Positions 1 to 41,720 of a DNA stretch of 41,720 nt are shown in pieces. The stretch spans positions 1 to 41,720 of the forward strand of contig CAIQNN010000012.1 of the NCBI GenBank assembly GCA_903873185.1. Direction: 5' to 3'. Every line of letters starts with the position of its first letter. Position 1 is the first letter of the stretch. A program made the translations under genes and the position numbers. Below the pieces are notes generated by a model. That model saw only the letters and a program-made list of their open reading frames with translations, made no database searches and was not told the origin of the DNA. The DNA comes from an uncultured Actinomycetes bacterium (GTDB lineage: Bacteria; Actinomycetota; Actinomycetes; Nanopelagicales; Nanopelagicaceae).

Positions 1-129
1 AAGTAAATCTTTAAACATGACTCGATTATTCAAAATATCTACCCAGTAAATCTTATTTTGATCGCCTCCAGTCGCCACTGGACCTTCTCCCACGTGACAC
101 TTCCGAGTATCCCAAACGGTCGGATTCAT
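1..129 (-). CDS. SMP-30/gluconolactonase/LRE family protein, N-terminal fragment (cut by window edge)
   Basis: A reading frame starts with ATG at 129 and stays open to base 1, giving 43 residues. It is preceded by GGGGATGCTAG, a usable ribosome binding site. The peptide contains CHVGEGPVA (Glu15) and IYWVDILNNRV, which match the start of the six-bladed propeller of SMP-30/regucalcin/gluconolactonases. In that family the Glu of the GEGP motif binds the catalytic divalent metal. These enzymes hydrolyse sugar lactones. The gene lies 49 bases downstream of a zinc-dependent sugar/polyol-type dehydrogenase on the same strand. The pair would fit dehydrogenation of a sugar to its lactone followed by ring opening; the substrate cannot be told. 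The rest of the gene lies outside the window. Confidence 0.8.
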   Translation of the reverse strand, partial: MNPTVWDTRKCHVGEGPVATGGDQNKIYWVDILNNRVMFKDLL

Positions 130-178
130 CTAGCATCCCCAACTGCGATTAGAGAATCGAGAGAAATAAATAACATTT

Positions 179-1201
179 CTAAATCCTCGGGTCGACATGG
201 ATTTTAGGACCATTTTTTGCGGCTTTGCCACGGTTTCCTTGTAATCGATCCGCGACCTCACTTAATCCAATAACTTCGCCTATCAGTTTTTCTGGATTAA
301 CTTCTCCGGAGGCAAAGTAATTGATAGCGCCTGGTAAACCTGGTGATGCCGAAAGGATTCCAACCATCGTCACATCTTGAAGCACTGAGTCGCGGGTATC
401 GATCAAACTTGAAGTTGCGGATAAACCAATGAGCACCACCTTGCCGCCAGGCAGGACTTTTTGGAGCGCCAACTTTGGCATCGACTCGATGCTTGATGCA
501 TCTATGACGGCATCGAATTCGCGATTGGAATCAGTGCTGATTTCATCAAGGTGATAGGTGCGAGTTACTCCCAGATCTCGAGCAAGTTCTAGTGATGACT
601 TCCGGTTACCCGCGATATGCACTTCAAAATTCTTAACTAATGCGAACTGAGCGGCTAGCAGTCCAATCGTGCCGGCACCTAAGATCAACAACTTCTGATT
701 TTCCTTCAGGCCCGCAGCTTCAACGCTACGAAGTGAATTACCAGCTGGCTCGATCATTGCCGCCGTGGCAATCGAGATTGAATCCGGAATTTCAAAAGCA
801 AACCGTTCTGGTATCAACATTTGTTCTGCGAGGGCGCCGCCCCAACCATCGGTGATCCCTAATTCAATTCGATCATCACATAAGTAGGTCTTACCCGAAT
901 TGCATCTGACACAAACGCCACAGCCAAGCATGGTGTCACCAGTGACTCGCTTACCAATCCACGATGAAGAAACTCCAGTGCCAACTGCAACCACAGTTCC
1001 GACCCACTCGTGGCCAATTTGAACTGGATAAGAAGTCCGCCCGGTTCGGTAGTAAGCCATTTCACCCGTAAAGAGCTCAACATCGGTGCCGCAAATTCCA
1101 ACGCGTTCAACATCAACTAACAGCTGGCCAGGCCCCGCCTGTAAATCTGGCACTTCTTGGACCACTGCAACCCGAGGAGCGATTATTCGTAGCGCTTTCA
1201 C
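179..1201 (-). CDS. Zinc-dependent medium-chain alcohol/sugar dehydrogenase
   Basis: A 340-residue MDR-superfamily dehydrogenase that oxidises a secondary alcohol of a polyol or sugar with NAD(P). Catalytic zinc ligands are Cys37 (GICGTD), the His64-Glu65 pair (GHEWVG) and probably Glu151. Structural-zinc cysteines are 94, 97, 100 and 108 (GCGVCVRC and following). The Rossmann motif GAGTIG is at 175-180. Length is normal for threonine/sorbitol/galactitol-type dehydrogenases. The start is GTG at 1201, supported by GGGGAGAG a few bases upstream. The next gene on this strand is an SMP-30-type lactonase, so a sugar-oxidation pair is likely. The exact substrate is unknown. Confidence 0.9.
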   Translation of the reverse strand: MKALRIIAPRVAVVQEVPDLQAGPGQLLVDVERVGICGTDVELFTGEMAYYRTGRTSYPVQIGHEWVGTVVAVGTGVSSSWIGKRVTGDTMLGCGVCVRCNSGKTYLCDDRIELGITDGWGGALAEQMLIPERFAFEIPDSISIATAAMIEPAGNSLRSVEAAGLKENQKLLILGAGTIGLLAAQFALVKNFEVHIAGNRKSSLELARDLGVTRTYHLDEISTDSNREFDAVIDASSIESMPKLALQKVLPGGKVVLIGLSATSSLIDTRDSVLQDVTMVGILSASPGLPGAINYFASGEVNPEKLIGEVIGLSEVADRLQGNRGKAAKNGPKIHVDPRI

Positions 1202-1262
1202 GACTCTCCCCTAATTGAAACCGACTAGTGAGTTTGGTTCTCTAAAAATTGAATAAGCACCG

Positions 1263-1303
1263 TGTTATAGTCTTCCGAATATTAGTATGAAGTACGTACT
1301 AAT
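1263..1303 (+). promoter_or_regulatory. Extended -10 promoter and palindromic candidate operator of the FAD/Fe-S dehydrogenase
   Basis: TGTTATAGT at 1263-1271 is an extended -10 element. Just downstream, at the expected transcription start, are two nested palindromes: ATTAGTA (1281-1287) with TACTAAT (1297-1303), separated by 9 bases, and the perfect 10-base palindrome AGTACGTACT (1291-1300). The GTAC core resembles operators of FadR-subfamily GntR regulators (the LldR/GlcC type that control lactate and glycolate oxidation). The position implies repression. No GntR gene lies in the window, so the regulator is inferred. Confidence 0.5.
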
Positions 1304-1323
1304 GGAACGGCCAATGAGCATCG

Positions 1324-4056
1324 ATGAATGAGGACCTGCTATCTACCCGAAGTATCGATCGTTATCGAACTTCATCGGACGCCTCTCATTTCCAATTAAT
1401 TCCTTCGGCGGTTGCAATTCCAAAAGATCTCACGGATATAGCAAAACTGTTTACCTATTCAACAGCAAATAGGACCAGTGTTACCTTCCGAAGCGGGGGA
1501 ACCAGTCTTTCCGGTCAAGGTGTAAGCGATGCAATTCTGGTCGATTCTCGAAGACATTTCCGAAAAATTGAAGTGCTTGACGATGGAGCCCGGGTCAAAG
1601 TTCAACCCGGCGCTACAGTCCGCGCGGTCAATGCCAGACTAGCCAGGTTTGGGCGAAAGCTCGGGCCAGACCCCGCAAGCGAGATCGCCGCAACAATTGG
1701 TGGCGTTATCGCAAATAATTCGAGCGGTATGGCTTGCGGCATTATTGATAACACTTATCAAACGCTACAAAGTGCAACCCTCGTTTTGTACAACGGAACC
1801 ATTATCAATAGCGCCGATCCCGACTGTGACTCGCAATTGATGTCCGCGGTGCCAGAGATCTACGAAACCTTGAAAATGATCAAAGCTGACTTGAAAAACA
1901 AGCCTAATCTTTTGGATGCAATTAGAAGGCAATATCAAATAAAGAACACCATGGGGTATGGCCTCAATTCCTTCGCAGACTTTGAATCCATTACCGAAAT
2001 TTTGCTGCACTTAATGATTGGCAGTGAAGGCACTCTGGGATTCGTAGCGGAAGCCATTTTCAAAACCGTCCCGTTGCTAAAAAAGTCCGCTACCTGTCTT
2101 TTAATCTTCGAGAACATTGGATCTGCGACGCAAGCGCTAGCCGAGCTCATAACGAGCAACCCGGCCACCATTGAATTAATGGACGGCGCTTCGCTGCGTG
2201 CTGGAAAAGTGGACTTAGACGGTGTGATTCCAACGGATCATGTAGCGCTGCTCGTTGAGTATCAGGCGATGGATGATCAGCAATTGGAGATAATGATTAC
2301 CTTGGCAAACTCGGTTTTCGCCAAGCTTCCAACGGTAAATACGCCAAATTTGAGCACCGATCAGCAGGTTCGAGAATCGCTTTGGCATATTCGCAAAGGC
2401 TTATATGCCGCTGTGGCAGGCGCGCGTAGCCCAGGCACAACCGCTTTGCTTGAAGATATTGCGGTCCCGGTCGATCAACTGGAAGTTACCTGCAGCGGTC
2501 TGCAAAGACTTTTCTTAAAACACGGTTATACCGATGCCGTCATCTTCGGCCATGCCAAAGATGGCAATCTGCATTTTCTAGTTTGCGAAGATTTTGCAAA
2601 CCCAATAAAAGCCGAGCGCTACCGAGTCTTCACCGAAGATATGGTCGAACTAGTTCTCTCCAGGAGTGGCTCACTCAAGGCTGAGCATGGGACTGGCCGA
2701 ATGATGGCGCCATTTGTGGAACGTCAATTTGGACCTGAGCTCTACGCAATTATGGTCAAAATCAAGTCAGTCTTCGACCCATCAAATGTCTTAAATCCTG
2801 GCGTATTAATCTCATCTGATGCGCTAAGTCATATGCGAAATATAAAGTCCACTCCAGAAATTGAGGCAGTAGCAAATAACTGTGTCGAATGCGGCTACTG
2901 CGAACCAATCTGCCCAAGCAAAGACTTAACAACTACTCCGAGACAACGAATCGTTATTCGCCGAGCCATCTCAAGTGCTTATGAAGGCGGAAATAGCGAG
3001 CTATACAACGAGCTTGTTAAGGAATCCCAATACGAGGTAGAAGAGACTTGCGCCGTTGACGGTTTATGCGAAAGTTCCTGTCCGGTCGGAATCAATACAG
3101 GAACTCTGGTCAGAGATCTTCGTTTTGATCGACTTGGCGCTATCTACAGTGGCTTTTGGAACCAATCGGCGAACCGCTGGGGAAAGCAAGTTCGTACTGT
3201 TGCCGGGTTACTTAATATCTCCGCAAAAATTCCCAATGTTTTCATCGAACCTTTAAATCGATTAGCTCGAACTTTGCTCGGAACGGAAAAGATCCCACTT
3301 TGGTCAAGCGATCTTCCAAAGGGCGGCAAAGCTCGCACTCCGCACCCAAATGAGAACGCCAGTTTCGTTTTCTTTACGTCCTGCATTGAAACCATGTTCT
3401 CATCTGACTCTTCGGACTCGCTGAAATCACTGGCCGACAAAGCTGGACTTGCCTACACAATTCCTTCGAATATCGACGATCTATGCTGCGCAACCCCATG
3501 GAAGTCAAAAGGGTTGAAGGTCGGATATCAAAGCATGATTAACAAAACTTATCGCTCACTCATGACGGCCAGCGATAATGGTCGGATCCCAATAGTTTGC
3601 GAAAACTCCTCCTGCAGCGAAGGGCTAATAAAAGCAATTTCCGAGATGCCCGATACGCCGCTTCGAATAATAGATTCCGTGGATTTCGCCGCGGAATACT
3701 TGCTTCCAAAATTGACAATAGCCACGAAACTGAACACCGTCGCACTTCATCCAACATGTTCAAGCACCTTGCTCGGGTCAAATAAGAATCTGGAACAGTT
3801 GGCTAACGCAATTTCAGAGAAGGTCACTACCCCTTTTGACTGGGGCTGCTGTGCCTTTGCAGGTGATCGCGGGATGCTCCATCCAGAGCTAACTGCTAGC
3901 GCCACTGCCGCAGAAGCCACTGCCTTAAACGATCAACAATTTGACGCTTACCTGTCGACCAATTTAACTTGTGAAGTCGCGATGTCTCGCGCCACCAAAC
4001 AGAAATATGAACATATTCTCTGCCGATTAGATCAACTTTCTAAACCCAAAACCTAA
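1324..4056 (+). CDS. FAD-binding and 4Fe-4S D-lactate/glycolate-type dehydrogenase (Dld-II/GlcD-GlcF-like)
   Basis: A 910-residue fused oxidoreductase that probably passes electrons from a D-2-hydroxyacid (D-lactate, glycolate or D-2-hydroxyglutarate) to the respiratory chain. The N-terminal FAD-binding domain has RSGGTSLSGQG and ANNSSGM. The FAD-oxidase C domain has GSEGTLGF, GHAKDGNLHF and EHGTGRM. A ferredoxin-like section has Cys520, 523, 526 and 530 (CVECGYCEPICP) and a second cluster from Cys576 (CAVDGLCESSCP). The C-terminal part has cysteine-rich CCG-type repeats (DLCCATPWK and WGCCAFAGD). Length fits single-chain Dld-II proteins. The ATG at 1324 has only a weak ribosome binding site, and the ATG at 1315 is in another frame and soon stops. 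It is divergent from the sugar dehydrogenase. The substrate cannot be assigned from sequence alone. Confidence 0.9.
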   Translation: MNEDLLSTRSIDRYRTSSDASHFQLIPSAVAIPKDLTDIAKLFTYSTANRTSVTFRSGGTSLSGQGVSDAILVDSRRHFRKIEVLDDGARVKVQPGATVRAVNARLARFGRKLGPDPASEIAATIGGVIANNSSGMACGIIDNTYQTLQSATLVLYNGTIINSADPDCDSQLMSAVPEIYETLKMIKADLKNKPNLLDAIRRQYQIKNTMGYGLNSFADFESITEILLHLMIGSEGTLGFVAEAIFKTVPLLKKSATCLLIFENIGSATQALAELITSNPATIELMDGASLRAGKVDLDGVIPTDHVALLVEYQAMDDQQLEIMITLANSVFAKLPTVNTPNLSTDQQVRESLWHIRKGLYAAVAGARSPGTTALLEDIAVPVDQLEVTCSGLQRLFLKHGYTDAVIFGHAKDGNLHFLVCEDFANPIKAERYRVFTEDMVELVLSRSGSLKAEHGTGRMMAPFVERQFGPELYAIMVKIKSVFDPSNVLNPGVLISSDALSHMRNIKSTPEIEAVANNCVECGYCEPICPSKDLTTTPRQRIVIRRAISSAYEGGNSELYNELVKESQYEVEETCAVDGLCESSCPVGINTGTLVRDLRFDRLGAIYSGFWNQSANRWGKQVRTVAGLLNISAKIPNVFIEPLNRLARTLLGTEKIPLWSSDLPKGGKARTPHPNENASFVFFTSCIETMFSSDSSDSLKSLADKAGLAYTIPSNIDDLCCATPWKSKGLKVGYQSMINKTYRSLMTASDNGRIPIVCENSSCSEGLIKAISEMPDTPLRIIDSVDFAAEYLLPKLTIATKLNTVALHPTCSSTLLGSNKNLEQLANAISEKVTTPFDWGCCAFAGDRGMLHPELTASATAAEATALNDQQFDAYLSTNLTCEVAMSRATKQKYEHILCRLDQLSKPKT

Positions 4057-4077
4057 AACCTACCCGCCTTGGCTTAA

Positions 4078-4491
4078 TCAGGCAGGACTCTCGGCATATC
4101 GGGCAACCGTGAATCCAAAGAGAATCGGCAAGTTAATGGCAAAGATAAACAGAGCCGAACTCATCAGCGCCAATAACGAACCGCGCATCCCATCGTAAAT
4201 GAAGACGTATTCCAATGTCCCGCTGATAATTAAATAGACCAAGAGCGTCCATTTAGCCACCAAAGCGAAAGTCTTCCAATTGAAATTCTTCAGGCGCGAT
4301 AGCAAGCTCACATTAACTAATACCAAAGCGGCGGCGATTGATACAAGTGCTGTCGTTGGTGCCAGTGAAATGTGGTTTGGTAGATGAGAGGCGAGATAGA
4401 CACCTCCGATTATGACTAAAGCTAGAGTTGAAACTGCAATCTCAGCGATCGGTGGAAATTTTCTTGAGGTGAAATCATTATTTGTGTTCAT
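4078..4491 (-). CDS. Small multi-pass membrane protein, second of an overlapping pair
   Basis: A 137-residue protein with about four predicted membrane helices (AEIAVSTLALVIIGGVYL, ALVSIAAALVLVNVSLL, LVAKWTLLVYLIISGTL and a final ALFIFAINLPILF). The ATG at 4491 overlaps the TGA of the upstream membrane gene by four bases (ATGA), so translation is probably coupled. The frame stays open further upstream but that stretch is antiparallel to the upstream gene and lacks membrane character. No catalytic motif is recognised. The tight coupling suggests a two-subunit membrane complex. Function unknown. Confidence 0.75.
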   Translation of the reverse strand: MNTNNDFTSRKFPPIAEIAVSTLALVIIGGVYLASHLPNHISLAPTTALVSIAAALVLVNVSLLSRLKNFNWKTFALVAKWTLLVYLIISGTLEYVFIYDGMRGSLLALMSSALFIFAINLPILFGFTVARYAESPA

Positions 4492-5069
4492 AGCGTGGCA
4501 ATCCTTGTCATAATTATTAAGGTCGCAACTTGCATGGCGCCCGTCAACCCAGCGGTGTAGAGGAATCGCTTCATCAACCGACCAATAATTTCGCCATTTG
4601 GTCGCTCTTTCTTCAGCTCGAACAAGACGGCGATATTTGCCGGCTCTAATACGCCTAATGCCACCGTGGCCATAATCCCAACAACAATCATTGAGGCAAC
4701 CACCCATGGGTGGTGTTTATCTGAGGACAAGATGAAATCTTGATGGCGGGCCAACTGCCAGCCACCAGCCAAAGTCATAATTACCAACGTTGGCATTATC
4801 ACCAACATCATCGGCATAAACTTCTTCGAGAACTCCATCCGAGCTGGGATGCTTAACCTTCCAAGAATTGGGCCAATCACAAATCCCAAAAAGAGGTCGA
4901 TACCAGTCCAGAGCCCGCCACCAACGACATGAAAGAAGTCCAAAGCCCATAATTTGTTTGACCCTACTGAAACAATCAAAGCAATATATACAACTGCAAT
5001 GATTGGTAAGGCTCCAGTCGGAACTATCTTGAAATCTGTTTTTTCCGGCGCTAACGCTGCATGTGCCAT
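4488..5069 (-). CDS. Multi-pass membrane protein, CopD/DUF2269-like, first of an overlapping pair
   Basis: A 193-residue membrane protein with four or five helices. The segment FFHVVGGGLWTGIDLF resembles the first haem- or metal-contacting helix of CopD- and DUF2269-like membrane proteins, which carry a His beside a Gly-rich turn and Trp. Later helices contain MPMMLVIMPTLVIMTLAGGW and ASMIVVGIMATVAL. The start at 5069 is supported by GGAGAGAGGG about seven bases upstream. The gene is coupled to the following small membrane protein. A redox or metal role is inference from the single motif; I do not recognise the family with certainty. Confidence 0.7.
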   Translation of the reverse strand: MAHAALAPEKTDFKIVPTGALPIIAVVYIALIVSVGSNKLWALDFFHVVGGGLWTGIDLFLGFVIGPILGRLSIPARMEFSKKFMPMMLVIMPTLVIMTLAGGWQLARHQDFILSSDKHHPWVVASMIVVGIMATVALGVLEPANIAVLFELKKERPNGEIIGRLMKRFLYTAGLTGAMQVATLIIMTRIATL

Positions 5070-5162
5070 TTATAAACCCTCTCTCCAAAGGATTTCGAAA
5101 AATTCTTTGCCAAAAGGTATTGCATTCAGCGCCCTAAATTTCTAACAATCTCCTCACAATTG

Positions 5163-5807
5163 TCATTCGAGTCCAAGCATCGGTTTCTCGATTACGAATA
5201 CACAACTCCAATAAGCGGTGAAGCCAACGAAGAGGCCACCATAGATATCAATTAGGTAGTGCTGGTGCAAGAAAACTGTTGCTGGCAAGATCAACACAAA
5301 CCAGATCATTAAAATCCACGTGGTTCTTGGGGCCCGAGAGCGAATACGCCATAGGGCAATGATTGAGATCACCGACCAAGTCACATGATTAGAAGGAAAC
5401 CCGTTTAGAGTTTTGTCGTTTCCATATACAACGTGAACCAAGAGCCAATCAAATGCCGAATTGCCGGCTATTGGAGTCCGCGGCACTTGGGTTTGAAAGA
5501 AGGTGTAGGCCACATCCAGGCAAAGTTGACCAGCGATAATCGCTATCCCGTTTACAAAAAAAGCCTTGCGCCCACCTATTTTGAGTGAAAGTAATGGCAC
5601 TACCAGCGCGGCAAGAAGATGAAAACTCAGGTATGGGATCACGAAGATCGAGATAACGGGGATCTTTGCGTCTAGCCAGCCCTTCATAATCAAGGGCGAA
5701 TAAGAATAACTAGCTTTATTGAAGAGTTCATACGAAACAAAGGCGAGAACGATTCCAATAAACACTGACCAAACCTGGAGGTTTTGCTTGGTAACGACTT
5801 TCTTCAT
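5163..5807 (-). CDS. PAP2-superfamily membrane phosphatase
   Basis: About 214 residues with six membrane segments. The PAP2 signature is visible as FPSNHVTW (phosphatase motif 2) and HQHYLIDIYGG (motif 3, H-x3-D). The first motif is weaker, near LKIGGRKAFF. PAP2 proteins dephosphorylate lipid phosphates or transfer phospho-headgroups at the membrane, and the layout resembles inositolphosphotransferase-like members. An ATG at 5807 is preferred; an in-frame GTG at 5822 would add five residues, and neither has a strong ribosome binding site. The gene stands alone, divergent from a CPBP protease gene. Confidence 0.8.
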   Translation of the reverse strand: MKKVVTKQNLQVWSVFIGIVLAFVSYELFNKASYSYSPLIMKGWLDAKIPVISIFVIPYLSFHLLAALVVPLLSLKIGGRKAFFVNGIAIIAGQLCLDVAYTFFQTQVPRTPIAGNSAFDWLLVHVVYGNDKTLNGFPSNHVTWSVISIIALWRIRSRAPRTTWILMIWFVLILPATVFLHQHYLIDIYGGLFVGFTAYWSCVFVIEKPMLGLE

Positions 5808-5852
5808 GACTGAAAAATACACCCGAGAGTTGTATTAGGTGTCAGACCCTCC

Positions 5853-5870
5853 TGTTATTTTGGCAAAATG
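5853..5870 (+). promoter_or_regulatory. Extended -10 element close to the CPBP start codon
   Basis: TGTTATTTT at 5853-5861 is an extended -10 box (TG-n-TATTTT) that ends six bases before the ATG at 5868. This spacing would put the transcription start on or next to the start codon, so a leaderless mRNA is expected. No convincing -35 box and no ribosome binding site are visible. Confidence 0.4.
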
Positions 5871-6614
5871 CTGAAAACCAGAAATGCTGTGCTCCTCGTT
5901 CTGCTAGGCACGGTCTTAACCACGTGGGCGATTGGACTAATCCCCTTTAACAAACTTCCAGTTTCTTCTTTCTGGCAAGTGTTGGCATCTAGATCGATTT
6001 CTACTATTTCTTCTCTGATCCTCATTGGATTGTTCTGTCCCATTGCCTTTCGGCGCTTTAAGGGCCGGCTAACGTCACGAAGATTTGTTATTGGTTTGGC
6101 CATCGTGGCCTACCTGCAATTGCCCGGGCTCATTCATTCAGCAGTCTTCAGCGCTTCACTCTGTCATTTACTTGAAGGTTTGGTCTTTTCAATGTTTATC
6201 GGAATAGATGAAGAGTTGTTTAGTCGCGGTCTTATCTTCGGAGCCCTCGAAGGCTTTGGCGTCGGAATCGCGGCCGCCATTTCTTCGATTCACTTTGGCT
6301 TGTTGCACCTGGGCAATTTCTTCTGGGGTGGGCAATCCCTGACTTTTACTTTAGGTCAAACTCTGAGTGCCGCATCTTTTGGATACCTCGCATGTGGGCT
6401 AATGCTCTTCACTGGCAGCATTTGGGTACCCGTACTGATGCATGGAATAGCGGATTTGCCTATGCAATTCTTCAGTAACGCTCAATTCACTAAGGAAGTA
6501 ACTGGGGGTGCCAACTGGATTGGCGTCATCGTGGAATCGGCCATTTTCATTCTTATTGGTTGGACTTTAATACGATTAAGTCGCGCCAACAAAACTTTAA
6601 CTTTTCAAAGTTAG
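5868..6614 (+). CDS. CPBP family intramembrane glutamic protease (CAAX/Abi type)
   Basis: A 248-residue membrane protein with about seven or eight helices. The family motifs are intact: DEELFSRG gives Glu115-Glu116 and Arg120, IHFGLLH gives His142 with a second His at 147, and a late HGIADLP supplies the last conserved His. These residues form the active site in CPBP/Rce1-like intramembrane endopeptidases. Bacterial members are linked to peptide processing, bacteriocin self-immunity or protein secretion. No bacteriocin gene is seen nearby, so the substrate is unknown. The gene converges on the downstream tagged secreted protein, with only about ten bases between the stop codons. Confidence 0.88.
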   Translation: MLKTRNAVLLVLLGTVLTTWAIGLIPFNKLPVSSFWQVLASRSISTISSLILIGLFCPIAFRRFKGRLTSRRFVIGLAIVAYLQLPGLIHSAVFSASLCHLLEGLVFSMFIGIDEELFSRGLIFGALEGFGVGIAAAISSIHFGLLHLGNFFWGGQSLTFTLGQTLSAASFGYLACGLMLFTGSIWVPVLMHGIADLPMQFFSNAQFTKEVTGGANWIGVIVESAIFILIGWTLIRLSRANKTLTFQS

Positions 6615-6624
6615 CCAAAAGCAA

Positions 6625-7092
6625 TTACTTTTTCTTATAGCCAGCTGGGCACTTCGGCGCGGTACCGTAAACTTTCTTTACAACTTTGCCCTTTACGCAA
6701 CTGATCATTTTTTCTTTTGCCGCTTGCTTCTCTAACAGAATCAAAGTGTCGCCAAACTCCCCTGCCTCTTCTTCAGCATAGGCTCTAACAGAATCCAAAT
6801 CGGAAGTGGGATCAGCAAGATTTGCCAGAATTGTGTCGCGCGTCTGAACGAAGTCTTTATAAATAGTTTTGAATGCTGGCATTGCGGCAGTGTCATTCTT
6901 CATCTTGGCCCCGACCGCCAGAAAGCGAGCGGTATCAGATGCGAAGATTGGGTCGTAGTGGGCATGAATAGCAGCCAGTTGATCGGCGCGAAGTGGGGTG
7001 GCAGATGGTGAGGCATCGACTGCTACGGCTGGGGATGCGCCAGCAACCAAAATGGCGCAAATCAGAATTGGAAAGACTCCGCGAATTTTCAT
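6625..7092 (-). CDS. Small secreted protein with C-terminal Cys-x15-Cys tag
   Basis: A 155-residue protein with a signal peptide (Lys/Arg start, hydrophobic core, cleavage near AVAVDA at about 25-27). A mostly helical charged middle (about 35-128) follows, containing no recognised domain. The last 25 residues run from Cys132 to Cys148 (CVKGKVVKKV, then PKCPAGYKKK). The same module ends both large secreted proteases near the right end of the window. A -10 box (TATTCT) ends six bases before the ATG, so the message is probably leaderless. It is divergent from another secreted protein gene. The function is unknown; surface or extracytoplasmic location is inferred. Confidence 0.78.
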   Translation of the reverse strand: MKIRGVFPILICAILVAGASPAVAVDASPSATPLRADQLAAIHAHYDPIFASDTARFLAVGAKMKNDTAAMPAFKTIYKDFVQTRDTILANLADPTSDLDSVRAYAEEEAGEFGDTLILLEKQAAKEKMISCVKGKVVKKVYGTAPKCPAGYKKK

Positions 7093-7104
7093 AGTTTAAG
7101 AATA
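7093..7104 (-). promoter_or_regulatory. -10 box for a leaderless transcript of the tagged secreted protein
   Basis: On the minus strand TATTCT occupies 7104-7099 and ends six bases before the ATG at 7092. The cysK start has the same box at the same distance. No Shine-Dalgarno sequence is present. The -35 region is weak. Confidence 0.5.
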
Positions 7105-7316
7105 CTTTGGTGCCCAGAAGCCAAGGAGTCTGCACGCTTTTCGTAAGTGGTACCGCTCAGATTATGGGTGTGAGATTGGTAATTAACCGATAGAAATGGG
7201 TGAAATAGGCGGGAAATTCCACAAGATTGGTAAAGGGCTTTCACAGAAACTCCACAAAGAGGGGTTTGAATATTTAGCCATGGGCAACAGCGCCCAAGTA
7301 CCCGAGGAGATTCAAA

Positions 7317-7952
7317 ATGAAGAGTACAAAGTTGATCAGCGTAGCGATCCTCACCGCCGGCCTTTTGGGCGGTTCGGTCAGTGCAGTTTATGCCGAGGAT
7401 TCCGCTACCCCAAAGCCTGGCACCACAGTTATAAATCCAAATAACGCCGCATACCAGGCACAGTTGGCCGCTTATAAAATTGCAATGATTCAGTACCGAA
7501 TTGCCATGGTAAAAAATGACATTTCCTACCGCACCGCTATGCGCGCCTATAACACGGCCTGGAACAACACGATGAAGGCTTATGAAGCTGCTTGGGCAGT
7601 AACTGCCGCTGCAAACAAGGCAGCCAACGATGCTTACCAAGCCAAAATGCCGCCGCTAGTTGCCGCACGTGATGCCGCAACCGACGCCGCGGATGCTGCT
7701 TTTCTAGCTGCAGTAGCAGGAAATCCAACTACCGCCGTCCTGGATGCTGCATTGACCGCACATAACGCCGCGAATACCGCCGCTCAAAACGCCTTCAAGG
7801 CAGCTGTTGCTGCACTCGGTGCTAAGCCAGTACCAGTCGCAAAGCCAGCAGCACCGGTAAAGCCAGCAGCACCAGTAAAGCCAGTTGACCCAACGAAGCC
7901 GGTTGCACCAGTAAAGCCAGTTCCAACACCAAAAGAATCAAAGCACAGCTAA
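7317..7952 (+). CDS. Secreted Ala/Tyr-rich helical protein with Pro-Lys repeat tail
   Basis: A 211-residue exported protein. Residues 1-26 form a signal peptide ending AVYA-ED. Residues about 40-165 are very rich in Ala with regularly spaced Tyr, Asn and Lys (AAYQAQLAAYKIAM, then RAYNTAW and KAYEAAW), which suggests imperfect helical or coiled-coil repeats. Residues about 170-205 are a Pro-rich tail built from APVKP-type units, typical of a wall-spanning or extended linker. The start has a good ribosome binding site (GAGGAG) and lies about 225 bases from the divergent tagged protein. A strong hairpin follows the stop. It is probably a surface or envelope-associated structural protein; no enzymatic motif is seen. 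Confidence 0.8.
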   Translation: MKSTKLISVAILTAGLLGGSVSAVYAEDSATPKPGTTVINPNNAAYQAQLAAYKIAMIQYRIAMVKNDISYRTAMRAYNTAWNNTMKAYEAAWAVTAAANKAANDAYQAKMPPLVAARDAATDAADAAFLAAVAGNPTTAVLDAALTAHNAANTAAQNAFKAAVAALGAKPVPVAKPAAPVKPAAPVKPVDPTKPVAPVKPVPTPKESKHS

Positions 7953-7974
7953 GTAATAATTCCCCGCAAAACCC

Positions 7975-8005
7975 AAAGGCCTCAGGCGATAAACCTGAGG
8001 CCTTT
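7975..8005. terminator. Bidirectional hairpin terminator between convergent genes
   Basis: A perfect 12-base inverted repeat, AAAGGCCTCAGG (7975-7986) and CCTGAGGCCTTT (7994-8005), with a 7-base loop. It lies between the stop of the secreted Ala-rich protein and the stop of the convergent class V PLP gene. Short T-rich stretches flank both sides, so it can serve both strands. Confidence 0.85.
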
Positions 8006-8021
8006 GTTATGTTCGAAAATT

Positions 8022-9725
8022 TTAATGCGAATGCGAACCAAGATCTGGAGTATGGAATACGCAAGCCACTGGCAGAATAAAATCGCGAAGTGAATCGACG
8101 CTTTCGGGAATGCTTGCCACTTTAACTTGGGAAGAATCATTAATCTCAGGGCGAGTTGTTGCAAGCTCTTCTGCCATGGTGATGTAACTGTCCAAATCTT
8201 GTGAGCGTGATGGAATTATGTGTTCGTGCGGTGCATGACTCCAATTTGTCAGAGTCTCGAAACCCAAGGTCTTAATTGTTGCTGGGGTTTGATGCCACCA
8301 AAGTCCAACCATGGGATCAAAGTAATAGTCAGCTAAAAAGCGGGTTCCATTTTTTGCAATAAAAAGCAGAGCGGCAGTTATGTAGTCTCGGACTGCCTCG
8401 CTGATGAAATAGTTTAGATTGACGCGAACCCAGCCGGGCTTCATTCCTTCCCAACCCTGATCGATTACTTCCTGGAATAAGTGGGATTTACTCTGATCGA
8501 TACCCAGCAAGCGATGGCCGTATGGACCGGCACATGAGCAACCGCCGCGGGCTTGGATTCCGAACAGATCATTTAGCAGCGCCACTACAAAGTTGTGATG
8601 TAGATATTGGCCATTGTGGCCAATCCGCAACGAGAGAATTGAAAGGCGCTTGGCATCCGCGCTACCTAAAATATCGATGTCGGGGTTCGCGGATAGTTGT
8701 TTTCGGGCCTTTGAGAGCAACGCCGCTTCGCGAGCTTCGATTTCATCAGAACCAACTGAGCTCTTTAACGCAAAGGCTAAACCGGCACGAATCGAACCAA
8801 TAATGTCCGGGGTGCCAGATTCTTCGCGCCGAATTGGATCGGCTAGGTATTGAAAGTTTTCATCACTGACGTAGCTAACCGTGCCACCGCCAGGGGCGCT
8901 TGGTTTCACGCCTATAAGTAGATTCTTATTGATAGCGAGAACGCCAGGTGATCCCGGACCGCCAACGAATTTATGAGGTGAAAGAAAGATGGCATCTTTA
9001 TTTGCCGCAGGATTTTTGGAATTAGTCATTTCAATTTTTACGTAAGGTGCCGCTGCGGCATAGTCCCAAATAGCGAGCGCACCATATTGATGGAGCAAGG
9101 TGGAAATAGCATCGGTATCGGTAATGATGCCGGTGACATTGCTGGCGGCAGAAAAGGAACCGATTTTGAGCGGACGGTCTTGGTATTTCTTCAGAGCTTG
9201 TTCTAGCGAAGCGATATCGATATGGCCGGTCTCATCTTCCGGGATGCGAACGACTTCAGCTATTGATTCGCGCCAAGGCAAGTCATTGGAGTGATGTTCA
9301 AATGGACCCAGGAAGACAACGGGGCGCTGATCATCGGGGATCTGGTTGGTGAAGTGATATTGCTTGTTGAGCGCATCCGAGATTGTTAAGCCCAAGATAG
9401 AAATCAATTTGTTAACCGCACCTGTTGCGCCAGATCCAACGAAAATTATTGCGGTGTTGGAGTCGCCCCCGACGCCATCTCGAACCGCTTCGCGAGCGGC
9501 TTCTCGGAACTCAGTGGATTGCAGACCGGTGCCGCTGGATTCGCTGTGGGTATTGGCATACCAAGGCAGAACGATCTCGCGGATGGCATCCTCGATGAAA
9601 GTGAGCGAGCGCCCTGATGCGGTGTAATCGGCATAGATAATGGGCCTGGAACCATATGGACCTTCGAGTATTAAGTCGTTGCCGATCAGGCTGGAGCGAA
9701 TAAGTTGGATTAATTCATCTGACAT
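8022..9725 (-). CDS. Class V aminotransferase/cysteine-desulfurase-like PLP enzyme with C-terminal extension
   Basis: A 567-residue fold-type I PLP enzyme. YADYTASGRS starts the domain, GSGATGAVNKL binds the cofactor phosphate, FEHHSND (His144/145) and WDYAAAAPYV (Asp221) contact the ring, and Lys252 in SPHKFVGGPGSPG is the Schiff-base lysine. GGCSCAGPYG in the second half resembles the cysteine loop of NifS/SufS-like desulfurases. The roughly 150-residue C-terminal extension exceeds the usual 400-residue length but is seen in a subgroup of class V enzymes. The start is nine bases from the upstream DinB stop, so they are probably co-transcribed. No SUF genes are adjacent, so a desulfurase role is uncertain. 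Confidence 0.85.
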   Translation of the reverse strand: MSDELIQLIRSSLIGNDLILEGPYGSRPIIYADYTASGRSLTFIEDAIREIVLPWYANTHSESSGTGLQSTEFREAAREAVRDGVGGDSNTAIIFVGSGATGAVNKLISILGLTISDALNKQYHFTNQIPDDQRPVVFLGPFEHHSNDLPWRESIAEVVRIPEDETGHIDIASLEQALKKYQDRPLKIGSFSAASNVTGIITDTDAISTLLHQYGALAIWDYAAAAPYVKIEMTNSKNPAANKDAIFLSPHKFVGGPGSPGVLAINKNLLIGVKPSAPGGGTVSYVSDENFQYLADPIRREESGTPDIIGSIRAGLAFALKSSVGSDEIEAREAALLSKARKQLSANPDIDILGSADAKRLSILSLRIGHNGQYLHHNFVVALLNDLFGIQARGGCSCAGPYGHRLLGIDQSKSHLFQEVIDQGWEGMKPGWVRVNLNYFISEAVRDYITAALLFIAKNGTRFLADYYFDPMVGLWWHQTPATIKTLGFETLTNWSHAPHEHIIPSRSQDLDSYITMAEELATTRPEINDSSQVKVASIPESVDSLRDFILPVACVFHTPDLGSHSH

Positions 9726-9733
9726 TTTGATCT

Positions 9734-10183
9734 CTAGAACTCGCCTCGAAGTTGGTTGAGATGGCCTTCGCGGTGTTCGGTGCCCTTAGTCAGAATCTGA
9801 ATCAGAGTTAACTCGCCGGCGCTTTCATGGATTCCGATTCGGTTCCATTGAACATCGGTGATCGCCGAAAGGACATCCAGGTTGACTTGAAAGATGCCTT
9901 CTACTGCAGCAAGCGAGGCAAAGGGGTCGCGATGGGCGTAGTTAAGATTGGCGGGATAGAGATCCTCATCAAAATTGGCAAGTAGCGGCTTATTCACGGT
10001 CAGAACATGCCAATATCGAGCAGCAAAGTGGATATCGGCATCGGCCATGTGATGGATGATGAAGGCGCGCGACCATTCGCCATCCTTGCCCGGCAAATCC
10101 AACTCCTCGCGGGTGAGCGAATTGGCGAAGTCGATTAACTCCGTGGTGGCAGTGGCATAACGGGCTAACAGCTCTGAACTCAT
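9734..10183 (-). CDS. DinB family protein
   Basis: A 149-residue four-helix-bundle protein of the DinB/YfiT superfamily. Its putative metal-binding histidines are His44/His45 (FIIHHMADAD) and His137 and His141 (GTEHREGHLNQLRG). Bacterial members often act as thiol-dependent transferases or have no known reaction. A TAGGCT -10-like box ends six bases before the ATG, and no ribosome binding site is visible. The class V PLP gene follows after eight bases. Confidence 0.85.
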   Translation of the reverse strand: MSSELLARYATATTELIDFANSLTREELDLPGKDGEWSRAFIIHHMADADIHFAARYWHVLTVNKPLLANFDEDLYPANLNYAHRDPFASLAAVEGIFQVNLDVLSAITDVQWNRIGIHESAGELTLIQILTKGTEHREGHLNQLRGEF

Positions 10184-10195
10184 GGGGTGAGCCTA
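10184..10195 (-). promoter_or_regulatory. -10-like box for a leaderless DinB transcript
   Basis: On the minus strand TAGGCT occupies 10195-10190, six bases before the ATG at 10183. The -35 region is poor, so this rests on spacing and the lack of a ribosome binding site. Confidence 0.35.
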
Positions 10196-10218
10196 GAACA
10201 AGATAAGCAAAGTGGCGC

Positions 10219-11709
10219 CTAGTTCTGCGGGAATCCCAGGTTGATGCCGCCATGGCTCGGATCCAACCAGCGACTGGTTACAACCTTGCCGCGGGTGAAG
10301 AAATGGACGCCTTCGGTTCCATGAGCGTGGGTATCGCCAAAGAGCGAAGATTTCCAACCGCCAAATGAGTAGTAGGCGGCAGGGACCGGAATCGGAACGT
10401 TAATCCCGATCATGCCCACTTGAATCTCATTCTGGAATTGGCGCGCTGCTCCCCCGTCGTTAGTGAAGATCGCGGTGCCATTGCCATAAGGGTGATCGTT
10501 GATCAGCTTCACGCCTTCATCGTAGGAATTAACGCGAACCACAGATAGAACTGGACCGAAGATTTCATCGGCATAGATACTCATATTTGGCTTAACTTCA
10601 TCAAACAATGTTGGTCCAAGCCAGAAGCCATTGCTGGCACCATTGACGGTTGGGTTGCGGCCATCAACGACTAACTTCGCACCTTCTTTAACGCCAGCCT
10701 CAACATAACCGGCCACCTTGTCGCGGTGAACTCGCGTGACCAAAGGTCCCATATCCGAACCCTTGGTGCCATCACCAGTAGAAAGATTGGCCATGCGGGT
10801 TTTGATTTTTTCAATTAGCGCATCGGCAATTGGCTCAACCGCAACTAAAACTGAAATTGCCATACAGCGCTCACCGGCCGAACCAAAGCCGGCGTTAATA
10901 GCGGCGTCGGCAGCTAATTCAAGATCAGCATCCGGCAGAACCAGCATGTGGTTCTTGGCGCCACCAAGGGCTTGAACTCGCTTGCCATTCTTGGTACCGG
11001 TCTCATAGATGTAACGGGCAATCGGTGTGGAACCAACGAATGAAATCGACTTGATGCCAGGATGTTCCAACATGGCATCTACGGCAACTTTGTCGCCATG
11101 CACCACGTTGAAGACGCCGGCTGGCAAACCTGCCTGCTCCCACATTTGAGCGATTAAGTTTGCGGCAGATGGATCTTTTTCAGAAGGCTTCAAAATGACG
11201 GCATTACCAGCGGCTATTGCAACAGGGAAGAACCACATCGGGACCATGGCTGGAAAATTAAAAGGCGAAATGATTCCAACAACTCCAAGCGGTTGTCGAA
11301 TGGAATAAACGTCGATCCCATTGGAAACTCCTTCGGAGTACCCGCCTTTGAGCAAGTGCGGAATTCCGCAAGCAAACTCAACAACTTCTAGGCCACGCGT
11401 CACTTCACCAAGTGCATCAGAAAGTACTTTGCCGTGCTCGGCCGTGATTACCGCAGCTAGTTCTTCCTTGCGAGTATTTAGAATCTCGCGAAAGGCAAAG
11501 ATCGTTTGGACGCGCTTTGTTAACGAAGTCTTTTGCCACTCAATCGCAGCCAATGACGCCGCTTTTACCGCTTCATCAATGACTTCAACAGTCGCGAAAT
11601 CAACATGCGAACTAACTTCACCAGTGGCGGGATTAAATACCTCACCAGATCGGGCTGCCGTGCCGCTCCAAGATTTTCCGTTTATGTAGTGGGTGACGTT
11701 GTTGCTCAC
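10219..11709 (-). CDS. mmsA: CoA-acylating methylmalonate/malonate-semialdehyde dehydrogenase
   Basis: A 496-residue aldehyde dehydrogenase of the MmsA/IolA type, converting (methyl)malonate semialdehyde with CoA and NAD to propionyl- or acetyl-CoA plus CO2. The catalytic Cys282 is in GSAGERCMAIS. The usual ELGGK motif of hydrolytic enzymes is replaced by ALGGAKNH (about 247-254), a hallmark of the CoA-dependent subfamily. ISPFNFPAMVPMW and KPSEKDPSA are also typical. The ATG at 11709 overlaps the upstream aminotransferase stop (ATGA), so the two are translationally coupled. Together they fit beta-alanine/beta-aminoisobutyrate (pyrimidine or valine) breakdown. The same enzyme ends myo-inositol catabolism. 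Confidence 0.93.
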   Translation of the reverse strand: MSNNVTHYINGKSWSGTAARSGEVFNPATGEVSSHVDFATVEVIDEAVKAASLAAIEWQKTSLTKRVQTIFAFREILNTRKEELAAVITAEHGKVLSDALGEVTRGLEVVEFACGIPHLLKGGYSEGVSNGIDVYSIRQPLGVVGIISPFNFPAMVPMWFFPVAIAAGNAVILKPSEKDPSAANLIAQMWEQAGLPAGVFNVVHGDKVAVDAMLEHPGIKSISFVGSTPIARYIYETGTKNGKRVQALGGAKNHMLVLPDADLELAADAAINAGFGSAGERCMAISVLVAVEPIADALIEKIKTRMANLSTGDGTKGSDMGPLVTRVHRDKVAGYVEAGVKEGAKLVVDGRNPTVNGASNGFWLGPTLFDEVKPNMSIYADEIFGPVLSVVRVNSYDEGVKLINDHPYGNGTAIFTNDGGAARQFQNEIQVGMIGINVPIPVPAAYYSFGGWKSSLFGDTHAHGTEGVHFFTRGKVVTSRWLDPSHGGINLGFPQN

Positions 11710-13064
11710 TTGTCACTGCCTACGTAGTAATGCGCAATGCTTTCAAATGCTTTATCCATAATTGCCAGACCTTCGTTGATTTCAGCTTCGGAAACGGTAC
11801 ATGGTGGGCAGACGTGAATTCGATTGAAGTTTGCAAATGGCAGAAGGCCGGCGCCTTTGCAAAAGTTTACAAATTCTGTCATTGCGGGGCTGGTTCCGCC
11901 GTATGGAGCAAGCGGTGCTTTGGTAGCTCGATCGGTAACTAGATCTAGTGCCCAAAATACGCCGGTGCCACGAACTTCACCAATGATTTTATGTTTAGCC
12001 ATAAGCGCGCGAAGTCCAGGCCCAATAACTTTTTCGCCGATTTCGGCGGCGTGCTCAATAATCTTCTCTTCTGCCATCACATCGATCGTTGCAACCGCTG
12101 CGGCAGTTGCAAGCGGATGGCCAGAATAAGTAAGCCCGCCAACGAATTGGCGATCATTGAACGTTGCAGCAATGGTGTCAGAAATAATCACGCCACCAAG
12201 TGGAACGTAGCCCGAGTTAACTCCTTTTGCGAAAACAATTAAATCTGGTTCAACGTTCCAGTGTTGGAAGGCGAACCACTTACCAGCACGGCCAAAGCCA
12301 CACATAACTTCGTCGGCAATCCAGATAATTCCGTACTTATCGCAGAGCGCTCGAAGACCTTCGAGATACCCAGCTGGTGGGATGAGAACTCCAGCGGTTC
12401 CAACAATCGTTTCAATCAAAATTGCGGCAATGGTATTTGGACCTTCGAAATTAATTACCGATTCCAAATGTTCTAATGCGCGAGCGCTCTCTTCAGCCTC
12501 ATCTTTTGACCAGAAAGCACTTCGATATTGATATGGACCAAAGAAATGAACGTGCCCGGCCGCGTACTCGTTTGGCCAACGTCGTGGGTCACCCGTAGCG
12601 GCAATAGCTGAGGTCGTATTGCCATGATACGAACGATAAAACGAAAGTACTTTGTTGCGTCCGGTATGCATTCGTGCCATTCGAATGGCATTCTCATTGG
12701 CATCGGCGCCACCATTGGTGAAGAAGACTTTGTTGTGGTTCTTGCCAGCGCGATCGGAGATCCGTTTGGCGGCTTGGCCGCGAGCTTCATTGGCGGCCTG
12801 GGGCGCGATCGTGACTAGTAGTTCGGCCTGATCTTGGATCGCCTTTATAACCTTCGGGTGCTGGAAACCAATATTGGTGAAGATCAGCTGCGAGGTGAAA
12901 TCCAGATAACGCTTGCCATCGAAGTCCCAGAAGTAGGAGCCCTCCCCGCCTTGGATCGGCAGCGGCGAAATTGCCGCCTGAGCGGACCAAGAATGGAAGA
13001 CATGGGCGCGGTCTAAGGCAAAGACCTCGCTGCCGCGGGCTGGATCTGCTGGAGGTTGAGTCAT
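11706..13064 (-). CDS. Class III omega-amino acid aminotransferase
   Basis: A 452-residue class III PLP aminotransferase. NGGADANENAIRMAR binds the cofactor phosphate, SYHGNT stacks on the ring, Asp251 in WIADEVMCGFGR contacts the pyridine nitrogen, and Lys280 in VFAKGVNSGYVPLGG is the Schiff-base lysine. It would convert an omega-amino acid such as beta-alanine or beta-aminoisobutyrate to the semialdehyde. The overlapping mmsA downstream supplies the next step. The start at 13064 follows a GAGGT motif directly; a TAGATA box six bases upstream also allows a leaderless start. Taurine or putrescine as substrate cannot be excluded. Confidence 0.88.
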   Translation of the reverse strand: MTQPPADPARGSEVFALDRAHVFHSWSAQAAISPLPIQGGEGSYFWDFDGKRYLDFTSQLIFTNIGFQHPKVIKAIQDQAELLVTIAPQAANEARGQAAKRISDRAGKNHNKVFFTNGGADANENAIRMARMHTGRNKVLSFYRSYHGNTTSAIAATGDPRRWPNEYAAGHVHFFGPYQYRSAFWSKDEAEESARALEHLESVINFEGPNTIAAILIETIVGTAGVLIPPAGYLEGLRALCDKYGIIWIADEVMCGFGRAGKWFAFQHWNVEPDLIVFAKGVNSGYVPLGGVIISDTIAATFNDRQFVGGLTYSGHPLATAAAVATIDVMAEEKIIEHAAEIGEKVIGPGLRALMAKHKIIGEVRGTGVFWALDLVTDRATKAPLAPYGGTSPAMTEFVNFCKGAGLLPFANFNRIHVCPPCTVSEAEINEGLAIMDKAFESIAHYYVGSDK

Positions 13065-13132
13065 ACCTCGTATCTAAGCATCAAAAACCGAGAATCTGTG
13101 CCGAGCCAACCCGCTAGCACTATGAATAACGG

Positions 13133-13633
13133 TTAAATAGCGTAGAAATTCGCTTTCGCTCTTGCAGCGTGGTCCTTAACAATCGTGGCGTTAGTCGCCA
13201 CGGCCGCATCATCATGAACTCGAATATCTCCGATGATTCGCGCACCGGCACCCAAAATGACGCGATTGCCGATAGTTGGGTGGCGCTTGGCGTGCGAGAA
13301 GCCACGGGCTCCCAAGGTCACATCGTGATACATCAAAACGTCATCGCCAATCACGGAGGTTTCACCGATTACCACGCCCATGCCATGGTCGATAAAGAAT
13401 CGTCGGCCAATAACCGCAGCCGGGTGGATTTCAATACCGGTTTTAGCGCGTATCCAAGCCATATGGATTCGTGCCAAGAGCTTTAAATTATGGCGCCAGA
13501 GAAAATTCGCCCAACGATAACCCCAGACCGCATGCAGCCCTGGATAGACCAAGAAAACTTCTAACCGCGTTCTAGCAGCGGGATCGCGCTGCAACGCATT
13601 AGTTATATCTTCGCGAAAATTGAAACCAATCAT
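13133..13633 (-). CDS. cysE: Serine O-acetyltransferase (short form)
   Basis: A 166-residue serine acetyltransferase that makes O-acetylserine from serine and acetyl-CoA. It has left-handed beta-helix hexapeptide repeats, including [24 protein letters not shown], whose His pair belongs to the active site, and [14 protein letters not shown]. The protein is the short actinobacterial/Bacillus type with a reduced N-terminal helical domain. It ends in an isoleucine (FYAI). In characterised enzymes a C-terminal Ile inserts into the CysK active site to form the cysteine synthase complex. Its ATG directly abuts the cysK stop codon, so co-translation is expected. Confidence 0.92.
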
Positions 13634-14563
13634 TTAGTCCATTAAGTCTTGATAGAGGACTGTTGAAAGGTAACGCTCGCCGAATGAAGGAATGATGACC
13701 ACGATGGTCTTGCCAGCGTTCTCGGGACGATTTGCAACTTGGTGAGCTGCCCAAAGAGCAGCACCGGATGAGATACCAACCAAGATGCCCTCTTCTTTTG
13801 CAGCCCGCCTGGCGAATGCAATTGTTAGGTCAGTTGGTGCATCTAAGACTTCGTCATAAACCGAACGATCTAAAATCTCTGGAACAAAGTTCGCACCAAT
13901 TCCTTGGATTGGGTGCGGACCAGGCTTACCTCCAGTAAGGATTGGCGATGCTGCAGGTTCAACTGCAATTACTTTTAGATTCGGATTCAATTCTTTAAGT
14001 CGATTACCTGTTCCTGTGATCGTGCCACCAGTGCCGATTCCAGCAATCAAAATATCGACCTTGCCATCGGTATCACGCCAGATTTCTTCCGCAGTTGTGG
14101 CGCGGTGAATTGCTGGGTTTGCTTCGTTGGCAAATTGACGAACTAATACGGCACCGGGCTCTTTGCCGAGTTCTTCAGATTTCGCAACAGCGCCATTCAT
14201 TCCTTCGCTGGCAGGAGTTAATACAAGTTCAGCACCAAAGGCGCGCAATAGGCCGCGACGTTCCTTCGACATCGAATCTGGCATCGTGAGAATAACCTTG
14301 TAACCACGCGCAGCGCCGACCATGGCCAACGCGATACCAGTATTACCTGACGTAGCTTCAATGATGGTGCCACCAGGTTTTAACTGTCCGCTTCGCTCAG
14401 CAGCATCAACCATTGCAATACCGATACGATCTTTAACAGTGCTAGTTGGATTATAAAACTCCAGCTTCGCCAATACAGTTACAGGGGCGCCATCCATAAC
14501 GCGATGGATCTTTACTAATGGGGTGTTGCCGACTACCTCAGTGATGCTGTCATAAATTCTCAT
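13634..14563 (-). CDS. cysK: Cysteine synthase A (O-acetylserine sulfhydrylase)
   Basis: A 309-residue fold-type II PLP enzyme that makes cysteine from O-acetylserine and sulfide. Lys44 in STVKDRIG is the Schiff-base lysine, TSGNTG (71-76) binds the substrate carboxylate, and [10 protein letters not shown] binds the PLP phosphate. Full length for CysK. cysE follows without a gap. On the minus strand TATTCT (14575-14570) ends six bases before the ATG, with no ribosome binding site, so the message is probably leaderless. I found no T-box or S-box leader. Confidence 0.95.
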
Positions 14564-14575
14564 GAGTAAAGAATA
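14564..14575 (-). promoter_or_regulatory. -10 box for a leaderless cysK-cysE transcript
   Basis: TATTCT on the minus strand (14575-14570), six bases before the cysK ATG. The same hexamer and spacing precede the secreted protein gene starting at 7092. The -35 region is not clear. Confidence 0.5.
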
Positions 14576-14635
14576 TGGGCGAGCAATTCATTGCGCGAGT
14601 TGCAAGTCCTTCGCAGGTGCCAGTTAGTAGTGAGG

Positions 14636-16141
14636 TTAAATCCAAAGTGCATAAAGTGCTTGAGCTGCAATGGGCGCAGCCACCAAGATGCCACCTTGTT
14701 GCGGGAAAAGATTTACGGCTCCGGATTCATCCAGAACTATTCCCCCTGCCTCATGAACAATTAGCGCAGCGGCCAAATGATCAATCGGGCTGAAATTGCC
14801 AATAACTGCTCCGATTCCATGTCCGGCTGCAATTGAAGTCAACGTCAAGGTGCCAGCACCCATGATTCGCATAGTGCAGTAATTCGCCGCCAAGCCAGCC
14901 AATAATTCGAGCATTCCGGGCCAAGGTTGGTAAGCCGCGAGTTCGGTTAACACCACTTTCCCCGCAAGCGGGTTATCGACTTCTACCTCAGTTCTCAGTC
15001 TCAATTCTTTGCCATTTAGTTTGGCACCGCGACCAGATCTCGCTTCGTAAATTTCATTACGCCAGGGATCAATTGTGATTCCTACTAAGGGTGTTTGGTT
15101 AAGCGCGAGAGAGAGCGACATCGAACTCCACGGAATTTGATTAGCAAAGTTGGTGGTGCCGTCTACTGGGTCTAAATACCAGGTCGGAACATCGGCAATG
15201 CTTTCGCCACCTTGCTCCTCGCCAACCAATATGTGGTCAGGAAAATTGGCCGCGATAACTTCGCGAACATGTGTTTCTATCCATAGATCAACTTCAGTAA
15301 CCAAATCTGCGGGGTTGGTCTTGCTCTTTACCTTGCCAGGTTTCATGAAGTTGCAGACCATAATCGCCCACTTTGCTAGTTCGCGAGCAACATCCTCAGC
15401 GCGATCTAGATCGATCTCCCCCAACTTCGCCATTCTTGGTTGAACTTTGAAATCTTCATTTTCTGTCAAGGTTTTCTGAAGCAACTCCAGTTGATTGGAT
15501 GTTACGGAGTCCACACCAATCGCCTTTGCCCACCTCATAGTTGGTTGATCATCGATCGTCCAAAGTGAAACTTTATAGCCCGCGTTATGAATGGCTTCCA
15601 CTGCCGGTGAATTTAGATACGAATAGTGCAGATTGATGAACTCGGGTCTGACTTCGTTTAGTAAAGCAACTGGTGGCAAACCAGGTTCATTCCAAGGCAG
15701 CAGGATACGGGCAGTTTCAGATAACGATCTAATAATCTTCATACCTTCTAGCGCACCACACCAAGTTATTTGAGAAGAAGGTAACCCTGATGCTTCAGTA
15801 ATCTTGAAGGCCGGTGACGCGGGATCGGGCAATTCCATGTCGATCATGATTGAAACTTCAGTACCGATAAAGAGTTCAAGCACTTCGGCAAGAGTAGGGA
15901 TCCGCGTATCATCAAATCCCAGCGCTCGAATTTCAGCCAAAGTTTGATGAACCGTATTGGTTTCGCGCCCCCACAGCCTTTCAGTGGTGGCATCGTGCAA
16001 GACAATCACTTCATCATCGGTGCTCAAGCGGACATCGATTTCAACTAGGTCGGCGCCGTGGGAAATCGCCGATCGAATTGCCGCAATTGTATTCTCGCGA
16101 AATCTGCTGGAATCGCCACGGTGCGCGCAAACTAGGGTCAT
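14636..16141 (-). CDS. Fusion of glycerophosphodiester phosphodiesterase and inositol-monophosphatase-type phosphatase
   Basis: A 501-residue two-domain protein. Residues 1 to about 230 form a GDPD TIM barrel with catalytic His7-Arg8 (AHRGD), Glu34/Asp36 (LVEIDVRL), His49 (VLHDAT) and a late SLWTIDD...GVDSVTSN stretch typical of the family. Residues about 245-501 form an IMPase-superfamily phosphatase with metal-binding Glu308/309 (GEEQGG), Asp324/Asp327 (DPVDGTTNF) and Asp454 (SPIDHLAAA). Both active sites look intact. It begins three bases after the ABC ATPase stop, as the last gene of the importer operon. A fitting reaction is import of a glycerophosphodiester, cleavage by GDPD, then dephosphorylation; glycerophosphoinositol giving inositol phosphate would suit both halves. 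The substrate is inferred. The second half could also act on another sugar phosphate. Confidence 0.9.
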   Translation of the reverse strand: MTLVCAHRGDSSRFRENTIAAIRSAISHGADLVEIDVRLSTDDEVIVLHDATTERLWGRETNTVHQTLAEIRALGFDDTRIPTLAEVLELFIGTEVSIMIDMELPDPASPAFKITEASGLPSSQITWCGALEGMKIIRSLSETARILLPWNEPGLPPVALLNEVRPEFINLHYSYLNSPAVEAIHNAGYKVSLWTIDDQPTMRWAKAIGVDSVTSNQLELLQKTLTENEDFKVQPRMAKLGEIDLDRAEDVARELAKWAIMVCNFMKPGKVKSKTNPADLVTEVDLWIETHVREVIAANFPDHILVGEEQGGESIADVPTWYLDPVDGTTNFANQIPWSSMSLSLALNQTPLVGITIDPWRNEIYEARSGRGAKLNGKELRLRTEVEVDNPLAGKVVLTELAAYQPWPGMLELLAGLAANYCTMRIMGAGTLTLTSIAAGHGIGAVIGNFSPIDHLAAALIVHEAGGIVLDESGAVNLFPQQGGILVAAPIAAQALYALWI

Positions 16142-16144
16142 GGT

Positions 16145-17161
16145 TCAAGCCGACCTAACGAGGTGGCCATTTTGATAGATGAGCGCTTTATTTATGCGAA
16201 CATAACCGATATCACCATGCTTTGGAATATCACTTGATACAAAAGCTCGCAAAGCTACGTCTTCGCGCTTCAAGTAAACCTCATAGAAATGGCCTCGAGG
16301 CACAACTAACTCGACCGTTGCTCTGTGACCGCCCGGAATCTCGTTGTGACTGAAGTAAACATCTTCTGGCCGGATACCAATGGCATCGGTCCCAGCGCCT
16401 ACGAGGCCATCGTTATAACTACCTTCAACGCGATTTAGTGAACCAATGAAGTTAGCGACGTATTCGGTGGCAGGACGATCATAGAGTTCCTGTGGTGTCG
16501 TGAACTGCTCGATCTTTCCGCCATTCATAACCGCAATGCGATCTGAAATTGAAAGTGCTTCATCTTGATCGTGAGTGACGATAACGGTGGTTATATTTAG
16601 GCGGCGCTGAAGCTCTCGAATGTCTTCGCGCACCTTCACCCGCAATTTTGCATCCAGATTAGATAATGGTTCATCCAATAACAATATGTCCGGCTCTTGA
16701 ACCAACGCTCTAGCGAGGGCCACGCGCTGTTGCTCGCCTCCCGATATCTGACTGGGCCGGGAATCCTTGTGATGCATAAGGTTTACTAGTTCAAGCGCCT
16801 CGTGAACGCGTCTTTCAATTTCGGCATGCGCAAGTTTTCGGACCTTCAGTGGGTAAGCGACGTTCTTAAATACTGACATGTGTGGCCAAAGTGCATAATT
16901 TTGAAAGACCATTGCGCTTGGGCGCTTTTCTGGGCCTAGTTCAGTAACATCCTTGCCAGCAATCGTGATGTGCCCCTGATCTGGAATCAGGAAGCCGGCA
17001 ATCATTCTTAAAGTTGTGGTCTTGCCACAACCGGATGGTCCCAGCAGGGAGACCATTTCGCCCTTATGAACCGTTAAATCTAAATTATCGATAATGGTGC
17101 GGCCGCCAAGAATTTTGGAAAGGCCATGAAGTATCAAGCCTTCATCGCTCGGAGTTGTCAT
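16145..17161 (-). CDS. ABC transporter ATP-binding protein (PotA/UgpC/FbpC type)
   Basis: A 338-residue importer ATPase. Walker A is GPSGCGKTT (41-49), the signature is ISGGEQQRV, Walker B is ILLLDEPLSNLD, and the switch His is in VIVTHDQDEA. The C-terminal about 100 residues form a TOBE-type domain (GIRPEDVYF and following), usual in spermidine, glycerol-3-phosphate, phosphonate and iron importers. The ATG overlaps the stop of the second permease by four bases. The GDPD-phosphatase fusion follows after three bases. This class cannot be tied to one substrate from sequence; the operon suggests a phosphodiester. Confidence 0.92.
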   Translation of the reverse strand: MTTPSDEGLILHGLSKILGGRTIIDNLDLTVHKGEMVSLLGPSGCGKTTTLRMIAGFLIPDQGHITIAGKDVTELGPEKRPSAMVFQNYALWPHMSVFKNVAYPLKVRKLAHAEIERRVHEALELVNLMHHKDSRPSQISGGEQQRVALARALVQEPDILLLDEPLSNLDAKLRVKVREDIRELQRRLNITTVIVTHDQDEALSISDRIAVMNGGKIEQFTTPQELYDRPATEYVANFIGSLNRVEGSYNDGLVGAGTDAIGIRPEDVYFSHNEIPGGHRATVELVVPRGHFYEVYLKREDVALRAFVSSDIPKHGDIGYVRINKALIYQNGHLVRSA

Positions 17162-17991
17162 TTGATTTGGAACCCTTCTGCTAGCTGTCCCCCAATAATG
17201 TGCTTTCGGGCAATTCCGATGAGAAGCACAGATGGGAAGGCAAGAAGCAACGAGAAAACGGCTGCTACCTGAATCGGATAGTTTTGTACCAAGGAATACA
17301 TTTCCGTTGGCATGGTGTAAATCGAAGGAGCTCCGACCAAATAGGAACCTTGAGCCTCATCGAATGAAGCTAAGAAGGACATCACGATTGCCACGAGGAT
17401 TCCGGGCATTGCTAAGCGCAAGGTTATGGTGAAGAAAGTTCGAATCTTCGAGGCGCCGGCATCACGAGCCGCTTCCTCCAAATTTCGCGGAATGGCCGCG
17501 AACGCTGCGGCCGGAATCCAAGTCATATAGATGATGGTTCCTAATAACTGAATTATCACAACCCCGACAAAGGTCCCCATTAAATTCAGGGCGTAATACA
17601 AGGTGGCAATTGCGGCGAAAAGACCAATCTTGGGGAATGAGTTTGCCGCAAACATCCCAATCAAGAAGGTCTTTCTGCCAAAGTAATTTAATCGCCCCGC
17701 CGCGTAGGCGGCAGGCAAACAAATCACCATCGAAAGAAGAACCACGATCGGACTGATAATCAATGAATTCTTAATCGCGGTTCCGAGCGCAGAGTCCAGA
17801 AATACTTTGCTCCACCAGTGAAAGGTCAAGGAATCGGGAAGTAGGTTCGGGTAGGTCCAATTTGTGGCGAAGGCATGAACAGCTAGCCAAAGTAGTGGAC
17901 CCAAAATAAAAAGCGACATAAGTCCAATAAAGAAATAGAGTGAAAGACGAATTGGAAGTGAGGTCTTCTGCCTAGATTTAACTCTTGCCAT
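17158..17991 (-). CDS. ABC transporter permease (second subunit)
   Basis: A 277-residue inner-membrane permease with six helices. The cytoplasmic EAA loop, AARDAGASKIRTFFTITL followed by RLAMPG, docks on the ATPase. The start overlaps the stop of the preceding permease (TGATG) and the end overlaps the ATPase start (ATGA), showing one polycistronic unit. Similar to PotC/UgpE/PhnV-type subunits. Confidence 0.92.
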   Translation of the reverse strand: MARVKSRQKTSLPIRLSLYFFIGLMSLFILGPLLWLAVHAFATNWTYPNLLPDSLTFHWWSKVFLDSALGTAIKNSLIISPIVVLLSMVICLPAAYAAGRLNYFGRKTFLIGMFAANSFPKIGLFAAIATLYYALNLMGTFVGVVIIQLLGTIIYMTWIPAAAFAAIPRNLEEAARDAGASKIRTFFTITLRLAMPGILVAIVMSFLASFDEAQGSYLVGAPSIYTMPTEMYSLVQNYPIQVAAVFSLLLAFPSVLLIGIARKHIIGGQLAEGFQIK

Positions 17992-18926
17992 CAGATTCGA
18001 CCGCTCTGTTTTGCGCTACGAACATTGGCCCATATGTAAGCCACGGCAATTCCCGACGCCGCCATAAAGACAATGAAAGCCATCACGATCGATTGTTGCG
18101 GGCGATTGTAGGAACCAAAGAAATTTGAAATTTCGACACCTAACATCGTTGGTTGATTTGGTCCCAAGAAGTAGGGAATTGTGAATGAACCCAAAATTCC
18201 AATCGCAGTAAAGGTAGCTGCAATGATGATTGGCGTCAGCGCCAGCGGAATCAAAATGGTTCGCACGATACGAAAGAAACCGGCCCCGGCATCTTGTGCG
18301 GTCTCGATTAAAGCATCGGGTATCGATTGAAAACCAGAAGTCACCATCAGAATCGCAAATGGTAACGAGGTCCATATAGTTCCGATCACAATGGCGGCTG
18401 TTGTCGAAGTTAACGTTGGAAAGTTGATTCCAAAGTGATGAAAGACGGTCCGCATAAAGCCATCGCCGGAATAGAAGGTGTGAATTGCCCAAGAGGAAAT
18501 TACGACGGGGACAAATAGCGGCACCAAAGTTAGTGTGCTCATGATCGAGGCGATTCGCCCACCGACCATCCGCTGATAAACACCAATTCCAAGCGACATC
18601 GCTAAAACTAGCGAGGTAGAAATGGCAGTAACCACCAAAGTCAGAATTAGATCCCCGGCAAAGCGAGCATCATGGATAACATCGCGGTAAGCAGCGAATG
18701 TTCCCCACCAATGATCTTTTGAATGAATCTGCTGCCCGATAAGGGAGACGACTCGGTTTGGGCCGCTTGTGAAACCCAAACTGAAAGTAAAACCAATCAG
18801 TATAGGTAGACCTACAAATGCAACCACCAGAAGGACGGGTGGCAACGCCATAGTGAAGCCAAGTAAAGAGAGCCTTGGGGCTGATTTAGCCTCAAGGCTC
18901 TCTACTTTGGAACTAGTCAAACTCAA
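17991..18926 (-). CDS. ABC transporter permease (first subunit)
   Basis: A 311-residue permease with six helices and an EAA loop, ETAQDAGAGFFRIVRTIL. The frame opens with TTG at 18926, twelve bases after the binding-protein stop, but that start lacks a clear ribosome binding site and a 37-base hairpin lies inside its first codons. An ATG at 18851 (MALPPV, just before the first helix) would leave the hairpin between the two genes and is a real alternative. Similar to PotB/UgpA/PhnU-type subunits. Confidence 0.85.
   Translation of the reverse strand: MSLTSSKVESLEAKSAPRLSLLGFTMALPPVLLVVAFVGLPILIGFTFSLGFTSGPNRVVSLIGQQIHSKDHWWGTFAAYRDVIHDARFAGDLILTLVVTAISTSLVLAMSLGIGVYQRMVGGRIASIMSTLTLVPLFVPVVISSWAIHTFYSGDGFMRTVFHHFGINFPTLTSTTAAIVIGTIWTSLPFAILMVTSGFQSIPDALIETAQDAGAGFFRIVRTILIPLALTPIIIAATFTAIGILGSFTIPYFLGPNQPTMLGVEISNFFGSYNRPQQSIVMAFIVFMAASGIAVAYIWANVRSAKQSGRI
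18867..18903 (-). terminator. Strong stem-loop just after the binding-protein gene (partial terminator or mRNA stabiliser)
   Basis: AGAGAGCCTTG (18867-18877) pairs perfectly with CAAGGCTCTCT (18893-18903). A G-T wobble and an inner GGCT/AGCC pairing extend the stem to about 16 pairs with a 5-base loop. In the direction of transcription it is followed by a short T-rich run (TTTACTT). A stem at this point in binding-protein operons commonly makes the binding protein more abundant than the permeases; that role here is inferred. Confidence 0.6.
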
Positions 18927-18937
18927 TTAAGTTCGAA

Positions 18938-20074
18938 CTACTTTCCTGGAACGATTGAAGCCCACTTGCTCTTCAAGTCATTTGCGTTAGCGCTTAGGTA
19001 GCCAGCACGCAGGTGCTGAATATCTACGCCGGCAAATGCGGCTGTGATAACTGGATCAAGCTTTGATAGTGGGATAACTGGGAAGCCGTTAAGAGTTCCG
19101 CCAACGATCAAGTTCTGAGCAGTTGGTGACAAGACCCAGTTTGCAAGGAGACGAGCGCCAACCTTGTTTTGTGAGCTATTTGGAATACCCAAATAAGAAG
19201 CGCCACCGGTGAAGGATGGGTTGCTGATTTGAGTTACCTTGATGTACGAAGGCATGGTTCCAGCCTTGATTGCCGAAGCAAATTGATCGGACCAAACTGA
19301 GCCCATATCAACCAAGCCAGTCGCTAGATCTTTTAGGGTTTCAGCATTGTTCGCTGGGTAGGTGCCGTTTAGACCATAGGTGTACTTGTTCAACTGACGG
19401 AGTGTTTCAAGACCCTGTGCCCACTTGGCTTCTAGATCAGGAGATGCACTTTGAACCAAGGTTGTTCGATCTGCCTCGGTCAAGTACTTATCAACTACGG
19501 TCTGTACGAAGGCGTAACCTGAACCGCCACCATTTGGTGCGTTATAGGTGAACTTGCCAGGGTTAGCTTTGACCCAAGCAAGAAGATCATCCAAAGTCTT
19601 TGGCGGGGTTTGAACGTTCTTTGAGTTGTACGCCAATAGAACTGAGGAACCACGGTAGGGAATTCCACCTTTACCAGCAGTCAAAACTGCCTTATTTACA
19701 TCTTTGATGTTAGGTAGCAAACCAGCAGTTGGACGATATAGAAGTCCGGCTGCACCGAGAGTTGTTACGAAACCACCGTCGATCAAGTCGACACCTGGGT
19801 TCTTATGCAAAACGGCGGCAGCGGTAATTTTTGCAGTCTCTTGAGCATCGTGATCGCCGTGAAGATCAAAGGTGACGTTAACGTCGTAGCCAGGAAATTG
19901 TGCTTTGAATGCTGGAACCAAAGTTTTAACCCAGAGATCCTGGATGTTGGTGTCAGCAGAGAGATAAACCTGGATTGTGGTGTTAGCAGCGTGGCTGCTT
20001 GGAACTGTGGTGCCAAGTGCAAGCGCGATTGAGGCAGCTGCAACGAGGGCCTTTACGAATTTATTCTTGAACAA
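18938..20074 (-). CDS. ABC transporter extracellular substrate-binding protein (family 1)
   Basis: A 378-residue secreted binding protein. I place the start at TTG 20074 because GGAGGAG lies seven bases upstream and the signal peptide begins directly after it (FKNKFVKALVAAASIALALG, cleavage near SHAAN). A longer frame up to 20134 adds an Arg/His-rich stretch with no support. The mature part has the family 1 layout: VYLSADTNIQDLW, then AFKAQFPGYDVNVTFDL, a GVDLIDGGF loop and LLAYNSKNV. It resembles iron, polyamine, thiamine or aminoethylphosphonate-type binding proteins. It is the first gene of the importer operon. The ligand is unknown; the terminal GDPD-phosphatase gene points to a phosphodiester. 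Confidence 0.88.
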   Translation of the reverse strand: MFKNKFVKALVAAASIALALGTTVPSSHAANTTIQVYLSADTNIQDLWVKTLVPAFKAQFPGYDVNVTFDLHGDHDAQETAKITAAAVLHKNPGVDLIDGGFVTTLGAAGLLYRPTAGLLPNIKDVNKAVLTAGKGGIPYRGSSVLLAYNSKNVQTPPKTLDDLLAWVKANPGKFTYNAPNGGGSGYAFVQTVVDKYLTEADRTTLVQSASPDLEAKWAQGLETLRQLNKYTYGLNGTYPANNAETLKDLATGLVDMGSVWSDQFASAIKAGTMPSYIKVTQISNPSFTGGASYLGIPNSSQNKVGARLLANWVLSPTAQNLIVGGTLNGFPVIPLSKLDPVITAAFAGVDIQHLRAGYLSANANDLKSKWASIVPGK

Positions 20075-20106
20075 AGTGCTCCTCCAAAAGTCTGAAGGAC
20101 GAGACG

Positions 20107-20151
20107 GATGCTTCGCCCTATGAGATCGGGGCAAACATATGGCGAAGCATC
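20107..20151 (-). promoter_or_regulatory. Inverted repeat in the leader of the ABC operon
   Basis: A perfect 11-base inverted repeat, GATGCTTCGCC (20107-20117) and GGCGAAGCATC (20141-20151), with a 23-base spacer. It ends about 30 bases before the start of the binding-protein gene, so the mRNA leader would fold into a hairpin; in DNA it could be a two-site operator. No known riboswitch class is recognised. Confidence 0.45.
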
Positions 20152-20174
20152 GCGAGATCTATGAACTGAAAAGA

Positions 20175-20191
20175 ACTGTTAGGTGAACAGT
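20175..20191 (-). promoter_or_regulatory. Short palindrome in the ABC operon promoter region
   Basis: ACTGTT (20175-20180) and AACAGT (20186-20191) flank five bases. The repeat lies about 100 bases upstream of the binding-protein start, where a regulator of the operon could bind. Short enough to be chance; no nearby regulator gene is known to match it. Confidence 0.25.
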
Positions 20192-20225
20192 GGACTAATA
20201 CAAAATTGCTGGGTCTACCCCCAAA

Positions 20226-21011
20226 CTATTTCCAGATATCGTCGCCTCGTAGTGCCGCGTCGGAACCGCCATCAATATATATAGTTTGCCCGGTTGTGTG
20301 CGTATTCTCTTTACTTGTTAACCAAGCTAATAAATACGCCACTTGCACTGGCTTTAGGTAATAGTTCAATGGCATTGGAACCATCGAGTCAATTGCCGCT
20401 CGAGCTTCCTTCGATGCGATCATGTCGGCAACCATCGGAGTTTCTACAATTCCCGGTCCAACCGCATTTAACGGAATACCGGCTTTAGCCCACTCGGGTT
20501 TAATACATTCTCGACGAACCCAACGACTTAGTGCCCGTTTAGTTGAGCCATAAATCAAAGCTGAGGCTTCAGCGCCTTGGTCTACTAAACCTTGCGCAAT
20601 TTGAACTGCTTTAACTTCATCATTCGCCAGCATGGCTTCTACCAACTCTGGGGAATTTGGCATTAAGGAAGCCATTGAACTTGTGATAGCGACTCTTGGC
20701 GATGAGCTCTTTGACAGCGTTGGAAGAAGTGCCTGCAGGAATTCGGTGACGCCAAAATAATTTACTGAGACAGTTTTGGCAATCGGCAATGCCAAGCCAG
20801 CACAAGCAATTACCGCATGAATTTTGCCATCGCTTAATTTAATGACTTCTTTTGCCGCAGACTCTCGCCCTGCGGGCGTGCTCAAATCTGCTGAGATATC
20901 CGTTTTTGCAAGGTCAACTCCGATTACTTTGTAATCGTGTTCTTTGAGTAATGAATAGGTTGAGGCGCCAATTCCAGAGGCGGCACCCGTGATTACATAG
21001 GTTCTTGCCAT
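20226..21011 (-). CDS. Short-chain dehydrogenase/reductase
   Basis: A 261-residue classical SDR. The cofactor motif TGAASGIG is at 8-15. The adenine-ring region is ACAGLA near 70. Catalytic Ser is in ITSSMAS (about 111), with Tyr154 and Lys158 in IYGSTKRAL. The Asp in VIGVDLA suggests NAD(H) preference. The GPGIVETPM stretch is typical. A ribosome binding site (AAAGG) precedes the ATG. It resembles 3-alpha-hydroxysteroid-dehydrogenase-like SDRs, but the substrate cannot be predicted. It is followed at 150 bases by the ABC operon, which has its own leader, so it is probably separate. Confidence 0.88.
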   Translation of the reverse strand: MARTYVITGAASGIGASTYSLLKEHDYKVIGVDLAKTDISADLSTPAGRESAAKEVIKLSDGKIHAVIACAGLALPIAKTVSVNYFGVTEFLQALLPTLSKSSSPRVAITSSMASLMPNSPELVEAMLANDEVKAVQIAQGLVDQGAEASALIYGSTKRALSRWVRRECIKPEWAKAGIPLNAVGPGIVETPMVADMIASKEARAAIDSMVPMPLNYYLKPVQVAYLLAWLTSKENTHTTGQTIYIDGGSDAALRGDDIWK

Positions 21012-21110
21012 GATCGAAGCCTTTCAAAGGCGAGTTACGGCACGCTCTATGCGTGCAGTAACAGTCTCCTCTTAAGACTGATGAATCGGAAGCGTTAGAA
21101 GTGTGACTTA

Positions 21111-22514
21111 CTAGACACGCGCTGGTTTCATCGCTTTTGCGATCGCAATAACTGCGCTTGAAACAGCAGGTGTAACCGCTGGATCAAAGACGCTAGGAAT
21201 AATGAAGGTGGCATTGAGTTGGTCATCACTCACGCAACCTGCGATTGCAATGGCAGCCGAGGCGAGCATCTCATCAGTTACTTTAGAGACACCGGCATCC
21301 AACAAACCGCGGAAGATGCCCGGGAAAGCTAAAACGTTATTGATCTGATTGGGGTAGTCACTTCGCCCAGTTGCCACAATTCGAGCGTGCTTTGCTGCTA
21401 GAACTGGATCGATTTCCGGATCCGGATTGGCTAAAGCCAAGACAATTGAATCGGGCGCCATCGCGGCAACATCGCTCTCTTTGAGAATATTTGGTGCGCT
21501 TACGCCAATAAATACATCAGCGCCGACTAGCGCCTCGCCCAAAGTGCAGTTTCTGCTCTCATGATTTGTGTTATCAATTAGCCAGCTACGCATGTCATTC
21601 GCCCGAGGTGAATCTTTATGAATCGAACCTTTTGAATCAAAGGCAATAATGTGTTTGGCGCCTGAAATTATCAATAATCGGATGACGGCGTTGCCAGCAG
21701 CGCCAGCACCACTGAGAACAATCCGAACGTCGGAGAGATTCTTCTTGACCAACTTTAAAGAGTTGATCAGTGCGGCCAAGACCACAATCGCGGTTCCGTG
21801 TTGATCATCGTGAAAGACTGGAATATCTAGCAGCTCTTTTAGGCGCGCTTCGATTTCAAAGCAACGAGGTGCTGAAATATCTTCTAGGTTAATCCCGCCA
21901 AAACCGGGTGCAATTAATTGCACGGTGCGAATAATCTCTTCAGTGTCTTGGGTATCCAAACAAATTGGCCACGCATCCACGTCGGCAAATCGCTTGAAAA
22001 GCGCTGCTTTACCTTCCATGACTGGCATTGCGGCTTCAGGGCCGATATTTCCCAATCCGAGAACGGCAGAACCATCGCTTACAACCGCCACGGTATTTCG
22101 CTTTATTGTCAAATGGCGGGCATCGGATTTATCTTTGGCAATTGCTAAACAGACTCGCGCTACTCCAGGGGTATAGGCACGAGACAAGTCATCTCGGGTT
22201 TTCAACGGAACTTTGGAGCGAACCTCAAGTTTTCCACCAAGGTGTAATAAGAAGGTACGGTCGCTGACATTGCGAACGATAATTTGGGGTGAAGCGGCTT
22301 TAATCGCATCGGTTATGACAACTGCGTGATCGGCATCAACCGCATCGCAAGTCACATCGATTACAACGTGGTCTTGCAATGACTCAACCACATCGAGCGC
22401 GGTCAAGGTGCCGCCAGCAGCAGCAACCGCAGCCGGGATTAACGAAGTCGGCGCAATGCTCATATTGGTTTCGACGCGAATGGTGATGGCGTAGCCAGGA
22501 CTGGTGCTCTTCAT
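21111..22514 (-). CDS. NAD(P)-dependent malic enzyme with N-terminal ACT-like domain
   Basis: A 467-residue decarboxylating malate dehydrogenase that converts malate to pyruvate, CO2 and NAD(P)H. Residues 1 to about 85 look like an ACT regulatory domain (YAITIRVETN, DHVVIDVTCDA). The catalytic part has the Tyr of AYTPGVARVC, the Lys of PVMEGKAALF, metal ligands around GINLEDISAP and HDDQHGTAIV, and a Rossmann GAGAAGNAVIRL. GGGGAG precedes the ATG. The length matches the short bacterial malic enzymes. It probably links the TCA cycle to pyruvate. Confidence 0.93.
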   Translation of the reverse strand: MKSTSPGYAITIRVETNMSIAPTSLIPAAVAAAGGTLTALDVVESLQDHVVIDVTCDAVDADHAVVITDAIKAASPQIIVRNVSDRTFLLHLGGKLEVRSKVPLKTRDDLSRAYTPGVARVCLAIAKDKSDARHLTIKRNTVAVVSDGSAVLGLGNIGPEAAMPVMEGKAALFKRFADVDAWPICLDTQDTEEIIRTVQLIAPGFGGINLEDISAPRCFEIEARLKELLDIPVFHDDQHGTAIVVLAALINSLKLVKKNLSDVRIVLSGAGAAGNAVIRLLIISGAKHIIAFDSKGSIHKDSPRANDMRSWLIDNTNHESRNCTLGEALVGADVFIGVSAPNILKESDVAAMAPDSIVLALANPDPEIDPVLAAKHARIVATGRSDYPNQINNVLAFPGIFRGLLDAGVSKVTDEMLASAAIAIAGCVSDDQLNATFIIPSVFDPAVTPAVSSAVIAIAKAMKPARV

Positions 22515-22576
22515 TGAACTCCCCGTTTTCGATTTATTACCCTTGTTGGACTTGATTAGCAGACCATCGTAGCCAC

Positions 22577-22612
22577 GAGAACTTTTGGAATAATGAGTTC
22601 CAAAGTGTTCTC
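22577..22612. terminator. Long imperfect stem-loop between the response regulator and malic enzyme genes
   Basis: GAGAAC (22577-22582) pairs with GTTCTC (22607-22612), and TTTGGAA (22584-22590) with TTCCAAA (22598-22604), around a 7-base loop, giving about 14 pairs with a one-base asymmetry. It lies 30 bases after the response-regulator stop and about 60 bases before the malic enzyme start. There is no T-run, so it could equally be an operator. Confidence 0.45.
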
Positions 22613-22641
22613 TGACACATGATCGTTACTAACCAGTAGAA

Positions 22642-23367
22642 CTACTTGATGATGCCAGCCGCAGTTGCTCGGTGAACAAGTTCGGCGCGCTTTCGCGTAT
22701 GTAACTTGATCGAAGCATTGTGGATGTGAAATTTAACGGTGCTCTCAGAGATAAAGAGTGAGTGTGCGATCTGCTTATTTCCCAGACCCTGCGCCGTCAG
22801 TTTTACAACGTCGAGTTCGCGCTCGGTCAACTGCTCGGTGACGGAGTGAGGGGCACCAAAATTCTTTGAAACTAGGGCGCCGATTCCCTTGCCAAAAGCG
22901 GTCTCCCCTTCCTGGACAGCTCTTACAGCTTTGATCAATTCGTCTGAGGTAGTTTGACTCTTGATCATGTAACCCAAGGCACCCCGGCGAAGCGCTTCAA
23001 TTACAATTAACTCAGAAACTGAAGAGGCCAAGATCAAAATCTTGGTGTTTGGAAAACGTTCGGCCACGGTGTTGCAAACGAGTAGCCCTTTATTAGTGTC
23101 ATCACCCAAATCCAAATCAATTATTAAGACATCAGGCGCGTGCTCTTCTACTGATGCTAAAACCGCATCGTATGTTTTCGCCTCATCCACAATTGCGGTG
23201 CTTGGCGAGCGCTCTAAGATCGAGCGAATTCCGGCGCGGGAGATGGAACTGTAATCGGCGACGACAACTCGGGTTCGAGCCTGCGGGGCTCTCCTGCCCC
23301 TCGCAACATCATCGCGATTTGCTACCGAAATTGGGCTCTTGGTCACGGTTAGTACGGTATGACCCAA
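22642..23367 (-). CDS. Orphan NarL/LuxR-family response regulator
   Basis: A 241-residue regulator with a receiver domain (about 33-150) and a LuxR-type helix-turn-helix (about 176-238; LTERELDVVKLTAQGLGNKQIA). The phosphorylatable Asp84 (IIDLDLGD), Ser115 and Lys136 (MIKSQ) are present. The acidic pocket has Asp38 followed by Tyr39 where a second acidic residue is usual. No histidine kinase gene is nearby. The start is uncertain: TTG at 23367 with a GGACAGG motif upstream is used here, and the first 30 residues look disordered, so a later non-ATG start is possible. It diverges from the aldehyde dehydrogenase at 23517, which it may control. Confidence 0.85.
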   Translation of the reverse strand: MGHTVLTVTKSPISVANRDDVARGRRAPQARTRVVVADYSSISRAGIRSILERSPSTAIVDEAKTYDAVLASVEEHAPDVLIIDLDLGDDTNKGLLVCNTVAERFPNTKILILASSVSELIVIEALRRGALGYMIKSQTTSDELIKAVRAVQEGETAFGKGIGALVSKNFGAPHSVTEQLTERELDVVKLTAQGLGNKQIAHSLFISESTVKFHIHNASIKLHTRKRAELVHRATAAGIIK

Positions 23368-23479
23368 GGGGCTACCTGTCCATATGGCTAGTACTCATAC
23401 CCACCATTTGGGTCTCATTCGGGTAGGAAAGTGTGATTTGCCTATCTAATGCACCAGCCAAGTCCTAATGTGAACCAAC

Positions 23480-23505
23480 TTGATCGAGCAACCGTGCGCG
23501 ATCAA
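23480..23505 (+). promoter_or_regulatory. Inverted repeat directly upstream of the aldehyde dehydrogenase ribosome binding site
   Basis: TTGATCGAGC (23480-23489) and GCGCGATCAA (23496-23505) form ten-base arms with one mismatch around six bases, ending two bases before the AAGGAG ribosome binding site. As RNA it could mask or attenuate translation; as DNA it could be an operator for the divergent LuxR-type regulator. Confidence 0.45.
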
Positions 23506-23516
23506 AAAGGAGAAAA

Positions 23517-25040
23517 ATGACCATTTACGCACCTCCCGGACAGCCAGGAAGCGTTGCGAGCTACAAAGCGCGCTACGACCACTGGATTAACGGGCAGTAT
23601 GTGCCACCATCATCTGGGCAATATTTCGAAAACCCCACCCCGGTCACCGGCCAAGTCTTCTGCGAAGTCGCTCGCGGAAATGCTGCCGATGTCGAGCTCG
23701 CCCTGGATGCCGCTCATGCCGCCTTTAAGAGTTGGGGTAAGACCTCCGCGACCGAGCGTTCCAATATCCTGCTCAAGATCGCTGATCGCATGGAAGCAAA
23801 CCTTGAAGCCTTGGCCGTGGCCGAGACTTGGGAGAATGGCAAGCCAGTTCGCGAAACCTTGGCCGCCGATCTTCCCCTTGCCATCGATCACTTCCGTTAC
23901 TTCGCTGGTGCATTGCGTGCCCAAGAAGGCTCACTGGCGGAATTGGATGATGACACCGTCGCTTATCACTTCCACGAACCATTGGGCGTAGTCGCTCAAA
24001 TTATTCCGTGGAACTTCCCGTTGCTGATGGCAACTTGGAAATTGGCACCAGCGCTAGCGGCAGGAAACTGCATCATTCTGAAGCCAGCCGAGCAGACGCC
24101 AGTGTCAATTCACTTCTGGATGGATCTAATCAAAGATCTTCTACCACCAGGAGTGTTAAATATTGTTAATGGGTTCGGCGTTGAAGTCGGAAAGCCATTG
24201 GCATCATCTCGCCGAATTGCAAAGGTCGCCTTTACTGGTGAAACCACTACCGGTCGACTCATCATGCAATACGCCGCAGATAACATCATTCCCGTCACAT
24301 TGGAGCTCGGCGGCAAGAGCCCAAATATCTTCTTCAACGATGTTGCTCGCGCTGATGATGATTTCTATGACAAGGCGCTTGAAGGCTTCACAATGTTCGC
24401 GCTTAACCAAGGTGAAGTTTGCACTTGTCCATCACGCGGATTAATCGAAGCCGGTATCTATGACAAGTTCTTGTCCGATGCAACAGCACGTACCGAAAAG
24501 ATCATTCAAGGAAACCCTTTGGATACCAACACCATGATCGGTGCCCAAGCTAGTTCGGACCAACTTGAGAAGATTCTTTCCTACTTCGAAATTGGCAAGC
24601 AAGAGGGCGCACGAATTGTCACTGGTGGAACTCGCGCCGAACTTCCGGGCGATCTTGCTGGTGGCTACTACGTAACCCCAACAATCTTCGAAGGCAAGAA
24701 CTCAATGCGAATCTTCCAAGAAGAAATCTTTGGCCCAGTTGTTTCCGTTACCAAGTTCGATGGCTTTGATAATGCCATGGAGATTGCCAATGACACGCTT
24801 TACGGCTTAGGTGCCGGCGTCTGGACGCGCGATCTACATTTGTCATATCGAGCTGGTCGAGCTATTCAAGCCGGTCGCGTTTGGACCAATTGCTATCACG
24901 CCTATCCAGCACACGCTGCCTTCGGTGGCTATAAAGCGTCAGGAATTGGGCGCGAAAACCACAAGATGATGCTCGATCACTACCAACAGACCAAGAACCT
25001 TCTGGTCTCTTATTCACCAAAGAAGCTAGGCTTCTTTTAA
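23517..25040 (+). CDS. Acetaldehyde/aldehyde dehydrogenase (ExaC/AldB-like)
   Basis: A 507-residue NAD-dependent aldehyde dehydrogenase that oxidises short aldehydes such as acetaldehyde to the acid. Catalytic Cys302 is in [11 protein letters not shown], a sequence typical of the ExaC/AldB acetaldehyde dehydrogenases. General base Glu263 is in [10 protein letters not shown], the cofactor motif is FTGETTTG, and [10 protein letters not shown] lies at about 162-171. A strong AAGGAG precedes the ATG. It is divergent from an orphan LuxR-type response regulator; in Pseudomonas and relatives similar enzymes are controlled by LuxR-type regulators of alcohol oxidation. A DUF779 gene follows about 55 bases downstream, a common pairing. 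Confidence 0.93.
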
Positions 25041-25096
25041 GCCGTAGCCCTTCAATTAATAGGTTTGGAGCCATCATCTACCCATCCCGCGTCGAT

Positions 25097-25477
25097 GTGA
25101 GCCCAGAAGCAGCGGAGTTTCTTCGCTACTTAACTGGCGTGCATGGACCACTGATGTTTCATCAATCAGGTGGGTGTTGTGATGGCTCCTCTCCAATGTG
25201 TTATCTAGCCGGTGAATTTAGAGTCGGCGGCTCCGACGTCTTCTTAGGTGACTTAACTATTGAAGGAATAACAGAGCCCATTAAAGTCTGGATCTCGCTC
25301 CCCCAATTTGAATATTGGAGCCACACCCACATCACTATCGATGTAGTCGTTGGTCGAGGTGGCGGCTTTTCGATAGAAGCTCCTGAAGGTAAACGTTTTC
25401 TAATTAGATCCCGGTTATTTACTGATGAAGAAACCCGAGCACTTGAAGGTGCGCCTATTTTGACTGGCGCTTATTGA
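25097..25477 (+). CDS. DUF779 family protein, partner of the aldehyde dehydrogenase
   Basis: A 126-residue protein. The block HGPLMFHQSGGCCDGSSPMC (about 16-35) with Cys27, Cys28 and Cys35 is the DUF779 signature. The conserved cysteines suggest metal binding or a redox role. The family commonly follows ExaC/AldB-type aldehyde dehydrogenases, as here, but its function is not known. The GTG at 25097 is the only usable start found and has no clear ribosome binding site, so the true N-terminus may lie slightly upstream. Confidence 0.85.
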   Translation: MSPEAAEFLRYLTGVHGPLMFHQSGGCCDGSSPMCYLAGEFRVGGSDVFLGDLTIEGITEPIKVWISLPQFEYWSHTHITIDVVVGRGGGFSIEAPEGKRFLIRSRLFTDEETRALEGAPILTGAY

Positions 25478-25530
25478 ATTCCTCATTAGTGGCATAGAGT
25501 AAAACCCTTCAAAGAGATGAATGGAAAACT

Positions 25531-26976
25531 ATGACCACCCAGTCCTTTAACCCGCGCACAGGTAAAGCCTTTGGACCAGAAATTGCCGACACTTCTGCTT
25601 CGCAGGTTGAACTCATTATTGATAAAGCTGTTGCGGCCTTTGAAAAATGGTCTGCCGCGACTGCGCTTCAGCGCGCCGAAGCGCTAATGGGAATTGCGGA
25701 TGCCTTAGATGCGAATTCGACTTCGTTGGTTGAAATTGCGGATTTGGAAACCGGACTTGGCCTTCCACGCTTAACGGGTGAAATAGGTCGAACTACCTTT
25801 CAACTCCGAGAATTTGCGCGCACTTTAATCGATGGCCGATTTATAAAGTCTGAAGTTGATGCTTTTGCAGATGCGCCGCTACCTGCCGGCCATCCGGAAT
25901 TAATCCGATCTCTTTCTCCTCTTGGAGTTGTTGTCGTCTTTGGCGCCAATAACTTCCCCTTCGCCTTTAGCGTGCTTGGCGGCGATACCGCATCGGCGCT
26001 AGCCGCAGGTTGTGCTGTTATTGCAAAAGCTCATCCGTCACATCCTCAAACCTCAAACCAAGTATTTGCTTTTGCTCAACAGGTATTAGCAGCACAGGGA
26101 TTTAGCGATGCTCTTACGTTGATTCATGGCGTTGAAGCTGGAGTAACCGTCCTAAATTCTCCAAAGGTTAGCGCCGGTGCTTTCACTGGTTCTCGTCGCG
26201 GTGGACGTGCACTATTTGATATTGCGCAATCGCGTGAAACGCCAATTCCATTTTATGGCGAATTGGGAAGCGTGAATCCCGTAATTATTCTCAATTCAGC
26301 AATTACCGACGCGAGCGCCCTAGCTTCGGCATATTTAGATTCACTTCTGCTTGGCAACGGTCAGTTTTGCACCAACCCGAGCATCCTGCTCGTTCCGGCC
26401 AAATCGCCAATGCTCACGGAAATTGAGCGGCAAATATTGGAGCGGAAACCAACACCATTTCTCAGCCCTGGCACCAAAAGCGCCCACGATTCAAATCGTT
26501 TGGAGCTCGCAAAATTATTGGGAAGTGCTGTTGTTCATGGCCAAGAGATTAATGATGGCGGGCTATATTCGGCTCCTGCGATTCTGGTAACTAATGTTGC
26601 CAGCGTTCTCGCTCAGCCAAGAGCGCTGGAAATTGAATGCTTTGGTCCTACTGGTCTCGTTATTACATATGAAAACGTCTCCGAACTCCTCAAAATTATC
26701 GCAAACCTAGAAGGCGCCCTAACTGGATCGGTATTTTCGGCAACAACTGATCCCGATGCTGTGACCTTGTGCAGTGCCCTTGCCAGAAAAGTTGGGCGGC
26801 TCTCTTGGAATTCTTGGCCAACCGGCGTGGCCGTGACAATTGGTCAACACCATGGCGGGCCATACCCAGCTTCTACTTCGCCAATTCATACCTCGGTTGG
26901 ATTGCATGCAATTGTCAGATTCTTGCGCCCAGTTTCCTACCAAAACTTTCCGGCAGAAATTGCCGCAAAACTTTAG
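25531..26976 (+). CDS. NADP-type aldehyde dehydrogenase, alpha-ketoglutaric semialdehyde dehydrogenase-like
   Basis: A 481-residue aldehyde dehydrogenase. Catalytic Cys280 is in GNGQFCTNPS, Glu244 is in FYGELGSVNP, and the cofactor motif is AFTGSRRGG. FGANNFPFAFSVLGGD and AKAHPSHPQTS are typical of the 2,5-dioxovalerate (alpha-ketoglutaric semialdehyde) dehydrogenase branch, which ends oxidative, non-phosphorylating pentose or aldarate breakdown. This fits the sugar dehydrogenase/lactonase pair at the left end of the window, but the distance makes that only a suggestion. The following 110 bases hold a long inverted repeat. Confidence 0.88.
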   Translation: MTTQSFNPRTGKAFGPEIADTSASQVELIIDKAVAAFEKWSAATALQRAEALMGIADALDANSTSLVEIADLETGLGLPRLTGEIGRTTFQLREFARTLIDGRFIKSEVDAFADAPLPAGHPELIRSLSPLGVVVVFGANNFPFAFSVLGGDTASALAAGCAVIAKAHPSHPQTSNQVFAFAQQVLAAQGFSDALTLIHGVEAGVTVLNSPKVSAGAFTGSRRGGRALFDIAQSRETPIPFYGELGSVNPVIILNSAITDASALASAYLDSLLLGNGQFCTNPSILLVPAKSPMLTEIERQILERKPTPFLSPGTKSAHDSNRLELAKLLGSAVVHGQEINDGGLYSAPAILVTNVASVLAQPRALEIECFGPTGLVITYENVSELLKIIANLEGALTGSVFSATTDPDAVTLCSALARKVGRLSWNSWPTGVAVTIGQHHGGPYPASTSPIHTSVGLHAIVRFLRPVSYQNFPAEIAAKL

Positions 26977-27008
26977 CGTTCTTTTATTCAGCGAAGCTGG
27001 GTGAAACC

Positions 27009-27069
27009 AATCTTCGCCAATTCTGCTGGGCCGGCAGGTAGCAAACCTCAGACAGAATTGGCAAAGATT
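27009..27069. repeat. Long inverted repeat between convergent genes
   Basis: AATCTTCGCCAATTCTG (27009-27025) and CAGAATTGGCAAAGATT (27053-27069) match over 16 of 17 bases, with a 27-base spacer that itself holds an AGGT/ACCT mini-hairpin. It lies between the aldehyde dehydrogenase and YCII stops. It may be a bidirectional terminator without a T-run, or one copy of a dispersed element. Confidence 0.6.
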
Positions 27070-27087
27070 CCTGGGTTAAACAAAGAG

Positions 27088-27390
27088 TTACATCGCTCCA
27101 AGTTCGAAGATTTCGATGCTCTGCTTTCCGGCTTTTGCCGAGAGCAGTGGATGTCCCGTGGTCAAAGCCTGTGCTGACGCCAAGTTTGGGGCCTCGATGA
27201 TGGTGTAACCAGTGAAGTTCGTAGCCTTTGCCGTAGAACCGTCATCGACTACTACGCCGCTGGTAGCAAAGGGCGCACCTTCATCAACTAAACCGGCACC
27301 AACTTTTCCAGCCCAGGCTCCCCAAGCGGCGCCAAACTCTGGTGACATTTCAACTTCATGACCGCGATAAAGATACATAAATTTACTCAT
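27088..27390 (-). CDS. YCII-related domain protein
   Basis: A 100-residue protein similar to the YCII/DGPF group: a start such as MSKFMYLYRG, a Gly/Ala-rich helix (AWGAWAGKVGAGLVDEG), TGYTIIEAPNLASAQAL and a short C-terminal strand. These form ferredoxin-like folds of largely unknown activity. The start overlaps the end of the preceding SRPBCC fusion gene by eight bases, making it the third gene of an ArsR-led operon. Confidence 0.78.
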   Translation of the reverse strand: MSKFMYLYRGHEVEMSPEFGAAWGAWAGKVGAGLVDEGAPFATSGVVVDDGSTAKATNFTGYTIIEAPNLASAQALTTGHPLLSAKAGKQSIEIFELGAM

Positions 27391-28360
27391 CTATTTTCCT
27401 TCCGGTAAATGCGATTAATTGCTGAAGTGGCGGGAGCGCTCCCGAGACGGCTATAGCCGGGCCGAAGGCACCGCGGGCGCGGAAATCCTCGGAGATTATG
27501 CGTTTGGAGTTACTAAGGACGTAGTTGGCAACTACATCCGATATCTCGTATGGCTGATTCGTGGCAATTGCGATATCCCAACCATGAATCAATATTTCTT
27601 GTGCGATTAGCCCAGAAACTATGGGCGCTGGAAAAGTAGCAAAGCGCAGATCGATATCGTCAGTTAAGCCTTGTAATCTAAAGGCTTCAATTGTTCGGGC
27701 CGCTAAATTAGCAAAACGCGCCTCTGGAGTTAATTGGGAATCATCAGTTAATTCGAGCCCTAAGCCCCGAGTCAGATTAGAAACTGCGCGGTAAAGATGT
27801 TCAAATAACTGGCCAACATTCATCTCAGGGCAGGGCGTGGGTTTCTCAAAATCTGATGGAGTTACGTTGGCAAGTATTTGTTGGGTCGTTACTAAGACCG
27901 CTTCCAAAATGCTGAACGCATCCAAATTTTCAGGGGCATATTTCCACGGATCAGCAACGTCCTTGCCCGTTGCGCTGTAAGCAACCAGCCGCGCCAAATA
28001 GTGATCCCAACCTTGGGCATGGCCAGCAGCTTGCTCTGCATTCAAGCCATCATGCACAAGTCTTAAATTGGTTCCGCCGCTGACTCCTTCGAGGGTGATC
28101 GTTACGATTGAAGCTCCGGGCGGCAAATCTGATTGACCCTCCCAGCCCCAACTAAGCGTTACTTTCTTTCCGGGAATTAAGTCGACAACATTTCCAGCTG
28201 CACTATGACCTGGAGTAATAGTCCAGCGATATTCCCCGCCTACTTGTAAATCGATGCGCGATGCAACAGTCTTCCATCGTCGAAGTCGTTCTGGTTGAGT
28301 AACCAAGTCATAGACCGCGTATGGATCGAGCGGAATAAAAACCGTTGTATCAAATGCCAT
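27383..28360 (-). CDS. SRPBCC (AHSA1-like) domain fused to a TIGR03086/maleylpyruvate-isomerase-like domain
   Basis: A 325-residue two-domain protein. Residues 1 to about 140 form an SRPBCC/AHSA1-like hydrophobic-pocket domain (VFIPLDPYAVYDLV, RRWKT, KVTLSWGWEG). Residues about 150-325 match the DinB-like TIGR03086/maleylpyruvate-isomerase-type four-helix domain (PTPCPEMNVGQLFEHL, LIAQEILIHGWDIA), whose histidines are possible metal ligands. The ATG overlaps the ArsR stop (TAATG). ArsR, SRPBCC and YCII genes are often grouped in Actinobacteria; these proteins are thought to act on small molecules, but no reaction can be assigned. Confidence 0.85.
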   Translation of the reverse strand: MAFDTTVFIPLDPYAVYDLVTQPERLRRWKTVASRIDLQVGGEYRWTITPGHSAAGNVVDLIPGKKVTLSWGWEGQSDLPPGASIVTITLEGVSGGTNLRLVHDGLNAEQAAGHAQGWDHYLARLVAYSATGKDVADPWKYAPENLDAFSILEAVLVTTQQILANVTPSDFEKPTPCPEMNVGQLFEHLYRAVSNLTRGLGLELTDDSQLTPEARFANLAARTIEAFRLQGLTDDIDLRFATFPAPIVSGLIAQEILIHGWDIAIATNQPYEISDVVANYVLSNSKRIISEDFRARGAFGPAIAVSGALPPLQQLIAFTGRKIDE

Positions 28361-28683
28361 TAGCGCACTCCCTTTTTTCGTTTTGGCACTACTTGTTGGG
28401 CATCAAGAAGTAGCAGATCTACCTCGTTTTGCCAGAATTGGTCTAAAAAGAATTGGTGAAGTTTTGCCATACCGCCAGTCTCAATTTGGTAAATTCGATT
28501 ACGACCCACTTTGCGAGCACTAACCAATCCAGCCTCTTCCAATAGTAAAAGTTGCTGCGATATCGCCGAGCGAGAGACTGGGAAGGTGTCAGAAATTTCC
28601 GAGACCGTCAGCTCTCCCTTCGCCAACAGTTGCAACAGGCGACGGCGGTGTGGTTCGGCAACTAATTCCAATAGGTCGGGCAT
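28360..28683 (-). CDS. ArsR-family transcriptional regulator
   Basis: A 107-residue winged-helix regulator: PHRRRLLQLLAKGELTVSEI, then the recognition helix in SRSAISQQLLLLEEAGLV and the wing GRNRIYQIE. There is no obvious metal-binding Cys pair, so it belongs to the ArsR subgroup that often precedes SRPBCC genes. I prefer the ATG at 28683 because TTGCCA and TAACCT boxes sit at the right distance for a leaderless transcript; GTG at 28701 is the alternative. It leads a three-gene overlapping operon and probably represses it. Confidence 0.85.
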   Translation of the reverse strand: MPDLLELVAEPHRRRLLQLLAKGELTVSEISDTFPVSRSAISQQLLLLEEAGLVSARKVGRNRIYQIETGGMAKLHQFFLDQFWQNEVDLLLLDAQQVVPKRKKGVR

Positions 28684-28720
28684 GCGAGATAGGTTAGCCA
28701 CCGCTAACGCATTATGGCAA
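28684..28720 (-). promoter_or_regulatory. Promoter of the ArsR operon, leaderless spacing
   Basis: On the minus strand: -35 TTGCCA (28720-28715), 18-base spacer, -10 TAACCT (28696-28691), seven bases to the ATG at 28683. It faces away from the promoter of the divergent rhodanese gene. Confidence 0.5.
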
Positions 28721-28755
28721 GAGGTTTCGCCTTAATATTTGGCAAATTTGAGAAT

Positions 28756-28792
28756 TTGGACCCGGTCATCGCCTGACTAGAATCGAGGGGTG
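28756..28792 (+). promoter_or_regulatory. Promoter giving a leaderless transcript starting at the GTG of the rhodanese gene
   Basis: -35 TTGGAC (28756-28761), 16-base spacer, -10 TAGAAT (28778-28783), then six bases to the GTG at 28790. The transcription start should coincide with the start codon. There is no ribosome binding site at a usable distance. Confidence 0.65.
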
Positions 28793-29698
28793 GAACTGCA
28801 GAAAATCATTCTCTATTACGGGTTTACCCCGATCTCAGATCCCGATGCCGTTCGCCTTTGGCAGCAATCCCTCTGCGAATCCTTGGGGCTAAAAGGGCGA
28901 ATCTTGATCTCCCCTCACGGCATAAATGGCACCCTGGGCGGAGATATGTCCGCGCTTAAGAGATATGTGAAGCTGACCAAAGGATATGCCGGGTTTAAGA
29001 AGATTGATTTCAAATGGTCCGAAGGTCTGGGCAATGATTTTCCTCGGCTCAGCGTAAAGGTTCGCAGCGAGCTGGTTGCCTTTGGCGCTCCTACCGAGAT
29101 TACCGTTGACGAAAAAGGTGTCGTCGGTGGCGGGGTGCACTTAAAGCCATACGACGTAGACAAATTAGTTGAAGCGCGGGGCGATGAAGTTGTCTTCTTC
29201 GATGGCCGCAACGCCTTTGAAGCGAAGATTGGAAAGTTCAAGAACGCGATCGTTCCTGATGTAACTACTTCACACGATTTCGTTTCTGAAATTGAAAGTG
29301 GCAAGTACGACCACCTTAAAGATAAGCCGATTGTTACCTACTGCACCGGTGGCATTCGCTGTGAAATTCTTTCATCAGTAATGATCAAGCGCGGTTTTAA
29401 AGAGGTCTACCAAATTGAAGGTGGAATCGTGCGCTACGGCAAGAAGTTCGGCGACCGCAGTCTGTGGGAAGGTTCGCTGTATACGTTCGATGCCCGCATG
29501 GCGATTGACTTTTCAGATGAAACAAAAATTATTGGAGAATGCGAAAAATGCGCAGCACCTACCAAACAGTTCTACAACTGTGCTCGAGTCGCTTGCCACG
29601 AACTTGTCTTACTTTGCGCTGATTGCGCCACCCATGATTCCAGCCGAAGTTGTATTCATGAAAATCTTCCACAACGAGATTCTGAATTGATTGGCTAA
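28790..29698 (+). CDS. trhO: Rhodanese-related sulfurtransferase, tRNA U34 hydroxylase TrhO-like
   Basis: A 302-residue protein of the YceA/TrhO family, which in E. coli and B. subtilis hydroxylates uridine 34 of some tRNAs. The N-terminal domain has [10 protein letters not shown]. The rhodanese domain (about 125-225) carries the active-site Cys185 in [10 protein letters not shown] and a DGRNAFE stretch. The C-terminus has a cysteine-rich, probably zinc-binding segment (CEKCAAP, then CARVACHE and CADCA). Length is usual for the family. A GTG start fits a leaderless message. The MFS gene follows within about ten bases. Confidence 0.9.
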
Positions 29699-29705
29699 CT
29701 AAACA

Positions 29706-30875
29706 TTGCGAAAACTTGAGAGTTGGGTGCTGGTAACTCTCTTTAATTCAGTATTGATTCAAGCCAGTACTTATCTATCTCGCCCCATGATCACCTACAA
29801 GTTATTGACCATGCACGCCAACACCTTCGTGGTTGGAAGTTTCGGCGCACTCTATGCCCTATTCCCATTGTTACTGGCGATCCCATTGGGCCGGTGGATA
29901 AATCAATTTGGTGAAGGTCGGTTCATTTTGTATGGCACGGTGATGATTGCACTTTCGACCCTCTTGCTCATGTCAGTAACAGCTACATGGTTGATGGTGT
30001 TTGCAGTGGCAGCCCTTGGTACGGCGCAATTGTTATGCATGGCCGGCGCCCAAGCGCTTTTCGCTAACCGCAGCCCAAATGGAAATTATGAACGCTTCTT
30101 TGGGCTTTACACGTTTAGCGCCGCTCTTGGTCAACTCATAGGACCACTTATTGGAACGGTCGCAGCGGGCTCAAGTGGTGTACTGCCAAAATCAACTAGT
30201 CATGGGTTCTTTGCTGCGGCGATCTTGGCCCTCATTGGAATCGTGCCACTCTATAAATGGTTGCCGATGTCTCCGACTGTTGACGTGAGCGCCAAAGAAT
30301 CTAAGAGCCAAATCAGTTTGGCTCAGGTGCTAAGCAATCCGGGGATGAAAACTGCAATGTTTACCAGCTTGGCAATCTCCTCCAGTGTTGACGTGCTTGT
30401 CGTCTTCTTGCCGGTCTTCGGGAAAGAGCGTGGTTTCTCGGCTGGAGCCATTGGAGTGGTCTTAGCTATTCGAGCTGCTACCTCCATGGTTTTTCGACTT
30501 TTCTTGGCGCCTATGACTGCGAAGTTTGGTTTTAGAAGATTGTTGATCGCTAGCATCGTGGTCTCTTCACTGGCCTGCATCGTGGCCACGACGGCAACCA
30601 ATGTTCTATTCCTGGCAATTGTCATTGCAGTTGCTGGTTTTAGTTTGGGGTTGGGTCAACCCATGACTATGGCGTGGGTATCGCGAATGTCGAAAGACCC
30701 CGAACGTTCCTTTGCTATTTCGGTTCGCTTAGCCGGCAATCGCTTCGGACAGTTCCTCCTGCCCGCAATTGCTGGCGTTGTGGCTGGCGGCTTTGGCGCC
30801 GGTGCGGTATTCATATCTTTGGCGCTTCTGATGGGAAGTTCTGGCGTTTTAGCCCAGACAAAATTGAAAGAATAA
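29706..30875 (+). CDS. MFS transporter
   Basis: A 389-residue transporter with about 11-12 helices and an MFS-type cytoplasmic loop after helix 2 (PLGRWINQFGEGR). It lacks features that would name a substrate; such small drug-efflux-like MFS proteins export metabolites or toxic compounds. The start codon is TTG at 29706, eight bases after the rhodanese stop, so it probably belongs to the same transcript. Confidence 0.85.
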   Translation: MRKLESWVLVTLFNSVLIQASTYLSRPMITYKLLTMHANTFVVGSFGALYALFPLLLAIPLGRWINQFGEGRFILYGTVMIALSTLLLMSVTATWLMVFAVAALGTAQLLCMAGAQALFANRSPNGNYERFFGLYTFSAALGQLIGPLIGTVAAGSSGVLPKSTSHGFFAAAILALIGIVPLYKWLPMSPTVDVSAKESKSQISLAQVLSNPGMKTAMFTSLAISSSVDVLVVFLPVFGKERGFSAGAIGVVLAIRAATSMVFRLFLAPMTAKFGFRRLLIASIVVSSLACIVATTATNVLFLAIVIAVAGFSLGLGQPMTMAWVSRMSKDPERSFAISVRLAGNRFGQFLLPAIAGVVAGGFGAGAVFISLALLMGSSGVLAQTKLKE

Positions 30876-30890
30876 CTAGTTCACCAAACT

Positions 30891-31409
30891 ATGAGCGCTC
30901 TCACTACATTGGCACTGAAAAAATCAGAAAAACCGCGAATAATGGGCGATATGAAGCGCGCGCTATTGATTTCGGCGGGACTTATCGGCGGAACCGGTGC
31001 GGTCTTGGCGATCACCCCGCCACAATTTGGAACTTCACCAACTACCGGGCTGGCAAGTACACTGACGAAAACGGCGACGCCATCTACAAGTACAAAAGCA
31101 ACCTCAAAGCCAGGTACAACAACTGCTGGGGTCTCTGGGACTTTTAGTGGTGCAACGGCTAACACTCAGTTTGGACCAGTTCAAGTTCAGATTGTCGTTC
31201 GGAACGGAAAGATCATTAGTGCCAGCGCATTGCAAGCACCAAGCTCTGGTGGCCGAACCCAACAAATAAATGCACAAGCAATTCCATATTTAATTCAAGA
31301 GACTCTCAAAGCGCAGTCAGCCAATATCCAAGGCGTCGGCGGCGCAAGTTACACCTCCAACGGTTGGGCGCAATCTTTGCAATCTGCAATTACTAAGGCG
31401 GGAATCTAG
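30891..31409 (+). CDS. Secreted FMN-binding domain protein
   Basis: A 172-residue protein. A hydrophobic signal or anchor (MKRALLISAGLIGGTGAVLA) begins at the in-frame ATG at 30951; the longer start at 30891 adds 20 residues. A Thr/Ser/Lys-rich linker (about 48-80) leads to an FMN_bind domain (about 85-172) with GPVQVQIVVRNGKI and GVGGASYTSNGW. The latter matches the site where ApbE attaches FMN to a Ser/Thr in NqrC/RnfG-like proteins. It probably carries covalent flavin outside the membrane in electron transfer. No ApbE or redox partner gene is in the window. Confidence 0.82.
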   Translation: MSALTTLALKKSEKPRIMGDMKRALLISAGLIGGTGAVLAITPPQFGTSPTTGLASTLTKTATPSTSTKATSKPGTTTAGVSGTFSGATANTQFGPVQVQIVVRNGKIISASALQAPSSGGRTQQINAQAIPYLIQETLKAQSANIQGVGGASYTSNGWAQSLQSAITKAGI

Positions 31410-31421
31410 CCCTTCGATTTT

Positions 31422-32033
31422 TTAGTAAGCACCTTCGGGCAATTCAGGTGGCGGCGGGATGTACTCCTGCGACCAGCGTTTAATAAGCAAATCTTGCGCC
31501 TTAATGAAAATCGGAGCGGTGAAAACGATGGTCAGTGCAGTTCCCAGCGTGCCTGGATTGAGAAAAGATTTGTGACCTTTGATTACGCCATAAAGCGAAA
31601 GAACGAAGAAGAAAATTTGAGCATAGAAAGAGAAGTTAAGAACTCGGTAAGCCTTATGACTGTATGGCTTTTTCAGCCGAAAACTTGCCAAAGTGAGTGA
31701 TAGCCAGAAGCCAGCAGTCATAGATAACGAAGTGCCACTGATGAAATCCTGGAAGCTCGTATGTTCCACTGTTGGGATGGCGAACGACAGATTCAAAACA
31801 TCCAAATTCTTCATGATGGTGGAAATATCGTGAAAAAGGAGGGCTACTCCAGCCACCTGGAAAACCAGGAATACGGCAAAGGAGAGCGCAGTTAGGCGGC
31901 GCAGTTCGGCGACTTTGCGGGGCAAGATTGGCATCTCCATCGGCGAAACCTTATCGGGTGAGCGGACCGATGCAACGCCAAGGATGAATATCCGTCCCAA
32001 GGCGCGTGGCAGAACCTTCACCACGGCCGGCAT
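31422..32033 (-). CDS. Multi-pass membrane protein of unknown function
   Basis: A 203-residue protein with a basic N-terminus, about four membrane segments (LTALSFAVFLVFQVAGVALLF, SLSMTAGFWLSLTLASF, FSFYAQIFFFVLSLYGVI, TALTIVFTAPIFI) and a Pro-rich C-terminus. No family is recognised. The ATG at 32033 is preferred to a TTG six codons upstream. It is divergent, at about 40 bases, from a small single-helix membrane protein. Confidence 0.65.
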   Translation of the reverse strand: MPAVVKVLPRALGRIFILGVASVRSPDKVSPMEMPILPRKVAELRRLTALSFAVFLVFQVAGVALLFHDISTIMKNLDVLNLSFAIPTVEHTSFQDFISGTSLSMTAGFWLSLTLASFRLKKPYSHKAYRVLNFSFYAQIFFFVLSLYGVIKGHKSFLNPGTLGTALTIVFTAPIFIKAQDLLIKRWSQEYIPPPPELPEGAY

Positions 32034-32075
32034 GTGCCAAAATTTGCGCAATTGTTCGAAACCCGAGAGGTAACC

Positions 32076-32312
32076 ATGACCAACGATGATCTCCGCGCTG
32101 AACTAGAGCGCTTGAAGAAAGACAATGTCGTCGGTGAAATGACGGCACAAATTTATCTGGACCAGGTAGATGCTTATGTTCCAGAAAAAGTTGAACCGGC
32201 AGTGGCGACGAAGGTAGTTAAAAGTACCTGGAGCAAGCCACGATTGGCGCTTTTAGGAGTCACACTGCTGGTGGCAGGCGTTTTAGTAGGAACGCTTATA
32301 ACCACGAAGTAA
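32076..32312 (+). CDS. Small tail-anchored membrane protein
   Basis: A 78-residue protein with a charged N-terminal half (DDLRAELERLKKDN, likely coiled coil) and one C-terminal membrane helix (ALLGVTLLVAGVLVGTLI). The ATG at 32076 is chosen because AGAGG lies six bases upstream; a longer frame from 32034 is not supported. Function unknown. It converges on the NlpC/P60 gene, with less than ten bases between stops. Confidence 0.7.
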   Translation: MTNDDLRAELERLKKDNVVGEMTAQIYLDQVDAYVPEKVEPAVATKVVKSTWSKPRLALLGVTLLVAGVLVGTLITTK

Positions 32313-32320
32313 GTCGGGAG

Positions 32321-33349
32321 CTAAATTCGTTTCGCCCCGATATAAGGCTCGTAACCAAATCGAGAGCCAAAAGATTCAACCCGAACTCTGGCCCCAGAAT
32401 GGGGGGCATCAACCATCATGCCATTGCCCAGATAAATGCCAACGTGGGTAATTGGGCGACCAAAGAAGACCATGTCACCGGGCTTTAATTGGTTACGTGG
32501 AATAAATTTTCCATACCCGTATTGATAAGCCGCAGAATGTGGCAATGAAACTCCCACCGAACCAAAGGCGCGCATCACCAAACCAGAACAATCCCAATAG
32601 ATCATGCCGGCAGCACCGAAGACATAGCGATCGCCGATCTGCTTTAGCGCAAACTTTAAGGCGCTTGCACCTCTTCCGGAGCCAATTTTATATTTAGCAG
32701 CCTGGGCTATGGAATATTTTTGAGCTTGGCTGTCATTTGCCGCTGCTAGCTTTGCCAGTCTCGCGCGATCGGCCTTGGTTAATTTAGAGAGCAGTTGTTG
32801 GGCAGCTTTTAATTTTGCATTAGCCGCAGTTTGTTGGGCTACAAAACGAGCTCGTGCCGCCTTTACCAACGCCAGCTTGTCATTAACTGTCAGGGAGGTA
32901 GCGACCAACCGCTGTTTTGCAACTTGGTACTTCTTTAGCTGCAATGCCTTCTTCTGCGTGATCATCTCTAACGTTCCAGCTTGCGCCAAATAAAGCGTGG
33001 GGTCCGAGGAGAAGAGAAGTTGCATTCCTTGGCCTAGGCCACCGTTCTTGTACTGCTCGGCGGCAATTGCGCCAAGAGATTTTTGGAAGGAAGAGACGCT
33101 GCTCTGCTGAACCGAGGCTTGCTGTTGGACGCTGGCTAATTTCCGAGACAAATTATTTAAATCAACTTGGGCAGCCTGGGCGCTTTCGGCCAGGCTCGTT
33201 GCTTGCTGTTGTAGCCGCAGAACCTGGGCTTGGACCGAGGCTAGATTGGTGGCTGCATTCGCACTTGGAAGGGCCACGGGTAGCAATAGACCTCCCGCGA
33301 GCACAGCAACCCCAAAATTAATTCTGGGTCGCCGCTGCCAAAAGAACAT
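32321..33349 (-). CDS. Secreted NlpC/P60 peptidoglycan endopeptidase with coiled-coil domain (RipA-like)
   Basis: A 342-residue exported cell-wall hydrolase that cuts peptide stems of peptidoglycan. Residues 1-32 form a signal peptide (cleavage near ANAAT). Residues 35-205 form a long Gln/Ala-rich coiled coil, the autoinhibitory arrangement of RipA-type enzymes. The NlpC/P60 domain (about 225-342) has the catalytic Cys254 (WDCSGL), His302 (THVGIYLG) and third polar residue His317 (DAPHSG). It is likely to act in cell separation. It is divergent from the decaprenyl-phosphoryl-arabinose operon, grouping two envelope functions. Confidence 0.93.
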   Translation of the reverse strand: MFFWQRRPRINFGVAVLAGGLLLPVALPSANAATNLASVQAQVLRLQQQATSLAESAQAAQVDLNNLSRKLASVQQQASVQQSSVSSFQKSLGAIAAEQYKNGGLGQGMQLLFSSDPTLYLAQAGTLEMITQKKALQLKKYQVAKQRLVATSLTVNDKLALVKAARARFVAQQTAANAKLKAAQQLLSKLTKADRARLAKLAAANDSQAQKYSIAQAAKYKIGSGRGASALKFALKQIGDRYVFGAAGMIYWDCSGLVMRAFGSVGVSLPHSAAYQYGYGKFIPRNQLKPGDMVFFGRPITHVGIYLGNGMMVDAPHSGARVRVESFGSRFGYEPYIGAKRI

Positions 33350-33430
33350 CGGATCAGATTAACTGCCATTTCTGAAGATTCCAAAGCATTTTGGGGAGAA
33401 TAAGGCTGAGATCACGCTCACCACAGGTTC

Positions 33431-33448
33431 TATACTGAGAATCTAATG
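33431..33448 (+). promoter_or_regulatory. -10 box of the decaprenyl-phosphoryl-arabinose operon
   Basis: TATACT (33431-33436) lies nine bases before the ATG at 33446, so the leader would be only a few bases long. The -35 region is weak and no ribosome binding site is visible. Confidence 0.5.
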
Positions 33449-34324
33449 AAATCCTGGGTAAAAGCCGCTCGCCTGCACCAGTGGCTCAAAAATCTGCTGC
33501 TTTTCATGCCTTTGCTGGCGGCCCATCAAGAACGCGATCTCAACCGAATATGGCATTTGATAGCCGGCTTTTTCGCCTTCTCGTTGCTGGCCTCAAGCGT
33601 CTATCTGATTAATGACTTGATCGATATCGAATCCGATCGAAAGCATCCCCGAAAAAAGTATCGCCCCTTCGCTTCCGGTGAATTAAGTACTAACTCTGGC
33701 TGGCGAATGGCACCAGCGCTGATGCTCCTGGGCCTAGGTCTTGGTAGCGCCATTGGCCGAAACTTCTTTTTCTGGCTGGTGGTCTACTTTTCGATCACTC
33801 TGGCCTATTCATTATTCCTAAAGCGATTGGTAATAGTTGACGGAATTACATTGGCAACTTTGTATTTTCTGCGCATCGTTGCAGGTGCCAGCGCCTCTAA
33901 AACCTCGCTCTCCTTTTACTTAGCCACCTTCTCGATCTTCCTCTTTCTTTCACTGGCATTCGTCAAGCGCTACGCCGAACTTCGCCTTGCTTCGAAAATG
34001 GATTCCGATTCAGATTTTGGCCGGGGCTACCTGGTGGAAGATGCTCCGATTGTGCAAGTGCTCGGAGTTGCTTCCGGATACGCCGCGGTGGTAATCCTGG
34101 CGCTCTATCTAAATACCGATTACGTACACATGCTTTATGCCCATCCGCAATTTGTGTGGGGCTTGGTTCCAGTTCTACTTTATTGGATTAGTTGGGTTTG
34201 GCTTAAGGCCCATCGTGGTGAAATGAATGATGACCCGTTGCTCTTCGCCGTTCGAAATCGCGAAAGCCAAGTCGCCGGTCTCATCTTTTTGGCAATCTTA
34301 TTTGCCAGCAGCGTCGGTCGGTAA
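33446..34324 (+). CDS. ubiA: Decaprenyl-phosphate phosphoribosyltransferase (UbiA family)
   Basis: A 292-residue membrane prenyltransferase that joins phosphoribosyl pyrophosphate to decaprenyl phosphate, the first step to decaprenyl-phosphoryl-arabinose. The motif NDLIDIESDRKHP (Asn56, Asp57, Asp60, Asp64) is the first UbiA Asp-rich motif and matches mycobacterial Rv3806c-like enzymes, as does the LHQWLKNLLLF start. About eight or nine helices are present. DprE1 and DprE2 genes follow directly, so the assignment is firm by context. The start is close to a -10 box. Confidence 0.92.
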   Translation: MKSWVKAARLHQWLKNLLLFMPLLAAHQERDLNRIWHLIAGFFAFSLLASSVYLINDLIDIESDRKHPRKKYRPFASGELSTNSGWRMAPALMLLGLGLGSAIGRNFFFWLVVYFSITLAYSLFLKRLVIVDGITLATLYFLRIVAGASASKTSLSFYLATFSIFLFLSLAFVKRYAELRLASKMDSDSDFGRGYLVEDAPIVQVLGVASGYAAVVILALYLNTDYVHMLYAHPQFVWGLVPVLLYWISWVWLKAHRGEMNDDPLLFAVRNRESQVAGLIFLAILFASSVGR

Positions 34325-34326
34325 TC

Positions 34327-35607
34327 GTGAAAGTTCACTCATGGGGGCTACTCAGCAACGAAGAACATCAAATCGAGTTAACCGATTCGAATTTTAAACA
34401 CTCAAACGCCATTGGGATTCCGATGGGGCTTGGGAGAAGTTATGGCGATGCCGCGCTAAATCCTGGTGGCGCAATCTGGCTAACCAGCGCACTAAATCAC
34501 TTCATCGCTTTCGATGAAGAGCGCGGCGAATTCGAATGTGAAGCCGGCGTATCGCTTCGCGAAATTCAAGCGTTAATAATTCCCCGGGGCTGGAACTTGC
34601 CAGTAACGCCAGGCACCCAATTTGTGACAGTTGGCGGAGCTATTGCTAACGACATTCACGGCAAGAGTCATCACACTTATGGAACTTTTGGCGATCAAGT
34701 TATCTCGCTGACGCTTCGCCGAACTGATGGCAGCGAAATGCTCTGCTCTCCGGAACAAAACTCGGAACTCTTCGCTGCCACTATCGGTGGCATCGGGTTA
34801 ACTGGCTTAATTACCAAAGCGCGGTTCGCCTTGGTTCGTTGCACCTCCCCCTGGATTGAGATGGAGAGTTCGCCATTTAATAACCTTTCCGAATTTTTTG
34901 AACTATCGAAAAGTTCAGCCATTGGCTGGGAAAGTTCAGTCGCTTGGATCGATTGCGTTGGCACCAAAGCCGGGCGTGGCATATTTATGCGTGGCAATCC
35001 AGCGGCCAAAGCTGAGAGCAAGAAAGTAAAGGAACGGCAGCTTGGCCTTCCTTTCACTCCCCCAATTTCGCTGGTAAACAAGGCAACGCTTCGAGCTTTA
35101 AATACTGGCTACTTCCATCTCAATAAAGCTAAAGCTGGTCACTCAACGGTTCACTACCAGTCTTACTTCTATCCACTCGATGCTATTTCAAATTGGAATC
35201 GCATCTACGGCCCCAAAGGTTTCTATCAATATCAAAGTGTGATTCCGCATGACCGAGCTGAAAGTGCCACCCAAGAAATGATGGCGACCATTGCCTCATC
35301 TGGTGAAGGTTCCTTCCTGGCTGTACTTAAAGTCTTTGGCGAGAAAACACCAAGAGGGTTATTAAGTTTTCCTATGCCTGGGGTTACCTTGGCCCTTGAT
35401 TTTCCTAACCGTGGCGCGAGCACGCTGGAACTTTTTGCCAAGCTAGATGAGATCGTGATCCGCTCTGGCGGGCGGCTTTATTTGGCGAAGGACGCCCGAA
35501 TGTCTCGCCCAATGTTTGAGACCACCTATCCAAATGTTTCCGAATTTAAGAAGTACCGCGATCCAGGAATCAGTTCTGCAATGTCGCGTCGATTGTTGGG
35601 GGCTTAA
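34327..35607 (+). CDS. dprE1: Decaprenylphosphoryl-beta-D-ribose oxidase DprE1
   Basis: A 426-residue FAD enzyme that oxidises decaprenyl-phosphoryl-ribose at C2. FAD-binding features are GLGRSYGDAALNPGG, TPGTQFVTVGGAIANDIHGK and GDQVISLTLRR. His111 corresponds to mycobacterial His132 and Lys388 (YLAKDAR) to Lys418. The segment GVTLALDFP aligns with the mycobacterial GWNICVDFP, so Ala356 replaces Cys387, the residue attacked by benzothiazinones. It is slightly shorter than the mycobacterial 461 residues. GTG start two bases after the upstream stop; dprE2 follows after three bases. Confidence 0.93.
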   Translation: MKVHSWGLLSNEEHQIELTDSNFKHSNAIGIPMGLGRSYGDAALNPGGAIWLTSALNHFIAFDEERGEFECEAGVSLREIQALIIPRGWNLPVTPGTQFVTVGGAIANDIHGKSHHTYGTFGDQVISLTLRRTDGSEMLCSPEQNSELFAATIGGIGLTGLITKARFALVRCTSPWIEMESSPFNNLSEFFELSKSSAIGWESSVAWIDCVGTKAGRGIFMRGNPAAKAESKKVKERQLGLPFTPPISLVNKATLRALNTGYFHLNKAKAGHSTVHYQSYFYPLDAISNWNRIYGPKGFYQYQSVIPHDRAESATQEMMATIASSGEGSFLAVLKVFGEKTPRGLLSFPMPGVTLALDFPNRGASTLELFAKLDEIVIRSGGRLYLAKDARMSRPMFETTYPNVSEFKKYRDPGISSAMSRRLLGA

Positions 35608-35610
35608 GCG

Positions 35611-36354
35611 ATGAAGAATATTGCCATCATTGGCGCAACTTCCGGAATAGCACAAGCTTGTGCCCGCATTTGGGCAGCCGAAGCTGACATTCGATTGATT
35701 CTTATTGGCAGAAGCCAAGAGCGTTTGACTCAAGTATCAAACGATTTGAAAGTCCGATCGCCCAAAGCGGTGATTGAAAGTTATGAAGTAAATTTCACTG
35801 ATCCTCGTGCGGTGGCAGCCTGCGTAACTTATGTCACGGGCACTTACGGTTTAGATATTGCGCTTTTCGCGGCAGGCGTTATGCCAACTCAAGAACTGCT
35901 CTCAACTTCACCTGCGTTGGCTGCCGAAACGATTGCCTTGAATTCCATCTCCCCCACCCTATTTGCCGAGCCAATTTTGCAATTCTTTACAAATCAAAAT
36001 CATGGCACCATGGCTTTGATCGGTTCCGTCGCAGGAGATCGCGGTCGGAAAGCCAATTATTTGTATGGTGCTAGCAAAGCATTTATCGCCACCTACGCCG
36101 CTGGCTTGCAACATCGCTTTGCAAAGACTCCAATTAGGATCGTTCTAATTAAGCCTGGACCTACGGCTACGGCAATGACTGCTGAGCTTCAAGCCGATGG
36201 AATCCGAATGGCTAAACCAGAGAAAGTGGCGCAGGACATAATTTTGGGCATCTCAAAAGGCGATGCCGTCATTTACACCCCGCGAATCTGGGGGCTCATT
36301 ATGGCGATTGTCCGAAAGGTGCCAGCACCAATATTTAATAGGCTAAATTTCTAG
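35611..36354 (+). CDS. dprE2: Decaprenylphosphoryl-D-2-keto-erythropentose reductase DprE2
   Basis: A 247-residue SDR that reduces the 2-keto intermediate to decaprenyl-phosphoryl-arabinose, the only known arabinose donor for cell-wall arabinan. The N-terminal cofactor motif is IIGATSGIAQA. Catalytic Ser is in LIGSVAGDRG and Tyr/Lys in YLYGASKAFI, with GPTATAMTA typical of the family. It is directly linked to dprE1 and precedes a phosphodiester glycosidase gene. Confidence 0.92.
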   Translation: MKNIAIIGATSGIAQACARIWAAEADIRLILIGRSQERLTQVSNDLKVRSPKAVIESYEVNFTDPRAVAACVTYVTGTYGLDIALFAAGVMPTQELLSTSPALAAETIALNSISPTLFAEPILQFFTNQNHGTMALIGSVAGDRGRKANYLYGASKAFIATYAAGLQHRFAKTPIRIVLIKPGPTATAMTAELQADGIRMAKPEKVAQDIILGISKGDAVIYTPRIWGLIMAIVRKVPAPIFNRLNF

Positions 36355-36356
36355 TA

Positions 36357-37466
36357 GTGAAACTCCAAGAAAAGTGGCCAGTTAAAAAGTGGTGGCAGAA
36401 CACGCTGCTAGTCCTCGTGCTACTTCTGCTACCCGTAACTTGGTCGATTGGTACGGCGATGCTTCCCGCAAATACCGATCCAACCGCCGCTCGATTGGCC
36501 GAGTGGGCCAGAGATCATTGGCTCGGAAGCGTCGTTACGGCACTTGAACAATTGCAATATGAAATCAACCCACCAAAAGTGGGTGGCACAATTACTCCTA
36601 ACTCTTTCGGCGCCACCCCCAGCGCAACACCAACAGGAGAGATCCCAATTCACGAAGCGCTCACTCCGATCGTGTCACCAAGCGCTGCGAATGAAGGAAC
36701 CTTCTCCGAAGCTCTCAACGTCGGCGGCCTACCCATAATTCAGGTGGCTTACCTGCGCCCGGATTCGATCCATACCTCTTACGTTTCCAGCGTGGTTTGG
36801 ATGTCGGGGGCACATGTTCGTTTTGAGCAACGACCCGGGACTTTAGACCCTGGCCAATTATCGAAGTGGAGTACTGAGCCAGTTTTATCAAGAAGCACTC
36901 CGGATTTAATTGGAGCCTTTAATGGTGGCTTCAAAATCAGAAGTTCTCGCGGTGGCTATTACGACAACGGCCACACCCAAGGGACTCTAAGGACTGGTGC
37001 GGCCTCAATCGTTGTTTACAAAGATGGCACCAGCAATATTGGTAAATGGGGCAGCGATGTAGTTATGACCCCTGATGTGCTTTCAGTGCGACAGAATCTC
37101 GATTTATTAGTCGACAACGATCAACTGGCAAAAAATATCAACACAGCAGTCGAGAGCAATTGGGGGGCGACGTTGAAAGCCAAGACTTACGTCTGGCGTT
37201 CCGGAATTGGAATTACTGCTGCCGGTGATTTTGTCTACGTAATGGGTGATGCGCTCAATGCTTACTCGCTCGCAAACCTATTGCACAAGGCCGGCGCAAT
37301 CCGCGCTATGCAACTGGATATCAATCCTCAGTGGGTTTCATTTATGTGGTTCCAAAAGAGCAGTACGGGCGGGGTGGTTCCGATAAAAGCAGCCCGATTC
37401 GATCGTCCTGCTGATCGCTATTTTCACCCATCAAGTCGAGATTTCTTCGCGATCTATTCGAAGTAA
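36357..37466 (+). CDS. Membrane-anchored phosphodiester glycosidase (NAGPA-like) family protein
   Basis: A 369-residue protein. One N-terminal membrane segment (NTLLVLVLLLLPVTWSIG) is followed by an extracytoplasmic linker and a phosphodiester-glycosidase domain (about 150-369). Typical segments are GAFNGGFKI, VVYKDGTSNIG and IRAMQLDINPQW. Characterised relatives remove alpha-linked sugars from phosphodiesters (the lysosomal uncovering enzyme and bacterial exopolysaccharide proteins). The GTG start is two bases after dprE2, in the arabinose-donor operon. A role in trimming or recycling sugar-phosphate at the outer surface is inferred from that location. Confidence 0.85.
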   Translation: MKLQEKWPVKKWWQNTLLVLVLLLLPVTWSIGTAMLPANTDPTAARLAEWARDHWLGSVVTALEQLQYEINPPKVGGTITPNSFGATPSATPTGEIPIHEALTPIVSPSAANEGTFSEALNVGGLPIIQVAYLRPDSIHTSYVSSVVWMSGAHVRFEQRPGTLDPGQLSKWSTEPVLSRSTPDLIGAFNGGFKIRSSRGGYYDNGHTQGTLRTGAASIVVYKDGTSNIGKWGSDVVMTPDVLSVRQNLDLLVDNDQLAKNINTAVESNWGATLKAKTYVWRSGIGITAAGDFVYVMGDALNAYSLANLLHKAGAIRAMQLDINPQWVSFMWFQKSSTGGVVPIKAARFDRPADRYFHPSSRDFFAIYSK

Positions 37467-37477
37467 CTAATTCTCAA

Positions 37478-39274
37478 TTAAAGTTTTGTTGCGGCAACTT
37501 TCGTCGCCTTCAGAGTAAATCCTGCAGGGCACTTCGGTGCAGCTCCGGTTACGGCCTTAATGTCTGCGCCTTTTTTGCAGGTAATAGTGAACTTCTTAAC
37601 CAGAAGTTTCGAGCTTAAAGCAACAACATCAATCTTGGCCTTGACCATCTGTTGAAAGTTTGCAGCTTGTGTAGAGAACTGTGAAATAACGCTGATATCA
37701 GTAGTAATCACACCAGTAAGAGTTGGCATCTTTGGCGCCACAGTCTTTAACTTTGCCAATTCTAAAGTTGCACTTGGGTACTTATTCAGCGCATCTAATA
37801 AGGTGCTGTAACTCTGATCCAAAATGCTTTTAGCGCCATTTAGCAATTGCTCACCGGCGTAGCTCAGATTTTGGGTATCGGTTTGCAATGAAGTTGAAGG
37901 ATTGTTGTTACTCAGAAGGCTGGCGGGAGTTGAGCTTGCAATCTTGGTGGGAGTTAAGTTGGTATCCCACACCTTAAGCGGAGCAGCACACTGGACTACT
38001 TTCGAGCACATCATTGGTGTTCCATGAAAGATGCCGAAAGCCTCAGCAGCAGCGTATTTTGCAGTAGCAATTCCAACTACGCGACCTTTACGATCGAATG
38101 CTGGCCCACCAGAGTTGCCAGGGTTGATATGTGCAGTGGTCGTGCCAGTTGCAGTCGGTATGGAAATACTTGAGACGATTCCTTCGGTGAGAACTCCCGG
38201 GAATCCCAATGGGCTTCCGATAATTCCTTCCCACCAGCCTTGCTGCGGTGCGGAACCTTGCCAATCCAGCGCTGGGATGGCTGCAGTCGTGACAATTCCT
38301 GCCAAGTCATTTACATCGTCGGTAATTACTAAAGTTCCTTCAACTGAAGACTGATCCGGAAGGACGATCTCCACTTGGCGAGATGCAACGCAATCAACAA
38401 CTACGTGTGCATTTGTTATTACATAAGATTTATCGTGTTGTGCCTGCATCAAGGCAGTTAAGTTAACTCGTGCGGACCAACCGCTTCCTTGATTGGTACC
38501 ACATTTAATTGTGACCACGCCTTGGGATTCCGCAGAGGCCAGAGCTACCAAATCATCGGGTGGATTTGCAGGCGATGGAATAGCTACTGAATTCTGAGCC
38601 GGCGCAGTAGGAACCGCCATGGCTACAAATGGTGTTTGTGAACCTGTGGTTGCTGAAACTGCAACCGGAGAGGTAACGCCCCACATTTTTGAATTTGGAA
38701 CAAGTTTGGTGCGAAGGTTAGAAGCGCTGCCATCAGTGCTCACGGAGGTAAAGGCTTGAACCCCGATGGTATTTCCGAATGGGATGCAATCCTTCTTTAT
38801 CGAAAAGCCAATCCAGTTCACACTCTTCGTTAAGTCAGTAAAGGATTGAACTTCGCATTTGCTGCTAAACATTTCGATGCCGGAAGTTCGGTCAACGAAT
38901 ACTGCAGATTTAATATAATTTCCGATTAGAGGTGTACTTGGATCGGTTTGGATGGCGTAGTCAGATGCACCATCACCATTCACATCAATATTTACTCCGG
39001 AAGTTGCATGTGCAGCGGCGCTGAATTGATCGCCTTTAATGGGGTTCAGATATGTTAGGTAGAAATAAAATTTGGATTGATCAGTGTCGTTTACGCCAAA
39101 GCTAACTTGCTGCAAGTTGTAGTCTGCTGAAATTCCATTGACGCTGGCACTCTCAACCGGGCTGGATTGATAATTAAGCCAGGTCGCCGCAACGGGCGAG
39201 AGGCTCATGATCGGCAGTAGCGAGCCAGCTACGAGCGGTAGCAGCGCGCGATATGCCATCCGGGGAAGATGCAT
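37478..39274 (-). CDS. Secreted trypsin-like serine protease with C-terminal Cys-x15-Cys tag (paralogue A)
   Basis: A 598-residue exported protein. A signal peptide (about 1-30, ending PVAAT) leads to a novel N-terminal domain (about 33-200) with a Ca-binding-like NIDVNGDGASDY loop and the pair Cys140/Cys163. The protease domain (about 240-430) has His290 (TNAHVVVDC), Asp323 (VNDLAGI) and Ser388 (NPGNSGGP). A helical segment follows (about 450-550), then the tag with Cys566 and Cys582 (APKCPAGF). A second, related gene lies directly upstream on the same strand. The triad is complete, so activity is likely; the target is unknown. A later start at 39259 is possible. Confidence 0.87.
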   Translation of the reverse strand: MHLPRMAYRALLPLVAGSLLPIMSLSPVAATWLNYQSSPVESASVNGISADYNLQQVSFGVNDTDQSKFYFYLTYLNPIKGDQFSAAAHATSGVNIDVNGDGASDYAIQTDPSTPLIGNYIKSAVFVDRTSGIEMFSSKCEVQSFTDLTKSVNWIGFSIKKDCIPFGNTIGVQAFTSVSTDGSASNLRTKLVPNSKMWGVTSPVAVSATTGSQTPFVAMAVPTAPAQNSVAIPSPANPPDDLVALASAESQGVVTIKCGTNQGSGWSARVNLTALMQAQHDKSYVITNAHVVVDCVASRQVEIVLPDQSSVEGTLVITDDVNDLAGIVTTAAIPALDWQGSAPQQGWWEGIIGSPLGFPGVLTEGIVSSISIPTATGTTTAHINPGNSGGPAFDRKGRVVGIATAKYAAAEAFGIFHGTPMMCSKVVQCAAPLKVWDTNLTPTKIASSTPASLLSNNNPSTSLQTDTQNLSYAGEQLLNGAKSILDQSYSTLLDALNKYPSATLELAKLKTVAPKMPTLTGVITTDISVISQFSTQAANFQQMVKAKIDVVALSSKLLVKKFTITCKKGADIKAVTGAAPKCPAGFTLKATKVAATKL

Positions 39275-39365
39275 GAGGTAATCGTGACCTAAATCCGACC
39301 TTTTGTCTATCTAGTGTGAGTTTAGGGTTAGGCAAATGTGAGGTTTCTGCCCAGCGCAGGCTCTC

Positions 39366-41096
39366 CTACGCTTTGAGCTTGTACCCAATCGGACATTTCG
39401 GGGCTGTGCCAACCACTTTCTTAGTTATAGCTCCCTTCACGCAGGTAATTGTCTTGGTTTTAGCCGCAGCTTTGGCCTTTGCAATTGTTAGCGCCACGGC
39501 ATTGATCTTGGCGTGGACCAGGGTTTCATAGGCGGCGATATTGGTGGCAAAGGCTGAAATTGCCGTTACATCTGCCGCGGCATTTGAAGTGGTCGCAGGC
39601 ACCTTGGGTGCTAAAGCCTTGAAAGCCTGGAATTGAGCGGCGGCCGATGGGAAATCGATTTTAGCCTCATTTAAATCAGCCATGGTGTCAGCCAGTACGA
39701 CTTTGGCACCTTCTAAGACAATCGAACCCGCAGCGCGAAGGGCATCAGATTGAGATTGTAGATCTGTGGTCGCGCTCGAAGTTGGATTGGTATTTGCACT
39801 CCAGATCAGCGAAGTTGAACCGCACGCAATAACTTTTCCGCAAAGCAAGGGGGCGCCGTGGATAATTCCAAAACCTTCCGCATCCAAATATTTTGCGGTA
39901 GCAATTCCAATAACTCGACCCATTCGTTCGAAGGCAGGTCCTCCTGAATTACCGGGATTGATGTGGGCCGTTGTTGTAGCAAGGAACCCAGTCGGAGTAA
40001 CGCTAGAAATAATGCCTTCCGTTAAAACTCCAGGGAAGCCGAGCGGGCTGCCTTCAACACCAGCCCACCAACCTTCGGCAGGCGCCACACCTTGCCAGCT
40101 CAGTTGGGGCAACTCAGTTTTAATTACAACCCCAGCTACATCATTAATCTCATCCCAAGCCCACAGGCGTCCCGTTACTTTAGTTTGGTTAGGCAGCGTT
40201 ACCGTTACGTTCTGAGTTGGAATGCAATCCTTAATTACATGGTGATTAGTAATTATGAAACTCTTATAGCCAGCTTTGGTCATGGCAGAAGTCATTTGAA
40301 CCTTTGCCGCCCAACCACTGCCCAAACTATTGGCGCAACTAATGGTCACAACTGATCGGGTTTCAGATGCAGCCAAAGCCACCAAATCATCGGGCGGATT
40401 TGCTGGGTTCGCAATTGATGTTTCAGCAGTCTCTAACACTTTTGGTAAATCAGTTGAGGATGCGGCTCCGGCAAATGCATCAGCAGGTGCGGGAGTAGCA
40501 CCAGCGATGCTGATGGTCCAATATTTATCTGGAACTAAATCAAATTCAAATTTGCCCTTGGGGTCGTGGAATGAGAAGCCTTGCACCCCAAAAGTTGTTT
40601 GAAAAGGCAAACAGGACCTAAGTATTGAGAAACCAATCCAATCTGCTTGGACCGCCATATCGGTAAAAGTTTGAACTGCACACTTTGAACTGATCAAGTC
40701 GTAGCCTGGTGTCTTATCAACAAAAATTCCGGAATGAATGTAGTTACCGTCATACGGGATTAGCGGATCGCTCTGCAACGAATATTCCGGAGTGCCATCG
40801 TTGTTGAGGTCAATATTTATTCCGGCGAATGAACCCTTGCCATCGTTAAAAAGTTTGGCGCTAACTGGCTTGACGAAATTTAAATAGAAGTAATAACGAC
40901 TGAGATCCGAATCGTTAATTCCGAAGTGGACTTGCTGAACGTCATAATTGATGTCAATGCTCTGTTTTATTCCGGAGTGAGCGGCGCTGGTCTGGTAATT
41001 AGACCAAGCAGCGTTTGCCGGGGAAAGTTGCGTTTGAAGTAAAGCGCTCGTTAGCAAGCAAAAGGTGACTACCACCACATTCCGCTTGACTCTCAT
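39366..41096 (-). CDS. Secreted trypsin-like serine protease with C-terminal Cys-x15-Cys tag (paralogue B)
   Basis: A 576-residue paralogue of the next protease gene, with the same order: signal peptide (about 1-29, ending ANAAW), N-terminal domain with NIDLNNDGTPEY, ANPPDDLVALA linker, protease domain with His286 (TNHHVIKDC), Asp319 (INDVAGV) and Ser384 (NPGNSGGP), helical segment, and the tag with Cys552 and Cys568 (APKCPIGYKLKA). The ATG at 41096 is chosen because it directly precedes the basic start of the signal peptide; the frame is open to 41120. CAAAAT lies six bases upstream, so a leaderless start is possible. The pair looks like an old tandem duplication, as they match throughout but differ in many positions. 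Confidence 0.87.
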   Translation of the reverse strand: MRVKRNVVVVTFCLLTSALLQTQLSPANAAWSNYQTSAAHSGIKQSIDINYDVQQVHFGINDSDLSRYYFYLNFVKPVSAKLFNDGKGSFAGINIDLNNDGTPEYSLQSDPLIPYDGNYIHSGIFVDKTPGYDLISSKCAVQTFTDMAVQADWIGFSILRSCLPFQTTFGVQGFSFHDPKGKFEFDLVPDKYWTISIAGATPAPADAFAGAASSTDLPKVLETAETSIANPANPPDDLVALAASETRSVVTISCANSLGSGWAAKVQMTSAMTKAGYKSFIITNHHVIKDCIPTQNVTVTLPNQTKVTGRLWAWDEINDVAGVVIKTELPQLSWQGVAPAEGWWAGVEGSPLGFPGVLTEGIISSVTPTGFLATTTAHINPGNSGGPAFERMGRVIGIATAKYLDAEGFGIIHGAPLLCGKVIACGSTSLIWSANTNPTSSATTDLQSQSDALRAAGSIVLEGAKVVLADTMADLNEAKIDFPSAAAQFQAFKALAPKVPATTSNAAADVTAISAFATNIAAYETLVHAKINAVALTIAKAKAAAKTKTITCVKGAITKKVVGTAPKCPIGYKLKA

Positions 41097-41159
41097 GTGA
41101 TGATTTTGGCAGATTCGCAAACCAATCGCTACATAACAATATTCTAGCGAACGGGTCTA

Positions 41160-41178
41160 CCCCCCCCCTTTTTTTTTT
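41160..41178. repeat. C9/T10 homopolymer tract downstream of argG
   Basis: Nine C followed by ten T on the plus strand, five bases after the argG stop codon. On the argG strand it reads A10 G9. It is the only tract of this kind in the window, and a place where slipped replication or sequencing errors are likely. Confidence 0.85.
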
Positions 41179-41183
41179 GGGCT

Positions 41184-41720
<537 letters not shown>

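Follow-up and report, generated by a model that had tools for sequence, protein, structure and literature searches.

A membrane-anchored NAGPA-fold protein linked to genes for decaprenyl-phosphoryl-arabinose in Actinomycetota: a candidate user of the arabinose lipid

The 41,720-nucleotide stretch of DNA analyzed here (the window) contains an operon in which genes resembling those for synthesis of decaprenyl-phosphoryl-arabinose (DPA) are followed by a fourth gene encoding a membrane protein with the NAGPA fold. The link of this fourth gene to the DPA genes is real and recurs well beyond the operon in the window. We tentatively propose that the NAGPA-like protein uses DPA, probably by moving arabinofuranose onto a surface glycan, and we favor this reading over hydrolysis and recycling of the lipid.

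Genes of the operon

The gene order is UbiA, DprE1-like, DprE2-like, and NAGPA-like. All four genes lie on the + strand with spacers of 2, 3, and 2 bases, in agreement with the original prediction of consecutive genes separated by 2 to 3 bases. The first gene (positions 33446..34324, +) encodes a UbiA-family, polyprenyl-phosphate phosphoribosyltransferase-like protein of 292 aa, which matched PF01040 (1e-24) and scored 389.8 bits against NF006088/PRK08238, above the cut-off of 351. It covers positions 193-480 of the 482 positions of this profile and lacks the N-terminal ~190. By phmmer, it matched the decaprenyl-phosphate phosphoribosyltransferase 8j8j (1.3e-25), and against the PRK12324 models for decaprenyl-phosphate phosphoribosyltransferase it reached 120.9-132.9 bits, below their equivalog cut-offs of 207-474. 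The second gene (34327..35607, +) encodes an FAD oxidase of 426 aa with 342.6 bits against NF053785 (equivalog cut-off, 500) and a phmmer match of 1.6e-67 to solved DprE1 chains. The product of the third gene (35611..36354, +), a short-chain dehydrogenase/reductase (SDR) of 247 aa, scored 228.5 bits against NF005489/PRK07102 (cut-off, 267) and 131.7 bits against the DprE2 model NF053786 (equivalog cut-off, 250). Since both proteins fall below the cut-offs of NF053785 and NF053786, we named the genes DprE1-like and DprE2-like. The earlier assignment of the first three genes to synthesis of the arabinose donor thus holds by similarity, but the exact names dprE1 and dprE2 do not.

The fourth gene (36357..37466, +) encodes the NAGPA-like (DUF2233 fold) membrane protein of 369 aa. 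The neighbors of the operon in the window encode NlpC/P60 and trypsin-like proteins. The gene for the NlpC/P60 peptidoglycan hydrolase (32321..33349, - strand; PF00877, 3e-23) is divergent to the operon, and the same family adjoins ubiA in five further loci of the order (G108, G102, G038, G074, and G058).

Fold and conserved residues of the fourth protein

The NAGPA-like protein scored 25.9 bits against PF09992 (curated cut-off, 25) and 27.9 bits in the genome-wide search; four of its relatives scored 32.2-35.2 bits. No solved relative was found by phmmer at E up to 1, and a profile of the family reached NAGPA at 0.32 only, ranked below unrelated repeat designs. The relationship to NAGPA was settled by fold comparison, sequence search alone having failed to do so. 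An AlphaFold2 model (pLDDT 92.5, pTM 0.90) matched 3ohg in Foldseek (2.8e-11). VIA aligned the model with 3ohg at Z 20.2 (244 aligned, rmsd 3.5) and with guinea-pig NAGPA, 6pku, at Z 15.4, the sequence identity to the two being 12-16%. As judged from the model, the NAGPA fold of the fourth gene product is confirmed. Plasmid and phage collections contained no NAGPA-like match at E 1e-5.

In the model, an anchor helix (residues 9-35) is closely followed by helices 43-53 and 57-70 and then by a beta-rich domain (about 117-369). The Lys residues preceding the anchor helix suggest that this domain lies outside the membrane. Across 66 NAGPA-like sequences, 26 columns are invariant, including N189, R281, and D321 and, in the stretch behind the anchor, W50, R52, and G76. 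A profile alignment, weak at E 0.32, places N189, R281, and D321 opposite an Asn, an Arg, and an Asp of guinea-pig NAGPA, which we take to be catalytic. Because the three residues are kept in 66 of 66 sequences and align with NAGPA, the protein is probably an active enzyme. D321 is followed by Ile-Asn in all 66; the NAGPA signature is Asp-Gly-Gly, Gly-rich directly after the Asp, at which the printed NAGPA alignment stops.

Linkage to the DPA genes

Within the order, the NAGPA-like protein was found in 15 of 201 genomes, and all 15 are among the 17 genomes with DprE1 (match over 200 bits; Fisher 8.6e-21 with kinship ignored). The gene comes after the SDR/DprE2-like gene in every one of the 15, with the G058 contig breaking within the operon. 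Just two genomes in the order, G002 and G050, have DprE1 but lack the NAGPA-like gene, and in both a multi-membrane protein adjoins ubiA (575 aa and 531 aa, respectively). For the G002 protein, a model of a putative glycosyltransferase gave a match of 4.4e-10 that stayed under the cut-off. The G050 protein had no match in Pfam, in NCBIfam, or among solved chains, and its consideration as an AftB relative was dropped for lack of such support. No comparable multi-membrane protein was present as the next gene in the 15 NAGPA-bearing operons, 3 of whose contigs end on one side.

The DPA enzymes of the window, G108, and G129 best fit PRK08238/PRK07102, and those of G023, G038, and G002 best fit PRK12324/NF053786; those of G134 group with the window (50-59% identity). 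Between the two sets, the NAGPA-like protein diverges less than the DPA enzymes do. AU tests rejected common descent neither when the DprE1 rows of the order were placed in a single clade (p 0.43) nor when the window-type NAGPA rows were (p 0.31). As these results allow common descent, we do not claim that the DPA genes were swapped with the fourth gene retained.

The NAGPA-like gene was found in 26 of the 296 class genomes: 25 with over 100 bits, plus G205 with a fragment at a contig end, adjoining its own DPA genes. All but one of the 26 belong to the 102 genomes with DprE1 (at least 150 bits), the exception being G271, and the co-occurrence persists where the two genes sit on separate contigs. 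Outside the order, UbiA or DprE1 was located at most 4 kb from the NAGPA-like gene in 38 of 80 relatives' loci. The four gene arrangements occur in Streptomycetaceae, Streptosporangiaceae, Acidimicrobiaceae, and MAGs named Chloroflexi. When only loci with 4 kb on both sides were considered, 23 of 41 were near UbiA or DprE1 and 18 were not. On an 81-row tree, with contigs too short to judge scored as not adjacent, 16 changes were required in the adjacency label, starred branches making 12 of these unavoidable, showing that the NAGPA-like gene and its neighbors were repeatedly joined or parted. The prediction that the fourth gene is tied to the DPA pathway is thereby upheld.

Some NAGPA-like copies are located near ferric-reductase/ApbE genes. 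Five separate NAGPA-like matches, some partial, were found in each of G319 and G441; such multiplicity is the usual pattern for transferases, and we count it for transfer.

Arabinosyltransferases and GT-C proteins

A genome lacking any arabinosyltransferase was to count against the original prediction, and among the families searched, none was found. The window genome (97.7% complete) yielded no match to Emb (PF14896), AftA (PF12250), AftD (PF11847), or GT87 (PF09594), and two further GT-C-like probes, alignment A3 and the G050 protein, also gave none. The missing matches do not make the link between the NAGPA-like gene and DPA accidental; instead, they suggest that the missing DPA user could be the NAGPA-like protein. 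Emb was detected in 24 of 296 class genomes, and none of the 24 carries the NAGPA-like gene.

Two PMT_2 GT-C matches were present in the window genome. At least one PMT_2 match was found in 24 of 25 genomes, with DprE1 present or absent, and the DprE1-less genomes G006, G007, and G088 are among those with weaker second matches. Thus, PMT_2 does not track DPA, although either PMT_2 protein of the window genome could be a DPA user. The gene of the stronger match adjoins rsmI- and metG-like frames (judged by eye), as the mycobacterial pmt gene does.

In a contrast defined post hoc, using a crude gene caller and contigs of unequal length, DprE1 had a GT-C-like protein nearby in 7 of 15 class loci lacking the NAGPA-like gene versus 1 of 19 bearing it (40 loci fetched, 6 dropped because no DprE1 frame was picked). 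Three of the seven (L154, L157, and L159) are GT-C-like by size, helices, and mutual similarity only, and two unmatched 11-12-helix proteins (413 and 440 aa) by DprE1 in the NAGPA-bearing locus L178 were not counted as GT-C. G441 combines NAGPA-like genes with AftD and with a GT-C-like protein in the neighborhood of DprE1, and G258, one of seven NAGPA-bearing class genomes tested, has the NAGPA-like gene and a match to probe A3. The swap between NAGPA-like and GT-C proteins is therefore not strict. In the order, G112 has the NAGPA-like gene and a GT87 match barely at the cut-off.

Discussion

The four genes may form a self-contained unit that makes and uses polyprenyl-phosphoryl-arabinofuranose. 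UbiA would place ribose-5-phosphate onto polyprenyl phosphate, a phosphatase encoded elsewhere would take off the 5'-phosphate, and the DprE1/DprE2-like pair would convert ribose to arabinose. This route is the established pathway to DPA, its members here being assigned by similarity. The anchored NAGPA-fold domain would face the outside, where the lipid-linked sugar arrives, and would attack DPA at its glycosyl-phosphodiester bond, a type of bond cleaved by the NAGPA family. Polyprenyl phosphate would be freed for reuse, the arabinofuranose would go to a surface-glycan hydroxyl and not to water, and the protein would stand in for a mycobacterial GT-C arabinosyltransferase. Both DPA as the substrate and transfer instead of hydrolysis are what we infer. 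In favor of this reading we count the linkage to the DPA genes, the lack of Emb, AftA, AftD, and GT87 matches, the multi-membrane proteins that adjoin ubiA in G002 and G050, the GT-C contrast between NAGPA-lacking and NAGPA-bearing loci, the 24 Emb genomes without the NAGPA-like gene, and the conserved N189, R281, and D321. With slightly more reserve, NAGPA-like proteins could be seen as a new class of glycosyltransferases with a single anchor and a polyprenyl-phosphoryl-arabinofuranose donor outside the membrane, replacing GT-C proteins in part of Actinomycetota. To our knowledge, the GT-C fold is common to all transferases that draw on polyprenyl-phosphate sugars outside the membrane, and all characterized NAGPA-fold enzymes are hydrolases. 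The latter counts against transfer, as do the beta linkage of DPA (the NAGPA substrate is alpha-GlcNAc), genomes G441, G258, and G112, the 18 of 41 unlinked loci, G271 with its NAGPA-like gene but no DprE1, and the two PMT_2 matches.

Alternatively, the NAGPA-like protein could act outside the membrane as a hydrolase of polyprenyl-phosphoryl-arabinose (or -ribose) that is misplaced or in excess, freeing polyprenyl phosphate, with another protein performing the transfer. This would suit the linkage to the DPA genes in the order and in 38 of 80 loci elsewhere, and G441 and G258 with both NAGPA-like and GT-C genes. The known activity of the NAGPA family is hydrolysis freeing phosphodiester-linked sugars (PMC12419801), and impaired carrier recycling harms Corynebacterineae (PMC3937683). 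However, a hydrolase alone in a genome with no Emb, AftA, AftD, or GT87 match would spend PRPP in a futile cycle ending in free arabinose, unless an unseen transferase acts, and recycling would be equally useful in the 24 Emb genomes, all of which lack the gene. We consider hydrolysis of DPA unlikely. Recycling or editing of lipid-linked sugar, as originally envisaged, is one option among several for an enzyme that does belong with the DPA pathway, and the arabinan-like polymer deduced at the same time is a hypothesis.

It is somewhat unlikely that an unrecognized GT-C protein (PMT_2, AftB-like, or GT136-like) adds the arabinose and that the role of the NAGPA-like protein is to trim or remodel the completed arabinose-bearing glycan or another sugar-phosphate polymer, e.g., teichoic acid. 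The window genome does have two PMT_2 matches, but PMT_2 does not follow DprE1; unnamed multi-membrane GT-C-like kinds adjoin DprE1 in other genomes. The 18 of 41 fully flanked relatives with no close UbiA or DprE1 gene point to a possible different substrate for part of the copies; some lie near ferric-reductase/ApbE genes. Yet DprE1 accompanies the NAGPA-like gene without exception in the order (201 genomes), a dependence not expected of a general trimmer of glycans. The same 18 loci would also suit an ordinary secreted hydrolase that came to lie behind the DprE2-like gene by chance or hitch-hiking, and as common descent in the order was not rejected, a single inherited event may account for the linkage there. 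Such an accident is very improbable in view of the four arrangements spread over several families, the 16 adjacency changes, and the co-occurrence of genes on different contigs.

In full-text literature, we found no paper linking a phosphodiester glycosidase or uncovering enzyme to DprE1, arabinofuranose, or decaprenylphosphoryl, and none on arabinose as a cell wall sugar of Streptacidiphilus. If transfer by the NAGPA-like protein is true, a second fold for GT-C chemistry would alter the interpretation of surface-glycan pathways in genomes, and it would explain arabinose-lipid use in actinobacteria with DprE1 and without Emb. DprE1 is a tuberculosis drug target; which bacteria need DPA, and via which enzyme, therefore bears on inhibitor selectivity. 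Carriers of the NAGPA-like gene include Kitasatospora mediocidica and Streptacidiphilus, which, being cultured, put the transfer reading within experimental reach.

By similarity, the operon shares the UbiA, DprE1, and DprE2 steps with the mycobacterial DPA pathway (Rv3806c UbiA, DprE1, DprE2; Emb/AftA-D). It differs in its NAGPA-fold fourth gene, in DprE1-like and DprE2-like proteins below the equivalog cut-offs, and in a genome with no Emb, AftA, AftD, or GT87 match. Three-component pentofuranose addition (Citrobacter youngae O1/O2; GT136), as described in PMC11127046, likewise relies on a polyprenyl-phosphate pentofuranose donor used outside the membrane, and its arabinofuranose-adding candidates have DprE1/E2 homologs, as in the window. 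The main text of that paper does not mention NAGPA, phosphodiester, or glycosidase. In the three-component system, the synthase is accompanied by a MATE flippase and a transferase of the GT-C type, whereas we found no GT-C beside the synthase in or next to the window operon and no flippase in the operon or adjoining genes. With NAGPA (the uncovering enzyme) and bacterial DUF2233 proteins (PF09992; 3ohg, 6pku), the window protein shares the fold and the Asn, Arg, and Asp at positions 189, 281, and 321. Unlike them, it has an N-terminal membrane anchor followed by the conserved stretch with W50, R52, and G76, and it may have Asp-Ile-Asn in place of Asp-Gly-Gly.

A four-gene operon with genes similar to those of the DPA pathway

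Four genes on the plus strand (33446-37466) are separated by gaps of 2, 3, and 2 bases, in agreement with the tight spacing noted in the original prediction. The first encodes a UbiA-type membrane protein that resembles phosphoribosyltransferases by profile similarity. The N-terminal region of the PRK08238 profile has no counterpart in it, and no phosphatase gene was found within the operon. By full-length similarity, the second (34327-35607) and third genes encode a DprE1-like oxidase and a DprE2-like reductase (SDR gene), which are putative orthologues at most: the proteins missed the equivalog thresholds of DprE1 (342.6 versus 500) and DprE2 (131.7 versus 250). The fourth (36357-37466) encodes a NAGPA-like protein of 369 amino acids, whose PF09992 match is weak and above the threshold. 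The genome is a 97.7% complete draft (1.63 Mb, 65 contigs); its nearest named relatives, among the matches listed in a scan of named genomes, are actinobacterium MAGs, and its size and kin tentatively point to a position in or close to Nanopelagicales.

Aligned to a solved DprE1 chain, the DprE1-like protein has Ala instead of the Cys of the motif NICVDFP, the benzothiazinone target. Because of this replacement, covalent binding of such inhibitors is probably not to be expected. A gene for an NlpC/P60 peptidoglycan hydrolase (32321-33349, minus strand) lies divergently before ubiA in the window and at five other loci of the order. A C-terminal motif, Cys-x-Lys-Gly ... Pro-x-Cys-Pro-x-Gly-Tyr/Phe, is common to several secreted proteins, some of them trypsin-like. 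It was seen on the minus strand at 37478-39274 and 39366-41120, in a further window frame of 156 amino acids, and at locus L069 (6328-8100, minus strand). Found on four different proteins among the loci examined, three of them in the window's genome, it looks like a surface-sorting or anchoring tail.

Linkage of the NAGPA-like gene to DPA genes

Each of the 201 genomes of the order was searched for the NAGPA-like protein and for DprE1 (threshold, >200 bits). The former was present in 15 genomes, all contained within the 17 that have DprE1; the next-best DprE1 match scored 32 bits. In 14 of the 15, the NAGPA-like gene comes immediately after the SDR gene, with DprE1 on that contig too, and in G058 it follows an SDR fragment at a contig end, with DprE1-UbiA beginning another contig. 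The pairing with the DprE2-like gene, noted in the original prediction, is kept in relatives. G058 and one other genome (G123) harbor a second copy apart from the DPA genes.

Among the 296 genomes of the class, 25 had a match above 100 bits, and a fragment in G205, at a contig end adjoining DPA genes, brings the total to 26. All but one (G271) belong to the 102 genomes whose DprE1 match reaches ≥150 bits. Of 42 genomes matched in all, 16 were left out of this count since only the first 50 to 70 residues matched, all in family f18. Frames of this family at L191-L197 have long N termini and no NAGPA domain, and end in the NAGPA-like membrane helix plus the following stretch (approximately residues 15-70).

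The named-genome scan yielded at least 558 relatives, of which 80 loci were kept. UbiA or DprE1 was located within 4 kb in 38 of the 80, while 24 of the loci without them were too short to judge; when at least 4 kb was available on both sides, they were close in 23/41 and missing in 18/41. The NAGPA-like gene precedes ubiA at 23 of the 38 loci and comes behind the SDR gene at 8, with 4 convergent and 3 divergent loci making up the rest; these four arrangements occur in Streptomycetaceae, Streptosporangiaceae, Acidimicrobiaceae, and others. NAGPA-like genes also occur in three MAGs named Chloroflexi (L099, L113, and L135), and at L099 DPA genes are nearby; because these MAGs group with a Micrococcales MAG on the tree, mislabeling or transfer is possible. 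At nine mostly Acidimicrobiaceae loci (L102, L105, L112, L119, L123, L125, L128, L137, and L147), the NAGPA-like gene accompanies a ferric-reductase-like cluster, joined at some of them by ApbE, DoxX/Rieske, and two-component genes (for each cluster, a single protein was scanned). A small FMN-binding-domain protein encoded 2 kb upstream of the operon (30891-31409, plus strand; PF04205, 4.4e-6) may or may not be related to this context.

Fold and conserved residues of the fourth protein

An AlphaFold2 model computed from 66 sequences (window protein and 65 homologues) reached a pLDDT of 92.5 and a pTM of 0.90. It shows one long N-terminal helix (9-35) with lysines in front of it, then two short helices (43-53 and 57-70), and finally a domain rich in beta structure. 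Among solved structures, the best matches were the DUF2233 protein 3ohg (Z 20.2, 244 residues, rmsd 3.5) together with structures of NAGPA (guinea pig 6pku, Z 15.4). Twenty-six columns are invariant across the 66 sequences. They include W50 and R52, which adjoin the membrane helix, as well as N189, R281, and D321, which a weak profile alignment (E 0.32) places against Asn, Arg, and Asp of guinea-pig NAGPA. D321 is followed by Ile-Asn in 66/66 sequences; the NAGPA signature has Gly-Gly after its Asp. The domain is therefore NAGPA-like and probably that of an active enzyme, and the part on the membrane side is specific to this family.

Search for a DPA-using transferase

The arabinosyltransferase search suggested by the original prediction gave, in the window's genome, no match to the Emb C terminus, GT87, AftD, or AftA, nor to two GT-C-like probes from DprE1 neighborhoods elsewhere; two PMT_2 matches were present. 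At least one PMT_2 match occurred in 24/25 genomes, with or without DprE1, and weaker second matches also in the DprE1-less G006, G007, and G088. The stronger match adjoins rsmI- and metG-like frames (judged by eye), the setting of mycobacterial pmt as well. AftD was absent from 18/18 tested genomes of the order and found in 6/6 outside it; AftA was absent from 24/24 tested genomes.

G002 and G050, the sole genomes of the order that have DprE1 but no NAGPA-like gene, encode a multi-membrane protein (575 and 531 amino acids) right beside ubiA. The former matched a putative glycosyltransferase model below its cut-off (4.4e-10); the latter had no match. The multi-membrane neighbors scanned at NAGPA-bearing order loci matched transporters, CtaA, GDT1 (weakly), or GT2, apart from a 187-amino-acid protein without a match, and none of those scanned at these loci (part of such frames) matched a GT-C family. 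In the class, the scan covered the full set of 39 multi-membrane candidates close to DprE1, and GT-C-like proteins occurred near DprE1 at 7/15 NAGPA-lacking versus 1/19 NAGPA-bearing loci (Fisher 0.011; a post hoc count that relied on a crude gene caller and on contigs of unequal length). The seven comprise AftD at L158, L160, and L166, a DUF2079 protein (kin of GT-C) at L151, and proteins at L154, L157, and L159 assigned solely by size, helices, mutual similarity, and similarity to an L158 protein; the single NAGPA-bearing case (L189) rests on similarity to L160 and L166 proteins. Emb was found in 24/296 genomes, all of one family and none with the NAGPA-like protein. Several genomes speak against a strict swap between NAGPA-like and GT-C-like proteins: G441 (AftD and a GT-C-like gene besides its NAGPA-like genes), G258 (NAGPA-like protein plus a match to the GT-C-like probe A3), G112 (a GT87 match that barely reaches the cut-off), and, among the matches listed, two NAGPA-bearing MAGs labeled Mycobacterium.

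A possible role in arabinofuranose transfer

The UbiA-, DprE1-, and DprE2-like enzymes would produce polyprenyl-phosphoryl-arabinofuranose (DPA). Its sugar is joined through phosphate to the lipid in a glycosyl phosphodiester, the kind of bond associated with the NAGPA fold. We tentatively infer that the NAGPA-like protein moves arabinofuranose from DPA onto a surface glycan, which would make the operon complete. The original prediction instead proposed recycling or editing, and its linkage to the DPA genes holds; hydrolysis of the lipid-linked sugar is nevertheless rather unlikely in our estimate, since with hydrolysis alone, and barring a transferase that escaped notice, the operon would convert PRPP to free arabinose, which argues for transfer. 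Trimming of a finished glycan, or an unseen GT-C enzyme, is a somewhat stronger candidate than recycling and also ranks below transfer. It is very improbable that the NAGPA-like gene has no link to the DPA pathway.

In mycobacteria, DPA is used by a GT-C transferase. Three-component systems described in 2024 also have a GT-C transferase that uses the donor (PMC11127046). A full-text search, with most subscription journals outside its coverage, found no paper that connects the NAGPA family with DprE1, arabinofuranose, or decaprenylphosphoryl. The operon as described is a novel form of the DPA pathway, and if transfer were shown, NAGPA-like proteins would constitute a glycosyltransferase class of their own.
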